From positions 1,860,001-1,924,000 of the forward strand of contig CAKKNE010000005.1 of the NCBI GenBank assembly GCA_918797485.1: a stretch of 64,000 nucleotides of DNA, written 5' to 3'. Origin of the DNA: Pelagomonas calceolata (Eukaryota; Sar; Pelagophyceae; Pelagomonadales; Pelagomonadaceae). The position numbers and the translations under genes were made by a program. How positions within the stretch are numbered: position 1 is the stretch's first letter; the number at the start of each line of letters is the position of its first letter. This document shows, piece after piece, positions 1 to 64,000 of this stretch. The notes under the pieces are model-generated. The model worked only from the letters and a program-made list of their open reading frames with translations. It was not told the DNA's origin and did no database searches.

Positions 1-211
1 GGCCCGCCCGCAGCTCGCCGTCCGACAGGGGCCGCTCGAGCCGGACGGCGACGACGTGCGCCGTCGGCGGCAGCGCGCAGGACGCGAGCGACCGCCGCGG
101 CGCGAAGAGACATTCCATGCCGCCCAGCGGCCGCGGCGCGGCGCCCCCCATCCGCGGCGCGAGCCGGAGGGCAAGGGCGGCAGGCAGCAGCAGGACGGTC
201 AGGCGTGCCAT
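1..211 (-). CDS. Truncated secreted or organelle-targeted protein, N-terminal part
   Basis: An ATG at 209-211 opens a frame that runs off the left edge, leaving about 70 residues. The first 17 residues (MARLTVLLLPAALALRL) form a good hydrophobic signal peptide. The rest is rich in Ala, Arg and Pro, and I recognise no domain in the visible part. A copy of the shared promoter motif lies about 140 bp upstream at 347-372. If the short stretch after the signal peptide is a transit peptide the product would go to the plastid, but the AFAP-type junction is not clear. The function cannot be read from this fragment. Confidence 0.5.
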   Translation of the reverse strand, partial: MARLTVLLLPAALALRLAPRMGGAAPRPLGGMECLFAPRRSLASCALPPTAHVVAVRLERPLSDGELRAG

Positions 212-221
212 GATGTTAAGA

Positions 222-263
222 CGATTACAGCTTATGGCCCGTCGATTACAGCTTATGGCCCGT
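222..263. repeat. 21-bp direct tandem duplication upstream of the first gene
   Basis: The 21-mer beginning CGATTACAGCTTATGG occurs twice head to tail with no mismatch. It lies just upstream of the ATG at 211, so it is in the 5' leader or promoter of that gene. Confidence 0.85.
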
Positions 264-346
264 CATGCAAGACCTTTCCTAGCACAAGGAGTGCAGAGGG
301 ACCAAACAGTGCAGGGGAGACCGAAGGCGATCTTCAGGTTGGTGAG

Positions 347-372
347 CCTAGTGTCTCACAGGCCGCTAGCAA
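347..372 (-). promoter_or_regulatory. Copy of the shared CTAGCGG/ACACTAG gene-start motif
   Basis: Read on the minus strand this is CTAGCGGCCTGTGAGACACT followed by AGG. It matches the copies at 17614, 28597, 31195, 45285, 53713 and 63076. It lies about 140 bp upstream of the minus-strand ATG at 211. A regulatory role is inferred from its recurrence at gene starts. Confidence 0.55.
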
Positions 373-454
373 TCTCTATGGAAGCGAGTGCCCCACACGC
401 CACTGGGGAGAAGAAGCTACTAAATAAGGCAGACGTTTAGGGGGGGGGGAACAA

Positions 455-1921
455 CTAGGCGCCGTTCAGCGACGGGAACACGCCGGGCGCGTCGTCCGCC
501 GCGACGTCGAGCTGCGTGCCCGCGGCGTAGTTGTAGAGGCCCTTGCCCGTCCCAAAGTCCACGAGCACGCGCTTCGACGCGTTGGGCATGGTCAGCACGT
601 TGCAGGGGCCCACGACGACGCCGCGGTCGCCCGCCCGGACCGCGTTGTAGCCGACGCGCGCGACGACGCGCGCGCCCTTGCGGAACTGGGGCGCGTCGGC
701 CACGAGCGGCGCGTGCGCCAGGTCCGCCGGCGCGACGTCCTCCACGCCGTCGTCCGTCGCGACGCGCAGCGTCCGCCCGTCGGCCCCCAGGCCCACGACG
801 ACGCCCCGGGCGCGCCCCCGCGCGACGACCGTGTCGTCGCGGACGAAGGTCGCGCCGTCGAGCAGGGGCGCGAGCTGGATCTGCGTGTCGCACCGGTAGT
901 TGTAGGCCGCCTTGCCGTCGAAGTCCACGAGCACCCGCAGGTCCGCCCGCGACATGGCCGGGTCGCTGCACGGGCCCACGACCACGCCGCGGTCGCCGAC
1001 CTTCACCGTCTCGTAGTCGACGGACGCGACGACGACGTCGCCCTTCAGGATGCGCGGCGCGCCCGGCGCGGCCACGACCGGCGCCGGCGCCACGTCCGCC
1101 ACGGCCACGTCGCACGTCGCGCCGCTCGGCGCCCACTTCACCGTCAGGCCGCCCCGCCGGCCGCGGCCCACGACGACGCCGCGGTCGCCCGCGGCGCACT
1201 TGTTCCGGACGGCGGCGCGCGCGATGACCCCGTCGCCCAGCACGTGCTGGCCCGCGAGCGGCGCGCGCCGGGCCTGCTGGCCCTTGGTGTAGACGTACGT
1301 GCCCTTGCCGTCGTCGAAGCGCACGCGGCACCGCTTGTGCGGCGCCTTCTCGGCCGCGTCCTCGCAGGGCCCCACGACCACGCCCCGGTCGCCGACGGCG
1401 ACGCGCTTCCAGGCCGTCGCCGCCACGACGAGGTCCCCGACGCTCAGGTCGTACTGCGTCGGCAGGCGCTCGCGCGGCGCGGGCGGCGACCGCGCGCCCC
1501 GCGCGGCGCGGTCGGAGCCGGGCGTCGACCGCGGCGGCGGCGGCGGCGGCGCGTCGGCCTCCTCGCCGTGGAGGAGGTTCCAGCACGCGCGCGCGCGCTC
1601 GACGAGCCCGCTGCCGCAGCTCCGCGGCAGGCCCAGCTCGGCCACGGCCTGGTCCACGACCTGCACGTGGCTCCCGCTCAGCCCCAGCTCGAGCCGCAGC
1701 CCGGCGACGATGTGCGCGAGGGGCGGCGCGGCCGTCGCCGACGGGCTCAGCGCCTCGGGGCTCAGCGGCGGCGCGGCGGGCGTGGCCTCCACGGGCACGG
1801 CCTCGGCGTAGACGGGCGGGCCGTCCCAGGCCGCCGGCGCCGCCGGCGTGGCCGGCGTGGCGGGGACGGGCGGCCGGCTTCGGCCGCCCTCATTGGCCGA
1901 ACCGGAGGGCGTGTTGCCCAT
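455..1921 (-). CDS. Protein with five SH3-like (KOW-like) DRGVVVG repeats and an N-myristoylation signal
   Basis: This 488-residue single-exon frame begins MGNTPSGS, a good N-myristoylation sequence (Gly2, Ser6), so the product may sit on membranes. Residues about 70-130 form a predicted helical segment (AHIVAGLRLELGLSGS onward). The C-terminal two thirds hold five units of a small beta-rich repeat. The core [DA]RGVVVG[PRL] is preceded by DxVVA and usually followed by a RVLVDF-type strand, the look of KOW or tudor-like SH3 barrels. Three units carry DRGVVVGPC; the alternating two are shorter (DRGVVVGRG, ARGVVVGLG), so the array probably grew by duplication of a two-unit block. I do not recognise the family and assign no role. 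Its 5' region is shared with the divergent gene at 2348. Confidence 0.75.
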   Translation of the reverse strand: MGNTPSGSANEGGRSRPPVPATPATPAAPAAWDGPPVYAEAVPVEATPAAPPLSPEALSPSATAAPPLAHIVAGLRLELGLSGSHVQVVDQAVAELGLPRSCGSGLVERARACWNLLHGEEADAPPPPPPRSTPGSDRAARGARSPPAPRERLPTQYDLSVGDLVVAATAWKRVAVGDRGVVVGPCEDAAEKAPHKRCRVRFDDGKGTYVYTKGQQARRAPLAGQHVLGDGVIARAAVRNKCAAGDRGVVVGRGRRGGLTVKWAPSGATCDVAVADVAPAPVVAAPGAPRILKGDVVVASVDYETVKVGDRGVVVGPCSDPAMSRADLRVLVDFDGKAAYNYRCDTQIQLAPLLDGATFVRDDTVVARGRARGVVVGLGADGRTLRVATDDGVEDVAPADLAHAPLVADAPQFRKGARVVARVGYNAVRAGDRGVVVGPCNVLTMPNASKRVLVDFGTGKGLYNYAAGTQLDVAADDAPGVFPSLNGA

Positions 1922-2347
1922 CGCTGCCCAGCCGTCGGAGTCGGACGCGGGGCGGTCCCGTCGTCACGCCGCGGGCTGCCCGATGATGTCCGGGTGGGAC
2001 CGGTGCGTGTTTTGGTTCGGGAGACCGACGTCGCAGCCGATGATTTCGGCGTTCGGGTTTCGGACGAGGCCTCTCGCGCGACCGGTCTGCGTGGCGAGGA
2101 CACCTCGGATTGGTCGTTGAAAAAGGTCTCGCAGTAAAACCCGTTTTTGAGGCCTAGGCTGCTCGCGCGCCGCACTTTTAAACGTAAACCGCGACGTCGG
2201 CGCCAGCAACGCGCCCGCAGTCCGAGACGGTCACCCGGTACGACGCCTGGGCCGCGCTCGTCGAACACATAAGGCTGGCACGCATCGGCCACGCATCGAT
2301 TCGGAACGCCTGCGGCCAGCCGAGAACGCGCGCGGGCGGTAACAGAG
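1922..2347. other. Divergent intergenic region containing one AAAACCCGTTTT motif
   Basis: These 426 bp separate two divergent genes. The only notable element is the exact 12-mer AAAACCCGTTTT at 2136-2147, which recurs elsewhere in the window near gene starts. Frames on the minus strand here are GC-driven shadows. No clear copy of the CTAGCGG/ACACTAG motif is present. Confidence 0.5.
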
Positions 2348-2977
2348 ATGGCGCCGGCGGCAGACGACGAGGACGCACGGCTCTTCCAGGTCTGGCGCGG
2401 CTCGCTGGCCGTCTCGACGAACATCCTGGCGAAGCTCGGCAGCCACGCGCTCGACCCGGCCTCCGCCGGCGAGGCCGCCGGCGCCGTGACGGGATTGCTG
2501 CGGGGCGCGGCGGCGGCGGCCGCGGACCTCGAGGCGCGCCAGCGGGCGGCGCGCCGCGAGCTGGCCGCGGCGCTGGCCGTCGTCGCGGAGCTGCGCGCGC
2601 TGGCGGAGGGCCAGCGCGCGGCGCTCGCGGCGACCGACGACGCGACGCCGACGGCGTCGCGCGCCGTCGAGGCCGCGCTCGAGACGGACGCGGAGCGGGC
2701 CCTGCGCGCGCGCTGCGCCGCGCTGGGGGACGAGGCGGTCGCGGCGCGCGAGGCCGCGCGCATCTCGAAGGTCGTCGGCGAGACGCTCGAGCGCCGCGCG
2801 ACCCGGGCCGAGGCCGCGGCCGAGGCCGCGCAGCGCCTCGCGGAGCAGGAGCGGGCGCGACGGCGGAGCCTGGAGCGCGTCGTCGACCATCTGGAGGCCC
2901 TGGTCGCCGCCGCCGACGCGGAGCCCGGCGAGGACGAGGACGCTTCGTACGACGGAGACGACGGGGTGGGGGACTAG
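2348..2977 (+). CDS. Alanine-rich coiled-coil protein
   Basis: This 209-residue single-exon frame starts at an ATG (MAPAADDEDARLFQVW). From about residue 55 to 190 it is one long Ala/Glu/Arg-rich helix with heptad-like spacing (LEARQRAARRELAAALAV and VVAELRAL), typical of a coiled coil. The last 20 residues are acidic. There is no membrane segment and no recognisable catalytic motif. It may be a cytoskeletal or centrosomal small coiled-coil protein, but that is a guess. A long open frame on the opposite strand (2231-3196) is Arg/Pro-rich and looks like a shadow. Confidence 0.65.
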   Translation: MAPAADDEDARLFQVWRGSLAVSTNILAKLGSHALDPASAGEAAGAVTGLLRGAAAAAADLEARQRAARRELAAALAVVAELRALAEGQRAALAATDDATPTASRAVEAALETDAERALRARCAALGDEAVAAREAARISKVVGETLERRATRAEAAAEAAQRLAEQERARRRSLERVVDHLEALVAAADAEPGEDEDASYDGDDGVGD

Positions 2978-3052
2978 GTCCACGTGCGTCCTTCTTCTTC
3001 TTCTTCCAGGGGGAGAAGCGTGGACGCCCGAGAACGTCCCTGTCGTGGTCGA

Positions 3053-3431
3053 TGTTACGGTGCTAGGACTAGTGGGCGGAGCCCCTGGGGGGGAGACACC
3101 GCGCGTCGCCGATTCATCGGCGGCGGGCGCGGGCGCTTCTTTCATAACAGCGTACCTCCTTCTAAGCAGAACCGCCTCGGCACCCCCCCCGAACAATGTG
3201 CAACGTTCGCCCGTTCAATCAACTTGTCCCGCGACTTCCCACAGGCGACCTTTTTGGACCGATTTACTCAGAACGTGCCCTTCGTCTCTTCGGGAAGGGC
3301 ACCGACGCCCGCGCGACGGCCTCTCGGACGTTGGCCGGGCGCCCACGGCTCGCGCGCAGCCGGCCGGCGAGGCCGCGCCGCCGACCGCGAATGTTACTGG
3401 GCCGATGGCCACTAGTCCTAGCACCGCAACA
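3053..3431. mobile_element. Candidate MITE-like element with 23-bp terminal inverted repeats
   Basis: The 23 bp at 3053-3075 and 3409-3431 are inverted copies with one mismatch (core GGTGCTAGGACTAGTGG), with 333 bp between. The interior has no convincing gene. It fills most of the 545-bp space between two convergent genes (ends at 2977 and 3523). No target-site duplication is visible. A (CTT)n tract precedes it at about 2992. It could be a non-autonomous DNA transposon or just an inverted repeat in a 3' region. Confidence 0.45.
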
Positions 3432-3522
3432 ATATATGAATGGATGTTTCTCGGTCGTGGTCGACTTGGGCTCACGTAGGGGACACCCCGTAGACACACT
3501 AGTAAATACAAATAACAGATAA

Positions 3523-4452
3523 TTACGCCGCCGCCGGCAACACCACATCAAATTCGTTCGCCTTCTTCCGCCGCGGCCGCAGCCGGTGCTCGGGCGCCGG
3601 CGCCGGCGCCGCGTCGGCCCCGCCGGCGGCGAGGCAGAGGTGCAGGAGCCGCGGCGTCGCGCGCCGCTCGAGCTCCACGAGGCCCGCGCGCCGCAGGACG
3701 GCGTCGAAGCGCGCCGGCGTCGTGGCCGCAGACCTCTCGAGGCACGACCGCGGCACGACGAGAAAGCACAGGCCCCCCGGCCTCAGGTGCGCCACCAAGC
3801 CCGCGACCATGCGGCCCCGCGCGGCGGCGTCCGGCAGGCAATTCAGCACGAGCGCGCAGACGACGACGTCGTAGGAACCTGTGTGGAAATCAGAATTTAG
3901 GCGCCCCACGCCATCGACGCGACGTGCTTCCGTAGCTGCGCCTGTGCGATGGCGTGGCGATTCCACGCCATCGACGCGACGTTGTCCCCGTGGCCGCGTC
4001 GTAACATAACTCACTGGTTGATTTCCGCGCAGGTAGGAACCCTGCGGTCGCAGGTCGAAGAAGTCGACGCGCTCGATGCGTTGCATGCTGCTCCGGACGT
4101 CGATCGCCCGTACGGCCAGCCCGCGCGCCTCCAGCAGCTGCGTGTTGACGGCGCCGACCTCGAGCAGCGCCGGCGGCCGCGCGTTGGCGGCGGCGCCGAG
4201 GACGCCGCGCCGCCGCAGGACCCGGAGCACCCAGCGCGAAGTGGAGTGGAGCGCGGTGCTGAGCGCGGACGCCTCCTGGTAGCGGCCGCGCCGGGCCTCC
4301 AAGACCCGCTCCGCGGCCGCGCGCGCCGCCGCCGTGGGCGCCCGCGCCGCGTCCTGCGCGAGCCGGTGGAACTCGCTCGTCACGCGGCGCGCCACGCGCC
4401 GCGACGCGATCGGCGGCGGCACGAGCGGCGCGTCCTTGCGCTTCTTACCCAT
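3523..4452 (-). CDS. BMT2: Bmt2-type 25S/28S rRNA adenine-N1 methyltransferase, interrupted by an introner
   Basis: Two exons, complement of 4041-4452 and 3523-3878, give 255 residues from MGKKRKD. An in-frame ATG seven codons upstream (4473) is possible. Residues about 80-110 carry the SAM-binding strand LLEVGAVN and the partner IDVRSSMQRIERVDFFDLRP. After the intron comes the family hallmark SYDVVVCALVLNCLPDAAAR, then LRPGGLCFLVVPRSCLERS. This order (LLEVG, DF-DLRP, LVLN-x-P, LFLVLPRSC) is that of Bmt2 (yeast YBR141C), a nucleolar enzyme that methylates N1 of an adenine in large-subunit rRNA. The 162-nt intron is a multiple of three without a stop, so the unspliced frame also stays open. 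Removing it joins FFDLRPQ directly to GSYDVVV, which restores the family alignment. A hairpin copy of the promoter motif lies about 30-90 bp upstream of the ATG. Confidence 0.85.
   Translation of the reverse strand: MGKKRKDAPLVPPPIASRRVARRVTSEFHRLAQDAARAPTAAARAAAERVLEARRGRYQEASALSTALHSTSRWVLRVLRRRGVLGAAANARPPALLEVGAVNTQLLEARGLAVRAIDVRSSMQRIERVDFFDLRPQGSYLRGNQPVSYVTTRPRGQRRVDGVESPRHRTGAATEARRVDGVGRLNSDFHTGSYDVVVCALVLNCLPDAAARGRMVAGLVAHLRPGGLCFLVVPRSCLERSAATTPARFDAVLRRAGLVELERRATPRLLHLCLAAGGADAAPAPAPEHRLRPRRKKANEFDVVLPAAA
3879..4032. mobile_element. Introner element 1 (154 bp) inside the Bmt2 gene
   Basis: The element is bounded by inverted termini CTGTGTGGAAATCA (3879) and TGATTTCCGCGCAG (4032). 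It is flanked by a perfect 8-bp target-site duplication GTAGGAAC at 3871-3878 and 4033-4040. On the gene's strand the upstream duplicate reads GTTCCTAC and supplies the 5' GT, while the element's own terminus supplies ..CACACAG. The intron is therefore 3879-4040, 162 nt. Inside, CCACGCCATCGACGCGACGT occurs twice in direct orientation, so the copy has an internal duplication. The architecture matches what is published for introners of Micromonas and Aureococcus. The perfect duplication suggests a young insertion. Confidence 0.93.
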
Positions 4453-4477
4453 TATTGCTGCGCTTGCACGCACACAT

Positions 4478-4538
4478 ATTAACTAGCGGTAATAAGACAC
4501 TAGCAAACTTTGCTAGCGTCTTACTGCCGCTAGTTAAT
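4478..4538. repeat. 30-bp inverted repeat with 1-base loop, both arms carrying the promoter motif
   Basis: Arms 4478-4507 and 4509-4538 are inverted copies with three mismatches around a single base. Each arm contains CTAGCGG..TAAGAC[AG]CTAGC, the gene-start motif found elsewhere. The right arm covers the stop codon of the gene at 4534-4923, and the left arm begins 25 bp upstream of the Bmt2 ATG at 4452. It could act as a cruciform, a 3' processing hairpin for the upstream gene, a promoter for the downstream gene, or both. Confidence 0.85.
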
Positions 4539-4923
4539 ATGCTCCTCGGACCATCAACAATATGATTTTGCAGACCAACCAGTAGATGCCTTTTACGGCG
4601 CCCAGAAAGAGCTTATCAGAGGACGTGTCGCAGAACAAGAAGTAAAACACCTTCCAAATGAAGAAGAGGCCGACGATGTCGCGGTGCTTGGCGAGTGTCG
4701 GCGCCGCAAACTTGATCGCTTCATAAGCCAATGCGACGATGCCGTTGAACATGAACTTGACGAACCCAAAAACGAGCACGAAAGGCGCCAAGCAGGAGGA
4801 GAAAAATTCCTGGGGCGTCATCGTGGCCCGATTCGTGGGCCTGCGAGGACGCGGGCTTTTCGTGCTCGCCGGCGCGGCGGCGCCGCCAGGGTACAAATCA
4901 AACATAGGGATAGGCCGGCCCAT
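4534..4923 (-). CDS. Small membrane protein, unknown family
   Basis: This 129-residue frame starts at ATG 4923 (MGRPIPMFDLYPGG). A Pro/Arg-rich N-terminal third is followed from residue 38 by three likely membrane segments: about 44-62 (FLAPFVLVFGF-type), 84-100 (DIVGLFFIWKVFYFLF) and 108-127 (LGAVKGIYWLVCKIILLMV). It ends in the stop at 4534, inside an inverted repeat. Codon use is more A/T-rich than its neighbours. I do not recognise the family. The segment TMTPQEFFSSCLAPFVLV could be a mature N-terminus, but there is no cleavable signal before it. A piece of its 5' coding sequence (FDLYPG) recurs inverted at about 5243-5269. Confidence 0.65.
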   Translation of the reverse strand: MGRPIPMFDLYPGGAAAPASTKSPRPRRPTNRATMTPQEFFSSCLAPFVLVFGFVKFMFNGIVALAYEAIKFAAPTLAKHRDIVGLFFIWKVFYFLFCDTSSDKLFLGAVKGIYWLVCKIILLMVRGAY

Positions 4924-6246
4924 AGAAATATTAATAATTAATTAATTAGTATTTCGGCCGGCAGACACCTCCTAAAAATTCCGCGCGCGCACGTTACCCC
5001 CCCTCTGGCGCGTAACTAGGGTAACACGCGATGCTCCACATCCGCCTCCTGAGCCCCCCACAGGCCACCCAAGGCACAGTTTGAGGCCTGTGGGAACATT
5101 ATTACACCGAATTTCGCCCGTTTAGGTCTGGTTTGGACCTAGGTGACGGGTTTTGCTGATTTTACCCCCCCTCCCTCTACTTCAACTTTACGTTGAACTT
5201 CAATCTGACGCGGCATAAGTATCCTAGGCCTATTGATATAATATTTTGATTTGTACCCTGGGCGCCGCGAAGAAGTATTTTGGAAAAGCGCGTGCGCGAC
5301 GCGCCTCGGGGGCGTAGCTGGAACGGAAGAGGTGTTGGTGAATATGTTCGCGATTTTGTATCGAGAGAGGGCGACGCAAGCCTCGCGTTTTTTGGAGGGT
5401 TTGGTTAGAGGGTTGTAACTCTTGCACTGAGGCTCACTGGTGCTCGGGGCGCCCGAGGTGGCGACCTTTGGTGTCTTTGAGGCCGCGCGGCGAGCTCTGC
5501 GTCCGCGCGATCAAAAATTGGCCTCGGTCTAGGCCAAAATATTTAGGCAATTGCATGAGGTGGATGCGAAATGTCGAGTGCTGCTGACGCAGACGCAGGC
5601 GACCGGCTCCACTACTCGAAGCCATCCGACCGCGCGCGGCCGCGCTACCGTACGCCTACGAGCTCTCGCGAGCGCCGCGCGCCGGCCGGACCTAACCGGT
5701 CCCCCACAAAATACACCTATCTGTTTTTTTTCTCCAATCTCCTGGCTAACCTAAGCGTCCCCAAATGGCGTCCCTCCGGACGGATCCCCGGAGTTGCCTG
5801 CATAAGGCTCATCGAAAACCCGAGCTCGATTTTGGTGTCCCCCCCCTTTAGCCGCGCCGTCGCCAGATCGTCTAGCCAGCCAACCACCACGCTGCACCTC
5901 GCCAGCCGAGCAGGCCACTCAGCGGCACTCCTTTGCCAGCACTCAGCGCGCTGTCAAAGTTTGAAGCGCGAGGAAGCAGCGCAACGCGAGCATCGCTTGG
6001 CCTGCACGTCGACAGCACCATCGCAAACAGGCTTGGCCCCACGAGCACCCATACTGATTAGCTTCCTTATCGCATCCTTGTATTACGCGGCACGCTGCAG
6101 CGACAAGCTGCACAGCACGCCGCATAGCACCCGTGCTCCGCCAGCCTGCAGCCTGCAGGGCGCGAGCCACAATTCTCCGCCGCGTCTGCTGCCTCGCGAG
6201 CGCCGCCGCCTTCAGTGCCAGATCTCGACGACCGCCCCGGACGATC
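4924..6246. other. 1.3-kb gene-poor stretch between a minus-strand gene and PRMT
   Basis: No convincing gene is seen here. Frames crossing it (for example plus 5571 onward) have no domain and continue through the PRMT gene in the wrong frame. The left part is A/T-rich (TTAATAATTAATTAATTAG near 4930). At 5243-5269 there is an inverted near-copy of the start of the 4534-4923 gene (TTTGATTTGTACCCTGG exact). The right part up to 6246 probably holds the promoter and 5' leader of PRMT. Confidence 0.5.
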
Positions 6247-7419
6247 ATGGCGGCGCTCGCCGCGAACGGGGACGCCGCGAAGAAGCGGCCGCCGAAGATC
6301 GAGGAGCTCATGACCGGGCCCGAGGGCCTGCGCGCGGCGGACTACGCGAACTACTTCAGCAGCTACGCCTACATCTACCACCAGAAGCAGATGCTCACCG
6401 ACTCCAAGCGCATGGAGGCCTACCGCGACGCCATCCTCGGGAACGCCGCGAATTTCAGGGACAAGGTCGTGCTGGACGTGGGCGCCGGCAGCGGCATCCT
6501 GAGCATCTGGGCGGCCAAGGCCGGCGCGAAGAAAGTGATCGCGTGCGAGTTCACGGAGATGGCGGCGCACGCGCGGCGGTTGGTCAAGGCGAACGGCCTC
6601 GAAGACGTCGTCGACGTGCGCCGGAGCGCCGTGGAGGCCCTGGACCTCGAAAAGGGGTCTGTCGATATCATCATCAGCGAGTGGATGGGCTATTTCTTAT
6701 TGAGGGAGTCGATGCTGGATTCTGTGATTTACGCGCGGGACCGCTACCTGAAGCCGGGGGGCGCCCTGTACCCGTCGCACGCGAAGATGTACTGGTGCCC
6801 CGTGGCGCTGCAGGACGACCGCGACGCGAAGCTCGCGGAGACGGCCGACACCTTAGCGGAGTGGGACGCCTTCGAGGACGAGATGATGCGCGAGCACGAC
6901 GTCGACGTGCGGGTGTTGCGGCGGCCCTACGAGGAGGAGACGCGCGACTACTGCCTGCGCCAGGCCCAGTGGCACGAGCTGACCGAGGACGTCGTGCAGG
7001 GCGAGCCCGTCTGCGTGGCGGCCTTCGATCTGAACACGATTACGCTGGGCGAGGCCCAGGGCGTCGCCGACGCGCCCTTCGCCTTCGACCTGCCCCTGGA
7101 GCGGTGCAGCGCCTTCGCCGGCTGGTTCGACTCGGACTTCGCGGGGTCGCCGTCGGCTCCGGCGTCGAACGTCGTGACGCTGGACACGTCGCCGAGCGGC
7201 GGCTACACGCACTGGGGCCAGCAGTGCTTCTTCGTGGACCCGACGCTCGTGCGCGACGCCATCCGGCGGGCCGGCGGGCGCGCGCCGCTCGCCACGAAGG
7301 GGCGCCTGAGCCTGACGCGCCAGGCGGGCGCGGCGCGGCTCTACGACGTCCACGCGACGATCGAGACCGAGGACGGCGGCGGCGGCGAGCGCCTCGCGCT
7401 GAAGTGGGAGCTGTCCTGA
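6247..7419 (+). CDS. Protein arginine N-methyltransferase, PRMT1/PRMT6-like
   Basis: 390 residues from the ATG at 6247, chosen because MAALAANGDAAKKRP is followed at once by the family start. Upstream in-frame sequence to 6133 is Arg-rich and looks like leader. Visible motifs in order: YYFS-equivalent DYANYFSSYAYIYHQKQML; motif I VLDVGAGSGILSIWAA (about residue 75); post-I ACEFTEMA; double-E loop SEWMGYFLLRESMLDSV (about 143-159), with both catalytic glutamates; and the THW loop GGYTHWGQQ (about 315). It should transfer methyl groups from SAM to arginines of histones or RNA-binding proteins. It is somewhat longer than PRMT1, with an acidic insert near residues 200-230. It converges with the next gene, whose stop is only 25 bp away. 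Confidence 0.93.
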   Translation: MAALAANGDAAKKRPPKIEELMTGPEGLRAADYANYFSSYAYIYHQKQMLTDSKRMEAYRDAILGNAANFRDKVVLDVGAGSGILSIWAAKAGAKKVIACEFTEMAAHARRLVKANGLEDVVDVRRSAVEALDLEKGSVDIIISEWMGYFLLRESMLDSVIYARDRYLKPGGALYPSHAKMYWCPVALQDDRDAKLAETADTLAEWDAFEDEMMREHDVDVRVLRRPYEEETRDYCLRQAQWHELTEDVVQGEPVCVAAFDLNTITLGEAQGVADAPFAFDLPLERCSAFAGWFDSDFAGSPSAPASNVVTLDTSPSGGYTHWGQQCFFVDPTLVRDAIRRAGGRAPLATKGRLSLTRQAGAARLYDVHATIETEDGGGGERLALKWELS

Positions 7420-7444
7420 TCTATAGTAACCATACTAGCTGTTC

Positions 7445-8473
7445 TTATGCGGGCGCCTCGTCCATCGCCAGCACCTCGGCCGCGACGGCGATCAAAATGA
7501 GGCCGCCGCCCGCGAGCGTCGCGGCCGTCGGCACCTCGTGGAGCAGCCCGAACGCGAAGAGCGCCGAGAAGACGGGCTGGGACGTGTACACCAGGTTCGC
7601 GCGCGCCGCGGTCACGCCGCGCTGGCCGAACGACTGCGCCCAGATCGTGTACGCGCACGTCACGGCGCCGCACCACACGACGGCCGTGGCCAGCGCGGCC
7701 GTCGTGTCCGGCGCCGCGTGCGCGAGCGACGCCGCGAAGGCGCGCCCGTCGAGGAACGGCGTGGCCGCGGCGAGCGCCGCGACGCTCAGCACCGCGAACC
7801 CGACCTCGGCCGCGGCCTTGGCCCGCGCGAGGTCGAGCGCATCGAGGCCCGGCGCGAGCGCCGACAGCCGGACGACGTGCACCGAGTACAGGAGCGCCGC
7901 GCAGAGGATCAGCAGGTCGCCCGCGGCCGGCGCCGCGCCCGTCTCCAGCCCCTCGCCGCAGAGGACCGCCACGCCGAGGAAGGCAACGGCGCAGTTGCGG
8001 TACGTGGCCCCGGCGACGGCCTTCCCCGTCACCCGGGCCTCGAGGACCGGCACGATCACCGTCGTCGTCTGCACGAGGAACGCGGCCGCGTCCGCGCTCA
8101 CGGTCTCCAGCCCGACGACCTGGAACAGGTTGCCCAGGAACAGGTAGAGGCCGAGCTCGCCCCCGGCCCGGTAGGGCAGCGGGTTCTGGGATCGCCGCGG
8201 CGCCGCGACGGCGCCCAGGCACGCGAGCGCGACGACGTAGTAGGCCAGGCTGAACACGACGCCCGGCGGCGGCGCCGGCAGCGCGTACACGGCCTTGACG
8301 GCCGGCGCGTACGTGCCCCAGGCGACGGGCACGCTCAGCAGCACGGCGACGCGCGCCGCGGTCGGCACGTCCGGCGGCGTCGCCGGGGTCGCGCGGCGCG
8401 GTGTTCGTGGGAGCCGTTTTGGCGTCGGCGCGAAGGCGGCGGCCGCGCCGAAAAGGAGTGCGCAGGGGCGCAT
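7445..8473 (-). CDS. EamA/DMT-family transporter with plastid targeting signal
   Basis: 342 residues from the ATG at 8473. The start MRPCALLFGAAAAFAPTPKR is a textbook secondary-plastid pre-sequence: a signal peptide ending at A-FAP, then an Arg/Pro/Thr-rich transit peptide. The rest has about ten hydrophobic segments in two halves, with the EamA pattern (VAWGTYAPAVKAVYA in the first repeat, ANLVYTSQPVFSALFAF in the second). Such proteins export or exchange metabolites; this one is probably in the inner plastid envelopes, substrate unknown. An upstream ATG at 8539 would bury the signal peptide and is rejected. The 5' region is shared with the divergent gene at 8801. Confidence 0.85.
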   Translation of the reverse strand: MRPCALLFGAAAAFAPTPKRLPRTPRRATPATPPDVPTAARVAVLLSVPVAWGTYAPAVKAVYALPAPPPGVVFSLAYYVVALACLGAVAAPRRSQNPLPYRAGGELGLYLFLGNLFQVVGLETVSADAAAFLVQTTTVIVPVLEARVTGKAVAGATYRNCAVAFLGVAVLCGEGLETGAAPAAGDLLILCAALLYSVHVVRLSALAPGLDALDLARAKAAAEVGFAVLSVAALAAATPFLDGRAFAASLAHAAPDTTAALATAVVWCGAVTCAYTIWAQSFGQRGVTAARANLVYTSQPVFSALFAFGLLHEVPTAATLAGGGLILIAVAAEVLAMDEAPA

Positions 8474-8800
8474 GGCTAGTGTGAGGAGCCAATGGTGGTG
8501 CTGCGCTTGTGCAGTGGTTGTGCCAGGCGGCGGCGTCACGCAGCTATATCAAGCTGTGCGCGTCAGCGCGACGACGAATAGATGCTGCAAGGTGGCGCTC
8601 GGTAGGGCTGGAGCTCTTGTGCCAGTGGCTGTACCTGCAGCACTCGTCTCAGAGTTGTTGCCAGGCAAGGCTGTTACGCACGCATTGTGCCACGCATCAA
8701 ATTTCTCGCGGCGCTGGTGAAAAACGCTACTCTGGTCGGCGCGCGCGCACGGTACACTGCTGCAAGCTTGGGAGCTCAGTGCACGAGCACGTCGATCACA
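8474..8800. other. Divergent intergenic region, 327 bp
   Basis: It separates the EamA transporter and the small basic protein gene. It has several CAGCA/TGCTG words and a partial match (CACACTAGCC on the minus strand at about 8474-8486) to the end of the shared gene-start motif. No RNA gene or other element is recognised. Confidence 0.4.
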
Positions 8801-9268
8801 ATGGCCCAGCCGTTGCGGCTGAATCCGAGAGCTTTCGCTGCTTGCGCGTCCTGGCTCGACGCGGCAGAAGACGACGACGAGGCCGCGACCGCGCCCGAGG
8901 CCCCGCGGCCGACGGGGCCGCGCGCCGGACTCGGCGCCGCGCCGCGCGCGCGCAAAACGCAGCAGGACGCGTCGCTCGCGGCCCGCATCGCGCGCGACGA
9001 TAGGAAACGGGGCGGCGGCCGTGGCGGCGGGCGCGGCCGCATACGCGGCGACGACTCCGACGACGACGCGGCCGGCTCCGCCTCCGACGACTCCGACGAC
9101 GAGGGCGAGTCGCGCTACGGGCGAGGTCGCGCGGCCGCGGCGCCGCACGCGAGTAGTGCGGCGCGGCCGCGCGCGGCCGCGGCGCCGCACGCGAGTAGTG
9201 CGGCGCGGCCGCGCGCGGCCGCGGCGCCGCACGCGAGTAGTCGGAAGCGGCGGAGGAAAAACGAGTAA
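8801..9268 (+). CDS. Small basic, low-complexity, probably nuclear protein
   Basis: 155 residues from ATG 8801. The N-terminus LNPRAFAACASWLDAAEDDD is followed by RPTGPRAGLGA. This SWLD..RP..GLGA arrangement resembles small nuclear proteins of the DUF3245 type, but that is a weak memory match. An RGG-like run (RKRGGGRGGGRGRIRG), an acidic Ser/Asp stretch and a terminal RKRRRKNE suggest nucleolar or nuclear localisation and RNA contact. Residues about 111-148 are three tandem 14-residue units (AAAAPHASSAARPR) encoded by a 42-bp DNA repeat. Confidence 0.6.
   Translation: MAQPLRLNPRAFAACASWLDAAEDDDEAATAPEAPRPTGPRAGLGAAPRARKTQQDASLAARIARDDRKRGGGRGGGRGRIRGDDSDDDAAGSASDDSDDEGESRYGRGRAAAAPHASSAARPRAAAAPHASSAARPRAAAAPHASSRKRRRKNE
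9131..9240. repeat. 42-bp tandem repeat, about 2.6 copies, in coding sequence
   Basis: The unit begins GCGGCCGCGGCGCCGCACGC and includes GAGTAGTGCGGC. Two full copies and a partial third are essentially identical, so expansion is recent. The period is a multiple of three and adds 14 residues per unit to the gene at 8801. The unit is itself nearly palindromic (GCGGCGC..GCGCCGC), which would favour slippage. Confidence 0.9.
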
Positions 9269-9498
9269 GTGGATGCTCGGACCCTCTTACTACTAAGGTA
9301 GACTATCTTACTATCTGGTCGGTGCGGGGCTGGCCGGAAGTGGCCTCGCACTGATGAATAGAAGTGTTCTAAGTTCGTGAACAAGGTAGGCGCACCACCA
9401 CGTACGTTCGTCCCGCGCGCCGACCGGGGGCAGCGCGCGCGCACCCGCTTCACGCAGCGCACCCACCCCAGACGCCCTCACGCAGGGCACAAAGAACG

Positions 9499-11496
9499 AT
9501 GGGCGACAAGGTCGCTTTCCTCTACGCGCCGGTCGGCTGGCAGCGCCCCGACATGGGTCGCCAACTCTACGAGCGGGAGGCCGTCTTCCGGGAGGCGCTC
9601 GACGCGGCCGCGGCGGACCTCGGCGCGGCGGCGCCGGACCTGTTGGCGGCGCTCTACCCGAAGGCGAAAGGCGTCTACGACGGCGTCCTGGACGGGGCGC
9701 GCTACGCGCAGCCCGCGCTCTTCGCCGTGGAGGTGGCCCTCGACGCGCTGCTGCGGAGCCGCGGCGTGGCGCCCGACGCCGTGCTCGGCCACTCGCTCGG
9801 CGAGCTCGCGGCGGCCTGCTCCGGGAACGGCGAGGGCGCGAAGTGCGGGCCCCTCTCGCGCCGCGAGGCCGCCCGCATCGTCGCGATACGCGCGGCGCTG
9901 ATGGCGGAGCACGCGGTCGAGGGCGGCATGACGGCCGTGCGCGCGTCGGCGGAGGAGTGCGCGGCGGCGATCGAGGCGACCGCGGCGGAGTGCTGGGTCG
10001 CCGCCGTCAACGCCCCGCAGTCGACGGTGCTCGCCGGGCGCCGCCACGGCATCGCGGCCGTCGTCGCGCGCTTGGGGCGCGAGTCGACGCGCGTGCGCGC
10101 GACGCACCCCGACCACACGCCGCTCATGGACGGCATTGGCCGCGAGCTCGCACGCGCGGTCCGGCTCCCCGACGCCTTCCCGACGGCGCTGGAGGTCTAC
10201 TCCGGGGCGGCGGGCGGCCGCGTCGCCGCCAAGGCCCTGCGGACGGGCGCCTTCTGGCGGCGCCACGCGACGAGCCCCGTGCGCTTCACGGACGCCCTGA
10301 AGGCGCTCGCGGCGGGCGGCGTCCGCGCCTTCGTCGAGGTCGGCGAGGGCATGCTCTGCGGCCTCGGCAAGGAGACGCTCGCCCGCGGCGTCGACCAGGA
10401 AGCGACGTGGGCCGCCGCGCTGGCCCGGGGCGGCGACGACGGCAAGGCCGTCGCCGCGTGCGTCGCGGCGGCGGCGCCGCCGCCGGAGCTCGTCGCGTGC
10501 CGCGTGGAGTCCGACGGCCCGGAGCCGGCCGTGGCCCTCAAGTTCCCGCGCCGCGCGTCCCTCGCGCACCTGCGCGCCTTCGTGGAGAAGGTCTACGGGA
10601 AGAAAATAGATCTGGTCGCCCCGGCCACGGAGCCGGCGCTCCGCGCCGCCGTCGCGGCCGGCGCCGTCGACGTCCGCGTGGCGGCCACCAAGAAGCGCGG
10701 CGCGCGCGCGGCGGCGCCCCGCCCGCAGAAGAAGAGCCCCAAGCTCGCGTCCGCGGCGACGCCCTTCTTCGCGGCGCCCGCGGGCGAGCCCGTCCTCGGC
10801 GCCGCCGCGCGGGCCCTGCGCGACGCGCTGCCGCTCCCGTCCTCGCTCCCGGAGCTCGACTTCCCGGCGGACTCCATGGGCGGCCGCTGCCTCGACGCGT
10901 GGCGCTACCGGTGGGGCCAGCGCCTCGGGGACCTGTGGCTCTACGTGCCGCTCCCCGCCGGCACCGAGGCGAAGGACGTGCGCGTCGACGTCCACCGCGC
11001 GCGGCTGAGCGTCGAAATACGGGGCGTCGTCCTCCACGCCGGCGCGCTCTGGAACGCCGGGGAGACGCACGGCGTCGACGTCGACGCGGCGGCGTGGGTC
11101 GTCGTGCGCCACGGGTGCGACCGCTTCGAGCGCGACGCGACGCCGGTCCTGCAGGTCGAGCTGCACAAGAAGAAGTCCGCTTGGTGGAAGGCCGTCTGGG
11201 CCGGGCACCCGACGATCGAGCCCTGGGAGGTGCCGGGCTGGCGCGAGGCCACGCTCGGCGGCCACCGGTCCACGTGTGGCGGCCGTCTACACCCTCGACC
11301 CTGGGACTTGTTAAACGCGCGCGTCGCCGTTGCTGATGCCGTCGGCGAGCTCCTCCGCGGGAAAAAGAAGAGCGGTACCGTTACGACGTGTGTTTCTGTG
11401 CGCTGGGCCTACCTCTCGCGCGCGTCGGGCATGTGGATCGGCAGTTCACGGCGAAGCGCGTCGTGGCGCGCGGGCGGCCAGGCGGCGCCGACGTGA
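9499..11496 (+). CDS. Fusion of FAS/PKS-type acyltransferase, PB1-like and NudC-like CS domains
   Basis: 665 residues from ATG 9499. Residues 5-330 are a malonyl/acyl-CoA:ACP transacylase fold: VAFLYAPVGWQRPDMG start, nucleophile elbow GHSLGE (about residue 98), the conserved Arg in the IRAALM region (about 130), VAAVNAPQSTVLAG, and HPDHTPLM in place of HAFHSPLM with the catalytic His (about 200). Residues about 335-400 read as a PB1-like domain (VALKFPRRASLAHLRAFVEK). After a basic linker, residues about 455-575 are a CS (p23/NudC) domain: WGQRLGDLWLYVPLP, VDVHRARLSVEI and WWKAVWAGHPTIEP, the last typical of NudC. No KS, KR or ACP is attached. The last ~75 residues are low-complexity and may lie beyond an unseen splice site. 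A malonyl-loading role is possible, but a scaffold or chaperone role is equally open. Confidence 0.8.
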   Translation: MGDKVAFLYAPVGWQRPDMGRQLYEREAVFREALDAAAADLGAAAPDLLAALYPKAKGVYDGVLDGARYAQPALFAVEVALDALLRSRGVAPDAVLGHSLGELAAACSGNGEGAKCGPLSRREAARIVAIRAALMAEHAVEGGMTAVRASAEECAAAIEATAAECWVAAVNAPQSTVLAGRRHGIAAVVARLGRESTRVRATHPDHTPLMDGIGRELARAVRLPDAFPTALEVYSGAAGGRVAAKALRTGAFWRRHATSPVRFTDALKALAAGGVRAFVEVGEGMLCGLGKETLARGVDQEATWAAALARGGDDGKAVAACVAAAAPPPELVACRVESDGPEPAVALKFPRRASLAHLRAFVEKVYGKKIDLVAPATEPALRAAVAAGAVDVRVAATKKRGARAAAPRPQKKSPKLASAATPFFAAPAGEPVLGAAARALRDALPLPSSLPELDFPADSMGGRCLDAWRYRWGQRLGDLWLYVPLPAGTEAKDVRVDVHRARLSVEIRGVVLHAGALWNAGETHGVDVDAAAWVVVRHGCDRFERDATPVLQVELHKKKSAWWKAVWAGHPTIEPWEVPGWREATLGGHRSTCGGRLHPRPWDLLNARVAVADAVGELLRGKKKSGTVTTCVSVRWAYLSRASGMWIGSSRRSASWRAGGQAAPT

Positions 11497-11499
11497 CGC

Positions 11500-12360
11500 G
11501 CCTCCCGTTTCGAGTTCCGGATCTTGGCGGTCCTGAATCTGACGGCGCCGTCGCCGTTGCCACCGCCGGAGACGGCCGTCGGCCCCCCCGTCACATTTCC
11601 ATGCATCGCGCTTCTGCTTCCAGCCGATGACCTTGAGCTCGCCCTTGACCAGGCGTGAGCCCCCCGGTTTGTGCTGGGGTCGCAGTTCGACAGTCGAACT
11701 TTGCGTAAAACCCGTTTTGGTTGGGGTTTTCCAATTCCAAGCAATGCTGACCGCAATAAGCAGCGAAGCGCGCGTGCAAGTGGGCCGAGGTGCCGCCCGC
11801 ATCGAGCCCAGCCTCCGCGGCGAGCTCGCGCAGCTGCGCCGCACTTAAAGTCTTGGCCTCGCGCATGTAGCGGTAGGCTGGGGCAGCTCCCCTCTGAGCT
11901 CCGTGAGCGCAGCGGCAGCCGTAGCGCGCCACTCGTCTACGGCAGCCGGCGTCGACATCTCCGCGTGGTAGCACACTAACCGACCCGCTGCTCTGCAGAC
12001 GTCGCAAAGGTCGTCAACTACCTTGGGCGTCGTCATCTGCCTGTTGGTCTGCGCGCAACAATAACACGGCCGCGCGTTCTCCGACGTCCCAGTCGCGAAG
12101 CCCTTCTTCGACACCGTCTGGAGGTTGGCCATGTCGCCCGAGCAGACGTAATCAACGTGAACGGCGCGGCCCTCTGCCTCTGACTGGTAGACACCATCGG
12201 TTTGCGCCGTCGCCGCTGTACTGAAGTGATCCGTCGCGTCGTCTAAAGCTTCGTACAGGGCGCGGTATCGTGGCGACCCCGAGCGCAACGAGCCGCCCGC
12301 TCTCTGGGCATGGCCGCTCCTGGCTTCAGTAGTCCGGCGACCCTGGAGGCGCCGGTACAC
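11500..12360 (-). pseudogene. Degenerate transposon-like gene segment with Cys-rich and SAP-like parts
   Basis: The minus strand carries protein-like sequence in overlapping frames (parts at 11845-12360 and 11591-11990) but no single clean gene. One part has VDYVCSGDMANLQTVSKKGF followed by ENARPCYCCAQTNRQM and DDLCDVC, a Cys-rich layout I associate with multicopy transposon proteins of protists. A second part has LSAAQLRELAAEAGLDAGG, a SAP-like helix pair, then NPNQNGFYAKF, whose NGF codons are the AAAACGGGTTTT 12-mer (11707-11718). It could also be a host gene with unrecognised introns. No terminal repeats were found. Together with 11497-12624 it is the main gene-poor stretch of this region. 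Confidence 0.35.
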
Positions 12361-12624
12361 GCACTGTTGCTTTCTTTTGAGCGTACCACCACAAATTCTA
12401 CTGAGAAGGTCCGACGGCCGGGCGACTCGCCTTCCTTTGTTTCTTTTTCAAATCGGGTCCGGCGTCCCCTGAACGCGTGTTTGCCATCCAACAGCGCAGC
12501 GCCTCTCACAGCGCCTTGATCCGGAAGGCCGCGCGGCGCGCCGGCGGCTGCCCGCACGCGAGCCACGCACGACGCGACCGCCGCGGCGGCGCCCAGACGC
12601 ACGCTACCCGGCTCCTGCGGCGCC

Positions 12625-14202
12625 ATGGCGGCGACGGGCGGCGTGCGCGCGATGCAGTCGACGGTGACGGTCCACACGCAGCCCAGCATGGCCCGGCCGG
12701 GGTCGCCGGAGCAGTGGGGCTTCGGGGCCTCGCTGGCGTCGGTGCGGCCGGGGTCGCCGTACGAGCAGTGGGGGTCGCCGGAGCAGCCGGCCGCGGGCGA
12801 CTCGTTCGAGCAGTGGGGCTACTCGCTGGCGTCGGCGGCGCGGCGCCGGGCGCCGTCGCCGGGGCCGCGGCCGGCGTCGCCCGGCGCCTCGCCGGGGCGG
12901 CCGCGGTCGCCGGACCCCTGGGCGTACCTCCGGCCCGACTCGCCCCAGAACCTACGCATCGCGTCGGTCCAGGCGCGGGCCGCCGCCGAGGCCGCGCCGT
13001 CGCCGGCGAAGCCGTCCTTCGGCGCGGCGCCGCCCCCGCGGCGGCGGTCCTTCGCGGCGCCGTCGGCGGCGAAGACGACGACCGCCGAGCTCGCGGCCAA
13101 GTCCCAGTGCTTCGCGCGGCCGGACCTCAACCTGAAAAAGGTTTGCCAGGTCGTGCCGCGCGACGCCGCGGCGGAGCGCGAGGCGCGGCGCCTCGCGCAC
13201 CGGCGCGCGCGGCACGCCGAGGCGGTCGCGCGCGACGCCGACGCGTGCCGGGCCCGGGGCGGCGTCCTCGCGACGATGCTCAAGGCCTCCGACGAGGCGG
13301 CGCTCTCGCCGACCTACAAGACGGAACTCAGGCTGTTCCGGGGCGGCTTCGAGGAGGAGGGCGCCGCCGTCGCGGCGAAGCAAAACCGCCGGCGCGGCCT
13401 CGGGGCGAAGCTCCGGGCCGCCGGGCAGGCCGTCCTCGCGTCCGTGCTCATCGCGGACGACGCGCACCGGGCGGCGCGCCGGCGCGACCCGAGGCGGGAG
13501 GCCGCGGAGTTCATGGAGCGGCAGCGCGGCGGCGCGAAGAAGCTCGGGGCCGACGGCGACGCGGCCAAGGCGCAGCGCGCCGCGCGCGCCGCGGACGAGG
13601 CCGCGGCGCAGGCGTCGATGCGCCGCGGCGGCGACTGGCTCCGCCTCGAGGGCCTCCGCGCGCGCGAGAAGGCCGGCAAGCCGCTCGACGACGTCGACGC
13701 GAAGATGCTGCGCCGCCTCGAGGCCAAGCACGACGGCGCCGTCTTCGCCGCCGCGCGGCTGCGTGGAATTAAGGAGCGCGAGGCGGCCGAGGCCGCGCGC
13801 GCCCGGCGCCTGGCCTCGATGAAGCGCCGCGACGAGAAGATCCAGCTCCAGCGGAAGCTCGAGAAGCAGAAGCGGTGGAGCCGCGTGCGCCGCTTCTTCG
13901 GCGCGGGCAAGCGCGCGCCGCGGCGCGTGCCCCGCGGCGACGGCGACGAGTCGACGGTCGCGCCGACGGTCGCGTCGGCGAAGACGTTCGACGTGGCGCC
14001 CTCGAACGCCGCGACGGTCGCGTCGTCGAACTCCGGCGGCCACTCCGGCGGCCACTCCGGCGGCCACTCCGGCGACGCGACGGTCGCCTCGTCGCAAAAC
14101 CTGGGCGACCTCTCGCCGCTCACCGCTGCGCCGACCATCTCGTTCGACGCGTTCTTCGACGCCGACGGGGAATCGGTCCAGAGTCCCTTCAACCGGGGCT
14201 AA
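12625..14202 (+). CDS. Basic low-complexity/coiled-coil protein with GSPEQWG repeats
   Basis: 525 residues from ATG 12625 (another Met lies 10 codons on). The N-terminal 110 residues are Pro/Ser-rich with repeated [RG]PGSP-EQWG and SPDPWAY units. The middle (about 150-440) is Arg/Ala/Glu/Lys-rich and largely helical, with LNLKKVCQVVPRDAAAER, and KIQLQRKLEKQKRWSRVRR at its end. The tail is Ser/Thr-rich with three TVA[PS] units and GHSGGHSGGHSG, encoded by a 12-bp tandem repeat at about 14033-14072. It resembles disordered cytoskeleton-associated proteins of protists. I assign no function. Confidence 0.65.
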   Translation: MAATGGVRAMQSTVTVHTQPSMARPGSPEQWGFGASLASVRPGSPYEQWGSPEQPAAGDSFEQWGYSLASAARRRAPSPGPRPASPGASPGRPRSPDPWAYLRPDSPQNLRIASVQARAAAEAAPSPAKPSFGAAPPPRRRSFAAPSAAKTTTAELAAKSQCFARPDLNLKKVCQVVPRDAAAEREARRLAHRRARHAEAVARDADACRARGGVLATMLKASDEAALSPTYKTELRLFRGGFEEEGAAVAAKQNRRRGLGAKLRAAGQAVLASVLIADDAHRAARRRDPRREAAEFMERQRGGAKKLGADGDAAKAQRAARAADEAAAQASMRRGGDWLRLEGLRAREKAGKPLDDVDAKMLRRLEAKHDGAVFAAARLRGIKEREAAEAARARRLASMKRRDEKIQLQRKLEKQKRWSRVRRFFGAGKRAPRRVPRGDGDESTVAPTVASAKTFDVAPSNAATVASSNSGGHSGGHSGGHSGDATVASSQNLGDLSPLTAAPTISFDAFFDADGESVQSPFNRG

Positions 14203-14237
14203 GTTTGCATACAAGGGCCTTAGTACCGGGGAGGGGT

Positions 14238-17200
14238 TTAGGTAGCGCGCGCCTCGCGCCGGACGACGTCGGTGATGGCGCGGCGGCGCGTGCGCATCTG
14301 CGCGAGGCGGTCCTGGAGCGTCTTGGCCGTGGCGAGGTTTCCGGAGCCGCGGTCGCGCAGGCCGGCCAGGGACTGCTCGCACTGCGCGATGGTCGCGTCG
14401 ATGGTCTTGAGCGCGTCCGCGGCCGTCGACGCCGCGACCTGCTCGGCGAAGTTCGTGACGAGCGCGCAGCGCTTGCCGAAGCGGAGCGCCTGGAGCGTCT
14501 CGTCGGCGTGGTCGTGGCGCCGCCGGCAGCAGACGACGGCCGTCGTCCGCGACGCGCCGCCCAGCGCCGCGCGGAGAAGGCAGGAGAGTTTTGATTCCAG
14601 ATATGGGATGTGGCCCCGGCCCTCGACGAGCGCCGCGATGACCTTGCCGAGCACCATCAAACTCCCGTTGATGGCCACGGCCTCGCCGCACCGCGTCGCG
14701 TCCTTTATCGCGCCCGACTTGTAGATGCGCTCCGACCCCGCGAGATCGACGAGTTGGAGCGTTGACTCGAGGATCCGGTCGCCACGCGACTGGCGCACGC
14801 GTGCGACAACGACGGAGTGGGCCCTACTCGATCGCGCGTTCATCTGGGTAACGGCGAAGCGCTTCCGTACAGAACCAGCGCGCAGTAATCGCAACGCATC
14901 ATCGGGCGTCGCGACGCTCGCCTCGACCTGCGAGCAAATCAAAATTTAGGTGCAACTCATGTTGGTTGATTTCCACACTGCCCACGACGCAACCGATGAG
15001 TTCGCCGTTGTCCCGCCGCACATCGCAAGCCTCCCCGGTCAGAAGATCGACGCACTGCTCGTTGTAGATCTCCACATACTGGAGCGCCACGCTCACGTCG
15101 GCGTGCAGGAGGTCGCGGAGCGTGCGGATGACGAGTCCGTCTGTGGCGTCGTCGCTCGCCTCGAGTGCACCGGGAGGCCCGAAGGCCGTGTGCGTCTTGC
15201 CGCTGCCCGTCTGCCCGTAGCACAACACGCAGGCGTTCAGGCCGTTCAGGACCGCGGCGACGGCCGGCGCGCCGACGGACGCGTGGACCCGGGCCTGGTC
15301 CTCCTCCTCGAACACGCGCGAGAAGGGGAACGGCCGCACGCCGGCGCCCGGGACGTGGACGACGACGCGCGTCGGCTGCACGGCCAAGACCTTGGCGCCC
15401 GACGGCGCGCGCCGCGGCGCGTCGTCCGCTTCCGTCTCCGTCTCCGCCTCGATCTCCTTTACCTGCGCCTCGGCCTTCTCCAGGCCCTGGGTGAGCTGCG
15501 CGGCCGTGGCCTTCGGCGTGTCCTCCGCCGGCACGCGATCCCGCGCGTTCGCGGCGTCGTCGTCCTCTTCGTCCTGCTCCGCGAGGAGCTCGCGCCGCGA
15601 CGTACGCTTCTCGGCCTCCTCGGCGGCCGCGGCCGAGGCCGCGAGCCGCTCGGCCTCCAACACCGCGTCGAGCACGGTCGGGTCCAGGGTGTTCGACCCC
15701 GCCAGCCGCTGGACGACCTCCGAGCCCGCGACCCCGACGGCAGCCGGCGCCCCGCGCGTCTTGGAAAAGGCCTTGAGCTGCTCGCGAACGTCGCGAGCCG
15801 GTTCGAACGTCGTGGACGGGTCCAGCCGCGCGCCGTCGTAGGGGTCCGTGCCCCGCCGCCGCAGGTGCGCCTCCGCCCAGGCCCGGTCGACGACGACGCC
15901 CGACGGCAGGCGCACGGGCGACGTCATCTCGCGCCCCGTGACGGCGTCCAATAATTCCGGCGGCGCCGCCGCGGCGCCGACCAAGGGCCCCTGGTCCTCC
16001 GTCGCGTCCTTGCGCCGGTCGCGCTGGAGCTTCAGGTACTGGTGCAGCGGCAGCACGACGTCGTTGGACTTTGCGACGGCGACCTCGTCGCCCTCGTCCT
16101 CGGGCCGGAAGCGGACGCAGACCTCGATCTTGAAGTCGCGCTTCGTGCGACCCGCGTCGTGGTCCCACTTGAAACGCGCGGGCCAGAGCTGGTTGAAGAA
16201 GAGGCGCTTCCAGGCCATGGCCGCCGCCGTGGAGGCGTTGGCGGTCGACGCGCCGGGCGCGGGCGCGGGCTCGGCCGGCACGAAGAGGCCTCGTTCCCTT
16301 CCCAGGCCCGCGCAGGCCGCGTGCCAGACGGCCGGGGCCGCGTCGTCGGACTCGAGGACGGCGCGCGTCGTCGCGGAGAGCGCGTGCAGCGTGCCCACGT
16401 CCCGGAACCCGACGAAGGCCCCGAGCGACGCGACGGAGCCCGCGTCGCGGAGGACGTCGAGCAGCGACATGGCCTCCGATGGTGCGGGAAGCGTCGACGG
16501 CGCCGCGCGGCGCTCGTCCAGATCGGCCCAGCAGAGGAACGCCGCGTCCTCCTCGGGAACAGCGTCGACCTCGTCGGCGGCGAAGATCGACTTCTTCTTG
16601 TTCGCCGCCGCCGCGGCGCTGTAGGGGTCGTGCTTCCCGTAGACCTCGCGCAGCAGCGCCGCGTCGCAGCGGCCCGCGCACCACGGGTCCAGCGACCGCC
16701 AGAAGACGTTCGTGATGTCGTAGAACTGCGACGTGTAGCGGAAGGAGTCGTGGACTTCGACGCAGCCCCAGCGGTTCCGCGACCCGAGCGTCGACTCGGG
16801 CCCGGTCCCGAACTCCTCCCCGAGGAAGATCTCGACGTGGACGATGTTCATGCGCTGCTGCTTGTGCCGTCCGCTCCGGTAGGTCGCCTCGACGAACATG
16901 AGGTCGCCCGGCCGGAGGTCGCCGAAGGCGACGGCGTCGGGCAGCGTCGAGAACTGGTACGCCTGGTTCCAGTTCCCGAGGTCGAAGCCGAAGTCCGCCC
17001 GCAGGTCCTGGACGCACCGTCGGATCAAATTGCAGCAGTCCAGATACAAGGGCTTGCCGTACAACGGATCACCGGGCTTGTGGTAGCGCTCGGCGTAGGG
17101 CGTGCCGATGTAGTGCTTCGCGCGCTCGATGAACTTCCGGCGGAGCCGCTCGTTGTCTGCGGTCGGGTCCTTTGCCCGGCGCGCCGCGGCCCGTCGCGCC

Positions 17201-17454
17201 AGCACGGCCGCGGGCACGCGCTGCTTCGTGCGCCGGCGCTCCTTGCGGAAGCGCTTGAACGCGTCCTGGAGCGACTGCCCCTCCACCCCCGCCTTGCCGT
17301 CGGGGCGCCCGAACTGGAGCAGGCCGTCCTCGCTCGTCGTGGGCGCGCACGAGGGCATGTGGCGCGGCGGCGCCTTTTCCGCATCGTTTGTGGCCTTGGT
17401 CGGCGTCGTCGCCGCCGCGGGGGCAGCCATCCCGTTCACCTCGCCGAGGACCAT
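14238..17454 (-). CDS. NlpC/P60 - F-box-like - U-box - kinesin motor fusion protein
   Basis: Exons are complement of 14989-17454 and 14238-14927, 1051 residues from ATG 17454. Residues about 108-240 carry NlpC/P60 peptidase signatures: LDCCNL at the Cys nucleophile site, DLRPGDLMFVEA, and VHVEIFLGEEF at the His site. About 330-365 is F-box-like (FVGFRDVGTLHALSATTRAV). Motor strand 1 appears at about 442 (KIEVCVRFRPED). It is followed not by the motor but by a U-box (about 495-560: LLDAVTGREMTSPVRLPSG, DPYDGARLDPSTTF) and an acidic coiled coil. The motor resumes with FPFSRVFEEED, the P-loop CYGQTGSGKTHT (about 748), EIYNEQCVDLL, switch I MNARSSRAHSVVV, switch II LVDLAGSERI and HIPYLESKLSCLLR. 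Nucleotide-binding residues are intact. Splicing out 14928-14988 is needed to join DNGELIGC to VEASVATPDDALRLL. Confidence 0.88.
14928..14980. mobile_element. Introner element 2, 53-bp mini copy in the kinesin fusion gene
   Basis: Both ends of the introner are kept (CTGCGAGCAAATCAAAATTT at 14928 and GGTTGATTTCCACACTG to 14980) but the interior is almost gone. Flanking 8-mers GCCTCGAC (14920-14927) and CCCACGAC (14981-14988) match at 6 of 8, so this insertion is older. On the gene's strand the 5' GT comes from the duplicated GTCGTGGG and the 3' AG from the element (GCTCGCAG). The intron is 14928-14988, 61 nt. It is not a multiple of three, so splicing is obligatory to keep the motor intact. 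Confidence 0.88.
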
Positions 17455-17613
17455 CGTTTAGTGCCGTGTGTGTTGTGCTTCGTCGCGCTGCCACTTCCAA
17501 GTTCCAAACGACTTTGCCCCACAGAGCGCCGCCGGCTAGCGCGGCCACACGAGGACTCGGCGGCCCGGACACGGGTCGGCGAAGGATCTCGTTTGTGTGA
17601 TTACGGTTTCCAT

Positions 17614-17640
17614 CTAGCGGCCTGTAAGACACTAGCAAGC
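17614..17640 (+). promoter_or_regulatory. Shared gene-start motif between divergent genes
   Basis: CTAGCGGCCTGTAAGACACT followed by AGCAAGC is the best copy of the window-wide motif. It lies in the 363-bp space between the kinesin fusion (ATG 17454, minus) and the plastid membrane protein (ATG 17818, plus), about 160-175 bp from each. Right after it come inverted words (CTTGGCTGGCAACTTGCCAG) that could form a hairpin. Nothing else is recognised between 17455 and 17817. Confidence 0.6.
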
Positions 17641-17817
17641 CTTGGCTGGCAACTTGCCAGCAAGCGGCTGCAAGCCAGCAAAAACGTGCAAGGCCTCAAG
17701 TCGGTGCGCCCGGCCGTGCTGGTGCTGCGTCCTTGCCCCCGGTGCATGGTTTGTTATTGATCGACGACAGAGGCGTGCGACGAGTGCCGGCTATGATGCC
17801 TGTGAGACGGTGAGACG

Positions 17818-19014
17818 ATGAAGACAGCGGTCCTGGCCTGCGTCGTCGTCGCCGCGCGGGGCCTCGTGCCGCCGCGCGGCGCCGTGCTGCCGCGCGGCGC
17901 CGCCGTCGCGCGGCGCGCCGCCGCCGACGAGGGCGTCGTCTCGGCGCTCGGGCGGCTGCGCGAGGACCTCGAGGCGCTGGACGCGGACGCGGCGGCGCGG
18001 CCGCGCGTGTCGAGCGGCGAGGCCGCGGCGCTCGCGGCGAGCGTCTCGGCCGCGGCCGCCGCGCCGTTCCTCGAGAACCCGGCGCTCGCCGAGCTCGGCG
18101 TGCCGGCGGCGGCGCTCGTCGTGGCGGCCGTGGGCGTGGCCGCCGAGTACGGCGGCCGCGTCGCGACGGCGACGGCGAAGGAGGTCGCCGCCGTCGCGCT
18201 GCGCACGGCGTCCGAGGCCGAGGCGGCGCTCGCGGCCGCCGAGCGCGCCAAGTCCGCGTGCCCGCTCTGCGCCGGCCTCGCGGCGGCGGCGGCGGCCGTC
18301 GCGCTCGCCCTGCCCAGGGCGGCGCCGCCGCTCCTGCTGGGCGCGGCGCCCGTCGCCGGCGCGCTCTGCGCGGCGGTCGGCGCGCTCGCGCACGCGCGCG
18401 CGGCGGCGCGGGCCGCCGCCGCCGAGAATTTGGGAAGACGGCGCTTCGCCTCGTCGGCCGAGGTCGGCGCGACGTGGCGGTCGCAGACGGAGATGGTCTT
18501 CGCGCGCGACCTGTCCGAGCGGCGGCGCCACGCGACGGTCGCGCTCGCGCTGCTGCCCGCGCCGCTCGCGGCCCTCGTTCCCGGCAGCGGCCAGTTCCGC
18601 GCCGTCGCCGCGGCGTCGGCGAGCGCGGCGCAGGCGGCGTACCACGTCGCCGCGGCCGAGTGGGGCGTCGCGCACGCGGCCGACGCCGTCGCCGACAAGC
18701 AGCGCACGGCGGCCATCATCGACACCTACGCGAACCAGGCGGCGCGCGTCGGGGCATTACTGCCCTTCACGTCGGCGCTCGCGGGCCTCTGCGCGGCCGC
18801 GGCGGCGGTCGTCGTCGAGGTCGCGCCGGCGGCGGCGGTCCTCTTCCCGGCGGCGGGCGCCGTCTGCGCCGCGGCGGCGTCCGTGTCAAAAGCGTGCTGC
18901 GAGGCCGACGCGAGCGCCGCCGCCGCGGCGTCGCGCGGCCTCGTCGCGGCCAAGAAGCGGGGCGGGACCTTCGCGGGCGCGGCGCTGCGCGGCTTCTGGG
19001 CGGCCTTTAGTTAG
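17818..19014 (+). CDS. Alanine-rich, plastid-targeted multi-pass membrane protein
   Basis: 398 residues from ATG 17818. The start MKTAVLACVVVAARGLVPPR is a signal peptide followed by a Pro/Arg-rich transit-like stretch, so secondary-plastid import is likely although the FAP motif is absent. At least four or five hydrophobic segments follow, separated by helical Ala/Glu/Lys-rich parts. The segment SSAEVGATWRSQTEMVFARD and the ERRRHATVALALLPAPLAAL helix look most conserved-like. There is no transporter motif. I do not recognise the family; a thylakoid or envelope protein is the best reading. Confidence 0.65.
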   Translation: MKTAVLACVVVAARGLVPPRGAVLPRGAAVARRAAADEGVVSALGRLREDLEALDADAAARPRVSSGEAAALAASVSAAAAAPFLENPALAELGVPAAALVVAAVGVAAEYGGRVATATAKEVAAVALRTASEAEAALAAAERAKSACPLCAGLAAAAAAVALALPRAAPPLLLGAAPVAGALCAAVGALAHARAAARAAAAENLGRRRFASSAEVGATWRSQTEMVFARDLSERRRHATVALALLPAPLAALVPGSGQFRAVAAASASAAQAAYHVAAAEWGVAHAADAVADKQRTAAIIDTYANQAARVGALLPFTSALAGLCAAAAAVVVEVAPAAAVLFPAAGAVCAAAASVSKACCEADASAAAAASRGLVAAKKRGGTFAGAALRGFWAAFS

Positions 19015-19053
19015 TAATGTTCATATTTTATTCTTGGAACCTTGGGCGCCCTC

Positions 19054-20091
19054 CTAGGCCACGACGCCGCGCAGGGAGAGGTCGGGCCCGCCGCCGCCGA
19101 CGGCCTTCTTGAGCGCCGACAGCTTCGAGGACGCGGCCGCGGCGAGGCGCCCCCTGATGGACGCCAGGGTGCGCTTCTTCTGCGAGTCCGACATCTTCCC
19201 GAGCTTGATGCCGTCGAGGAAGACGTGGAGGTAGCCGGAGCCGCAGTCGTACTCGTAGGACACGTCCCGCGCGTCCTCGGGCGACACGAGCTCGAACTTC
19301 ATGGCCAGGGACCGCGGGCCCCGGTCTTTCGCGCGGTCGTTGGTCAGCGCCTGGAGCGCGCCGCCGCGTTTCGCCGTGATCGTCACGAGGCGGTTGCGGT
19401 GCGCCACGCGCACGTCCGTCAGCGCCGGGAGGCGGATGGAGAGGCCGACGGCGTCGGCGACGTCCTCGACCTCGCAGTTCGCCATCGCCGCGGCCCAGCA
19501 TTTCGAGGCGTCGGCCGGCCTGGCCTCGCGCCGCTTCCGGTCCACGAAGGCCGCCCGCGCCAGCCGCTGCGCCATCTCCTTCGCGGCCCGCGCGCCCTTC
19601 GCGTCGGCCGCCTGCGCCGCGCGCGCCTCCTCGTCCCGGAGCCGCTCCTCGACGTACTCCGCGTAGGCCTCGTCCCGCAGGAGTTTCGCGAGCCGCCGCG
19701 CCTCCCTCTCGTCGTCCTCGCGCTGCTTCGCCTCGGCGCGCACCTCCTCGACCTCCTCGCGCTGCGCGAGCGCCGCGAGCTTCTCGTCGTTGTCGATGCA
19801 GCCCTTGCGCATGCCCCGCTCGAAGCGCTCCTTCCGCAGGAGCTGCCGACAAACCTTCTCGTCGGCCGCCTCGCGCTGCTTGTTGAGCCGATGCCGCACG
19901 AGGCGCCGCATCTGCTCGTCGCCGCGCTGCATGTCGCTCAGGAGCTCGTCGTCGAGCTGCGTGTACCGCGGCGCCTCGGGCTTCGCCTCGCCCGCCTCCT
20001 CCCGTAAGACGCGCTCGAGCCGCGACTCGACGTACTCGTCCTCGGACTCGGAGTCGGCGCACTTGGCCTCGGCGGCATCATCGAAGGGCAT
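19054..20091 (-). CDS. Acidic/charged coiled-coil protein of unknown function
   Basis: 345 residues from ATG 20091 (MPFDDAAEAKCADSESEDEY). The 67 in-frame codons upstream are Arg-rich and taken as leader. Residues about 10-200 are strongly helical and charged (LEDELLSDMQ-type, ERFERGMRKGCIDNDEKLAA, EARRLAKLLRDEAYAEYVEE). A globular C-terminal part from about 205 has beta-like strands (VAHRNRLVTITAKRGG, YEYDCGSGYLHVFLDGIKLG), then a short helical tail. The layout resembles protist coiled-coil proteins with a small folded tail, but no family is assigned. Confidence 0.65.
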   Translation of the reverse strand: MPFDDAAEAKCADSESEDEYVESRLERVLREEAGEAKPEAPRYTQLDDELLSDMQRGDEQMRRLVRHRLNKQREAADEKVCRQLLRKERFERGMRKGCIDNDEKLAALAQREEVEEVRAEAKQREDDEREARRLAKLLRDEAYAEYVEERLRDEEARAAQAADAKGARAAKEMAQRLARAAFVDRKRREARPADASKCWAAAMANCEVEDVADAVGLSIRLPALTDVRVAHRNRLVTITAKRGGALQALTNDRAKDRGPRSLAMKFELVSPEDARDVSYEYDCGSGYLHVFLDGIKLGKMSDSQKKRTLASIRGRLAAAASSKLSALKKAVGGGGPDLSLRGVVA

Positions 20092-20446
20092 GGTCGGAAT
20101 GCGTCGCTGGTGCGCGGGAAGGCTGCCCCCCGTCGCGCGTCGTTGTCGCGGGCTTCGCCTTTGCGCGGGAAAGGCTGCCGACGTCGCGCTTCGCTCTCGT
20201 TGCGCTTTTTGCAACGGCGGCGGGTTTCGCACCTCGAGATTCGCGGACCGCTCTCTACGGGGCTCCGAGCTGCATGACACCGAATGGTACATCGTAGGAG
20301 GGCTACCGCCGCGCTCGGAACGAGGGCACTGCTTACGGACTTGCGCAATTGCGGGGTCCTGGTCGGGAGGGGTAGCGATAGAGGGTAGCGAGCCGGCGAA
20401 GCAGAACTCAGTCGGACAAAACTTATAAAAAAAACACCGCCCCCCC
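20092..20446. other. Intergenic, 355 bp, between two minus-strand genes
   Basis: It holds the 5' leader of the 19054-20091 gene and the 3' region of the 20447-22021 gene. A short direct repeat is visible (TTTGCGCGGGAAAGGCTGCC near 20160 and GCGCGGGAAGGCTGCC near 20115). An A-run and a C-run (AAAAAAAACACCGCCCCCC) lie just 3' of the stop at 20447 and may belong to its 3' end. No other feature is seen. Confidence 0.4.
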
Positions 20447-22021
20447 TCACGACGACCCCTCCTTCCAGTACCGGCCCGCCGCGTCGGTCCCGGCCCGCAG
20501 CTCGAACTCGGCCCGGTCGCCGCCGCACAGCTCCAGCACGAGGTCCCCCGCGAGGCGCCGCGTCCGCTTCTGGGGGCACTTGTACATGAGCTCGACGAGC
20601 AAGGTGCGCATCGCGTACGGCTCCGGGTCGACGGGGTGCTTGCGCCGCTCCTCGACGGCCTCGGCGAACTCCTCGTCGTCCTGGGCCCGCGCGGCGTTCG
20701 CCGCGAGCGCCGCGCGCCACCGCTCGTCGTCCTTCGGCGGGTAGATCCACGCCTTCGTCGCCGCGCGCCCCTCCGCGCCGCACCGCGCGCTCCGCAGGAC
20801 GCACTCGAGGCAGGGCGCGACCTGGAGGTCCGGCTCCTGCGCGTCCGGGTCCCGTTCCACGAGGTAGAGGACGACGAGCGGCTCGAGCAGCGTCAGCAGC
20901 CGGGGCACGCTCCCGTTCGCGACGAGCCACGCGTAGTACGACTCCGGCGCGCGCAGCAGGAGGTGGACGCCGCTCTTGCACAGGGGCGGCACCGTCCACT
21001 GCGGCCGCTCGTCGAGCAGGATCGCGCGCAGGCAGACGCCGATGAGCGCGGGCGCCTCCGCCTTCAGGTCCCCGACGACCTTCGTGGCGTCGGCTCCGGC
21101 CAGAACCGTCAGGAGGTCCACGAGCGCGCAGCCGAGGTCCGTGTCGACGACCTTCAGCAGGCCGCCCTTGCTCATGTCCTCGTCGAGGACGCACCACGCC
21201 AGGGCCGTCGCGAGCACGCGGACGCCCTCGCCATGTAGGATTTCGTGGCACGCTTCTGGCGACGTGCGGCAGAGGCTTTGTAGACTTTCGGCACAGGCGA
21301 CGTACGCGCGGACCGTCAGCGCCAGCTGCATCAGGTCGAGGAGATTGCTTGCGCACGCCGCCGCATCCTCGACGACGCCCCCGCTCGCCTCCCGGGCCTT
21401 CGCGCACCGGGCCCACGCGCCGCAGACGGCATCCGCACACGCGCGCATGGCCTCGTCGTCGTCCTCCGCCTCCAGCACGGTCTCCAGCCCGCCCAGGCCG
21501 TCCTCCAGGACCTTCGACGCCAGGCCCGTCGCGCACTCGTTGTCGTCGTTCGCGACGCGCCGCCTCAGCAAATCCCACGCGAGCGTCACGTCGATGGCGT
21601 CCGCCTCCGCGAACGCCACGGCGCACGCGGCCCAGACCTCGGCCGCGGGCACGGCCCGCTCGTCGTCCTCTACCGGATCCGGCGGCGGCCCGCGCTTCCG
21701 CCGCTCGCGCCACGCCCAGAGCTTGCGCATCTCGGCCTCGGCATCATCTAACGCGTTGCACATAAACCTAGGCTTCTCGAAGGTCTGGGGGTTCGGGTTC
21801 GGCGGCGGCGCGCCCGGGTCCGGCCCGCCGAAGACCTCGGGGTCCGGCCGCTGGTCCTGGTACGGCGCGGGGATCTCCGGGCCGGGCGCCGGCCAGTCCT
21901 CGTCCTTGTCGGGGTCCGCCGGCATGGGCTCGCCGCCCCAGGGGCCGATGGGCCGGTCCTCCTTGGGTGGGGCCGGGGGCTTGGCGTCGTCGGTGGGTGG
22001 TTTTGGCAGGGGGGCGTCCAT
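20447..22021 (-). CDS. Armadillo/HEAT-like helical repeat protein
   Basis: 524 residues from ATG 22021 (MDAPLPKPPTDD). The N-terminal ~95 residues are Pro-rich and disordered (PPAPPKEDRPIGPWGG). From about 110 to 470 it is a run of paired Leu/Ala-rich helices (CADAVCGAWARCAK, LLDLMQLALTVRAYVACAES, LLKVVDTDLGCALVDLLTVL), the look of armadillo-type repeats. It ends with a charged helix and MRTLLVELMYKCPQKRTRRL. No catalytic motif is visible. It is probably a scaffold. I do not recognise the family. Confidence 0.65.
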   Translation of the reverse strand: MDAPLPKPPTDDAKPPAPPKEDRPIGPWGGEPMPADPDKDEDWPAPGPEIPAPYQDQRPDPEVFGGPDPGAPPPNPNPQTFEKPRFMCNALDDAEAEMRKLWAWRERRKRGPPPDPVEDDERAVPAAEVWAACAVAFAEADAIDVTLAWDLLRRRVANDDNECATGLASKVLEDGLGGLETVLEAEDDDEAMRACADAVCGAWARCAKAREASGGVVEDAAACASNLLDLMQLALTVRAYVACAESLQSLCRTSPEACHEILHGEGVRVLATALAWCVLDEDMSKGGLLKVVDTDLGCALVDLLTVLAGADATKVVGDLKAEAPALIGVCLRAILLDERPQWTVPPLCKSGVHLLLRAPESYYAWLVANGSVPRLLTLLEPLVVLYLVERDPDAQEPDLQVAPCLECVLRSARCGAEGRAATKAWIYPPKDDERWRAALAANAARAQDDEEFAEAVEERRKHPVDPEPYAMRTLLVELMYKCPQKRTRRLAGDLVLELCGGDRAEFELRAGTDAAGRYWKEGSS

Positions 22022-22259
22022 GGTTGCAGCGCACCGCTGCAGCGATGACCAAGACACGCGTAGCGCTGCCGTGCACGCTGTCAATGGCTAAGGCTACGGG
22101 TTTTGGAGCCGGGGTTTGCGCGCTAGTACGTAGACTATAGGGTGCTACACGTGTGCTCACAGCCTCCCGTAAAAGCAAGGGTCTGTTCGTCGCAGCATCT
22201 CAGGCCTTGCTCACAGTCGCGAGCGTGCAACTGTAAGCGCAGTCATCGCTCTCCACGGT

Positions 22260-22331
22260 CATTTGGCCAGGCTGCAGCTGAGCAACTCTCTTCAGACGCT
22301 GCAGCCTGAGTAACACACTCTCCGGCCAAAT
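22260..22331. repeat. Inverted repeat directly upstream of an oxidoreductase ATG
   Basis: ATTTGGCC at 22261-22268 is inverted at the right end (GGCCAAAT, ending one base before the ATG region at 22333), and GGCTGCAGC is inverted as GCTGCAGCC inside it. This gives a nested two-step stem over about 72 bp. It occupies the immediate 5' leader or start site of the 22333 gene, and could be a binding site pair or an RNA hairpin. Confidence 0.65.
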
Positions 22332-22332
22332 C

Positions 22333-23466
22333 ATGTGCGTCCCGCCGAAAACGACGACGAGCAGCGCCGCGTTGCAAGCCGCGCTCGCCGCGGCCCCGCC
22401 GCCGCCGCCGCGCGTGCGCGTCTGCGTCGTGGGCGGCGGCCGCATGGGCGAGCTGCGCTGCCGCCAGCTCCACGAGTCGCTCGAGGCGGACGTCGCCTGC
22501 GTCGTCGAGGCGGACGCCGCGAAGTGCGCGGCGCTGGCGAGGAAATACGGCTGCGCGGCCTTTGCGAGCCTCGACGAGGCCGTCGACGCGTGGACGCGGG
22601 GCGGCGAGCGCATCCAGGGCGTCTGGGTCTGTGCGCCCACGGCGGCCCACGCGGCCCTCATCGAGCGGGCGGCGCGCTACGGCGCCCACGTCGCGTGCGA
22701 GAAGCCGGTCGGGCTGTCCGCGGCGGAGATCGCGCGCGCCTACGACGTCTGCCGGGACTGCGACGTGGGGCTGCACTGCCTCTTCCAGCGGCGGTCGGAC
22801 GCGTCCTACAAGGCCCTGCTGGACCGCCTCCCGGCCGAGGGCGCGCCGCGGACGATCCGCTGCGTCTTCCGCGACCACCCGACGCCCCCGCGGGCGTTCC
22901 TCGAGTCCTGCGGCGGCGACGTCTACCACGACCTCGCGACGCACGACCTCGACTTCGCGCTCGCCGCCCTGAGAAAGGCGACCGGCGCCGACGGCGTCCG
23001 GCTCGCGCCGGACGAGGTCTACGCCGTCGGGTTGGACGCGGCGTTCGCGGCCGTCATCACGGTGACGTGGCGGGCCCTGGGCGTCGCCGGCACCTTCGAG
23101 GTCGCGCGGGCCTCGGCGTACGGCTACGACCAACGCTGCGAGGTCTGGACGGCGACGGGCGCGGCGCTGAGCGTCGGGAACCACGTCGCCACGTCCCTCG
23201 AGGTCGGCGGCGCCGCGGGCGTCGTTTCCAGTCAGCTCGTCGAGTCCTTCCCCGAGCGCTTCCGCGCGGCTTTTGCCGAGGACGTCGCGCACTTCGCGCG
23301 CGCCTGCCGCGGCGGCGCCGCGCCGAAGGTGCGCCGCGGCGACGCCGTCCTGGCCACGCTGGTTGCGGAGGCGGCGCGGCGGTCGGCGGCCTGCGGCCGG
23401 CCCGTCGCGCTGAAGAACCCGGCGGGGAGCGCCGACCCGGCGGACCTCGTCCTCGTCGAGGGGTAG
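22333..23466 (+). CDS. Gfo/Idh/MocA-family NAD(P)-dependent oxidoreductase, inositol-dehydrogenase-like
   Basis: 377 residues from ATG 22333. After a 26-residue Pro/Ala leader comes the Rossmann strand VRVCVVGGGRMGELRC (GxGxxG near 35-40), then VCAPTAAHAALIERA and the signature CEKPVGLS with the catalytic Lys (about 120). The second signature DVYHDLATHDLDFA (about 197-210) has the Asp/His pair used by inositol 2-dehydrogenases. A beta-sheet C-terminal domain follows, ending with ALKNPAGSADPADLVLVEG. It likely oxidises a cyclitol or sugar hydroxyl. The leader is short and not clearly a targeting peptide, so a cytosolic location is assumed. A second, distant Gfo/Idh gene lies at 38380. Confidence 0.88.
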   Translation: MCVPPKTTTSSAALQAALAAAPPPPPRVRVCVVGGGRMGELRCRQLHESLEADVACVVEADAAKCAALARKYGCAAFASLDEAVDAWTRGGERIQGVWVCAPTAAHAALIERAARYGAHVACEKPVGLSAAEIARAYDVCRDCDVGLHCLFQRRSDASYKALLDRLPAEGAPRTIRCVFRDHPTPPRAFLESCGGDVYHDLATHDLDFALAALRKATGADGVRLAPDEVYAVGLDAAFAAVITVTWRALGVAGTFEVARASAYGYDQRCEVWTATGAALSVGNHVATSLEVGGAAGVVSSQLVESFPERFRAAFAEDVAHFARACRGGAAPKVRRGDAVLATLVAEAARRSAACGRPVALKNPAGSADPADLVLVEG

Positions 23467-23727
23467 TTGTTCGTTCTAACGTTTCGTTCCGAATTTACGC
23501 GTCTCGATCATTCTAGCTCCTTTAAATGCGGATGAACCCGCACGAGACAGCCCGCCTCTTTCCGTAGGATCCGTCTGGACCATGGACAGCTCCTCCACGG
23601 AATCAAGTCTGGGACGAGGCCTCCCCCGGAAGCGCGCTCGAGGCTCTCACAGGTGGGGCGCTGCAGCACAAGCGCTCGGGCAGCCGACGCGGCGAAGCGG
23701 TGTACGCGAGGCAGCCGTGCATACACG

Positions 23728-26184
23728 ATGCCGACGCCCGGCTCCTCGGCGGCGCCCTCGCGGCCCCAGTCCGTCGAGGAGCAGCGTGAAAAACGCGCCG
23801 AGGCGTACGCGGCGAAGCGCGCCTACGAGGAGGCGCGCCAACACCTCGACGCGCTGGCGCAGAAGGTGTTTGAGCGGGCCCTCCTCGACGAGGACGAGAT
23901 GCCCCCGGAGGCGCCGTACTTGGAAGCCGTCGAAGCCGGCGTCAAGCACCACCTCAACGCGCTCGCGAAGGACAACTACCGGAGGTCCCTCGACCGCACC
24001 TCGGCGAGCTACGACCCCGAGGCGAAGGCGCGCGCGTCGCTGGACCGGTCGTCGCGGACGTCGACGGCGGGGAAGCGTAGGAAGAAGCCCCGCGTCGCCA
24101 AGGATACCGCGGCGGACGTCTTGGAGCGATTAGTAGCGGACGCGGGCGGCATCTTCGCGTTCTGGGGCCGCGACGCCTGGCGGAGCACGCTGGCGTTAGA
24201 AGAGGCCGTCGCCGAGGCCTTGTGTCCGACGCCGGCGCCGCCGCCGACGCCGTCGCCCGAGAAGCTCTGGAGCTTGCACGCGGCGGAGCTGGGCGGCTAC
24301 GCCGCCGCGGCGCCCTTCGCGCCCTTCTCCGAGTTAAAGAAGGTCGGCCCCTGGCGGCCGCAGACGCCGCCGAAGCCGCCGGACCCGCTCGCGCGCGTGC
24401 CGCCCGACGCGTCGTGCTCGCTGGCGGTTTTCATAAGCGCGGCGCAGCGCGCGTGGTTAATAGAGTGCGCGCGCGTCCGCGACGCGCGGCGCGCGGCGCG
24501 CGTGAGCGACCGCGCCGCGACCGAGGCCGCCGCGAAGCGCGCGCGGCGGCCCGACGCGGCCCGCGTTCCGAAGCAGGATGTAGAGGACATGCTCGAGGCC
24601 TGGGCGCGCGCCGGGTGGCGCGCGCCCGCCAGCGCGCGGACGGCGCTGCCCGCCGCGCTGGAGAGGCTAGGCAACGCCGAGCTCGCCGAGTATTCGCTGC
24701 GGGACCTCGAGGAGCTGCTCGAAGTCGTGCTCGTGGACAGCGCGGGGCACCTGGACGTGGAGCACGACAAGGAGTGGCGCGAGGACTGGGCCTGGGAGCC
24801 GTGGCCGAGCCAGCCGCGGCCAAAGGTCAAGTGGGCCAAGCGCTTCCTGGGCACGGACGCGCACGACGAGGCGAAGTGGCATAGAATAAGGTCGGACTAC
24901 GCGTCGACGGTCATGAGTCGAATGCACCACACGATGCGGCGGAGGCGGGAGAACCAGCGGAGCTGGATCTTCGAGGCGCCGGCGGCCTACGACGTCGTCG
25001 TCACGGTGCACGCCGCGGCGGACCTGCCGTCGTTAGACGGCGCGCGCGGCATCTCGGACCCGTACTGCATCCTGAAGGTCGGATCGCAGACGCAGCGCAC
25101 AAACTACGTCAAGGACGACCTGTGCCCGAACTTTGGTAGTCAAACCTTCTACTTCAACAACACGCGGTCCACGGATATAATAGTAGAGCTGATGGACAAG
25201 GACTGGACCCAGGACGACGAGGCCCTTGGAACTGTATCAGTGCCGTTGTTAGGATTGGGGTCGCCCCCAACGCAACACAAGTTCGAGCTGTCCTGCGTGC
25301 GCAATCTAAACCCGGGGTCGGTGACGATCTCGTGGCACCGGACGCCCGTGGTAAAAAAAACGGAGGAGGACGACGAAAGTGATGTGATTGATCTGGCGCA
25401 CTACGGCCACCGCGTGGACACGCACCACGACAAGCGGCGGGGCGCCGTGGCCATGGCGGTTGCGGCGGCGGCGAAAGGGCGCCGGCCGACGCTCATCTCG
25501 GTGCGCGAGTGCGGCCTGAACGACAAGGGCGTTTTAGACGTGGTCGACGTGCTCAAGGAGGTCGACCGGTCGCGCCTGAAAGCCTTAGATTTGTCCCAGA
25601 ACCCGATCCAGGGCCGCCTCGCGATGGGCGCGCTGTCGGCCATGCTGCGGTCGGACTACGCGCTGCCCGAGCTGCGCGTGCTCGACGTGTCCGGGTGCAA
25701 GCTGGGCGCGCGCGTCGTGGAGGTGCTCGCGGCGCTGGGCGGCCGCGGCGACGCCGAGGACGGCGTCGACCCGAAGGCCTACCCGCTCGAGCGGCTCGCC
25801 CTGGCGCGCAACAAGCTGGGCGACGCCGAGGGGCGGGTGTTGGCCGTCGCGATCGCGCGGAATCCTCAATTGAGGCGCGTCGACGCCGCGTGGAACGGCT
25901 TCACGCCGGCGACGGGCGCGCTCCTGCTGGAGGCGCTGGAGGCGCCCGCGTCGAAGCTCGAGGCGCTCGTCGTCGACGAGGCGTGCGTGCCGCGCGGCGC
26001 GCCGCGGCCGAACAGCGCCGCCGCCCTCAAGGCCGCGCGCGCGCGCAAGGCCGCGCGGCGGCGGCCGCACCTCGACCGCGACATCTACGCGGAGCCGTTC
26101 CCCGCGCCGAAGCGGCCGCTGTTGGTGGGAGACGCGTTCCGCGTCCAGGCGCGCGACGGCCTCGCCGTCGTCGTGCGGGCGTAA
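23728..26184 (+). CDS. C2-domain and leucine-rich-repeat protein
   Basis: 818 residues from the first in-frame ATG at 23728 (MPTPGSSAAPSRPQ); the frame is open upstream to 23653 without an ATG. The N-terminal half is helical, with a basic segment (KRRKKPRVAKD) and no known domain. Residues about 418-535 form a C2 domain: VVVTVHAAADLPSLDG, GISDPYCILKVGSQTQRT, FYFNNTRSTDIIVELMDKDW, with most calcium-binding Asp positions present. Residues about 585-750 hold RI-type leucine-rich repeats (LKALDLSQNPIQGRL, LRVLDVSGCKLGA, LERLALARNKLGD). The same C2 plus LRR pairing appears in the giant protein at 53817-62789, so the two are probably related. It is likely a membrane-binding scaffold. Confidence 0.8.
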   Translation: MPTPGSSAAPSRPQSVEEQREKRAEAYAAKRAYEEARQHLDALAQKVFERALLDEDEMPPEAPYLEAVEAGVKHHLNALAKDNYRRSLDRTSASYDPEAKARASLDRSSRTSTAGKRRKKPRVAKDTAADVLERLVADAGGIFAFWGRDAWRSTLALEEAVAEALCPTPAPPPTPSPEKLWSLHAAELGGYAAAAPFAPFSELKKVGPWRPQTPPKPPDPLARVPPDASCSLAVFISAAQRAWLIECARVRDARRAARVSDRAATEAAAKRARRPDAARVPKQDVEDMLEAWARAGWRAPASARTALPAALERLGNAELAEYSLRDLEELLEVVLVDSAGHLDVEHDKEWREDWAWEPWPSQPRPKVKWAKRFLGTDAHDEAKWHRIRSDYASTVMSRMHHTMRRRRENQRSWIFEAPAAYDVVVTVHAAADLPSLDGARGISDPYCILKVGSQTQRTNYVKDDLCPNFGSQTFYFNNTRSTDIIVELMDKDWTQDDEALGTVSVPLLGLGSPPTQHKFELSCVRNLNPGSVTISWHRTPVVKKTEEDDESDVIDLAHYGHRVDTHHDKRRGAVAMAVAAAAKGRRPTLISVRECGLNDKGVLDVVDVLKEVDRSRLKALDLSQNPIQGRLAMGALSAMLRSDYALPELRVLDVSGCKLGARVVEVLAALGGRGDAEDGVDPKAYPLERLALARNKLGDAEGRVLAVAIARNPQLRRVDAAWNGFTPATGALLLEALEAPASKLEALVVDEACVPRGAPRPNSAAALKAARARKAARRRPHLDRDIYAEPFPAPKRPLLVGDAFRVQARDGLAVVVRA

Positions 26185-26296
26185 CATTCATGTGACCTTT
26201 GGTTCTTGTGATGTCGGAAACCTGCGGGTCCTCACCTGATTGGGATGGAAACGCGCGTCGAGTGCGACGACGCTCCGATAAAAAAAGGGCAGCCCG

Positions 26297-27511
26297 ATGG
26301 ACGACGTCGACGCCAGCGCCGCCGCGCGGCGCCTCGCCGCCGCCGAGCGCGAGGCCCTCCTGCCCCACGACACCACGCCCCTGCTGCCGGCGCGCCGGAA
26401 GCGGGCAACCGCAGTGGCCACCATGGTATTGGGTCTCCTCGCGCTGAGCGTCGGCGTGACCGTCGTCCACCAGCGGTTAGAAAAAGAACAGAAGCTCGAC
26501 GTCGACCGCGACGCGGCCTGGACGGCATTCAAGGCGAAATACGAGAAGACGTACGCGACGCCGGCGCACGAAAAAGCGGCACGGCGCAACTACGAGGCGC
26601 GCCTCGCGTCGATGGACGAGAGGAACCGAATCAATGGGGAGGCGGTCTTCGGCGTGACGCGGCACGCGGACCGGGAGATGGGACACAACGCGTTCGCGCG
26701 GGGGCATCGAAGGGCGGAGCGGCGCGATATTTTGAATTTGAAACCAATCAAAACCAAAACTATCTCAAAGATCGACTGGCGCGAAACGGAGGGCGTCGTG
26801 AGCCCCGTCAAGAACCAGGGCCAGTGCGGCTCGTGCTGGGCGTTTGCGGTCACCGAACAGGTCGAGAGCCAGCTCGTATTAAGCGGGGCGCCCCAAGTAA
26901 CGCTGTCGCCCCAGCAGCTCGCGTCCTGCACGGCCGACGCCGAGGGCTGCGGCGGCGGCGACCCGGGCCAGGCCTACGCCTACCTCGCGTCGCTCAACAA
27001 CGCGTCCGGGCTCGCGCCCGACGCGTGGTGGCCCTACGAGCAGTCGCTGACGCCGGACGACGCCTGCACGTCCAAGGACTGCACGGAGGCCTGCGACCGC
27101 GACCCCGCGCAATTGGAAGGCGACTACCAGTACGTCGGGCCTTACGCCCGGATCCACGGCTACGGGTTCGCGACGGACGAATGTACACAAGGTACTTGTG
27201 AAGACCAGAACACGACGGAGCTCATGCTGCGGTTGCACGACGCGCCGATCGCCGTCTGCCTGAACGCGGAGCACTGGGACGACTACGTGGGCGGCGTGCT
27301 CACGGCGGACGCGTGCGGCGGCAACGGCGCCAATGATATTGATCATTGCGTCCAGCTGGTGGGCTACGACAGTGCGGGGGGCTGGTTTCTGGTGCGCAAC
27401 TCGTGGTCGACGAGCTGGGGCGAGGACGGCTATTTGAGATTGGCGATCGACGGGAACGCGTGCGGCGTCGCGAACGAGGCGACGGTCGCCGTCGTGGAGG
27501 AGGGCGAGTAA
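26297..27511 (+). CDS. Membrane-anchored papain-family (C1A) cysteine protease
   Basis: 404 residues from ATG 26297. A short cytosolic N-terminus with acidic dileucine-type signals (EREALLPH, TTPLLPA) precedes one membrane segment at about 40-57 (MVLGLLALSVGVTVV), giving a type II protein sorted to vacuole or lysosome. An I29 pro-domain follows (about 72-135: AWTAFKAKYEKTYATP). The mature enzyme starts at IDWRETEGVVSPVKNQ. It has the oxyanion Gln and catalytic Cys in GQCGSCWAF (about 178), His in DIDHCVQLVGYD and Asn in VRNSWSTSWGEDGY, so the triad is complete. Ala after His is replaced by Cys, which is unusual. It ends 11 bp from the stop of the convergent reductase gene. Confidence 0.92.
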   Translation: MDDVDASAAARRLAAAEREALLPHDTTPLLPARRKRATAVATMVLGLLALSVGVTVVHQRLEKEQKLDVDRDAAWTAFKAKYEKTYATPAHEKAARRNYEARLASMDERNRINGEAVFGVTRHADREMGHNAFARGHRRAERRDILNLKPIKTKTISKIDWRETEGVVSPVKNQGQCGSCWAFAVTEQVESQLVLSGAPQVTLSPQQLASCTADAEGCGGGDPGQAYAYLASLNNASGLAPDAWWPYEQSLTPDDACTSKDCTEACDRDPAQLEGDYQYVGPYARIHGYGFATDECTQGTCEDQNTTELMLRLHDAPIAVCLNAEHWDDYVGGVLTADACGGNGANDIDHCVQLVGYDSAGGWFLVRNSWSTSWGEDGYLRLAIDGNACGVANEATVAVVEEGE

Positions 27512-27522
27512 ACGAAAAGTTA

Positions 27523-28473
27523 CTACTGCCCCTTGGCCTTGGCGGCCTCCTTCTTGAGGCCCTTCTTGCGGATCGCGCGGTGCATCGAGAAGACGGCCGC
27601 GGCCAGCAACGACGAAGGGAGTAGATCGGCGACGGACAGTTGCAAAGCGTGGGCCCAGTAGGGCGAGCAGGCGACGTCGTAGCCCACGAACCTGACGGCC
27701 TGCTTCGCGTAGGTGGACGGAGAGGGCACAGTTAATGAAGTCTTGCGGATCTTGGCGAGCTTCGTCGTCACCCAGAGCGGCGTCTGGACCTGGACGTCGA
27801 TCCCCAGACCCTTGAGCTCGCAGGCCAAAGATTTGGTGAATTGCACGATGCCTCCTTTCGCTGCCGCGTAACCAGCCAATAAGGGAGAGGGCTGGACGCC
27901 GGCGGCCGACGACGTGTTGACGATGGCGCCCCTTTTGCGGGCGACCATGCCCTGGGTCTCGTCTCCTAGTACAAGCTTCGTCATGAAGAGCGTCGACTCC
28001 GTGTTGAGAGATACGAGGTTCGCGCATTCTTCGTCACTTAACTCGTGGTAGTACTTCGTGAAGGGGTAGGACATGCCCACGTTGTTCGCGAGGATGCCGA
28101 TATCCAGGCCCTTGAGGGCCTTGGCTACTTTATTTTGTTTTGTCGTATCGAAACCGCCCCCAAAGTCGACGGAGATGGTTTTGGTCTCCACGTTAAACTT
28201 CTCTTCAATTTCCTTGGCCGCGTCGTCGAGCTTGGACTGCGTGCGACTTATTAACACAACATCCAGCCCCTGCTTGGCGAACTCCAGACACAAGGCCTTG
28301 CCGATGCCGTCGGTCGCGCCCGTCACCACAGCCCAGCGGCCGTACTTCCTTAACTTTTTACCGGGGCGCAGGAAGTGGGCGTAGATGCCGGAGAGCAGCG
28401 GGAGCGCGACCTTGTAGAGCAGGATTAGCGTGGCCGCGGCCTTGAGGGTGGCCGGCTCGGTCAGCTGGTCCAT
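27523..28473 (-). CDS. Very-long-chain 3-ketoacyl-CoA reductase / 17-beta-HSD12-like SDR
   Basis: 316 residues from ATG 28473. An N-terminal membrane segment (about 12-30) leads to the cofactor motif VVTGATDGIGKA (about 49-60), then VVLISRTQSKLDDA. The hallmark NNVGMSYP (about 130) marks the KAR/HSD17B12/let-767 group. The catalytic Ser lies in NTSSAAG and the YxxxK in GYAAAKGG. These enzymes reduce 3-ketoacyl-CoA in microsomal fatty-acid elongation at the ER. The C-terminus is basic (HRAIRKKGLKKEAAKAKGQ), without a strict KKXX signal. It shares its 5' region with the divergent sulfotransferase gene. Confidence 0.92.
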   Translation of the reverse strand: MDQLTEPATLKAAATLILLYKVALPLLSGIYAHFLRPGKKLRKYGRWAVVTGATDGIGKALCLEFAKQGLDVVLISRTQSKLDDAAKEIEEKFNVETKTISVDFGGGFDTTKQNKVAKALKGLDIGILANNVGMSYPFTKYYHELSDEECANLVSLNTESTLFMTKLVLGDETQGMVARKRGAIVNTSSAAGVQPSPLLAGYAAAKGGIVQFTKSLACELKGLGIDVQVQTPLWVTTKLAKIRKTSLTVPSPSTYAKQAVRFVGYDVACSPYWAHALQLSVADLLPSSLLAAAVFSMHRAIRKKGLKKEAAKAKGQ

Positions 28474-28596
28474 GGCTTCAGCTGGGCTGCAGATCTGGCT
28501 TCTGGGTGCAAGTATTGCTTCAGCTGGATGACAGGATGCAATCTGGGTGCAAGGTTACGGCTCCCTCGGCTAAGCGCGAGGCTGCGCGACGTGTTG

Positions 28597-28619
28597 GTAG
28601 CGTCGTGTAAGACACTAGC
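28597..28619 (+). promoter_or_regulatory. Shared gene-start motif between divergent genes
   Basis: GTAGCGTCGTGTAAGACACT then AGC lies midway between the reductase ATG (28473, minus) and the sulfotransferase ATG (28735, plus), about 120 bp from each. It matches the consensus except in its first and seventh bases. A palindromic GCTCGAGC overlaps its end. Confidence 0.6.
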
Positions 28620-28734
28620 TCGAGCTAGGTCGACTCAAAGTGGTGGCTGTGTAGGCATCGCTGCAGTAGGACGCTTGCGCAGCTCGCGATCGCCTCCGGG
28701 CGCTGCGGCTTTGGTTCAGGCGCGGCAAGCACAC

Positions 28735-29985
28735 ATGGCCCGCTCGCGCGGCGCCTCCTTCGCCTGGCTGCTGCGGCTCTTCCTCGCAGGCGCGGCCGTG
28801 GCGACGCTGGGCCTGCTCTACACGACGCACGCGCAGCACGCTGTGAATGATGCGCCGCTCGCCGCGGAGCCGCCGAAGCCGAAAGCACCACTCAAGAAGC
28901 CGGACGCCGCGAGCGGCTGCCCGGCGCAGGGCTGCCCGCCGCGCTTCTGGGCGCCCGTGTCCATCGCCGGCGTCGAGCACGGCGACCCGCGCGTGTCGCT
29001 CTGCAAGCTCGCCTTCGATACCTATTGGAGGGACCCGAGCAAGACGCCGATGTTCCGCGACCTCGCGTCTGCCTCGAGATGCGGCCGCGGCCGCGCCGGA
29101 ACGCTCAATACGTTGTATGAGGACATGCGGAAGAAAAATATTAAACCGGTCAAACCGTCGGGTTTTGTGTTTCACGAGAGCCGCGTCGGTTCCACTCTTG
29201 TGGCGAACATGCTCGCCGCGGTGCCCACGAATATTGTCTACTCCGAGTCGGCGCCGCCGCCCGCGGTCCTGAACCACTGCCGGAGCTGTAGTAAGCAGCG
29301 GAAGACGGACATCCTCCAGAAATTGATAGCTTTGATGGGCGCGTCCCCAACGAACTACCACACGCACCTATTCTTCAAGTTCCAGTCGGCGACGGTCCCC
29401 AACATTAGGTCTCTCTTGGATGCCTTTCCCGAGACGCCGTGGTTGTTTGTTTATAGGGATCCCGTGCAGACAATGATGAGCCACTTCAAGAACGGCGTCG
29501 GCAACGGGCCCTGCCTCAGACAGCGGCGGAGCCCGCCGCCGGCGACCATCAAAATATTGAAAGCGGAGTCGGCCGCGAAGGCATCCCGGACGTCGCCCGA
29601 GAACTACTGCGCGGCGCACCTCGCCATGCTTACATCGTCGGCGCTGGACGCCGATGGGAGTTCCGACCGTGGTTTGCTCGTGGACTACGCGTCCATGCCC
29701 GGCGCGCTCGAGGCCTACGTCTTCCCGAAGCACTTCGGGCTGAGTTTAGCGCCCGAGGATGCGTTGAGGACGCACGCCGCGTCCTCGGTCTACTCCAAGG
29801 CGCGCGGCGGCCGCAAGGCGGGCGCCTGGGAGTCGGACAACGAGAAAAAAGAGCGGGCCGCGACGCCGGCGATCAAGAGCGCCGCGGCCACGTATTTACA
29901 GCCGACGTTTGAGCGGGCGCGTCAAGCGACGCTGTCGCGGACGGGCGGCGACGACCTCGTGCACTTCCGCGACTTCGCACCTTAA
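28735..29985 (+). CDS. Sulfotransferase-like type II Golgi membrane protein
   Basis: 416 residues from ATG 28735. The start MARSRGASFAWLLRLF plus a hydrophobic run to about residue 30 is a signal anchor, giving Golgi type II topology. Residues about 140-160 have the 5'-phosphosulfate loop GFVFHESRVGSTLVANML (SRxGSTL). WLFVYRDPVQTMMSHF (about 238) fits the 3'-phosphate-binding region with the Arg and Ser. It should use PAPS to sulfate a sugar or protein, acceptor unknown. Paired Cys (GCPAQGCPP, NHCRSC) may form disulfides. The frame is open upstream to 28528, but that stretch contains the promoter motif and is taken as non-coding. Confidence 0.8.
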   Translation: MARSRGASFAWLLRLFLAGAAVATLGLLYTTHAQHAVNDAPLAAEPPKPKAPLKKPDAASGCPAQGCPPRFWAPVSIAGVEHGDPRVSLCKLAFDTYWRDPSKTPMFRDLASASRCGRGRAGTLNTLYEDMRKKNIKPVKPSGFVFHESRVGSTLVANMLAAVPTNIVYSESAPPPAVLNHCRSCSKQRKTDILQKLIALMGASPTNYHTHLFFKFQSATVPNIRSLLDAFPETPWLFVYRDPVQTMMSHFKNGVGNGPCLRQRRSPPPATIKILKAESAAKASRTSPENYCAAHLAMLTSSALDADGSSDRGLLVDYASMPGALEAYVFPKHFGLSLAPEDALRTHAASSVYSKARGGRKAGAWESDNEKKERAATPAIKSAAATYLQPTFERARQATLSRTGGDDLVHFRDFAP

Positions 29986-30000
29986 AAATACATGTAGTTA

Positions 30001-30424
30001 CTATGCGTGGGGCAGCAGGTCGAGGCCGGCGTTGATCCGCGCCGGCAGGAGGATGGCCAGCGTCGCGACGATGGGGATGACGTGGCCGATGGCCGTCTTG
30101 TCCGAGGCCTCGACCTCCCAGGGGAACTTGAACGCCTGGCCGTACTCGCCGTCGGTGTACGTCTCCCAGGCGCTCATCTTCTCCTTCTCGCCCGTCGGCT
30201 TGCCCGCCTCGGGCGCGACGGGCGCGCGCGGCCTGTGCGGACATCGAATCGTTTGGAGCCATCGACGCGACAGTGTTCCTGCTTCTGCCCGCTGGCGTAC
30301 GGGTGATCTCTCGTGGCTCATTTCCCGCACAGCGCACAGACATTGTCTTAGGAGGCTGCAAAGCAGTGGCGGTGGCTAAGAGAGCCAAAAGAAACGCGAC
30401 AGCAGGGCGGCGGCCGGCCATCAT
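30001..30424 (-). CDS. Small signal-peptide protein with C-terminal membrane segment, split by a decayed introner
   Basis: Exons are complement of 30342-30424 and 30001-30232, 104 residues. Exon 1 gives MMAGRRPAVAFLLALLATA, a clear signal peptide, then LQPPKT. Exon 2 gives PRAPVAPEAGKPTGEKEKMS, then WETYTDGEYGQAFKFPWEVE and a hydrophobic segment IGHVIPIVATLAILLPA. Splicing GT at 30341 to AG at 30233 preserves the frame across an ATG codon. Size, targeting and a single membrane span recall small plastid photosystem-associated proteins, but I cannot name it. The gene lies 15 bp from the convergent sulfotransferase stop. Confidence 0.65.
30233..30332. mobile_element. Introner element 4, decayed 100-bp copy
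   Basis: On the gene's strand it begins CTGTGCGGGAAATGA and ends GATTCGATGTCCGCACAG, decayed forms of the introner termini. It carries the internal word GTCGCGTCGATGGC shared with elements 1 and 3. Candidate flanking duplicates (TCTGTGCG and GCCGCGCG) match at only 5 of 8. The intron is 30233-30341, with GT in the flank and AG in the element, as in the other copies. Confidence 0.65.
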
Positions 30425-30581
30425 TTTTTAAAATTCCTGATGCCTATTTACTAACTGCGTGCTTCCGCTGGCGTACGAGTCCTCTTGGATCCTGAGCTTT
30501 GGCTAGTGCCTTACATCTCTAGGCGAATACCCACGCACGCAAGAAGCCACCGCTGCTCGGACGCTTATGACAGAAAGAAAG

Positions 30582-30953
30582 TTATGCGTTCGCCCGCTTC
30601 CGGAGGGCCTCGAGCTCCGCGCGCTTCTGCTCGAGCGACTCCGTCCGCTTCTGCATGCGCGCCGCCTGGAAGTAGAGCACGATCAGATACCTCCCGCACA
30701 CGTTGAAGCCGCTCAGGTGGTCGACCGCGTTCTTCGCGTCGTAGATGTCCTCGTAGACGACAAACGCGGTCCCGCGCGTGTCCGGCCGGTTCCCTATTCG
30801 GATCTGGCGGATGGCGCCGTACTTGCCGAAAATATCATAAATTTCTTCGGTGGATAGGGCCTCCTCCGTCTTGTAGGGCAGGTTCCGCACGTACAAAATG
30901 CGGTTCACTTCCGGTGGTAAACGCGCGGCGCCGCGGGCCGACGCGGCGTTCAT
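30582..30953 (-). CDS. SF3B6: Splicing factor 3B subunit 6 (SF3b14/p14)
   Basis: 123 residues from ATG 30953, the usual length. One RRM: RNP2 ILYVRNLP (about 19-26), [16 protein letters not shown], and RNP1-like [10 protein letters not shown] (about 62-71), with [16 protein letters not shown] at the end of the fold. A charged C-terminal helix follows ([20 protein letters not shown]). In the U2 snRNP SF3b complex this protein sits near the branch-point adenosine. It is notable here because the window's introns are mostly transposon-made. Confidence 0.95.
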
Positions 30954-31194
30954 CTATGCGTGGCTGGCGCTGTTTGCGGTTGCTTGCGGTGCGCGGGACG
31001 CGCGGCGGCCGCGCGCGACGCCGCGACGCCGCGGCGAGTCCTGCGGCCTAATAAGCTGTGCGGGCGGCCCGGAGAGGCAGGCGCGCGCGCTGGCGTCTGG
31101 CGACGAGTTCCAGGAATATTGTCAGCGCCTCAGCGCGCACACACAGGTGCCGTATACGCCCTAAAAGCCTTAAGCGCCGAGTTTTGCCGGCCAG

Positions 31195-31218
31195 CTAGCG
31201 GCATATGGACACTAGCAG
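31195..31218 (+). promoter_or_regulatory. Shared gene-start motif between SF3B6 and chloroplast FtsY genes
   Basis: CTAGCGGCATATGGACACTA then GCAGTG lies in the 433-bp divergent region 30954-31386, about 240 bp from the SF3B6 ATG and 170 bp from the FtsY ATG. The spacer differs from consensus but both halves (CTAGCGG and GACACTAGC) are intact. Flanking CCAGC and GCTGG are inverted. Nothing else is recognised in this region. Confidence 0.55.
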
Positions 31219-31386
31219 TGCTGGCACCAGCTCGATGCTGCCTGCCGGCCGCCTGTGCTGCATTACAGCTGCACGAGACCCGTGCACGTGAAAGCCCTTG
31301 CATCTAGATACGACGCCGCAGCGACTTGCAGCAATAGCACAACCGGTGGTTGCACTGACAACACATAAGCCTACATCAACCCAGCC

Positions 31387-32637
31387 ATGCGCCGCCTCGC
31401 CTGGACGCTTGGGCTGGCGACGGCGCTCGTCCCGCGCCAACCTACGCAACAACACACCCGCCGCACCGTGCAACAAAAAGCCAACATCTTCGAGCAGGCC
31501 GCCGACGCCGCCTCGAAGTTCTTCGAGGAGCGCGCGCGCCAGGACTCGTTGGCGCTGGCCAAGTTCACGGAGGGCCTGGAAAAGTCGCGGCAGAATTTTT
31601 TGAGTGATTTGCGGGGCATCTTCGACGTCAAGGGCGCGTCCTTGGATCAGACGCTCGAGAAGCTCGAAGACGCCTTACTGAGCGCGGACATCGGCGCGAC
31701 GACCACGGACCAGATTTTAGATGACGTCAAGGGCGTGGCCCAAGCCCAGGGCGACTACACGGAGCAGGACGTCACGGCGATTCTCCGCGGGCGCATGGCC
31801 GAAGCGTTGAGCGCGGGCGGTCCCTCTTCCTTGACGAGCGCCGAGGCCGGCCCGACGGTCATCCTTGTATTAGGTGCGAACGGCATGGGCAAGACGACGA
31901 CCATCGGGAAATTGGCACGACGGTTACGGGCCGAAACGGGCCAGAAAGTTTTGTTGGCGGCCTGCGACACGTTTCGGGCCGCGGCCGTCGAGCAGCTCGA
32001 GGAGTGGGCGGCGCGCGCGGAGGTCGACATTGTCGTACCAGACCAAGGTATCGAGTCGCCGGCCGCCGCGGCGTACAAGGCCTGCGACGTGGCATTACAA
32101 GGCGACTACGACGTCGTCATCGTGGACACCTCGGGAAGACTAGTGAACAACCGCGCGCTGACCGCCGAACTCGACAAGATCCGACGGACCCTGGAGAAGA
32201 AGATCCCGGGCGCGCCGCACGAGTCGCTATTGGTGGTGGACGCGGCCGTCGGCCGCAACGCGCTCGACCAGGCGCGCGGCTGGCAGCAGGACGTCGGCGT
32301 GACGGGCCTCGCCGTGACGAAGTTGGATGGGACAGCTAGAGCGGGTTTTGTCGTGTCGGTCGTGCAGGACCTGGGCATCCCCGTGAAACTGGTGGGCGTC
32401 GGCGAGACGCTCGACGACCTGCGCGACTTTGAGGGAGAGCGGTTTGTGGATGCGCTGCTGGACGTGAACGACGCCGACGACCTGCGGGAGCGCTTCGCGC
32501 GCATCGCCGCCGAGCGGGCGGCCGCGCCGGCTACGATTTCCGTGCCGGCCGCGCCTTCTACTATCTCCGCGCCGGCGGCGGCGGCCCGGCCGGCGAAGAA
32601 GAAGTCCAAGAAAAAGAAGGCCAAAAAACGGAGGTGA
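31387..32637 (+). CDS. cpFTSY: Chloroplast signal-recognition-particle receptor FtsY
   Basis: 416 residues from ATG 31387. A short signal-like start (MRRLAWTLGLATALVP) and a Gln/Arg/Thr-rich stretch precede the mature protein. The N domain runs about 40-130 (LDQTLEKLEDALLSADIG). The G domain has GANGMGKTTTIGKLA (P-loop, about 160-175), DTFRAAAVEQLEEW, DTSGR, TKLDGTARAG and GVGETLDDLRDFEGERF. All GTPase motifs are intact. With plastid SRP54 it inserts light-harvesting proteins into thylakoids. The C-terminus adds an Ala/Pro/Lys-rich tail (KKKSKKKKAKKRR), not usual for FtsY and possibly a membrane contact. Confidence 0.93.
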   Translation: MRRLAWTLGLATALVPRQPTQQHTRRTVQQKANIFEQAADAASKFFEERARQDSLALAKFTEGLEKSRQNFLSDLRGIFDVKGASLDQTLEKLEDALLSADIGATTTDQILDDVKGVAQAQGDYTEQDVTAILRGRMAEALSAGGPSSLTSAEAGPTVILVLGANGMGKTTTIGKLARRLRAETGQKVLLAACDTFRAAAVEQLEEWAARAEVDIVVPDQGIESPAAAAYKACDVALQGDYDVVIVDTSGRLVNNRALTAELDKIRRTLEKKIPGAPHESLLVVDAAVGRNALDQARGWQQDVGVTGLAVTKLDGTARAGFVVSVVQDLGIPVKLVGVGETLDDLRDFEGERFVDALLDVNDADDLRERFARIAAERAAAPATISVPAAPSTISAPAAAARPAKKKSKKKKAKKRR

Positions 32638-32668
32638 GTAATATAGTTAGTAGCATGGGGCGACGCGT

Positions 32669-33584
32669 CTACTTGGACGGCGACTTCTTGGGGGACAGCT
32701 TCTTGGGCGAGAAGCTAAAGGAGCTCTTCTTCTTCGCCGGCGCGGTGGCGACGCCGCCGCGCGCCACGAGCCAGGCGTGGGCCGCGGCGTGGCCCTTGGC
32801 CTGGGCGACGTGCGTCGGCGTCTCGCCCGTCGTCGCGGGCGCGTCGATCTTGGCGCCGGCGCTCACGAGCATCTCGAGGGCCTCGACGTTGCCGCACTCG
32901 GCCGCGACGAAGACCATGTTCTTGCCGGCCTTGCGCGCCTTGTCGACGTCGCAGCCGCTCGCCTCGAGCACGGCGCGGACGCGCCCCAGCAGCTCCTTGC
33001 GCTCCTGCTTGACCTGGGCCGGCGTCGGCGGCGGTGGCGCCGTCTCCTTGGGGGTCGCGACCTGTGTGGAAATCAGCGAGTGAGTTAGGTTAGCCTGAAA
33101 ACTCCACGCCATCGAGCAGACGCAGCTACGGAGACACCATCGCGTCGATGGCGTGGGGCGCCCGAAATTTGATTTCCACACAGGTCGTGACCTCGACGGG
33201 CGCGACGGGCGCCGCGACGCGGGAGCCGTTCGTCTCCGCCTTCTTCTTGCCGCCGAGGGCGAGCACCGCCGCGACGAGGGCGAGCAGCGTGCCGCCGAGC
33301 ACCTTGCCGTGTTCGACGGCGAACGCCTTGGCCCGCTCGAGATAAGCCTCAGCCGCGCTCGGCTCCTCCTTGGAGGCCGGAACCTCCTTGGGCGCCGGCG
33401 TCACGGCCTGCGTGAGCTTGCTGAGCGCGGGGGGCGGCGCCGCGGCCTCGTCGGCCGCCGCCGCCGCCGGCTTGAAATACGCGAGCGTCCGCGCGAGCGT
33501 CGGCGCCGGCGTCTCCGTCGCGCCGCCGGCGAGGCTCGCGGCCGCCGCCGCGATGGCCAGCAGGGCGCTCGTGACCTGGACCAT
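32669..33584 (-). CDS. Signal-peptide membrane protein with C-terminal ankyrin repeats, split by an introner
   Basis: Exons are complement of 33192-33584 and 32669-33061 (131 codons each), giving 261 residues. Exon 1: signal peptide (MVQVTSALLAIAAAAASLAG), an Ala/Pro/Glu-rich region and one membrane segment (VLGGTLLALVAAVLAL, about 95-112). Exon 2: a short helical part (VKQERKELLGRVRAVLEASG), two ankyrin repeats (NMVFVAAECGNVEALEMLVS and TGETPTHVAQAKGHAAAHAW), then a Lys/Ser tail (SPKKLSPKKSPSK). Without splicing each half terminates in intron sequence. With splicing the frame passes PVE to VATPKE. The location is probably endomembrane or plastid, and the role unknown. Confidence 0.8.
33062..33183. 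mobile_element. Introner element 3 (122 bp), opposite orientation to element 1
   Basis: Termini CTGTGTGGAAATCA (33062) and TGATTTCCACACAG (33183) form near-perfect 14-bp inverted repeats. Flanking 8-mers GTCGCGAC (33054-33061) and GTCGTGAC (33184-33191) match at 7 of 8. The intron is 33062-33191 (130 nt), with GT from the target duplicate and AG from the element. Reading this copy on the minus strand matches element 1 read on the plus strand (GGGCGCCCCACGCCATCGAC, then CCGTAGCTGCG, CGATGGCGTGG, AACTCACT). Both are spliced from the minus strand, so the family functions as an intron in both orientations. Confidence 0.93.
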
Positions 33585-33852
33585 CTCTTTGGCGGTGAGA
33601 GAGGTGGCCGTTTCGCCGCTGCGGCGAAGCCTTTGTTTTCCGCCGGCGACAAGAGGGGACGGCGAGCACTACCACGCCTTATGGACGACGAATAAGACGC
33701 GAGGCCGATGTGTGTGCCGACGGGCGGCAGGCTAGCTCGTAGTACGTCGTAACCAGCATGGAAAACCCGTTTTTCTCGACGGCGCGCGACGTCCTCGCGC
33801 CGTCGGCAGAAGGGTCCATCGGAGTTAGAATGAAGGGATGCACGCCCATTAT

Positions 33853-34738
33853 TCACCCCACCACGAAGCCCCCACCAATCCTTTCCTCGCCCGCGAGCGG
33901 CACGAAGATCGCCTCCTCGACGAGCTCCATGACGGCGCCGAAGCGCTCCTTCTCGGGCCACGACGTCGCGACGCCGCTCTTGCGCAGCGCCCACTGCAGC
34001 GCCGTGTAGGGCGCGCGGCCGCCGCACGACGACTGCTGCGGCGGCTCGCCGCGCCACAGCAGCGTGCGCCGCGCGGGCCGGTTCTTGACGAGCTCGCCGA
34101 CGGCCTCGACGGCGCCGGCCCAGGACGCCACGATGAGCGGCGAGCAGCCGAGGTCGTCGGTCATTTCGGGCGAGGCTCCTCTGTTGAGCAACATCTTCAC
34201 GCACTTCGGGCGGTCGCGCCACGACGCCAGAAATAGCAAAGTCCGCCCCGCGAAGAAGTCGAGGCCGTGGTGGACTATTCCTGGGTCCTCGCGCAGCGCC
34301 CGAGCTAAGTAAGTCGAACAGTCGTTCCGGTGCATGCGCAACCAGAGCGCCCAGACCTCCTTGTCCCGGTTCGCTTTGAGGGCTTCTTTCTTGCGCTTCA
34401 GAGCGTTGCACAGGGAGCGCCAGGGGTCCTCGGATTGACTCCGCGTCCGCCGCCCGTTCTTCTTCGGCAGCGCGAGGCCCAGGAACTTGGCGACGCCCCT
34501 ACTTAGATCTTGCGTGACCTGCGTGTGGGCGGGTTATTTCATCGATGGCGCTGAAGGTTGACTCGGCGCTTTTTACCGCCAGCGCCCTCGACGTCGCGCG
34601 GAGCCGCGGGAGCGCGTCGCCCAGCTTGCTCCCCGTGAGCTCGGCGACGTGGGCCAGGACGTCGCCCGGCAGGTCTGCCAGGGTGACCGGGCGCTCGTCG
34701 GCGCCAGTATTGGCTTTTTTGCTCTGTTCAGATGCCAT
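33853..34738 (-). CDS. F-box and ankyrin-repeat protein
   Basis: Proposed exons are complement of 34577-34738 and 33853-34518, 275 residues from ATG 34738. Exon 1 holds an F-box-like motif (TLADLPGDVLAHVAEL to TSRALA). Exon 2 has VTQDLSRGVAKFLGLALPKK, a charged helix, and ankyrin repeats (RTLLFLASWRDRPKCVKMLL, CSPLIVASWAGAVEAVGELV, APYTALQWALRKSG). The 58-nt intron starts GTAAAAAG and ends CACACGCAG, keeping the frame. Its ends do not clearly show introner termini. Such proteins are usually adaptors of SCF ubiquitin ligases. An AAAACCCGTTTT 12-mer lies just past its 3' end (33762-33773), upstream of the gene at 33584. Confidence 0.7.
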
Positions 34739-35198
34739 ATCTGAGGCGCGCGGCGCGGGCGCCCGGGGATATTTCTGCCTCGGGGTTGGCTCGCGGGGGG
34801 TTTGTTTCTAGAGGACTGACTGCCCTCTTCCCCCGCGACCGGCCAAATGTACAGCCAATTTGCTCTGTCGAGAGGTCATTGCGCCCGGCGCCCGACGTTT
34901 CCCAGCCCTCCCCGCGGCTGCCGGAACCCGTCCACGCGGTCTTTTTAAATGCACACGCAGGGGGCACTAGGAGTAGGAAAATAGTAGGGGGTCGATCTGG
35001 GGTGGTAACCAACCAGTGGTGGTTAGGGTTTGCTGGCTGGTGCCGCGGGTCGCGCTATCCAGTTGGGCCGCGAGGGCAGCCAAGGAATTCACGAAGGTGC
35101 ATCGCAGGACGCGGAGACCGCAGACACAAAGACGTTTGGGTCGCAGCTAAGAACCAAGTAAACCAAGCTCGGGCAGCCCCAGCAATAGCACGACGACC
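34739..35198. other. Divergent intergenic region, 460 bp
   Basis: It separates the F-box/ankyrin gene and the IQ-motif gene. No copy of the CTAGCGG/ACACTAG motif and no exact AAAACCCGTTTT is present. A TTTAAATG word at 34944 and GGTGGTAACCAACCAGTGGT (an imperfect inverted repeat) near 35005 are the only local structures. Confidence 0.4.
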
Positions 35199-38100
35199 AT
35201 GCTCGGCTCGCCCATCACGCCCCACAACAAGGCGCGCATGAACGCGGCCGAGCTCGACGCCGACCTCTGGTTGGATCGGGCGCGCGACCTCTGCGGCCAC
35301 CGCGAGGCGCTGGTCGACCAGCTCAAGAGCCTCGGGACGCAATTACAAACCGCGAACCCCGACGAGGCCGCTTCCCTACGACCGAAGAGCCACGCTCTGT
35401 TGCGGGAGTTGAGGGAGGCGGCCTGCCACGTCTGCGAGGCGGCGCAGCAGTATAGGGACGCCTGCCGGAACCCCGACGCTCCATTAGCCTACAAGGACGA
35501 GGACTACCTCGCGAAGATGGCCCACGACCTGGACTTCATGGGCGAGTCCGAGGCGTTGGTCGCGGCCATCGGCACGCCTCGAAGACTACTGCGGAACAAC
35601 CCGCTCATGCTGCCGCGGCCGCTGCGCGCGGCGGAGCTCGACGCCGAGGACGCGCCGCCCAAGAACGCCGAGCAGGCGCGACTACGACGAGCGGAGGCGT
35701 TGCTGGTGGGGGCATCCATAGCCCACAGAAACCCGAAGGCCCCGTCGTCACTAGACATGATGATCGAGGACCAGGGTTCGTCGCTCGACGCGCTCTCGCC
35801 GCAACCGGAGGAGGAGGAGGAGGAGGAAGAAGTCGTAAGTCGAACTCCGCCGAAGCCCGCGACCCCCAAGCCCCAGTTCGCGAACCAACCTTCCAACGTC
35901 AACGACGACTGGGTCCGCGAGGCCCACGCGCAGCTGAAAGAACTACGGGAGGCGCAGGCGCAGTTACCGCTGGAGCGGGGCGACCCGGAGCTCGCGGCCA
36001 TGAACAACAACCCCGCTTTAGAAAGGTTCAAGCCGGTGCTCGAGGGGAAGAAGCGCGCGCCGCCTCGCCAGAAGAAGCTCGTGGAGCTGAGCACGGAGGG
36101 CGCCTACGCCGACCCCGACGCTCGGAGCTACGTGGCGCCGCCGCCTCGAAAGGCCAAGAAGCACCAGAATCGCCATCGAGCGCAGATCGTCGATAAGCTC
36201 GAGAGACTGCAGCGGAGCGAGGGGCCCTTGCTCCCGCAAATAAAGATGGGCGGCCCCCCGCCGGGCCTCAAGAAGATGCGCAAGAAGAAGGGACGACCGT
36301 TGCAGGGCGTGACGCTCGCGCGCGCCGAGCTTTCAGCCATCGACCTCACCGCGGACGACCTCGAGGACATCGCGTCGCTCGACGAAGCGCCGAACGAGGC
36401 CGCGAGGAGGGTTGGCGCATGTGCCCTGACGCTCATGTGTCGGGGCGACCGGTGCCCGCCGGACGCGTCGTGGAACGCTGTAATAAGAGCCTTCGACGAC
36501 GACCCCGACGGCATGTTACGAGCGATCCGCGCCGTCGACGCGAAGAGCGACGTGCCGCCCTTCAAGGCCCGGGCGCTGTCGCGCCTGCTCGCGTCGGGCG
36601 GTTTGGACGCGACGGCGACCTTCGAGCACATTGACTCTGAGGCCGGAGATGCTTTGGGTCGATTGGCGGCCTGGTGTTCGCGGTGTGTTCGAGCTGCTTT
36701 ACGGGCCGCGGAACGCGCGTCGGACGACGAGAGCAGCGTGCCGCAGAGACGCGGAAGAAGGCGCGCGGCGCGCGACGACGACTCGTACCAGTCGGACCTG
36801 TCTTCCCTCAACACGACGCCGCGCGGCATGATCAAACGGCGCGCGCGGCGGCGCAAGAAGAAGGTCGTACCGCCGCCGCCCGTGATCCCACACCGTCCGA
36901 AAGAAGAGGCATCCTTCAAGAACGGGCGCGTGATGATGGCGTCGTGGTGGCGCTTCGAGGCGGCGTCGACGGCGTGCCTCGTGAGCGTCGTGGCGCCATC
37001 AAATGCGCGGGGCAACTCGCACGCGCTCCTGGTCAAGGCCTACGATCCTACCAGAGGCGACGGCGAGTCCGTGTTGGTCCTCGACGCGGCGACCGTAGAT
37101 AGGTTGCGCAACCACGAAACTTTGGAAAATTTCGTGCGCACGCAGGGCCTGCTGCGCAAGCTCGAGCTGCGCGTGAGCGCGCACGGCGCGGCGAAGCTCC
37201 GCGAGCGCGCGGGCCCGCCGACGGGCGCGCCGGCGGCGCCGCCGGGCGGCGGGCCGCGCGTGTCCGGGGGCCTGCGCAAGCGCCAGGCCGCGTCGGCGCC
37301 GGTGGTGGAGAAGGAGGCCGTCGACGCCGTGCCGCCGCGCGCGATCGAGACGGCGCCGCCGGCCAAGCCCGCCTCGGCCAAGGAGCGCTTCGCCGAGCGC
37401 CAGCGCGCCGCCGAGGCCGAGCGGCTGGCCCAGGAGCGCGAGGAGAAGGCCCGGCTCGCGCAGGCGCGGCTCGAGAAGGCCGCGCGCGCCGAGGCGAAGC
37501 GGCGCCTCGCGGCCGAGCGGGCCGCGGAGGAGGCGCGCCGGGCGAAGGCGGCGACGGCGCTCCAGAGCCGCGCGCGCGGCCGGTCCGCGACGGCGCGCAC
37601 GAAGGAGGCGTTCGCGGCCGTCGTGCGCGTGCAGGCGGCCTGGCGGTGCCGCGTCGGCGCGCAGGCCCTGGGCGTGGCCAAGAGCTCGGCCGTGGCGCTC
37701 CAGTCGGCGCTGCGCGGCAAGAGCGGGCGCGAGGCGGCGCGGCGGAAGCGCGCCGCGAAGGAGCAGGCCAAGCGCGACGCCGAGCGCCGGCGCCGCGAGG
37801 CCGAGCGCCGCGCGGCCGAGGCGCGGCGCCTGGAGGCCGAGGAGGCCGAGCGGAAGCGGCAGGCGTTCGAGGCGAAGCAGCGCGCCGCGGCCGAGGAGCA
37901 GCGCCGCGCGGCCGAGGAGCGGCGCCGCGCGGAGGACTACGCCGCGGCCAAGGCCCGCGAGGCCGCCGCCCTGTCCGCGCGGCGGCGGGAGCGCGAGGCC
38001 GCCGAGGCCCGGGCGCGCGCCGAGGCCGAGGCCGAGGCGGCGCGGCGGCGCGACGAGGCCGCGGCGCTGGCCCGGGCGCCGAGCGCGTCGGCCTCGGAAC

Positions 38101-38288
38101 TGGCCTCCGAGTCGGACGACGGCTACGGCGACGACGACTTCGACGAGTTCTCGCCGGCGAAGACGACGGGGCCGCCGAGCCCGGCGCAGCGACGGGCGCC
38201 CGCCGTGCCGCCCGTGCCGCTGGACCCGTCGTCGAGCGACGACGGCTACGGGGACTCGGACTTTGACGACGACGACGACGACACGTAG
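35199..38288 (+). CDS. Large IQ-motif, coiled-coil protein with acidic DDGYGD tail
   Basis: 1029 residues from ATG 35199, single exon. Residues about 10-130 are helical (LWLDRARDLCGHREALVDQL). A Glu-rich run (EEEEEEEE, near 212) is followed by basic linkers (KKMRKKKGRPLQ). Residues about 380-500 are a folded helical part (DASWNAVIRAFDDDPDGMLR). A single-strand-rich part near 590-660 (ACLVSVVAPSNARG) precedes about 190 residues of Ala/Arg/Glu helix. This helix contains three IQ-like calmodulin sites (ATALQSRARGRSATAR, AVVRVQAAWRCRVG, SAVALQSALRGKSGREA). The tail has two copies of S-DDGYGD-DFD. It is likely a calmodulin-binding cytoskeletal or ciliary protein, but no named family is recognised. 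Confidence 0.75.
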   Translation: MLGSPITPHNKARMNAAELDADLWLDRARDLCGHREALVDQLKSLGTQLQTANPDEAASLRPKSHALLRELREAACHVCEAAQQYRDACRNPDAPLAYKDEDYLAKMAHDLDFMGESEALVAAIGTPRRLLRNNPLMLPRPLRAAELDAEDAPPKNAEQARLRRAEALLVGASIAHRNPKAPSSLDMMIEDQGSSLDALSPQPEEEEEEEEVVSRTPPKPATPKPQFANQPSNVNDDWVREAHAQLKELREAQAQLPLERGDPELAAMNNNPALERFKPVLEGKKRAPPRQKKLVELSTEGAYADPDARSYVAPPPRKAKKHQNRHRAQIVDKLERLQRSEGPLLPQIKMGGPPPGLKKMRKKKGRPLQGVTLARAELSAIDLTADDLEDIASLDEAPNEAARRVGACALTLMCRGDRCPPDASWNAVIRAFDDDPDGMLRAIRAVDAKSDVPPFKARALSRLLASGGLDATATFEHIDSEAGDALGRLAAWCSRCVRAALRAAERASDDESSVPQRRGRRRAARDDDSYQSDLSSLNTTPRGMIKRRARRRKKKVVPPPPVIPHRPKEEASFKNGRVMMASWWRFEAASTACLVSVVAPSNARGNSHALLVKAYDPTRGDGESVLVLDAATVDRLRNHETLENFVRTQGLLRKLELRVSAHGAAKLRERAGPPTGAPAAPPGGGPRVSGGLRKRQAASAPVVEKEAVDAVPPRAIETAPPAKPASAKERFAERQRAAEAERLAQEREEKARLAQARLEKAARAEAKRRLAAERAAEEARRAKAATALQSRARGRSATARTKEAFAAVVRVQAAWRCRVGAQALGVAKSSAVALQSALRGKSGREAARRKRAAKEQAKRDAERRRREAERRAAEARRLEAEEAERKRQAFEAKQRAAAEEQRRAAEERRRAEDYAAAKAREAAALSARRREREAAEARARAEAEAEAARRRDEAAALARAPSASASELASESDDGYGDDDFDEFSPAKTTGPPSPAQRRAPAVPPVPLDPSSSDDGYGDSDFDDDDDDT

Positions 38289-38379
38289 TACAAGAGTTTC
38301 GCGAGGATGGGATGAGCGCGATTCACGGGGCACTAGCGCGGCACGGCGCGCTGGGTAGTAGTAGCCCGCAAGATCAAGG

Positions 38380-39701
38380 TCAGCCGAGCCGCGCCGACAG
38401 CAGCGGCGTGAGGTACTCGGCCAACTTCAGGGCCTCGATGGCGATCTCGATCGTCGCGACGCCCTCGGGGAACTCGCCGCGCACCGCCGCGGCCGCGCAC
38501 CGCTCCTTCAGCTCCCGGTACTCGGGCTCCTGCGTGATGAGGTAGCCGATCCAGTCGGGGTGCGCCTTCATCCGCTCCTCGACGACCTTCTGGCGCGGCG
38601 CGTCGATCATGGCCCGGTTCAGCAGCTCCTCGCCGTCCTTCGTCACGATGGCCCGACACTCGTCGCCGCCGCAGCGGTCCGCGACGATGCGCACCTTGCC
38701 GCCCTCCTTGTTCGTCAGCACGAAGTCCAGGCGCTGGAAGTCCTGGAAATCATTTAACGTCATCAAATCACACCCGTCCGCCGACTCGTCGCAGCCGCTC
38801 GTGTCGACGTCGACGATCGTGTCGGCGCGCATGCCGAAGAACGTCGCCGCCAGCGCCAACTCGTGGATGGCCATGTTCTTGAGGAGCCCCTCCGCGTTCC
38901 GCTCGAAGCACTCGGCCAGGTCCTCCTTCGCGTAGTCGTTTCTAGACGTTAATGTCACTAGAGCTCCCGGGTTCCCATTGGCGACCTCGAGCGCCTCCGT
39001 GAAGTAGGGGCTGATGTTCTTGATGAAGCCCATGAAGACGGGCACGTTCGCCGCCTTGGCCTCGGCGGCCATGGCCTCGAGCTCTGCTACCGACGGCGCG
39101 CCGGGCTTCTCGAGCAAGATGTGCGTCGCGCCCGCCTTGAGCGCCTGGCGGAAGAAGCCCGGGTTGTCCACGGTCCGCCCCGCTATTAAAGCTAACTTGG
39201 GCCCGGGCCCCGCCGTCGACCACGTCTGATCCGAAATGGCGTCGCTGAAGCGCGTGTCCGTCCACTCCTTAACCACACCTGCGTCGAACTCGGCGCCCGC
39301 GTCGGAATCTTTACCGGGCCCGAGGAACCAGGGCTCGACGACATCTGATAATCTCGCCGACGCGCACTCGCCCTCGACGAGCTGCAACCCGTGGAACCAG
39401 CCCATGCCGCGAGCGGGCCTGCGCGGAAGACGTCCGCGTTTGCGGCAGTGGGCGTTTCTTTGACTTTGAAAGCCTGCAGCGCGCGGCGGCGGCGGCGACG
39501 ACGCGCGATCGCGAACGGGTCGAAGGATCACAGGCGTTTGAGCGATGCGACACCGGTGCAATGCAAGCCGCAGCCGACTACTGCATAGTTCGCCTTCTCC
39601 GCGACGCTTTTCAAGCTGACAGATGCACGCGTCGAGCGCAGCGTCGGAATTAAGCCATGAGTTGCAGCAGCGCCCAGGATTATGAGGCGCATGGCAGCCA
39701 T
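38380..39701 (-). CDS. Gfo/Idh/MocA-like oxidoreductase, probably secreted or organellar, with an uncertain first exon
   Basis: The main exon (complement 38380-39418) encodes GMGWFHGLQLVEGE, ALKAGATHILLEKPGAPSVA (EKP signature) and VFMGFIKNISPYF, then a beta-rich C-terminal domain, as in Gfo/Idh/MocA proteins. It lacks the first Rossmann strand. An upstream frame from ATG 39701 supplies a signal-peptide-like start (MAAMRLIILGAAATHGLIP) and NYAVVGCG, a good first strand. A GT at 39531 and an AG at 39419 (TCTTCCGCGCAG, like an introner end) join them in frame, giving 402 residues. That splice leaves an unusual insert between VVGCG and GMGWFHG, so the exact 5' site is unsure. If exon 1 is wrong, the start would be the ATG of MGWFHG near 39403. 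Confidence 0.6.
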
Positions 39702-40166
39702 TCTTGCCTCTGTTACGGCACTTGCCCTTCTGTGTGCCCGGGTTTTTCGTCATATGATGATCCGAGGATCCTGGACGACGACCTCTGCACCCGACGAGCC
39801 CCGCCGGGTAGTCACGCGACCGCTTGCTGCACCGAGGCCGGTTGTCGGCGCTCGTCGGCGCCCGTCGCGGCGCGCCGGCGGCCCTCGCGGACTTCTATCC
39901 GGCTCCCAAGGAAAACGTAGCTAGCGGCTGTAGGACTTACTCAGAGCGTGAACAGCGTCGGCGACGCCCTCGCGCCCTCGCCGACCTGCACGGTCGTGAG
40001 GCGCAGGAAGAGGCCGTGCTCCATGAGCTCTCCGTTGTTCGCTCTGAGAACAATCGTCCAATCGTCTGAGGCTCGTGTGTGGTTTTGTTCTATTTTTAAG
40101 ATTGTTACGAAGTTTAACAACAACAGGCCTCGCCACCGAGAGCATGGCGACGCCCGCCGCGTCAAC
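39702..40166. other. Gene-poor 465 bp with a possible small minus-strand exon
   Basis: At about 39941-40072 the minus strand reads DDWTIVLRANNGELMEHGLF then LRLTTVQVGEGARASPTLFT and a stop. This looks like real coding sequence and could be a last exon of the gene at 40167, with the intron covering the A/T-rich stretch 40075-40160. No clean splice pair was found. The rest, toward 39702, holds nothing recognised. Confidence 0.35.
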
Positions 40167-40964
40167 CTACGCCTCGTCGCCCGTCGGCGGATCGGGCGCG
40201 ATGCCGGCCTCCTGCAACTTCCGCAGCAAAAGGGCGCGGTCGTAGGTAGGATTAGGGCCGCCTCTCCCAGACGTGACCGCTCCTTTTGGCAGGCGCCCCT
40301 TGTTCGCCCGCCACAGCTCGGCGAGCGCGTGGTCGTCTAAGTGCTTGTAGAGCTCGTCGCGCGAGTCCACCTCGGCCTGCTGGTCCCGCGCGAGCGTCGA
40401 CGCGGCCAGGACGGCCGCCCGAGGGTGCCCCTGTTCCGTCGTCCGGTACGTGACGCCTTCCGGGCCCTCGGTCACGACGCGGACCACCTGGTACTCGTTA
40501 TAAGGGGGGAAGTCGTTCGTCGCATATTCGCCCGTCGGCTCATACACGCGGCGCAAATCTAAATCTCTAATAAGGGTCAAGTCGCCGCCGGCCTTGACGA
40601 GGGCTTCCCACAGGCCATCAGCACGGAACATGTTGCCTCTATAAGCGGCGCTCCGCAATTGTCTAGGAAGACCAGCTGGTGTAGGGTGCGTCAGGTGCCT
40701 GTCCGGGACGAAAATCGCCAAACTATCAAGAGCAGCCGAAGCGCCCGTCGACCCGCCCAAATATTTATCGATGAACTCGTCTCTATCAATATTCGCGTCG
40801 ACGCAGTGGATGCCCACGCCCGACAACGCCTCCATCATCTGGGGCACCGGCGTCTCGAAGCACTGGAGGGGGTCGGGGCTGCTGCCCGATCGGATTTCAG
40901 CTGCCGCCCAGAAGCCAATCGTCAGCCCGACGCCCTTCAAATTATTATCAGCAGCCGACGCTTC
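40167..40964 (-). CDS. Unknown protein segment, probably the 3' exon of the upstream membrane-protein gene
   Basis: The frame is open for 266 codons but begins without an ATG; its first Met lies about 43 codons in. The segment starts after a good 3' splice site (TTTTTGCGCGCAG, AG at 40965-40966). It reads GVGLTIGFWAAAEIRSG, then IHCVDANIDRDEFIDKYLGG, FPPYNEYQVVRVVTEGPEG and KGRLPKGAVTSGRGG. I recognise no domain. Only about 80 bp separate it from the stop of the gene at 41045. A GT at 41049-41050 in that gene joins it in frame (86-nt intron), which would make one protein of about 789 residues. Alternatively it has its own short first exon. Confidence 0.5.
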   Translation of the reverse strand, partial: EASAADNNLKGVGLTIGFWAAAEIRSGSSPDPLQCFETPVPQMMEALSGVGIHCVDANIDRDEFIDKYLGGSTGASAALDSLAIFVPDRHLTHPTPAGLPRQLRSAAYRGNMFRADGLWEALVKAGGDLTLIRDLDLRRVYEPTGEYATNDFPPYNEYQVVRVVTEGPEGVTYRTTEQGHPRAAVLAASTLARDQQAEVDSRDELYKHLDDHALAELWRANKGRLPKGAVTSGRGGPNPTYDRALLLRKLQEAGIAPDPPTGDEA

Positions 40965-40980
40965 CTGCGCGCAAAAACAG

Positions 40981-41020
40981 CGTCAGATCGACCGCACGCG
41001 CGTCAGATCGACCGCACGCG
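40981..41020. repeat. 20-bp tandem duplication in a probable intron
   Basis: Two perfect head-to-tail copies of CGTCAGATCGACCGCACGCG. They lie between the stop at 41045 and the 3' splice site at 40965, so they would be inside the proposed 86-nt intron. Confidence 0.9.
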
Positions 41021-41044
41021 TCGACCGATCGATTCCTGAAGAGG

Positions 41045-42660
41045 TCAGACACCGCGCGCGACGAGCTCGCGTAACTTGGCTAAGAAGCGCTGTGGCGCGT
41101 CGGCCTTATCTTTCACTTCACGGAGCTGCTTGCCCACCAATAAAGCAAACTCAAAGATGGCCTGCTGGCCCTGGGCGAACTGCTCCAGGCGCTCCGGCAA
41201 ATCAACCGACATAGAAGAACTAGCGAGCTCGACGACCTCGTCGAAGGCCCCGCGGTTGACCCGCAACACGTCCGAGCGGTCGTTCCAGAGCGTCAGGACG
41301 TCGTCGGGGAGCGGGTCCGTGGAGTGGTGCTGGCCGGGTCGGTACATTTTCAATCTAACAGTACCAGTCAAGTCGACGACGGCACCGCTGCAGAGGACCG
41401 AGGCCATGAGCGACGTCGAGGCCCCATGCTTCGTTCCTAGGTTCGTGAAGGAACATTTAAGGTACGTGATCACGCGCGGGGCCGTGATCGAGCTAGGGAG
41501 GCCCTTGGAGATCGTGCCGCAGACCCCGAACGTGTGCGCCGCGACTAAACCGAGGGTGACGCCGCTGGACAGGTTGCGCCTAATGTCGTCCAGATTTAAC
41601 GCGCTCTCGAGGCCCGACAGGTTGCCGTCCGACGCTTTCAGCGGCACGATGATCTTGAGGCCCGGGTGGTCCTTGATCGTCGGCGCCGTCTGGACACATA
41701 AGACGCCGCCGGCTCGTAGGCCGCGGATGGTCGGCAGGAGCTTCAAGTTCGACGCAATGTGCTCCGCGACGGCGCTGTGCATGGCATCCTCGACCAGCTT
41801 GAAGCCGGCCTGGTTGTACTTCCAGGTGAACGACGTGTCGAAGGCCGACGCGAGCGGCACGAAGGCCGCCTGGAGCTGTGCGGGGTTCTCTTCTTCGGCA
41901 GCTTTTCTTAACTTCGCCCACTGCGGGACGACGGCGCGGTCCTCGTAGGTGTCGATGTAGGCCGTGAACAGGCCCTTGAGGAGGGGCTTTACCGCGAAGG
42001 AGTAGCCGCCCCAGAAGCAGTGCGCCAGGAGCGTTTTGTAGGTGCAGGACCACAAAAAAGGACACGAGAGGACGATGTTCAAACAGAAGAGCAGCACGTG
42101 CTCGGCGGCGATGCAGTAGCTCCGGCCGAACGTGCGCTCGATGACCCAGTTCACCCGCTTGAGCGCCCAGCCGTCGTTGTCGAGCGTGCCGTCTTTGTAT
42201 CCTAATATGCCGAAGTAGATGAACAGTTTCGCAACGCCGACGTAGCCGACGCTCACGTTGCGGTCCTTCGACTCGTCGTAGGCCTCGATCATGGCGTCGA
42301 TGAACTCGGTCGACTGTATGAAACCGTGCGAGAACAACCTCGCGACCTGCAAAGAACCATGCGTCTGGCGTACAAATTCTTGACCCGGGACCGCACGAAA
42401 AAACCAATGTTGTAGCTGTCGTCGAAGCGGGTCTCGAACATGGGGTGCGAGAAGACGGCGTTGACCATGGCCACCGCGAAGGCGCCGAGCTGGTCTTGCA
42501 CCGCGATGCCCCCGAACAGCTGATAAGCTATGATGTTCATGAGGATGCCGAATATGAGGATGAATTTTGGGTCGTCGAGTATCGTTTTGCGGCACGGGTG
42601 GACGTCTCCGACCTTGTCCGGGCGCGTGCGGCCCTTGCGGACCCTGCCGGTGCGGGCCAT
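41045..42660 (-). CDS. Large multi-segment membrane protein of unknown family
   Basis: Exons are complement of 42385-42660 and 41045-42346, 525 residues from ATG 42660. Exon 1 has a basic start and two likely spans (FILIFGILMNIIAYQLFGGI and LGAFAVAMVNAVFSHP), ending FDDSYNIGFFVRSR. Exon 2 starts VARLFSHGFIQS. It has further spans around VGVAKLFIYFGILG, EHVLLFCLNIVLSCPFLWSC and LLAHCFWGGYSFAVKPLL, then a long soluble part (TIRGLRAGGVLCVQTAPTIK, SSGVTLGLVAAHTFGVCGTI). The 38-nt intron (42347-42384) begins GTCAAGAA and ends TTTGCAG. Each exon alone runs into stops or another frame. I do not recognise it. A downstream exon at 40167-40964 may belong to it. Confidence 0.7.
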
Positions 42661-43515
42661 GATGTGGAGGCGCCGCACTGGCTGCTGATGTATTATATAT
42701 TTGCTATTCGACTGTTTTTTGCGATTCGCTGCGGTGCAGCTTAGTTTTTAGCGCTGGAGCCCAAAGTCTTGCAACCCAGAGCTAGTCAATGACCTACTAG
42801 CAATTTGGATGAAAAACCGATTGACGATCTACTGGGGGAGGCCCCGCATGGGAGACGTTACGTGGCCCCACCGCACCACGTTGACTACATTACATCCTTA
42901 AAAATTTGCCCAGGCAGTTCCGCATTCGTCCCGGGCTCGAGAGTTCACGGTCACGCGCTCCTTCAGAGGCCCCTGTCGAGCTCGTTTTTAATTTGAGAGC
43001 CAACCCAGGGCTGCTAGCTTCGGTTCCCGCAAGGTACTGCGACCCGAGCTATTGAGTCAGTGTTGGCAGAGATATCTGGCTTACATCTATATCTCTGGAA
43101 TCGCAACAATCTCGGTTACCAACAATTTCGCCTCTGAGGCGCTTTTTGGCATCTCCTCCGTCGTAGCACGGGCGCTGGTAGCAGCGACAAGACCCGTCTA
43201 GGCCTCGCCCCAGAGGCCCCCAAGACATACCTCTGTGGGCCCGGGAATCTCACATCCCCATTTGTCCCATTTGTGTCTGAAGATACATCATATCTCTCAA
43301 ACTTCCACCTGAGGGTACGGGCAACATCGGAAAAATTTACTTCCTGAGTGGCCCTGTAGACCCATTCATCTCATTAATTTTTTTAGTAGTACATATATAT
43401 ATGTATATATATATGCACATGTTACTATAGCCATATATATATCATACTAGCCAGAGATTTTTTGGTCGTCGACCGCTCGGCCGGTTTTTCTGTTTACTTG
43501 CTACCCTGGATCGGA
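42661..43515. other. 855-bp divergent intergenic region with AT microsatellite
   Basis: No gene is seen. A weak copy of the gene-start motif (CTAGTCAATGACCTACTAGCAA at 42782-42803) lies about 120 bp upstream of the minus-strand ATG. At about 43388-43440 an ACATATATATATGTATATAT-type microsatellite forms a near-palindrome. The whole stretch is far richer in A/T than the genes, and 43140-43350 has repeated CATCTC/CATATC words. Confidence 0.5.
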
Positions 43516-44166
43516 ATGCAGACACAAAATCACAAAAATCAAAACGGGTTTTCCTCGGCTTTTACCGCAAGCAAGCCACCCACCGCGGACGACGACGACG
43601 CGACACAGGAAGGCGACCCGCCGCCTCCACTGCCCGAGGAGGAGGGCATGCCACCGCCATCGCCGCCGGACGAGACCGACGAGCAGCAGCCGCCGCCGGG
43701 CCTGGCTCCGCCGAGCCCTGAGCCGAGCGTGCAGCCGCGTGGGACGAAGTCGAAGCGCGACGGCACGTCCGTGGGCACGTTGATGCGGTCGCCGCCCAAG
43801 AGAGCGGACGACGATGAAGGCATAGCGAAGTCCCCCGCGAGCAAGGTCCCTTTGGTGGAGTATGATAGCGACGCCGAGGACGACGGCGACGCCCTGGCGC
43901 AGCTGCCTCGGGCCACTGATCCGGCCGAGAGCGAGCCGGTCGAGATGGAGGCCGAGTCCACGACGACGATGGAGGCCGCCGGGCCGGCGCCCACCGTGAC
44001 GGACTACACGGCCCAGGCCGACGTTCTGCTCGAGCTTCTCAGTACGAGGTACCGCCGAACGGCGGACCGGGCCCGCGTTATCGAGGCACTCACGGCGAGT
44101 GGCGGTGCCTACCTTGCCGCCGCTCATTGGCTCGACACCCAAGGACACCTTCGTTCCGTGTCGTGA
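43516..44166 (+). CDS. Disordered acidic protein with UBA-like C-terminal domain
   Basis: 216 residues from ATG 43516 (MQTQNHKNQNGFSS). A Pro/Asp/Glu-rich disordered region (DDDDATQEGDPPPPLPEEEG) and SPPKRADDDEG lead to a C-terminal helical part (about 165-212: VLLELLSTRYRRTADRARVI, EALTASGGAYLAAAHWLDTQ). Three helices with a final AA-x-WL are UBA/CUE-like, so ubiquitin binding is possible. The codons for NQNGF are the AAAACGGGTTTT 12-mer (43541-43552). If that is a promoter element, the true start would be further downstream. Confidence 0.5.
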   Translation: MQTQNHKNQNGFSSAFTASKPPTADDDDATQEGDPPPPLPEEEGMPPPSPPDETDEQQPPPGLAPPSPEPSVQPRGTKSKRDGTSVGTLMRSPPKRADDDEGIAKSPASKVPLVEYDSDAEDDGDALAQLPRATDPAESEPVEMEAESTTTMEAAGPAPTVTDYTAQADVLLELLSTRYRRTADRARVIEALTASGGAYLAAAHWLDTQGHLRSVS

Positions 44167-44475
44167 GGCGCGCGGTAGTGCCTAAGCGTCTTAGTTCGTT
44201 CGAGCCTACCACGGGGAGCCAGAACTTGCTCAAGTCGTGTCTCGACACGCGATGCCGAGGCGAGCATAGGCCTCGGACGGATAGCCCCTCATTTTTCGAC
44301 TGTTGCGATGAGAGCCAGCTGCAGTGGCATCAAGTCCTCGTCCTACGCGCGGCACCAGCGCAGCCGCCGGACTAGGGCGTCGCCCAGCGCGTACGCCAGC
44401 CCTCTTCTCGCGCTCGAGCAGCTGTCAATTTTTTTCGGCGCGGCGCCGCGGCAGCGTAACAGACAACAGACGCCA
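44167..44475. other. Intergenic, 309 bp
   Basis: It lies between two plus-strand genes. The frames crossing it are short and without recognisable protein features. I see no motif copy, repeat or RNA gene. Confidence 0.35.
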
Positions 44476-44736
44476 ATGGCTCAGCCGAAGATCACCGACG
44501 CCGAGATCGCCGGGATGGACGCGCTCTTCGGCCCGCCGCCGTCGCCGCCGCGGCGGCGGCCGCTCGGCTCCCCCAACCTGCCGCCCAGGCCGGAGCCGTT
44601 CGCCAAGCCGCCGCCGCCGCGCACCGCCGACAAGCCCCCCGTCGTCGTCGAGAACGTGCCGTCGAACGAGGCGCCGCCGCTGCGTGAGCCCGCGCGGCGC
44701 GAATTCTCGGCGACGGCGGCCGACGTCGCGGACTGA
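44476..44736 (+). CDS. Small proline-rich protein
   Basis: 86 residues from ATG 44476. It begins MAQPKITDAEIAGMDALFG, a short amphipathic helix (ITDAEIAGMDALF) that could be a binding peptide, followed by a Pro/Arg-rich disordered region (PPPSPPRRRPLGSPNLPP) and a final EFSATAADVAD. It is too short and low-complexity to assign. The helix plus disordered tail suggests a small adaptor. Confidence 0.45.
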   Translation: MAQPKITDAEIAGMDALFGPPPSPPRRRPLGSPNLPPRPEPFAKPPPPRTADKPPVVVENVPSNEAPPLREPARREFSATAADVAD

Positions 44737-44810
44737 GAGACCGCGGCGTCAGCCACCCGCGTCCATCCTCCTCCAACCCCTAATATTGTTAAGTTACCTG
44801 TACACAACGC

Positions 44811-45053
44811 CTAGTGGCCCTTCGCGTCGGGCGCGCCGTCCATCTGCGACGTGGACATGCCCAGGGCTTTCCGCACCGGCGGCACGACGACGCACATGCC
44901 GCAGCCCACCGTGCCGAGCAAACAACTGAAGAAGACGATGGGCTCGCGGTCCATCAACCGCACGACCCAGCCTCTAGCCTGGGTGGCGGTGAGGAACTGC
45001 GCGGTCATGAGCGCCGAACTCAGCGCCACGAAGGCGTGGTTGCCGATGGACAT
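44811..45053 (-). CDS. Possible NDUFA3 (B9)-like mitochondrial complex I subunit
   Basis: 80 residues from ATG 45053. A first hydrophobic segment (AFVALSSALMTAQFLTA) precedes WVVRLMDREPIVFFSCLLGT and VGCGMCVVVPPVRKALGM. The run W-x(5)-[DK]-[RK]-E-P-[IV]-[VL]-x-x-S, a membrane helix, then PP resembles NDUFA3, an accessory membrane-arm subunit of complex I of similar size. The match is from memory and covers only about 35 residues, so other small inner-membrane proteins remain possible. Confidence 0.45.
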   Translation of the reverse strand: MSIGNHAFVALSSALMTAQFLTATQARGWVVRLMDREPIVFFSCLLGTVGCGMCVVVPPVRKALGMSTSQMDGAPDAKGH

Positions 45054-45284
45054 GGTTCTGATTTGGTCTTCTTTGATCGGCGGCGGCGCGCGGCGCGGGC
45101 GCGGGTGGAGCGCTTGAGCCCAGCAGTCTGGGGCGGCGCTTGCTGACGGGCCGGCGGCGTCTCGCTCTTCGATTTTTGAAGCTCACACGCGCAGCGCAGT
45201 GCTAGGAGCCTCCGTTGCGATCCGTTGCGAGGGCTGGGCGGCGACACGCGTCTGAGCCGGTGTTGCTCAACCCTTTTCCCCAAA

Positions 45285-45310
45285 GCTAGTGTGTCGACAC
45301 GCTAGTTAAC
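45285..45310 (-). promoter_or_regulatory. Shared gene-start motif between divergent genes
   Basis: On the minus strand this reads AACTAGCGTGTCGACACACT then AGC. It lies in the 580-bp region 45054-45633, about 230 bp from the NDUFA3-like ATG and 325 bp from the tepsin-like ATG. The core GTGTCGACAC is itself palindromic. Nothing else is recognised in this region. Confidence 0.5.
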
Positions 45311-45633
45311 CGCCGGACCGGACCCATTTCCTCCCCAGGGACGCCGTCGACGACGCATCTGCCGCCGCGGGATCGCTTTTTGGACGACTTGGTCGAGACT
45401 CAGACATTTGCTTTTGGGGCTCATCTCCTTGGAATTATCGGCTGCGGGTGCGGGTAGGCCTCGCAACCGATCAGCGTCGGATATCGGCGCAATTGATCCA
45501 GCCCTCTGCCAGCCGTCGGTCGCCGGGGGAGAACGCCTCACAGCACAAAGGGTGACCAGCCAGCTCTGCGGCGGGCCGCGCCGACGCGACCCAGCGCACG
45601 CGTCGCGCCACCGAAAGAAAAACACAGAAAAAG

Positions 45634-47868
45634 ATGGACCGCGGCCTCCTCGCGCGCGCGACGTCGGCCGACGACGGGCCGACGCCCGGCTATTTATATG
45701 GCGAAATCGCGAAGATGACGCGCGCGTCCTTCGACGTGTGCGCCAAGGTCGAGGAGTACCTCGCGAAGCGCTGCTCCAATAAAAACGCGAACGTCAAGTT
45801 GAAAGCGCTCGTGGTGATTCGCCACGTCGCCGAGAAGGGCGCCCCGCAGTTCAAGCAGCAGATGGTTAGAAGGTTACCAGTAATAAAAGACTGCCAGCAG
45901 TTCTCGGGCCCGCCGGACCCGCTGCGGGGCGACGAGCCCTACCGCAAGGTGCGCGTCGCCGCGAAGGACGCCATCGAGGCCCTGACGAGCGACGACTACG
46001 AGCAGCCCGCCCAGAGCATGCAGGGGTTTTCCGGTGGTGGTGATGCTTACAATGATGGCCCGGCGAACTACCCCCCGCAGCGGGGCCGCATGGAGGGCTT
46101 CGGCAATTCTATTCCGGAAGCCGAGCCGACGACGTACATGGCCAAGGCCCAGCGCATGGCGTCGCAAATGGCCGAGAAGGCCGCGTCGCGCCTCCAGAAG
46201 AGCGACTCGGGGTATCGCGGCGGCGACCAGCGGCGCTCGGCCGAGTTCAGCTCCCACAGATCGATGCCGGGCGTCGGAAACCCGCGTTTTGGGGACGCGC
46301 GGAACGCGCCGCCTTCTTGGAAAGAGCGCGTCCAGGAGGGCGCGCGCCAGGCCGCCGACTCCGTCCAGAAGATGCGGTTCGGGACCTCGTCCACCGAGTC
46401 GTTCGACCCGTCCTACAACTACGCTTCCAATAGGGGCGCGAACGCGTACGGCGGCGGGACCTTCCAGGCGCCTTCTTCTTCATCAAGCCAGGACTGGGGC
46501 GACCGGCGGCGCGGGAATGTGGGCGGCGGCTGGGGGAACACGAACACGCCCCAGCCGCCTCCAAGGCAGAGCGCGCCGTCCTACGAAGCGCATACGACAA
46601 CTCAATCGTCGGCGGCGGGCCGCGCGGGCGGCGCCGCGACGGACGGCGAGTACGAGAGACACTTGGTGAAGGACCTCTGCGGCGCGGGCGGCACGCGCGC
46701 CGCGCCGCCGGCCGACAAGCTCCAGGCCTTCGTGGACGCCGCGGCGACGCTCGACGCCGACGCCGTCGGGCCGGCGCTACTCGAGGAGTTGGATGATGCC
46801 AAGCCCTGGCAGTCGCGGGCCAAGGCCTGCGCCGTCGTCGAGGCGCTGTGCCGCGCGGACGGCTGCGAGCACCACCTCGGCTACTTCTCCGAGGTCGCCG
46901 ACGACCTCCAGGGGCTCGAGGCGGCGTCGAATCTAGCCCTGCGCAAGCAGGCGCGGCGCATGCTCTCCGCACTCGGCGTCGCGGGCGACGCGCCGGCCGC
47001 GGCGCCGCGGCGCGCGCCGCCGCCAGCGTCGACGGAGGCCGACCTGCTCGGCGGCTTTGCGGAGCCGGACCCGCCCGCGCCGTCGCTCCTCGACGAGTTC
47101 GGCGGCGGCGCGCCCGCGCCGCCCGCCGCGGCGCCGCCCGCGTCGGCGCCGCCGTCGCTGCTCGACGAGTTCGGCGGCGGCGCGCCCGCGCCGCCCGCCG
47201 CGGCGCCGGCGCCGCCGCCCGCGCCGCCCGCGCCGGCGGGCCTCTTCGGCAACCTCAGCGTCAAGGAGACGTCGCCGCCGCCGCCGCCCGCGACAACGGA
47301 GGAGCCGCCGTCGCTGCTCGACGCCTTCAGCGCGGGCCTCGCGGACGCCTCGACGGCCGTCTCCGACGCCTTCCCCGCGACGGCGGCCGCCGCCGCCGAC
47401 GTCTTCGGGAGCGGCGAGCTCGCGCCCGCGGCGCCCGCGGCGCCGCCGCCGCCGCCCCAGGAAACACCAAAATCGCCGGTCTCGCCGGGCGGCGACCCCT
47501 TCGCGGCGCTCACGGGCCTCCCGCTCACGCGCGAGGACAAGTACCACGCGGCGACGGCCGGCCGGACGGGCCCGGCCTTCGTCGCGCCACAATCGCAGCA
47601 GCAGGCGTGGCAGCAGCAGCAGCAGTACCAGCAGCAGCAGGCGTGGCAGCAGCAGCAGCAGTGGCAGCAGCAGCAGTGGCTCCGGCAGCAGCAGATGAGC
47701 GGCCCGCCGTCGTTCACGGCCGCGCCGCCCATGATGCCCGGCCGCGCGGCGGCGATCCCGCCGGCCGCGCCGGGCGACTCGCCGTCGGGCTTCGCCTTCA
47801 TGGGCGCGCCGGCGAAGGAGGCCGACTCGTTCGGCTTCGTGTCGGACATGATCGGCGCGAAGAAGTAG
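45634..47868 (+). CDS. Tepsin/MTV1-like ENTH plus VHS-like clathrin adaptor accessory protein
   Basis: 744 residues from ATG 45634, single exon. Residues about 1-118 are an ENTH domain (LLARATSADDGPTPGYLYGE, VKLKALVVIRHVAEKGAPQF). After a Gly/Ser/Arg linker, residues about 330-450 match the second, VHS-like domain of tepsin and plant MTV1: YERHLVKDLCGAGGTRAAP, DKLQAFVDAAATLDADAVGP, KPWQSRAKACAVVEALC and HLGYFSEVADDLQ. The tail is Ala/Pro-rich with repeated SLLDEFGGGAPAPP units, likely adaptor- or clathrin-binding, and a poly-Gln stretch. In animals and plants this protein works with AP-4 at the trans-Golgi in vacuolar sorting. Confidence 0.85.
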   Translation: MDRGLLARATSADDGPTPGYLYGEIAKMTRASFDVCAKVEEYLAKRCSNKNANVKLKALVVIRHVAEKGAPQFKQQMVRRLPVIKDCQQFSGPPDPLRGDEPYRKVRVAAKDAIEALTSDDYEQPAQSMQGFSGGGDAYNDGPANYPPQRGRMEGFGNSIPEAEPTTYMAKAQRMASQMAEKAASRLQKSDSGYRGGDQRRSAEFSSHRSMPGVGNPRFGDARNAPPSWKERVQEGARQAADSVQKMRFGTSSTESFDPSYNYASNRGANAYGGGTFQAPSSSSSQDWGDRRRGNVGGGWGNTNTPQPPPRQSAPSYEAHTTTQSSAAGRAGGAATDGEYERHLVKDLCGAGGTRAAPPADKLQAFVDAAATLDADAVGPALLEELDDAKPWQSRAKACAVVEALCRADGCEHHLGYFSEVADDLQGLEAASNLALRKQARRMLSALGVAGDAPAAAPRRAPPPASTEADLLGGFAEPDPPAPSLLDEFGGGAPAPPAAAPPASAPPSLLDEFGGGAPAPPAAAPAPPPAPPAPAGLFGNLSVKETSPPPPPATTEEPPSLLDAFSAGLADASTAVSDAFPATAAAAADVFGSGELAPAAPAAPPPPPQETPKSPVSPGGDPFAALTGLPLTREDKYHAATAGRTGPAFVAPQSQQQAWQQQQQYQQQQAWQQQQQWQQQQWLRQQQMSGPPSFTAAPPMMPGRAAAIPPAAPGDSPSGFAFMGAPAKEADSFGFVSDMIGAKK
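47586..47697. repeat. CAG-rich imperfect tandem repeat encoding poly-Gln/Trp
   Basis: (CAG)n tracts are interrupted by GCGTGG, TAC and TGG codons, giving QQQAWQQQQQYQQQQAWQQQ in the tepsin-like protein. A 36-bp higher-order unit (QQQAWQQQQQ.. type) is visible twice. This site is prone to length change. Confidence 0.85.
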
Positions 47869-47923
47869 TAGGGTGGTCGTATAACTGAAATACTAGTATA
47901 TACCACTCTACACCAGAAGTACC

Positions 47924-48640
47924 TTACTCCTTCGCCTTCCGCCGGCGCTTGCGCCGCTTCTTGTCGCCGCCGCCCTCGGAATGGGGGTTCCGCGCCTTCT
48001 GGGGCTTGCGGCACGAGAGCGGGTTCGGCGCGCGCGCGCGCTTCTTCGAGCGGTCCGCCGCCGGCGGCGCCACGACATTACTGGAGACGCGGTCCTGCGC
48101 CCGGATCGCGCGCGCGACCCGGAACTCGTCGTCCGTTAAGCGGCCCTGGACGCGCTCGTGGCGCGCCGCGGCGCTCCGCGACGCGCGAGAGGGCTCGTCG
48201 ACGTTGAGCACCGTGCCGCTGAAGTAGAGGAGGGGCGCGCCCGGCACCCTGCGGAGCGCGGTTTGCAGAGCGCGGTCGTGCGTCGCGACCACAAACTTCT
48301 GGCCGTTGGCCTCTCCAACTAAATGGAGCACGGCCTTGGCCGCCGTGTCGCAGGCGCGCGGCGTGGCGATGACGCGGCAGCGCCGGCGACAGAACTCCAG
48401 CGCCGCGGCGCCGGCCTCGCCCCGGTTCCTGAGGTCGTCCAGCACCGGCCCCGGCACGGCGTAGCGCACGTCCCGCCCCAGCACCTTCTCGACGCGCGAC
48501 GCGAGGTTCGTCTTGACGCCGACGAGCGCGTGGTGCACGAACGTGCCGTCCACTAACAACGTGTAGGGGTCGCGGATGCCGTGCGTCACCTTGTAGAAGT
48601 GCAGCGCCTTCCTCGCGGCCTTGGCGCGGAGCACACGCAT
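47924..48640 (-). CDS. UTP23: rRNA-processing protein UTP23 (PIN-domain, SSU processome)
   Basis: 238 residues from ATG 48640. It starts MRVLRAKAARKALHFYKVTH and GIRDPYTLLVDGTFVHHALV, the family's invariant N-terminus. The PIN fold follows (VRYAVPGPVLDDLRNRG, KFVVATHDRALQTALRRVPG, APLLYFSGTVL). The C-terminus holds the conserved APNPLSCRKPQK and a strongly basic tail. Zinc-knuckle-type Cys residues (EFCRRRCRVIATPRAC) are present. UTP23 acts in the nucleolus in early 18S rRNA processing and release of snR30/U17. Confidence 0.93.
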   Translation of the reverse strand: MRVLRAKAARKALHFYKVTHGIRDPYTLLVDGTFVHHALVGVKTNLASRVEKVLGRDVRYAVPGPVLDDLRNRGEAGAAALEFCRRRCRVIATPRACDTAAKAVLHLVGEANGQKFVVATHDRALQTALRRVPGAPLLYFSGTVLNVDEPSRASRSAAARHERVQGRLTDDEFRVARAIRAQDRVSSNVVAPPAADRSKKRARAPNPLSCRKPQKARNPHSEGGGDKKRRKRRRKAKE

Positions 48641-48987
48641 TGTTTTGTGTCGCTGCGGCCGGCGTTTACGGAGCTAGTTGCGCTGCGGAGCTGCAGTCTG
48701 CTCTGGGCGATGCCGCTGTTCCCGCTGCCAGTTGCGCGCGCTGGGCAACCAGCACTTGATTTTGCGCCAAAAGCAGCAGTGTACTTACGCTCACAATGAG
48801 CAATAAATGAGAGCTGCACGCCGAGCAGAGTTTTTATCGCGGCGCCTCGGAGGTACCGTGGTACCTTTATCGGTACCTGGTGGTACTTACGGTGACTCCT
48901 CGATGATGCGATTAATTTAGTTCTCAGGGACTACGGCCGCGGGGCCAACAACGAAAGTGCCGCGCGGGCAACGCGAAGACTACGAAC
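48641..48987. other. Intergenic, 347 bp, with a cluster of GGTAC words
   Basis: It lies between UTP23 (start at 48640) and the stop of the RAP gene. At 48851-48890 the sequence GGTACCGTGGTACC and GGTACCTGGTGGTAC gives four GGTAC words and two GGTACC palindromes in 40 bp. The rest has no recognised feature. Confidence 0.45.
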
Positions 48988-49996
48988 TTACTCGTTCCGC
49001 AACCGAGCGAGCACGCCCCGCAGGTAGGGCTCCGTCGCGCCGGAAGCGAGTAATGGGTCCCACTCGAAGTAGGGCACCGCCGCACACGTCCAGCCGAGCC
49101 GCCCGAGCAACCGCCTCTTAAACGCCGTGCGGCCGTCGACCGACGGACCGTCGGGCCCTTGTAGATAATGAGTTGGCCCGTCGAACTCCACGGCCGTCTT
49201 TGTCGACGGCTGGGCCATGTCCAGACTGAGACCATCTTCCGTCCTGAGCTCGTCCTCGTGATCCCAACCTAAAACATTCAACGCGTGCGACACGCCCAAC
49301 TGACTTTGCGACGGTCTTATGCTATCGTTCCAGAAGGCGTCGAGCCATATTTGTCGATGCTCCGCTAACACAGGTAACAACCGTTGATGGGGGCTCTCGA
49401 TTTGTAGATACAAGAACACCTGATACAATTGAGAAGAAGCCGCAAAGTCCTTCGACAATGCATCGATGTGAGAAGGTAGGGCCTCGGCCGCCGCCGCGAA
49501 GAAGGCAGGAGCATCCACGCCCAGCACGCAGTAGGCCCATAAAGTGTTCGCCAAGCCTTGCCCCGTGAAGCTCCCGATCGAGCGCGCCGCCGCCTCGTCG
49601 ATGGCATCAGCTCCTTCGCGGGGGCGGCGGTCGCCGCGGCGCAGCATTCCCGTAGCCAGGTTGCGGCGGCCCGCGCGGCCCGCCCGCATATCCGTAAGCA
49701 GGGGGCGGCCCGGGCGGGCCGCTCTGATACATGTAGCCAGGGGGGCCGCGCGCCCCGCCGAAGCCGCCCTGGCGCGTGTAGTGCCGCGGAGGCGCGCCAG
49801 GGGGGTCGCGCGCCCCGCCGAAGCCGCCCTGGCGCGTGTAGTGCCGCGGAGGCGCGCCAGGGGGGTCGCGCGCCCCGCCGAAGCCGCCCTGGCGCGTGTA
49901 GTGCCGCGGAGGTGCGCGGCCGCGGCCGTTGGGATCATACCCGTGGCGCGGTCGCTTGAGATCGCGACCGCCATCGCCGCCGTCGCGCCTATTCAT
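48988..49996 (-). CDS. RAP-domain RNA-binding protein with repeat-rich N-terminus
   Basis: The C-terminal ~210 residues (to about 49620) are firm: FTGQGLANTLWAYCVLGVD, a helical-repeat hallmark of organelle RAP proteins. They end in a RAP domain (KTAVEFDGPTHYLQGPDG, TAFKRRLLGRLGW, AAVPYFEWDPLL, EPYLRGVLARL). Such proteins act in mitochondrial or plastid RNA maturation. The N-terminus is uncertain because a 60-bp tandem repeat is open in two frames. The frame continuous with RAP starts at ATG 49974. The overlapping frame from ATG 49996 gives RGG-like PPRHYTRQGGFGGARDPPGA units and looks more protein-like, but needs a splice before 49620. I did not fix the junction. Confidence 0.7.
49739..49918. 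repeat. Three 60-bp tandem repeats, open in two frames
   Basis: Three nearly identical 60-bp units lie head to tail; the first and last differ from the middle by one or two bases. The period is a multiple of three. On the minus strand one frame reads PPRHYTRQGGFGGARDPPGA per unit and another LRGTTRARAASAGRATPLA-like. With no spacer or repeat-spacer alternation, it is not a CRISPR array. Confidence 0.92.
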
Positions 49997-50243
49997 CGTC
50001 GGCTCGCTCCTTTCCAAGACGCGCAGGCTTACTGCAAGTCTTCAGTGCAAAGACGGATAGCCTTAATCTAATGCAGCTACCGATTGCTTATCTCTGACAC
50101 GATTGTCGCCGTGGCAACGTGAATATTTCGCCTTCACGGGAAGTTTGCTATAGACAACTGAAACTCTGGCTTGCGCCCGCAACCAAAACAACTCATTGCA
50201 AAACGGGTTTCGACAAGAAACAAGAACTAGTTACAACACATAT

Positions 50244-53200
50244 CTACGGCAGCGACGGCTCCGCGAACACGACGCTCCCGTCGGCGCGTGTGAGCTTGCC
50301 CTGGCCCACGAGCGCCGGGTGGTCGTGGCGCCACAGCCCGTCGTAGACCGAGCCGTCCGCGAAGACAGCTATGCCCCGGCCCGCGCGCTTGCCCTCGACG
50401 AACGCGCCGGCGTAGGACTCGCCCGAGGCCCACTTCATGACACCCTCACCGTGGGGGACGCCCCCTTTGAGCAGCCCGGCGTACCTTCTTCCATCATCAT
50501 ACTTCAGCGTCCAGTCGCAGTCCTCCAGGGCCGCGCCGCGGTCCCACTCGCCCTCGCGCTCGACGCCGTCTTCCGTGGCCACGCCCCAGCCGTGCGGCTT
50601 GCCGTCGGCAAACACGCCGCGGTGCGTCGCGCCGGTCGCGGCCACGCGCGTCCCCTCGCCGCTCGGGACGCCGTCTCGCCACTGGCCGCTGTAGGTGCTC
50701 CCGTCCCGCGCAACGAGGTGGCCCGTTCCGTGGCGCACGCCGTCGCGCCATTCCCCACTATACTTGGACCCATCAGCATACGTCTGCGTGCCGGAGCCGT
50801 GCTTGCGCCCTTGTTGAAACTCGCCTTCGTACTGGTTCCCGGCGGTGTCCACCAAGACTCCAGTACCGTGGAACGCATCGTTTTTCCACTCGCCCTCGTA
50901 GGTGCTGCCGTGAATCTCCGCCCGGCCGCGCCCGGCGCGGCGGCCCTTCCGCCACGTCCCGCTGTAGCGAAACGCGCCGTCGCCCGACACGAATTCGCCC
51001 TCGCCGTCGCGCTCGCCGCGCACCCAGTCCCCCTCGTACCTATGGCCCGTCAGCGCCTCCTCGAAGACGCCGCGGCCGTCCCGCAGCCCGCGCGCGAAGG
51101 CGCCCTCGAACACGTCTCCGTTCGTATAACGCACTCTGGCGACGCCGCGCCGCGGCGGCCGCGAGACCTCGTGGGCCCGCGGCGGCGAGGGCGCGAGGGC
51201 CGACGACGCGCCTTCCCTTTCGTCGAAGGTGCCCGACACGCGCCGCGTCGGCGGCGTCGGCGGCATCGCCACGGGCTCGTCCTCCTCGGACGACGCGGAC
51301 GCGAACGCGTCGTCGTCGTCGTCGAGGCTGCGCCAGTTCGAGAGCGACGGCGCGATGGAGCTGCCGCTGTCGGACGGCCGCCGCAGCTGCACCAGCACGT
51401 CGCAGCGCCAGTCGCCCGTCCGCGGCGCGAGGTCCGGCCCCTCGAAGAGCGTGCCCTTACCGGATCTTAATCCATCGCTGAAGTCGCCCTCGTAGAAGGA
51501 GCCGTCGGCGTACTTCATCATCCCGTGGCTCCCCGACGGCACGCCGTCCTTGACGCGGCCCCCATATCTCCTCCCGTCGGCGTAGGTGACCGTGAACGCC
51601 GCGTCGGGCGCCATGGCGTCCTCCCTAAACACGCCGTCGTAGACGTCGCCCTCGCCCGTCGTGAGGACGCCGGCGCCGTGCCGCAAGCCCCCGACGAACT
51701 GGCCCCGGTAGACCGCCCCATCGCGCGTGCGCACGCCCTCGCCGTGCGCCTCTCCGTCTCTCCACTCGCCCGAGTACGTCGACCCGTCCGCATAGACGCA
51801 CGTGCCCGTGCCGTGGCGCTTTCCCCTCCTCCACTCGCCGACGTACGAGGTCCAGGCGCCCGCGTCGTCGCCGTCCGCGCGGCGCTCGAGCTTGCCCGCG
51901 CCGTGGAACTCGCCACTTTCAAATTCGCCCTCGTAGCTGCGCGACCCGTCGGCCTTCCGCCAGCGGCCCCGCCCGTGGAACGCGCCGTCGCGGAAGGTCC
52001 CCTCGTAGCTGAAGGTAGAGGTCGTCAGCGCTCCGCGGCCGTGCGCCGCGTCCTCGGCCCACTCGCCATCATAGGTGTAGTCCGGCGCGACGCACCGCCC
52101 CCGGCCCCGGCGGCGCCCGAACTCGTCGCGCTCGCCCTCGTACGTCTCCGTGAACACGGGCGCCTCGGCGGCGGGCTCCTCGGCCGCGGCGTGGGCGCGG
52201 CGCCGCCACCGCTGGAAGTGGGGCGCCGCTCGGGCGAGGTCGCCCCACGTTGTTGTGGAGCCCCGGAGCCGCGAGAGGAGCGACGTCTTCGGCGGCGGCG
52301 CGGCGTCGGCCAGCGCGGCGTGGAGCGCGTCCTCAACACATCTACGCGTCCAGGCGTCGCCGCCCTTGTACGCGATCGAGTAGAGCGGCGCGGCGGCGTG
52401 CGTCTTCAGGACAGCGGCCACCGCGCCGCTCGCGGCCGCCGCGGCCGCGGCCTTCGCGAGCGGCGTGCGCCGCTCGACCGTGCCCGCGTCGACGTCGACG
52501 ATCACGTCCGCGTGCCGCGCGAGCCGCTTGGCGACCATGGCGTTCGTCCTGCGCGGATATGGCATTGAGACGACGCCGCGGCGATGGCGTGTCTCCGCGC
52601 AATCGAGGAGTCAAGTGAAGAATCAACGAAAATTCCTGGGACGCCGCGACGCACGTCGCGACGCAGTAGCCGCGGTCGCTCGCGCCATCCAACGCTCCTT
52701 CCGGCGCGTACCTATCGACGGTGGCCACCGTGGCGAGCGGCTGGACGGGCCACGCCGCGTAGTCGAGCAGCGGGAACCCGCGGGCGCGCCACCGGAACGC
52801 GTGTACGTGGAGCCGCGGGTTGACGTCCTCAAGCGACCTGGTGAGGCCCAGAGACACCAGCCCGGGCTGGAGCGCGGCGAGCGCCAAACAGCACTCGCTC
52901 GCCTTCGCGGGCGAGGCGCCGTAGATGACGACTTTCGCCGCGAGCGCCGCGGCCAGCGTTGTGTCGGCGACCGCCTTCGCGCCGAGCCGCTTCACGACCG
53001 CGCGGCACGGGCACGCGGCGGCGAAGTCATCGTAGCGCGACCCGCACGCCTCCTTCGCCACGGAGGCTTGCGCCGCGCGCAGCGAGGCCCGAGTGTCGTC
53101 GTCGTCGGGCGGTAGCGACGCCAGGACTAGCACCTTCTCCGCCAGCAGGTCGAAGACGGGCGTCGCCGCGACGATGGCCACCGCCCGCTGCCGTGCGCCG

Positions 53201-53469
53201 CGCTCGGCGCCGTCGCCGCAGTCCGTCCGAGACGCAGAGCAGCCGAAGTACCGCCGCTCGCCGCTCGCGACGACGAACCGCGTCGCCGCCGCGTCGCGCA
53301 CGTCGCGCGCGCGGCTCGACGACGCCTCGCCGAGGCACGCGAAGGGCAGCTCCGCCTCGAAGACCGCCCGGCGCGTGGCGCTGGCGTCCTCTTCCGGGTA
53401 GATCCAGGTGATCTCGGCGCCTCGGCGCGCGTGCATCTCGACGGTGCAGACCCAGCAATTGTCGACCAT
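50244..53469 (-). CDS. AVL9-like DENN protein fused to about 20 MORN repeats
   Basis: Exons are complement of 52655-53469 and 50244-52548, 1039 residues from ATG 53469. Exon 1 is the N-terminal part of an AVL9-type DENN module: AEITWIYPEED, PFACLGEAS, VAIVAATPVFDLLAEKVLVL, AAKVVIYGASPAKASECCLA and ARGFPLLDYAAWPVQPL, ending DRGYCVAT. Exon 2 continues it: TNAMVAKRLARHADVIVDVD and AYKGGDAWTRRCVEDALHAA. The join gives RGYCVATTNAMV, which lines up with RGFVAGATNILF of AVL9. From about residue 400 to the end run MORN repeats of the type Y-x-G-[EQ]-W-x-x-G-x-x-H-G-x-G. DENN proteins of this class act in late secretory transport. MORN repeats bind membranes or form scaffolds. Confidence 0.85.
52549..52654 (-). 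other. 106-nt intron in the DENN-MORN gene, possibly a decayed introner
   Basis: On the gene's strand it starts GTGCGTCGCGG and ends CATATCCGCGCAG. Removing it aligns the two halves of the DENN module in frame. The 3' end resembles an introner terminus (TTTCCGCGCAG), and flanking GACGTGCG and GACGAACG match at 6 of 8. The 5' terminus is not recognisable, so the origin is inference. Confidence 0.65.
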
Positions 53470-53712
53470 GGCAGCTGCTGTCGTGCGCGGCCTCCCGAAT
53501 TCTTTGGAGCAGTATCCCCCGCCTCGCAATATGTTTTGTGGTGGAGCCTGCTGAAAGAGGCTGCTGTGAATGAATATTCCTGCGCACGACTGCTCGCTGC
53601 GGAAGCGCACACAGCGCAAAAGCGTGCTATTGATCACGATTATTGCCCGGGGTGCGCTTTGCGCCGACGTTCCGGTGCTTCTCCCATCAGCTGATGAGCT
53701 GAAAAGTCGAGC

Positions 53713-53738
53713 CAGCGTCCTGTAAGCCACTAGCAAGC
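53713..53738 (+). promoter_or_regulatory. Shared gene-start motif upstream of the DENN-MORN gene
   Basis: CCAGCGTCCTGTAAGCCACT then AGCAAG lies about 245 bp upstream of the ATG at 53469, in the 347-bp space 53470-53816. The neighbouring gene ends here (stop at 53817), so the motif can serve only the DENN-MORN gene. A TCAGCTGATGAGCTGA palindrome sits 25 bp before it at about 53688. Confidence 0.55.
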
Positions 53739-53816
53739 GCTGATGTGCGGGCATTCCAGTTCTACGGTATTCAACCCCATCGATAGGTCCAGCAAGCCTA
53801 AGGAAAATCACACAAC

Positions 53817-56800
53817 TCACACCTTATCCCTCGGCAGCGGCGCCGACCCAGCGGAGAGGGTCAGGGACCCCGCGCCCTCGACGTTCGTGAAACCGCGAAG
53901 GAACGCGTGGTCGTCGCGCGGCTTCGTCCGCACGAAGGGGTCGTCGGGCAGCTGCTGGTGCGACGCCGTCGCCGCGTACTTGCCGATGACCTTGGCTCTA
54001 GCTAGGTCGTTCGTGCTGAAGCCCTCGTCGAAGACGTTGCCCCGCGTGTCAATATCCAAAGGAAGCATCTTCTGCGCGTCCGTGCTTTCCGACGCCGTCC
54101 GGAGGTAGGCCCGGAGCGCCGTGTCGGCGGCGTCCGTCAGGTTGTTGTAGGACAGGTCTAACCGCCGGAGCGCCGGTAAGGCTCGCAGGGCCCGCCCCAA
54201 TTGCGCCGCGCCCGTGTCCTGCATGGCGTTCGTCGAGACGTCCAACAACCTTAAAGCAGGTAAGGCGCCCGTCGCGAGCGTTTGCCCCAGGTCGTAGCCG
54301 CCGCCCGGTCCCAGTCTCGCGTTCGACATCCGCAGCACCTCCAACAGAACGGGGGATTCCTCGAAGGATCTAGCCCGTAAAGCACTACATAACACGGAGA
54401 CGCCGTCCCTTCCTATAAAATTGTCTCCTAAATCAAGCTCCCGCAACCCAAGCTCGGGGAAGACGTCCCGCAGCGACCCCATGCGCGCGTTCTTCCGTTG
54501 CTTCGCGCCGCGCGCCGTGAGTGTGCCGTAGGCCGTCTTGGGCTTCGCCGTCCGATTCAAAATGGACGCAGTGGGTACTTTGGAGGGTTGCCTATGAGGC
54601 CCGGCGGCGTGCTGCGCGCACCTCCTTTGGATAGATCTAGGTAGAGAATTCACGGAGGAAGGCAAAGGCGGGTCGTCGCGATCATAGGCGTGCGCGTCGT
54701 ACGAATTCTCGGACTCACTTCTGTTCGTCTCGTCTTCAGATTCACTTTCGTCCTTGGGCACGTACACCTCCGGCTCTTTTTGTAGTATAACTCCACTACT
54801 TTTGGCTTTGAGCAGGGAGTCCGTCACTGTCGCACCTTCCATCATATCAATGGAGTCGCCCAGGATGTGGTCGTGCACGTCGCACACTGCTGATAATCTA
54901 GAATCTAGCAGAGAGAAGACACAAGCACAACCTTCCGGGTCGAGGTGGCACTGCGCCATTGATAACCTGGAAAGAGCCTTCATGGGCGCGACGGCGATCG
55001 CACTTGTTAAGTGCGCGGCGCCCTGGTCGCCGAGCGGGTTCCGCGAGAGATCCCAAGCTACGAGCGTGGGCGCCTCGTAGGATTTAGCCAATTGGTTCGC
55101 GATAACTTCTGCTCTGTTAGCATCGATGTTGCAGCAGCTCAAGATCAACTCCACCAAGGCACATTCTTTATATGATAAGTACCTTCCGATGGCGAAGCAC
55201 GCGTCCTCGTCCAGCTCGACGAAGCTCAGATCCAACTTTAAGACCGACCGGTTATACAGCCGCAGCATGTCGAAGCACTCCAGCGGCAGTCGTTTCGCGC
55301 AGAGGGGGTCCTTCTCCTCGCCTGTCTGATAGTTGACATCTGTCCCGCCAAAGATCCCCACATAGGTCTCGTCCGTCAGATGCTGCGGTTCAAACAATAA
55401 CGGGTTGTCCGACAGGTCTAAGGAAGAAATACATTGGTTCCTCCTCAAAACCTTCGCTAGGACCTCCGCACAGTCCGCGCCTAGCGCGTTCCGCGCCAAA
55501 TTCAGTTGCGTGAGGGTGCAGTTGTAGTAGATGGCCTTCTCCGCCCGCTCCTTGAGGCCCGAAGCGTAGGAATGTAGAGAGGAACCTTCTTCAAGCGAGT
55601 CCACGTCGTACTCCTTTTCCTTGTACGCCTGCGCTGCCAGCACGTCTTCCTCGTCCGGTTGAGATAAAGCATCCAAGATGTGGACGCCTCCTGAACTCCC
55701 GAGATGATTTGAGGCTAAATCTAGCGCCACGAGGAGCTGGTGGTACCGCAAGGCCCTTCCTAATGAACGCGCGCCGTCTCCACTCACGGAATTGTGACTC
55801 AGGTCCAGCGCCGTCAAGGGGCAGCTTCCGCCCTCGAAGACGAGGTCGTCATTTGGCCTTAGCAAGTCCGGCTTCGCCGCGCGCCGCCTAGCGGCCTTGG
55901 CGCCCGCCGCTAGTAGTGCACTTAACGCGTCGGCGCCCGCGTCCTTGATCTTGTTGTTCGCCAATCCCAAAAAAGCCAAAGATAACCCGCCGACGCCCGC
56001 CGTGCCGTGCAATAGCGCCGTGCACAGCGCCGCGCAGCCTCGATCACCGATCTCACAAGACGCGACGTCCAAACTTACCAGAGTGATAGAATGGCCCGCC
56101 GCGGCGCCTAAAACGCCCGCCAGCTCCCACCCCAAAGGCCCCTCGTTTCGTAAATCAAGCACCTCCAGGGCATCATCCCTAGCTCGCAGTCTTCGAATAG
56201 CCGCGGCCACTTTTGTGGACGCGACGTCGTCGATGGCCCCGTATCGCCAGTCCTCGAAGCAGTCGTGGCAGAAGAGGCGGCCTATTTCTGTTTTCTGTGC
56301 TACACTATTTAATGCTCCAAACCAGTCGCTCGGGATATCTTCTTCCAACTCCTTTCCGGACGCGTAGGGCGCGCCCGCCTCGCTACATCTCGTACCGACG
56401 AACCTCAACGCTTCGTCACCGCTCCAGCCCTCCTCCCTGGCGCAATAGGCGGCGCCCAACACACACCCCTTCCAGGGCCTCTCGTCCAGCGTATCTACGA
56501 TCAAAATGCGCGCCGGGTTCGCGGCCGTCCACGTCGCCTTGATGTTATCTACATAGTCCGCGAACGTTTTCAAAGCATCTGTCAAGTCATCTTCATCTTT
56601 CAGGATGACAAAGGTCGATAGGTCCGCCTCCCGATCCTCCGGCGTCACCGTCCAGCTCCTGCCAGAAGCGAGGTGTTTGCCACCCTCGGCGTCGACCTTT
56701 CGCGGCGGCTGTTTTGGTAAGCTCCCATCATACTTGTCGGCGTCGTGCTGGCACAGGCGCTGTTCCCAGCCCTCCAACTCTCGGACTTTTTCCTCGTCCG

Positions 56801-59800
56801 CGAGATCGAGTCTCTGCTTCGAGGGCGGCGTCGGCGGCCTTTCAGGCGCTTCGCGCAACACTCTAACGACGTGCGTGATGGCCAGCGGCTCCTTCTCGGC
56901 CTCTTTGCCCGAGACCCAGACGCGCCCGTCCACGAGTTCTTTCGCGTCGAGCGAGCCGCCCGCTCTAGCTTCCGTACAAATTATTCTAGGAGGCCGGTTC
57001 CGGTCGAGCGGCGTGTCGTCGCCCTCCCGTAACTGTAACGGTAAAGCATCTACCGAGTGGACCGTGGCCAGATTGCCGCAGAGTTCGCACGCCATTGAAA
57101 CGTCGACCTGCTCGAGTTGCACACATCCACAAGCCTGGCGCCGGCCCCAGAGCGGTAATTTATCTTTGTCCATGAGCGGCCCAAAGGCGTCGTCCCTGTG
57201 TCCGGATTCGGGGCCCGGGCCCTTCCACAATAACGTATCGTCCTGGAGCCGACCCGTCTCGTACGCGTCGCGCAGTTCCCCGGCACTAAAAGGTCCCTGC
57301 ATGCCGTCGATGATCGCTGCACCTGTTTCTACATCGTCGCGAGGCGTCGCCTTATCTAGCTCGTCGCCGACGTCGACCTCTTCGTCCGACGACGGCTCGG
57401 CCTCGGGCACCCGCAGCTTCGCCAATTCCGCATCGATGTCCTCGACGGGCGAGTCGGGCACGACCTCACCTAAATCAGGTAAAGCCCGAGGCGTGACCTG
57501 CGCCCCCTCGAAGCCAGCGGTTGTTTGACCCATGTCCACAAACCAATTGCGAGAGCCACTCTTCTTCGAGGGCGACGTTTCGGGTAACGCCGGGTAGTCC
57601 CAGAGAATCCTTTTGAGCGCATGGAGCTCGTCGATGCGCGTCCACTCGTTTAGACCTTCCCGCCACAGTCTCGAATCATTATTGATCGTCTTTGCTTTCC
57701 ACAAATCTTTCAGTTCCCGCAAATTGTGGGGGCCGACCGCTTCTCCCCCGTCCTCGGGCGTGTAGAACCAGCGCGGCACCGCAAACGGGTCCAGATCGGG
57801 CGCGTGCTGCTTCCGCGTAAATCCGCACACGCAGACTTTTTGTTTCGCTCGGACCACATCACTGACACCGAGCGGCGCGACGGCGGGCTTGTCCCAGGTC
57901 GCTACTTTTGGCGAATTGCCCGTGGGGATGCGCTCCACACAATTACTGGGTACTCTTTTTTCCCGAGACCCATCCTCGAAGTCGATGTCGAAGGACCCGT
58001 CCTTATGTGTCTTGATGATGGTCCCGCCACTCCACTCACTAGTCCTCTCAGTACTTTCTTCGAAGCGCCCGCAGGCCTCGCCCAGCGGTTTGACCGAAGG
58101 ATCCTGCAGGGGATCCGTCTGCACCGTGATGGTGGACACGTGAGCTCTAGTTCTCTCAGGAACCTCGGGATGGTCCTCGTAGGTCAACTGTTGGACATCG
58201 ATCTGAATAGGATCAGGTAATAAAAAGGTCGCCAACTCCAGCGAATGCGTCAACCGCAACACAACTTCCACCTCGCTCACCTCGTCGCCCATCGGCGTAC
58301 TGAGGATGACGGGCAGCCACCTTCTCGTAGGCCTCCGATGCGCTAGATCTTTCATATATATACGAGCCTGGCCCTTCTCGATACGCTTGTCGTGCTCCAG
58401 CTCCACCAAAGTGACGTCCAGATAGTCCCTTACGTCTTTGGCCACGAAATGCGTGTCGAAGCGATGGTACGCATTTCTCATCTGACCTTCATCTCCGGTA
58501 GAGAAGGGCGCTATGCGCGTGACGCGATCTCTCCCCAGAAACGCCAGCGACACCTCGAGGCCGCTCACGGGCTTTTTTGGTGGTGGTGCTTTCTTACCTC
58601 TCTTCTTTTTCACAATAGGAGAAGGTGGCGGCGGCGGCACCTGGCGCGCTCGTACGCGCGCACCGACCACAACAACTTTCAGCTCGTTCGCGAGCTCCCC
58701 TTTCTGATATGTACTTTCGACTTCGTCCTCGAGCACCTCTTCCGGCGAGTAGGCCGGGTCATAACTTAACCGGTACCACAAATCCAAAGCGCCGCCCGTC
58801 TCGTCGCAGGCGTGCCAGCCCCGCAGCCCTTCATCTGTTGAAGCTTGTTCCTGTACTTCGGATAGCGGTATCAACACCCTACCTATCGGTAACTCAGGAT
58901 CATCTGCGGCGTTGTCGCAGACTTCCACCGACAGCGTCGACGCGTCGACCGCTCTCCCATGTCTCGGTAGACGGAACGTGGACCGCGACAGCCACGTCGG
59001 CACCCTATCGGTTTTATGTAAGTCATCCTGATCGCTCTCATCCGACATGACGGACGACTCGTCCTCATCTTCCCGAGGCGTGGGTTCTGGTGTCACCTCG
59101 TCTCGATTCGGCAAGACACAAGTAGGCTCGGCACGCATGAATTCCTTCCTCCTCAGTCGAGCCTCGTGCTGGCCGAGCGTGCCCTCGTCCGCTTGCAATT
59201 GTAGTTGTAGAGGCAGGGTCCACAGCGACGCAACCGCATAAGCGTCGGGTACTGGGGTTAAGACCGCGAAGGGTCGCGGGACTTCCTCCTTTCTATGACC
59301 AGCACTCAGGTCCCGCGCCCGCGCCACGCACACTTCCAAAGTGTTCGGCGCTCTCCCTTTCAAATTCCTAGCCTTCATGGCCACATGGGCCGCTAAGGAA
59401 GCAGGCGTCTCCGCCTCGATGGCCTGAGCCATGTCCGCGACGACGCGAGCCTCGGCCACCTCCGCCGCCTCGCGAGCGAGCAACTTCTCCTCGCGCATGA
59501 CCATGGCCAATTCCACATTGTGGGCCCAGTGCAACGCGATTTCCACGCTCCCAGCCACTCCGGGAGGGCCGTTCTTGAGCTTCGTCCAGAAGCGCGAGTG
59601 CACGGGGTCCCTCTCCTCGTCTTGCCCTTCGTACCATATCTTCTTCGCGTCCGGTGCGACTTCGCTTAGTTTGAGCGTGAAGCGGCCCATCAGGTCGCCG
59701 GGTAAGTTCTGCTCATCCCAATCATACACACCGACCTCTAGTAAAGCGTCGGGGTCTTCGTCGAGCTGTCGCTGCCGCAGCCGAAAGTACATGGGGTGGA

Positions 59801-62789
59801 GCCATTTTGGGGCGTGCGAGTTCTCCTTCACTTTGGTTTTATGTACTGAAGTATGAGTGTGGGTATGGTGATGACTAGGGTGGGAATGGGTCGGCGGACT
59901 ATGCGTATGCGACTCTAACCGGCACTGCACGTAGGGGTCTCTACAACTACCATCCGGCCTTAATGGCAATCGAGACCCTCGCAAAATAAAGACAAACAAC
60001 TGGTTCGGCTCCTTCAACGCATCTAGACCCCTTTGAGTAGGATGAAATTGCTCGGGCATCTCCACATGTTTCTTCGGGTTGTGCAGCCACCTTAATGCGA
60101 TTTCTATTTTACCAGTGCGCTGACCGGTCTCATTGCATAGCGGCAGCCACTTCCGACACAATTCCCGCTCCTCCAGTTCACCTAGTGGCGCGTCGGCGTC
60201 CCCAATTAAATTGCGCGAAGGTACCCTATCTTCCAACAATGAACCGGAAGGAGCCGGCGCCGGCGCCGGGGCCGGCGCGCGCGGCGAGTTCTTGCGGGAC
60301 GGTTGTCGACTCAGAGGCGCTTTGTCCCCGCGCGCGTCCCAGACCGTGAGTTGCCACGGCGCGTCCTCCAGTTCGACCTCGTTCACGTCATATGTACGAA
60401 CATCGAGGAACTTGGGGTTCGCATTTCTCTCTCTCGTCTTCGTCGTGAAGATGTCGCCACAAAGGACCATCTCGACGTAGGGGTCGACGCCCTTCCTGCC
60501 CGTCTTCTTGCCCGGGATTCGTAGATTCCTACACCTGATGACACAAGTTCGTAATTCGTTGCCCGGCTTGTCCTTGTGTTTGTCCTTCAATAAAGCTTTC
60601 GGGCACGGTATAACTAATTTTGGATTGTGGACCCACCTTGTCGCGAGTTCTAATTTGCCCAATCGAGGCGGTACTTGCGGCGGGAGTATCTGACCTTCGA
60701 CGTCCTTCTTGCAGAAGGGGTACCATTTTCTCGTTGTAGTTCGTTGTTCTATCAATGGTTTCAGCTCCAAATGTACGCTACCGACGTGTTCGCCACCCCC
60801 AAGTGTCTCGTGATCCAAGCATTGGACCTCCAACGTTTCGCCCTCCAACAGCAACTCCACGGGCATGGCCACAACCTCGTTCCAGACGGGATCAAGGTCT
60901 TTCTTCAGTACATTTGTTTCTGCCTCGTCCCCGTCGAAGTGGAGCTTCACGAAGGGGTCCGTGCTCCCGCCCGTTCGGTGTAGTAATGCATGTCTATCCA
61001 TGATCGGTAAATTTCTCGCTCGTGCCACGACGATTTTGAGTTCGTTGGGCGGTTTGAGTTCATTCGCGCACTCGTCCCACCCTTCTGGTAAATGTAATAC
61101 TAGGTCAGGATTGTGAACGAAGCGCACCGCTAATTCAATCTTCGGCAGATCAAAAGCCCTAGGCTTCGGGTAGGGAGGCGTCGGTGGAGGGCCCTCTTCG
61201 GGCGTGCAGTCGAGGACGTGCCAGACCCTCCAGGCTTCGTCATCAAAGACTTTCAGGCGCTTTGATAACTTGGGGAACTTGATGCGTCCGATAGATGTCG
61301 ACGCTCCTAGTTCATTATGATCTCTCACGTGCAGCGTAAACGCGTGGTCCAACTCGTCAATGGGAAACTGGAGCAGCTCCATCCATTGTGGATGTAATGA
61401 CCTTCTTTTGATGGTTGTCTTTCTTTCAATGCCCTCGACCTCGATATCGACGAAGGGGTCCGCGGACGGCCCCAGCACCTGCCCTATTCCTTCCACTGCG
61501 GATGTCAACGCCGACGCTGTGGCCATAGCACCATGTACGGGGTCCGTTTCATTCTGGAGGTCCTTCATCTGCGCCAAAGGGTCTGTGGGAGGTAAATTCC
61601 TCGCTCGGACGACCACGACTCGCAACTCGTTCCGAGGTAGATCCGGCGCCCCGGGCGTATCTAGGTTAAACTCCTTGGGAATCCTCAGAACTTTATCTGG
61701 ATCATGGACCAACCTCAAAGCGAGCTCGACGCGCATCACCGGTTTGGTAGGTTCTCGTTTGGAGCGCTCCTTCGCCGCCTTTGCGCGAGCGTCCTTTGCC
61801 CTTTGGGCAGCCATCTTCTTCTTGATGGCCGCGGCTTTGGCTTTGCGGACGTTCGCTTTTGACATTTTTGTGCCCCCGGGTGTCTCCTCAGCAACCGACG
61901 CCTCCTCGTCGACCTCCTCAGGTATGTGGGGCTCGAGCGTGTACCACTGTCGATTGCTTTTCCTATCTTGTAAGGGGTCCAGCTCGACGCGTATCGACCC
62001 GACCAACCTATTGACAGGACCCTTGTCGTAGACATTCACGTCGACGTAGCCGCCGCCGCAGTCCTCCGCGATCACGTCGAGGGGCTCCATCCACCGCGGA
62101 CGTCTACTAGCTACACTTTGAGTCTGCGCCTTGTCGCCTTTGATGTCCAACTCTAAAAATGGATCGCCTCCCGTACTATGCTTCGTGAGGTTGATGGCTC
62201 GTAACGCGACGCATTTCAGGCAGTTCGCGGGTCGTTTTTTATCTTTTTCCGGTAGAGAAAACAGGGGATCCAAGTCCACCACATAGGTCGGCTCGTGGCG
62301 CCAGATCATGGCGATCTCGACATCCCCTCGAGGTAGTTTATGTGGTCTTTCATAATCCCGATCGAGCAGTTCGAACCAGCCCCGCCTCTCGACGCGGCCC
62401 GTGAGTTGCACTAAGGGTACCGCCACACAGCCGAGAAAGTCGTCCCCGGAAATCATGTCGTAGTCCCAGACCTCCACAATCGCATAATTGTTGTCCGGGT
62501 GCTCGCACTCGTAGTCGAACCGTTCGCCGTAGACCGGGTTCAGCGTCCTGTTTTTGTGAGTGGTCTGTTGGGCGACGCTCTCGACAATAACCTTGACGTA
62601 GGGGTCACTACTCCCGCGCGTGAGCCAGCCGCCGTCCGCGGCCCGTAGATCTCGTGCGGCGATGACGACGCAAGTCACGCAATTCGCCGGCTTCCGCGGG
62701 TGCGCGTCCCGGAGTTGCGTGGGCGGCGGCGGCGTCGGGTCCGAGATGGGCGGTAACAACGTCTCTTGTTTCCGCTTCATGATGCCCAT
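53817..62789 (-). CDS. Giant eight-C2, GYF-like and leucine-rich-repeat protein (2990 residues)
   Basis: One uninterrupted frame of 8.97 kb from ATG 62789. Eight C2-like units start near residues 33, 186, 385, 581, 745, 928, 1148 and 1366. Most open with NEL[RK]xxVxRARNL or PANC-x-C, contain a DP[FY]V strand, and end before a recurring linker of the type [KE]IEIALRWLHNP. Units 7 and 8 are the most decayed. Unit 6 carries a His/Thr/Ser-rich insert (PPTHSHPSHHHTHTHTS). GYF/DUF4339-like modules lie at about 1672-1740 (WFYTPEDGGEAVGPHNLREL) and 1826-1870 (DGMQGPFSAGELRDAYETGR). RI-type LRRs fill about 2210-2960 (LTALDLSHNSVSGDGARSLG, ALRRLDLSYNNLTDAA). No membrane anchor is seen, unlike ferlins. 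It is probably a calcium/lipid-binding scaffold. Codon use is less G/C-biased than in most neighbours. Confidence 0.85.
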   Translation of the reverse strand: MGIMKRKQETLLPPISDPTPPPPTQLRDAHPRKPANCVTCVVIAARDLRAADGGWLTRGSSDPYVKVIVESVAQQTTHKNRTLNPVYGERFDYECEHPDNNYAIVEVWDYDMISGDDFLGCVAVPLVQLTGRVERRGWFELLDRDYERPHKLPRGDVEIAMIWRHEPTYVVDLDPLFSLPEKDKKRPANCLKCVALRAINLTKHSTGGDPFLELDIKGDKAQTQSVASRRPRWMEPLDVIAEDCGGGYVDVNVYDKGPVNRLVGSIRVELDPLQDRKSNRQWYTLEPHIPEEVDEEASVAEETPGGTKMSKANVRKAKAAAIKKKMAAQRAKDARAKAAKERSKREPTKPVMRVELALRLVHDPDKVLRIPKEFNLDTPGAPDLPRNELRVVVVRARNLPPTDPLAQMKDLQNETDPVHGAMATASALTSAVEGIGQVLGPSADPFVDIEVEGIERKTTIKRRSLHPQWMELLQFPIDELDHAFTLHVRDHNELGASTSIGRIKFPKLSKRLKVFDDEAWRVWHVLDCTPEEGPPPTPPYPKPRAFDLPKIELAVRFVHNPDLVLHLPEGWDECANELKPPNELKIVVARARNLPIMDRHALLHRTGGSTDPFVKLHFDGDEAETNVLKKDLDPVWNEVVAMPVELLLEGETLEVQCLDHETLGGGEHVGSVHLELKPLIEQRTTTRKWYPFCKKDVEGQILPPQVPPRLGKLELATRWVHNPKLVIPCPKALLKDKHKDKPGNELRTCVIRCRNLRIPGKKTGRKGVDPYVEMVLCGDIFTTKTRERNANPKFLDVRTYDVNEVELEDAPWQLTVWDARGDKAPLSRQPSRKNSPRAPAPAPAPAPSGSLLEDRVPSRNLIGDADAPLGELEERELCRKWLPLCNETGQRTGKIEIALRWLHNPKKHVEMPEQFHPTQRGLDALKEPNQLFVFILRGSRLPLRPDGSCRDPYVQCRLESHTHSPPTHSHPSHHHTHTHTSVHKTKVKENSHAPKWLHPMYFRLRQRQLDEDPDALLEVGVYDWDEQNLPGDLMGRFTLKLSEVAPDAKKIWYEGQDEERDPVHSRFWTKLKNGPPGVAGSVEIALHWAHNVELAMVMREEKLLAREAAEVAEARVVADMAQAIEAETPASLAAHVAMKARNLKGRAPNTLEVCVARARDLSAGHRKEEVPRPFAVLTPVPDAYAVASLWTLPLQLQLQADEGTLGQHEARLRRKEFMRAEPTCVLPNRDEVTPEPTPREDEDESSVMSDESDQDDLHKTDRVPTWLSRSTFRLPRHGRAVDASTLSVEVCDNAADDPELPIGRVLIPLSEVQEQASTDEGLRGWHACDETGGALDLWYRLSYDPAYSPEEVLEDEVESTYQKGELANELKVVVVGARVRARQVPPPPPSPIVKKKRGKKAPPPKKPVSGLEVSLAFLGRDRVTRIAPFSTGDEGQMRNAYHRFDTHFVAKDVRDYLDVTLVELEHDKRIEKGQARIYMKDLAHRRPTRRWLPVILSTPMGDEVSEVEVVLRLTHSLELATFLLPDPIQIDVQQLTYEDHPEVPERTRAHVSTITVQTDPLQDPSVKPLGEACGRFEESTERTSEWSGGTIIKTHKDGSFDIDFEDGSREKRVPSNCVERIPTGNSPKVATWDKPAVAPLGVSDVVRAKQKVCVCGFTRKQHAPDLDPFAVPRWFYTPEDGGEAVGPHNLRELKDLWKAKTINNDSRLWREGLNEWTRIDELHALKRILWDYPALPETSPSKKSGSRNWFVDMGQTTAGFEGAQVTPRALPDLGEVVPDSPVEDIDAELAKLRVPEAEPSSDEEVDVGDELDKATPRDDVETGAAIIDGMQGPFSAGELRDAYETGRLQDDTLLWKGPGPESGHRDDAFGPLMDKDKLPLWGRRQACGCVQLEQVDVSMACELCGNLATVHSVDALPLQLREGDDTPLDRNRPPRIICTEARAGGSLDAKELVDGRVWVSGKEAEKEPLAITHVVRVLREAPERPPTPPSKQRLDLADEEKVRELEGWEQRLCQHDADKYDGSLPKQPPRKVDAEGGKHLASGRSWTVTPEDREADLSTFVILKDEDDLTDALKTFADYVDNIKATWTAANPARILIVDTLDERPWKGCVLGAAYCAREEGWSGDEALRFVGTRCSEAGAPYASGKELEEDIPSDWFGALNSVAQKTEIGRLFCHDCFEDWRYGAIDDVASTKVAAAIRRLRARDDALEVLDLRNEGPLGWELAGVLGAAAGHSITLVSLDVASCEIGDRGCAALCTALLHGTAGVGGLSLAFLGLANNKIKDAGADALSALLAAGAKAARRRAAKPDLLRPNDDLVFEGGSCPLTALDLSHNSVSGDGARSLGRALRYHQLLVALDLASNHLGSSGGVHILDALSQPDEEDVLAAQAYKEKEYDVDSLEEGSSLHSYASGLKERAEKAIYYNCTLTQLNLARNALGADCAEVLAKVLRRNQCISSLDLSDNPLLFEPQHLTDETYVGIFGGTDVNYQTGEEKDPLCAKRLPLECFDMLRLYNRSVLKLDLSFVELDEDACFAIGRYLSYKECALVELILSCCNIDANRAEVIANQLAKSYEAPTLVAWDLSRNPLGDQGAAHLTSAIAVAPMKALSRLSMAQCHLDPEGCACVFSLLDSRLSAVCDVHDHILGDSIDMMEGATVTDSLLKAKSSGVILQKEPEVYVPKDESESEDETNRSESENSYDAHAYDRDDPPLPSSVNSLPRSIQRRCAQHAAGPHRQPSKVPTASILNRTAKPKTAYGTLTARGAKQRKNARMGSLRDVFPELGLRELDLGDNFIGRDGVSVLCSALRARSFEESPVLLEVLRMSNARLGPGGGYDLGQTLATGALPALRLLDVSTNAMQDTGAAQLGRALRALPALRRLDLSYNNLTDAADTALRAYLRTASESTDAQKMLPLDIDTRGNVFDEGFSTNDLARAKVIGKYAATASHQQLPDDPFVRTKPRDDHAFLRGFTNVEGAGSLTLSAGSAPLPRDKV

Positions 62790-63075
62790 GGTTCCGCGAG
62801 GGCTCGCACGGCTACCTCACGTCGGGTGGGCAGCTGTGGGCTCAGCAGGTGAGAGGCAGCTAGGTAGGGCAGCCCCACGCCTCGGCCGCACGCGTCGGCG
62901 CAGAGCTCGATCCCTGCGCCCGCGACGGAGGCCCGAAGGCGTCGCGCTCGCGCCGAGCCGGGCCAATAGCGCCCTGGCAGCGCTCCCACCGAGCTTGGGC
63001 GGGCCGCCGCAGCGTCTGTCCTTGTACCGCTCCGCGGGCGGAGGACTCGTCCCTGGTCTTAACCCTGTCCGACGG

Positions 63076-63098
63076 CTAGCGGCCGGTAAGGCACTAGG
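63076..63098 (+). promoter_or_regulatory. Shared gene-start motif between the giant C2 gene and enolase
   Basis: CTAGCGGCCGGTAAGGCACT then AGG lies in the 483-bp divergent region 62790-63272, about 285 bp from the giant-gene ATG and 175 bp from the enolase ATG. It differs from the best copy at two bases within the core. A GATTTGCAGCGCGAAGAAATC near-palindrome follows at 63127. No other feature is recognised. Confidence 0.6.
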
Positions 63099-63272
63099 TT
63101 GCCTTGCAGGCCCGAGCTTCGCCATTGATTTGCAGCGCGAAGAAATCAGTGCACGGCGCAGCTAGAGCGTTAAGGTTTCGTGTCGCACAACCTCGCAGCG
63201 CTCACCCCCAGTTGCAAGCAAGCACACGCAGTCTCGCTACACTCGAGCATCACGTTACAGGCCAGCAACACC

Positions 63273-64000
63273 ATGCTGCAGCACTCGACGAAGACGCTAT
63301 TGCGGCGCACGGCCTCGCGCCACGCGTCGTCGATCACGGCCGTCCACGGCCGCCAGATCATTGATTCCAGAGGTAATCCTACTGTGGAGGTCGACATCAC
63401 GACCACGGACGGTCTGTTCCGCGCGTCGTGCCCTTCCGGGGCGTCGACCGGCGCGTATGAAGCTGTGGAACTCAGAGACGGCGGCTCGACCTACATGGGC
63501 AAGGGCGTGCTGGGGGCCGTGAAGAACGTCAACGAAGTCTTGGGACCCGCGATGATCGGCATGGACCCCACGCAGCAGGAGGCCATCGACGAGAAGATGT
63601 TCGCATTAGATGGCACGCCCAACAAAGGTAAGATGGGCGCCAACGCCATTCTTGGGATTAGTCTAGCTGCCTCCAAAGCGGGCGCGGGGGCCAAAAAAGT
63701 ACCTCTGTACCAGCACTACGCTGACTTAGCTGGGAATTCCGTCACGCCCATGACGTTGCCCGTGCCCTGCTTCAACGTCATCAACGGCGGCGAGCACGCG
63801 GGCAACAAATTAGCCTTCCAGGAATTCTTCGTGATTCCGACTGGTGCTCAAAGCTTCTCCCACGCCATGGCCATCGGCTGCGAGGTCTTCCACAACTTGA
63901 AGGCCGTCATCAAGGCCAAATTTGGCGGCGATGCGACGCTGATTGGTGATGAGGGTGGGTTTGCCCCGCCCTGTTCCGTGGACTCTGGATTAGAAATGCT
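63273..64000 (+). CDS. ENO: Enolase with mitochondrial-type pre-sequence, 5' part
   Basis: The frame from ATG 63273 runs off the right edge after 242 residues. The first ~22 residues ([20 protein letters not shown]) are rich in Ser, Thr, Arg and His without acids, a mitochondrial targeting peptide. Mature enolase starts [20 protein letters not shown]. Visible catalytic pieces are loop 1 [16 protein letters not shown], the [15 protein letters not shown] region (His159/Glu168 equivalents) and DEGGFAPP (Glu211 equivalent). The metal-binding Asp and the Lys345/His373/Lys396 equivalents lie beyond the window. It interconverts 2-phosphoglycerate and phosphoenolpyruvate. Stramenopiles are known to keep lower-glycolysis enzymes in mitochondria, which fits. 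Confidence 0.95.

Follow-up and report, generated by a model that had tools for sequence, protein, structure and literature searches.

A probable introner, with a splice donor attributed to its target duplication, in the Bmt2-like gene of Pelagomonas calceolata

A 154-bp element in a Bmt2-like 25S rRNA methyltransferase gene of Pelagomonas calceolata is very probably a MITE-like introner, that is, a non-autonomous DNA transposon turned spliceosomal intron, whose donor would come from the 8-bp duplication that flanks it. The gene lies in a window of 64,000 nucleotides (positions 1,860,001 to 1,924,000 of contig CAKKNE010000005.1, assembly GCA_918797485.1), to which the coordinates given here refer unless a locus or contig is named. 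For the family to which this copy belongs, the proposal that the duplication supplies the donor and that either element end supplies the AG of the acceptor is well supported by the sequences compared.

The insertion in the Bmt2-like gene

The gene occupies 3523-4452 on the minus strand and matches PF11968, with exon 1 predicted at 4452-4041 and exon 2 at 3878-3523. The element (3879-4032, minus strand) belongs to subfamily A and is about 49 bp shorter than the 203-bp form. It had been claimed, from the letters alone, that identical 8-bp flanks surround it, and this is the case, as the GTAGGAAC copies at 3871-3878 and 4033-4040 agree in 8/8 positions. The former is the downstream copy on the gene strand and remains in exon 2, while the latter is the upstream copy, reads GTTCCTAC on the gene strand and offers a GT donor at 4040-4039; at the left copy, a ninth matching base is the first C of the element itself. 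The 154-bp body and the 14-bp inverted termini of that sequence-only reading were also exact, the termini differing from each other by two C/T differences (counted with one flanking base pair per side, they measure 16 nt, at 88%). One terminus, CTGTGTGGAAATCA at 3879-3892 (plus strand), reads TGATTTCCACACAG on the gene strand and gives the AG acceptor, and the other, TGATTTCCGCGCAG at 4019-4032 (minus strand), reads CTGCGCGGAAATCA. The element also contains a 20-bp direct repeat, with copy 1 at 3906-3925 (plus strand) and copy 2 at 3963-3982.

The predicted intron (3879-4040, minus strand, 162 nt, GT...AG) would comprise the element and the copy of the duplication that lies upstream of it. GTTCCTAC, as read on the gene strand, opens with GT, the element closes with TTTCCACACAG, and cutting out 4040-3879 fuses CAGG to GTTCC. 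These 162 nt are 3 x 54 bases without in-frame stops, so that an open reading frame at 3523-4473 (minus strand) reads through. When PF11968 is compared with this read-through frame, it matches in two stretches (92.5 bits), whereas the environmental protein P0007, in which exactly these 54 codons are absent, is matched in a single stretch at 102 bits. The intron RNA is predicted to fold better than its shuffles (z -3.4), but selection for hairpin pairing is not claimed, as the variable TIR positions 4 and 6 lack clear covariation. Just upstream of the Bmt2 start, at 4475-4541, there is a 33-bp inverted repeat that is 91% complementary and has a 1-base spacer.

The insertion had been called young because of its perfect duplicates, a view that comparison within the family does not sustain. 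Between the Bmt2 copy and the consensus of subfamily A, 15/154 sites differ (9.7%), which places this copy 41st among the 48 subfamily A copies of at least 140 bp from the first 97 copies collected, the best-kept of which differ by 3.1%. Furthermore, L124 and L127, at 10.8% and 13.4% from the consensus, also have 8/8 duplications; age can thus hardly be read from a perfect duplicate.

The introner family and its splice donors

The P. calceolata genome comprises 32,445,274 bases in 8 contigs, described in an excerpt of the genome paper as 32.4 Mb in six nuclear and two organelle contigs with 0.45 introns per gene (PMC9481584). The terminal motif CTGYGYGGAAATCA has 961 + 938 = 1,899 exact matches in it, against 1 + 0 for the reversed control. 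Two subfamilies have this motif in common, and each includes a 203-bp form; as 203 + 8 = 211, this form fits the published intron-length peak near 210 bp, which the same excerpt likens to Aureococcus introner elements, so that introners in P. calceolata were already hinted at in print (PMC9481584). Element sizes range from 53 to 204 bp in the 97-copy set, and the shorter bodies, that of the Bmt2 copy among them, look like deletion forms.

We read 155 distinct copies with differing flanks (the first 97 and 58 more), which were picked not at random but through three similarity queries and from their position on contig 1, and which include one segmental duplicate pair (L032/L033). Their duplications match in 8/8 positions in 81 copies, 7/8 in 35, 6/8 in 17 and at most 5/8 in 22. 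Among the first 97, 54 have 8/8 and 20 have 7/8; the resulting 74/97 at 7/8 or better compares with a mean of 1.6/97 when sides are dealt randomly and, together with the 1,899 termini against a control of 1, indicates that the paired duplications and terminal repeats are not due to chance. The expectation that many copies with 8-bp duplications would be found in genes was likewise confirmed by the 1,899 termini, by the 54/97 perfect duplications and by 121 copies that are confidently genic. The elements are short, with 14-bp TIRs, a constant 8-bp TSD and a high copy number, as in MITEs, and, as in introners, there are many similar introns at unrelated sites, with similarity stopping at the intron edges. 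The window holds two further members. One is a 122-bp element at 33062-33183, with duplication copies GTCGCGAC and GTCGTGAC matching in 7/8 positions, whose body runs against the gene and whose predicted intron (33062-33191, minus strand) measures 130 nt. The other is a decayed remnant of 53 bp with a 6/8 duplication and a predicted 61-nt intron (14928-14988, minus strand), in a gene that may be kinesin-like, judging by its translation. In viral contigs, a 20-mer and two longer motifs gave 0 matches, no Bmt2 relatives were confirmed, and a 17-mer present in 12 contigs was taken as chance, the paired end being at the site in none of them; one introner motif searched in prokaryote genomes also gave 0 matches.

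The gene strand at each copy was called from codon usage alone, using a model trained on the 24 ORFs of the window that are clear of elements. In the 121 copies with a confident call, the duplication starts, on the gene strand, with GT in 91, GC in 29 and another dinucleotide in 1, the local background for GT and GC together being 18%. On the opposite strand, GY is found in 30/121 (discordant copies 91 vs 1, p = 4e-26). GY is present in 70/71 copies whose body runs along the gene and in 50/50 of those that run against it and, as the same element is found in both orientations, its own sequence is controlled for. The acceptor AG is present in 121/121, which is largely built in, since copies were found by their ends. 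In 94/121, the length of the predicted introner intron is not divisible by 3, and the codon signal continues on either side in the 120/121 confident genic copies fitting GY...AG. The 34/155 copies without a confident strand call, kept outside the 121, have GT in 19, GC in 8 and other dinucleotides in 7; this group includes the Bmt2 copy (difference 5), whose strand was taken from Bmt2 homology. Among the confident genic copies, only L108:251-453 shows neither GT nor GC on the gene strand; its duplication is perfect (GAAACGAC), and its strand call is possibly wrong, as there is a GT on the other strand.

The dinucleotides immediately outside the 1,899 ends, read outward, are GT in 778 (41.0%), GC in 446 (23.5%) and YC in 136 (7.2%). 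These counts agree with the donor rule, which forecasts 41.0% GT and 20.5% GC from a 78-copy sample, or 43.4% and 18.6% from the 121 copies. Every copy with a duplication of at least 7/8 has GY on at least one strand (116/116), which makes insertions lacking a usable donor rare among the copies read. The first 8 intron bases match the downstream exon of the same copy, not other introns. Beyond GY, seven positions of the usual donor consensus served as a yardstick for U1, and the mean number of U1-like matches at these positions is 2.09 in introner donors and 2.12 at random GY sites. The rule thus suggests what the spliceosome demands of a new donor, namely GT or GC, with no measurable further match to U1.

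These data can be arranged in a simple model. The insertion made the 8-bp target duplication, as the anatomy shows. On the gene strand, the GT or GC of the duplication copy lying upstream would then act as the 5′ splice site, a step that the family rule indicates and that we extend to the Bmt2 copy, and the far terminal repeat, reading TTTCCACACAG, would serve as the 3′ splice site, so that the element and one duplication copy would be removed and the exon left exact. As the ends are inverted, both orientations of the element should work, the gene strand setting which end of the duplication must be GY. A transposase, assumed here to act in trans, should be blind to the gene strand; selection via splicing would explain the rule, with genic insertions being retained only at targets that have GY on that strand. 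The claim of an intron with its donor in the duplication and its acceptor in the element is upheld by the sequence rule of the family (120/121 GY), but it is at odds with the deposited NCBI model P0006, which has another donor.

Protein forms, competing explanations and the transposase

The intron of model P0006 spans 3879-4010 (minus strand), with a donor, GTTATG, within the element; this donor sits 30 bases further in, so that 10 extra codons are kept (30 bases of duplication plus element). A protein search with the read-through ORF returned near-identical environmental proteins, some of which contain the 54 codons (P0001, P0002, P0003, P0005, P0030, P0033, P0034, P0036 and P0041), and P0004, also environmental, reads through with 19 codons fewer, that is, 57 bp, which is the spacing of the internal 20-bp direct repeats. 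Fifteen environmental proteins that were read lack exactly these 54 codons (P0007-P0011, P0015, P0016, P0020-P0022, P0025, P0027, P0028, P0031 and P0039). The insert is also absent from the distant pelagophyte Bmt2 proteins aligned, namely P0032 (on a 58-kb contig, its pelagophyte placement being by similarity alone), P0046 and P0047. The near-identical matches P0012-P0014, P0017-P0019, P0023, P0024, P0026 and P0029 were left unread, and P0035, P0037, P0038, P0040 and P0044, which cross the insert edge out of frame or are chimeric, enter neither count.

None of the insert-free near-identical proteins read lies on a contig longer than 4.8 kb, whereas near-identical proteins on contigs of more than 5 kb carry the insert or read into it. 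The two forms may correspond to genomic and spliced sequences. Insert-free proteins would fit spliced transcripts or empty alleles alike, and empty alleles of the Bmt2 copy are not claimed as proven, given that these proteins are all from such short contigs. P0039, from a JGI contig of 1,892 bp, is without the insert, yet it reads through another introner upstream in Bmt2; it may represent an empty allele, and partly spliced RNA would look alike. Some minor observations concern the same proteins. P0039 and the MIF-like P0099 have apparent extra introner insertions that are absent from this genome, an insertion polymorphism in the wild. The forms P0003, P0020, P0022, P0025, P0027, P0028 and P0030 contain a 9-residue tandem repeat, AAANARPPD, whose copy number varies, and P0005 and P0031 start with a different N-terminus, rich in proline, as would result from a join to another gene or exon or from a chimeric assembly.

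Junctions were also read in two other genes. A MIF-like gene has an introner intron of 101 nt with a 7/8 duplication; among the 26/93 matches read (a near JGI match, P0132, was left out), P0089-P0093 show the exact junction predicted by the rule, the JGI matches P0113, P0121, P0125 and P0139 run into the introner, and P0094 has the insert in frame. An AAA-ATPase gene (L026:859-1402) has two antisense introners about 140 bp apart, one with a GT donor and one with a GC donor. In the 6 sequences read from the best 120 of 7,043 matches, P0182-P0184 are exact at both junctions, P0185 runs into the first introner and P0279 is exact at the second junction; its contig, without the insert there, measures 7.7 kb, which suggests an empty allele at the GC-donor site, not splicing.

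Three other explanations of the Bmt2 feature have to be considered. The intron could be spliced from the element's own donor, GTTATG at 4010, leaving 10 extra codons in the protein, and P0006 has exactly such a form; additionally, a nearby GTGAGT is well conserved across subfamily A, and the available part of PMC9860276 describes an Aureococcus introner that carries both splice sites and adds 12 bp. If so, sense copies could do without GY on the gene strand, yet 70/71 have it, and an internal donor would be useless for antisense copies, 50/50 of which have GY. Moreover, among 41 sequences read, the 10-codon form is found in P0006 only, which scores 97.7 bits on Bmt2 against 102 for the exact form. 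We consequently regard the use of this internal donor as improbable.

We give even less credit to the insert staying in the mRNA as coding sequence, so that the enzyme would gain 54 residues and there would be no intron. It is true that 162 nt without in-frame stops would, if retained, leave the ORF intact, and environmental proteins do read through (P0001-P0005, P0030, P0033, P0034, P0036 and P0041). Nevertheless, a gene caller applied to genomic DNA yields read-through ORFs, and it is the near-identical matches on contigs of more than 5 kb that carry the insert; the Bmt2 domain is split by it, and 94/121 of the sibling introns are not multiples of 3. Finally, the Bmt2 copy could have arisen by reverse splicing of intron RNA and not by DNA transposition, as a sublineage of the same family may have done (see below), but this appears very unlikely, the least likely of the explanations given. 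The two duplication copies at the Bmt2 insertion agree in all 8 bp, the opening 8 bases of the intron are those of the insertion site itself, family copies are found in both orientations, and L021, which has the same donor 8-mer, has its own duplication (7/8). The reading that we prefer is thus that of a DNA transposon with its donor in the target duplication.

For such a transposon, an autonomous partner with matching ends was not found among hAT, KDZ, P, MULE and Merlin-type transposases (PF05699, PF18758, PF21787, PF10551 and PF12762), the KDZ and P models (PF18758, PF21787) being weak negatives, as they matched in no control genome either. The search for these five families gave one match, a hAT ORF. 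It belongs to a complete-looking element at C4:4499549-4503199 (L078-L080), with a 721-codon frame containing the hAT dimerisation domain, a 14/14 TIR (CAGGGCAGCAGAAG) and an 8/8 TSD (TTGCTCGC). Its TIR is CAGGGCAGCAGAAG and not the introner's CTGYGYGGAAATCA, so we do not put it forward as the partner; further hAT elements may have escaped this search. In the portion of PMC3276498 available, an 8-bp TSD is also typical of the P element and, being common to both, it is not specific to hAT; a table in the same portion gives the hAT target motif, NTNNNNAN, as nTnnnnAn. A is found at position 7 of the duplication in 28/78 copies, against a background of 15%, and, among copies with a TSD of at least 7/8, in 9/41 with GT and 8/19 with GC, T at position 2 being confounded with the donor. 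This excess is a hint only of a hAT-type target motif, and neither the P element nor the hAT motif was accepted as an assignment, the signals being weak.

A four-copy sublineage and comparison with known introners

A body marker, AGAAAATATCG, is present in exactly 4/155 copies (L036:1202-1365, L042:1203-1366, L142:201-323 and L116:251-458), located in four unrelated genes. The bases before the element are, in that order, GTCGAGAG, GTCGAGAG, GTCAAGAG and (C)GTGAGAG, and the duplication matches are 4, 3, 2 and 2 of 8, i.e., none; 9 of the other 151 copies have duplications of at most 4/8, without a shared donor lineage. All four are read with the gene, the strand call of L116 being weak (difference 5), and two of the four sites start with GA and could not have worked by borrowing a donor. 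Between L036 and L042, 165 bp are alike at 96.4%, a similarity that ends where the intron does (with one shared exon base), and their flanks show no similarity past short chance matches.

The junctions of three of the four copies were aligned to structures. Without the unit, L036 aligns gap-free over 214 residues to a GDP-L-fucose synthase structure, L142 is gap-free around the junction to both ABCA4 domains, and L042 aligns to thiopurine methyltransferase (TPMT) gap-free at the junction, with the nearest gap seven residues downstream. The exon bases after L036 align to the conserved DGQxKKTASN, so a lost duplication is unlikely there. Conversion between introners would fit less well than movement of the intron as a unit, as it leaves unexplained a shared stretch that ends at the exon boundary. 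Eight pairs among the 155 copies have a donor 8-mer in common; therefore, sharing one is not rare, and what counts is its coincidence with the marker and the missing duplications. In L192, the element is preceded by GTTCAGAG and points the other way, with a 5/8 duplication and no body marker.

It may be, with a likelihood that we place slightly below an even chance, that this sublineage captured its donor and that the whole intron moves as a unit, for which reverse splicing or some other route through RNA would be the simplest means. The four copies are a lead rather than proof. If true, a DNA transposon would here be becoming a mobile and self-contained spliceosomal intron and, if the sublineage is real, one family would hold both DNA transposition and intron-level movement, with the step between them directly testable. 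Such a sublineage is not described in the open-licence literature, among the matches listed and in the portions of text available.

The introners of Aureococcus anophagefferens and Micromonas pusilla studied by Huff, Zilberman and Roy in 2016 are reported to be short TIR elements with a duplication, with one splice site carried and one borrowed. The P. calceolata family is alike in these respects, and the precedent that the sequence-only reading drew from Micromonas and Aureococcus holds in outline but not for the organism itself, which is Pelagomonas calceolata. By contrast with those introners, P. calceolata donors are GC in 29/121 copies (the likeness to Aureococcus being one of description, not of sequence), and the TSD-free sublineage with a putatively captured donor is found in P. 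calceolata only, as far as the accessible descriptions go. On the features tested, the family is, judging by its sequences, a TIR/TSD introner with a borrowed donor, a kind already described. About a thousand copies by end count, mostly well preserved in a 32-Mb genome, make it a set for asking how transposons become introns.

Among the open-licence matches listed, the genome paper (PMC9481584) is alone in joining introners and Pelagomonas, and the main text of the survey by Gozashti et al. (2022), which admitted copies in opposite orientations, has no mention of Pelagomonas in the part available (PMC9860276); a 2025 study on introner transposons is cited in the accessible text of PMC12768974. 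The Symbiodinium-type introners of that survey are similar in carrying the 3′ site, taking the 5′ site from the duplication and having TIRs, but the duplication is 4 bp in the example given in the available part, compared with 8 bp in P. calceolata (PMC9860276). According to an excerpt of PMC7789003, Aureococcus elements always have direct repeats, constant-length TIRs and canonical splice motifs. The same excerpt describes Amoebophrya introner elements, which, like those studied here, have inverted ends, a possible hairpin and direct repeats that span the intron boundary, but these repeats measure 3-5 nt and the introns are mainly non-canonical, whereas the P. calceolata introns would be GT/GC-AG (PMC7789003). 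Fungal introner-like elements, which lack TSDs and TIRs, are read in the available text of PMC9860276 as spread by reverse splicing. The four-copy sublineage is likewise TSD-free and has exact boundaries but, unlike the fungal elements, it keeps its TIRs and descends from a family with 8-bp duplications.
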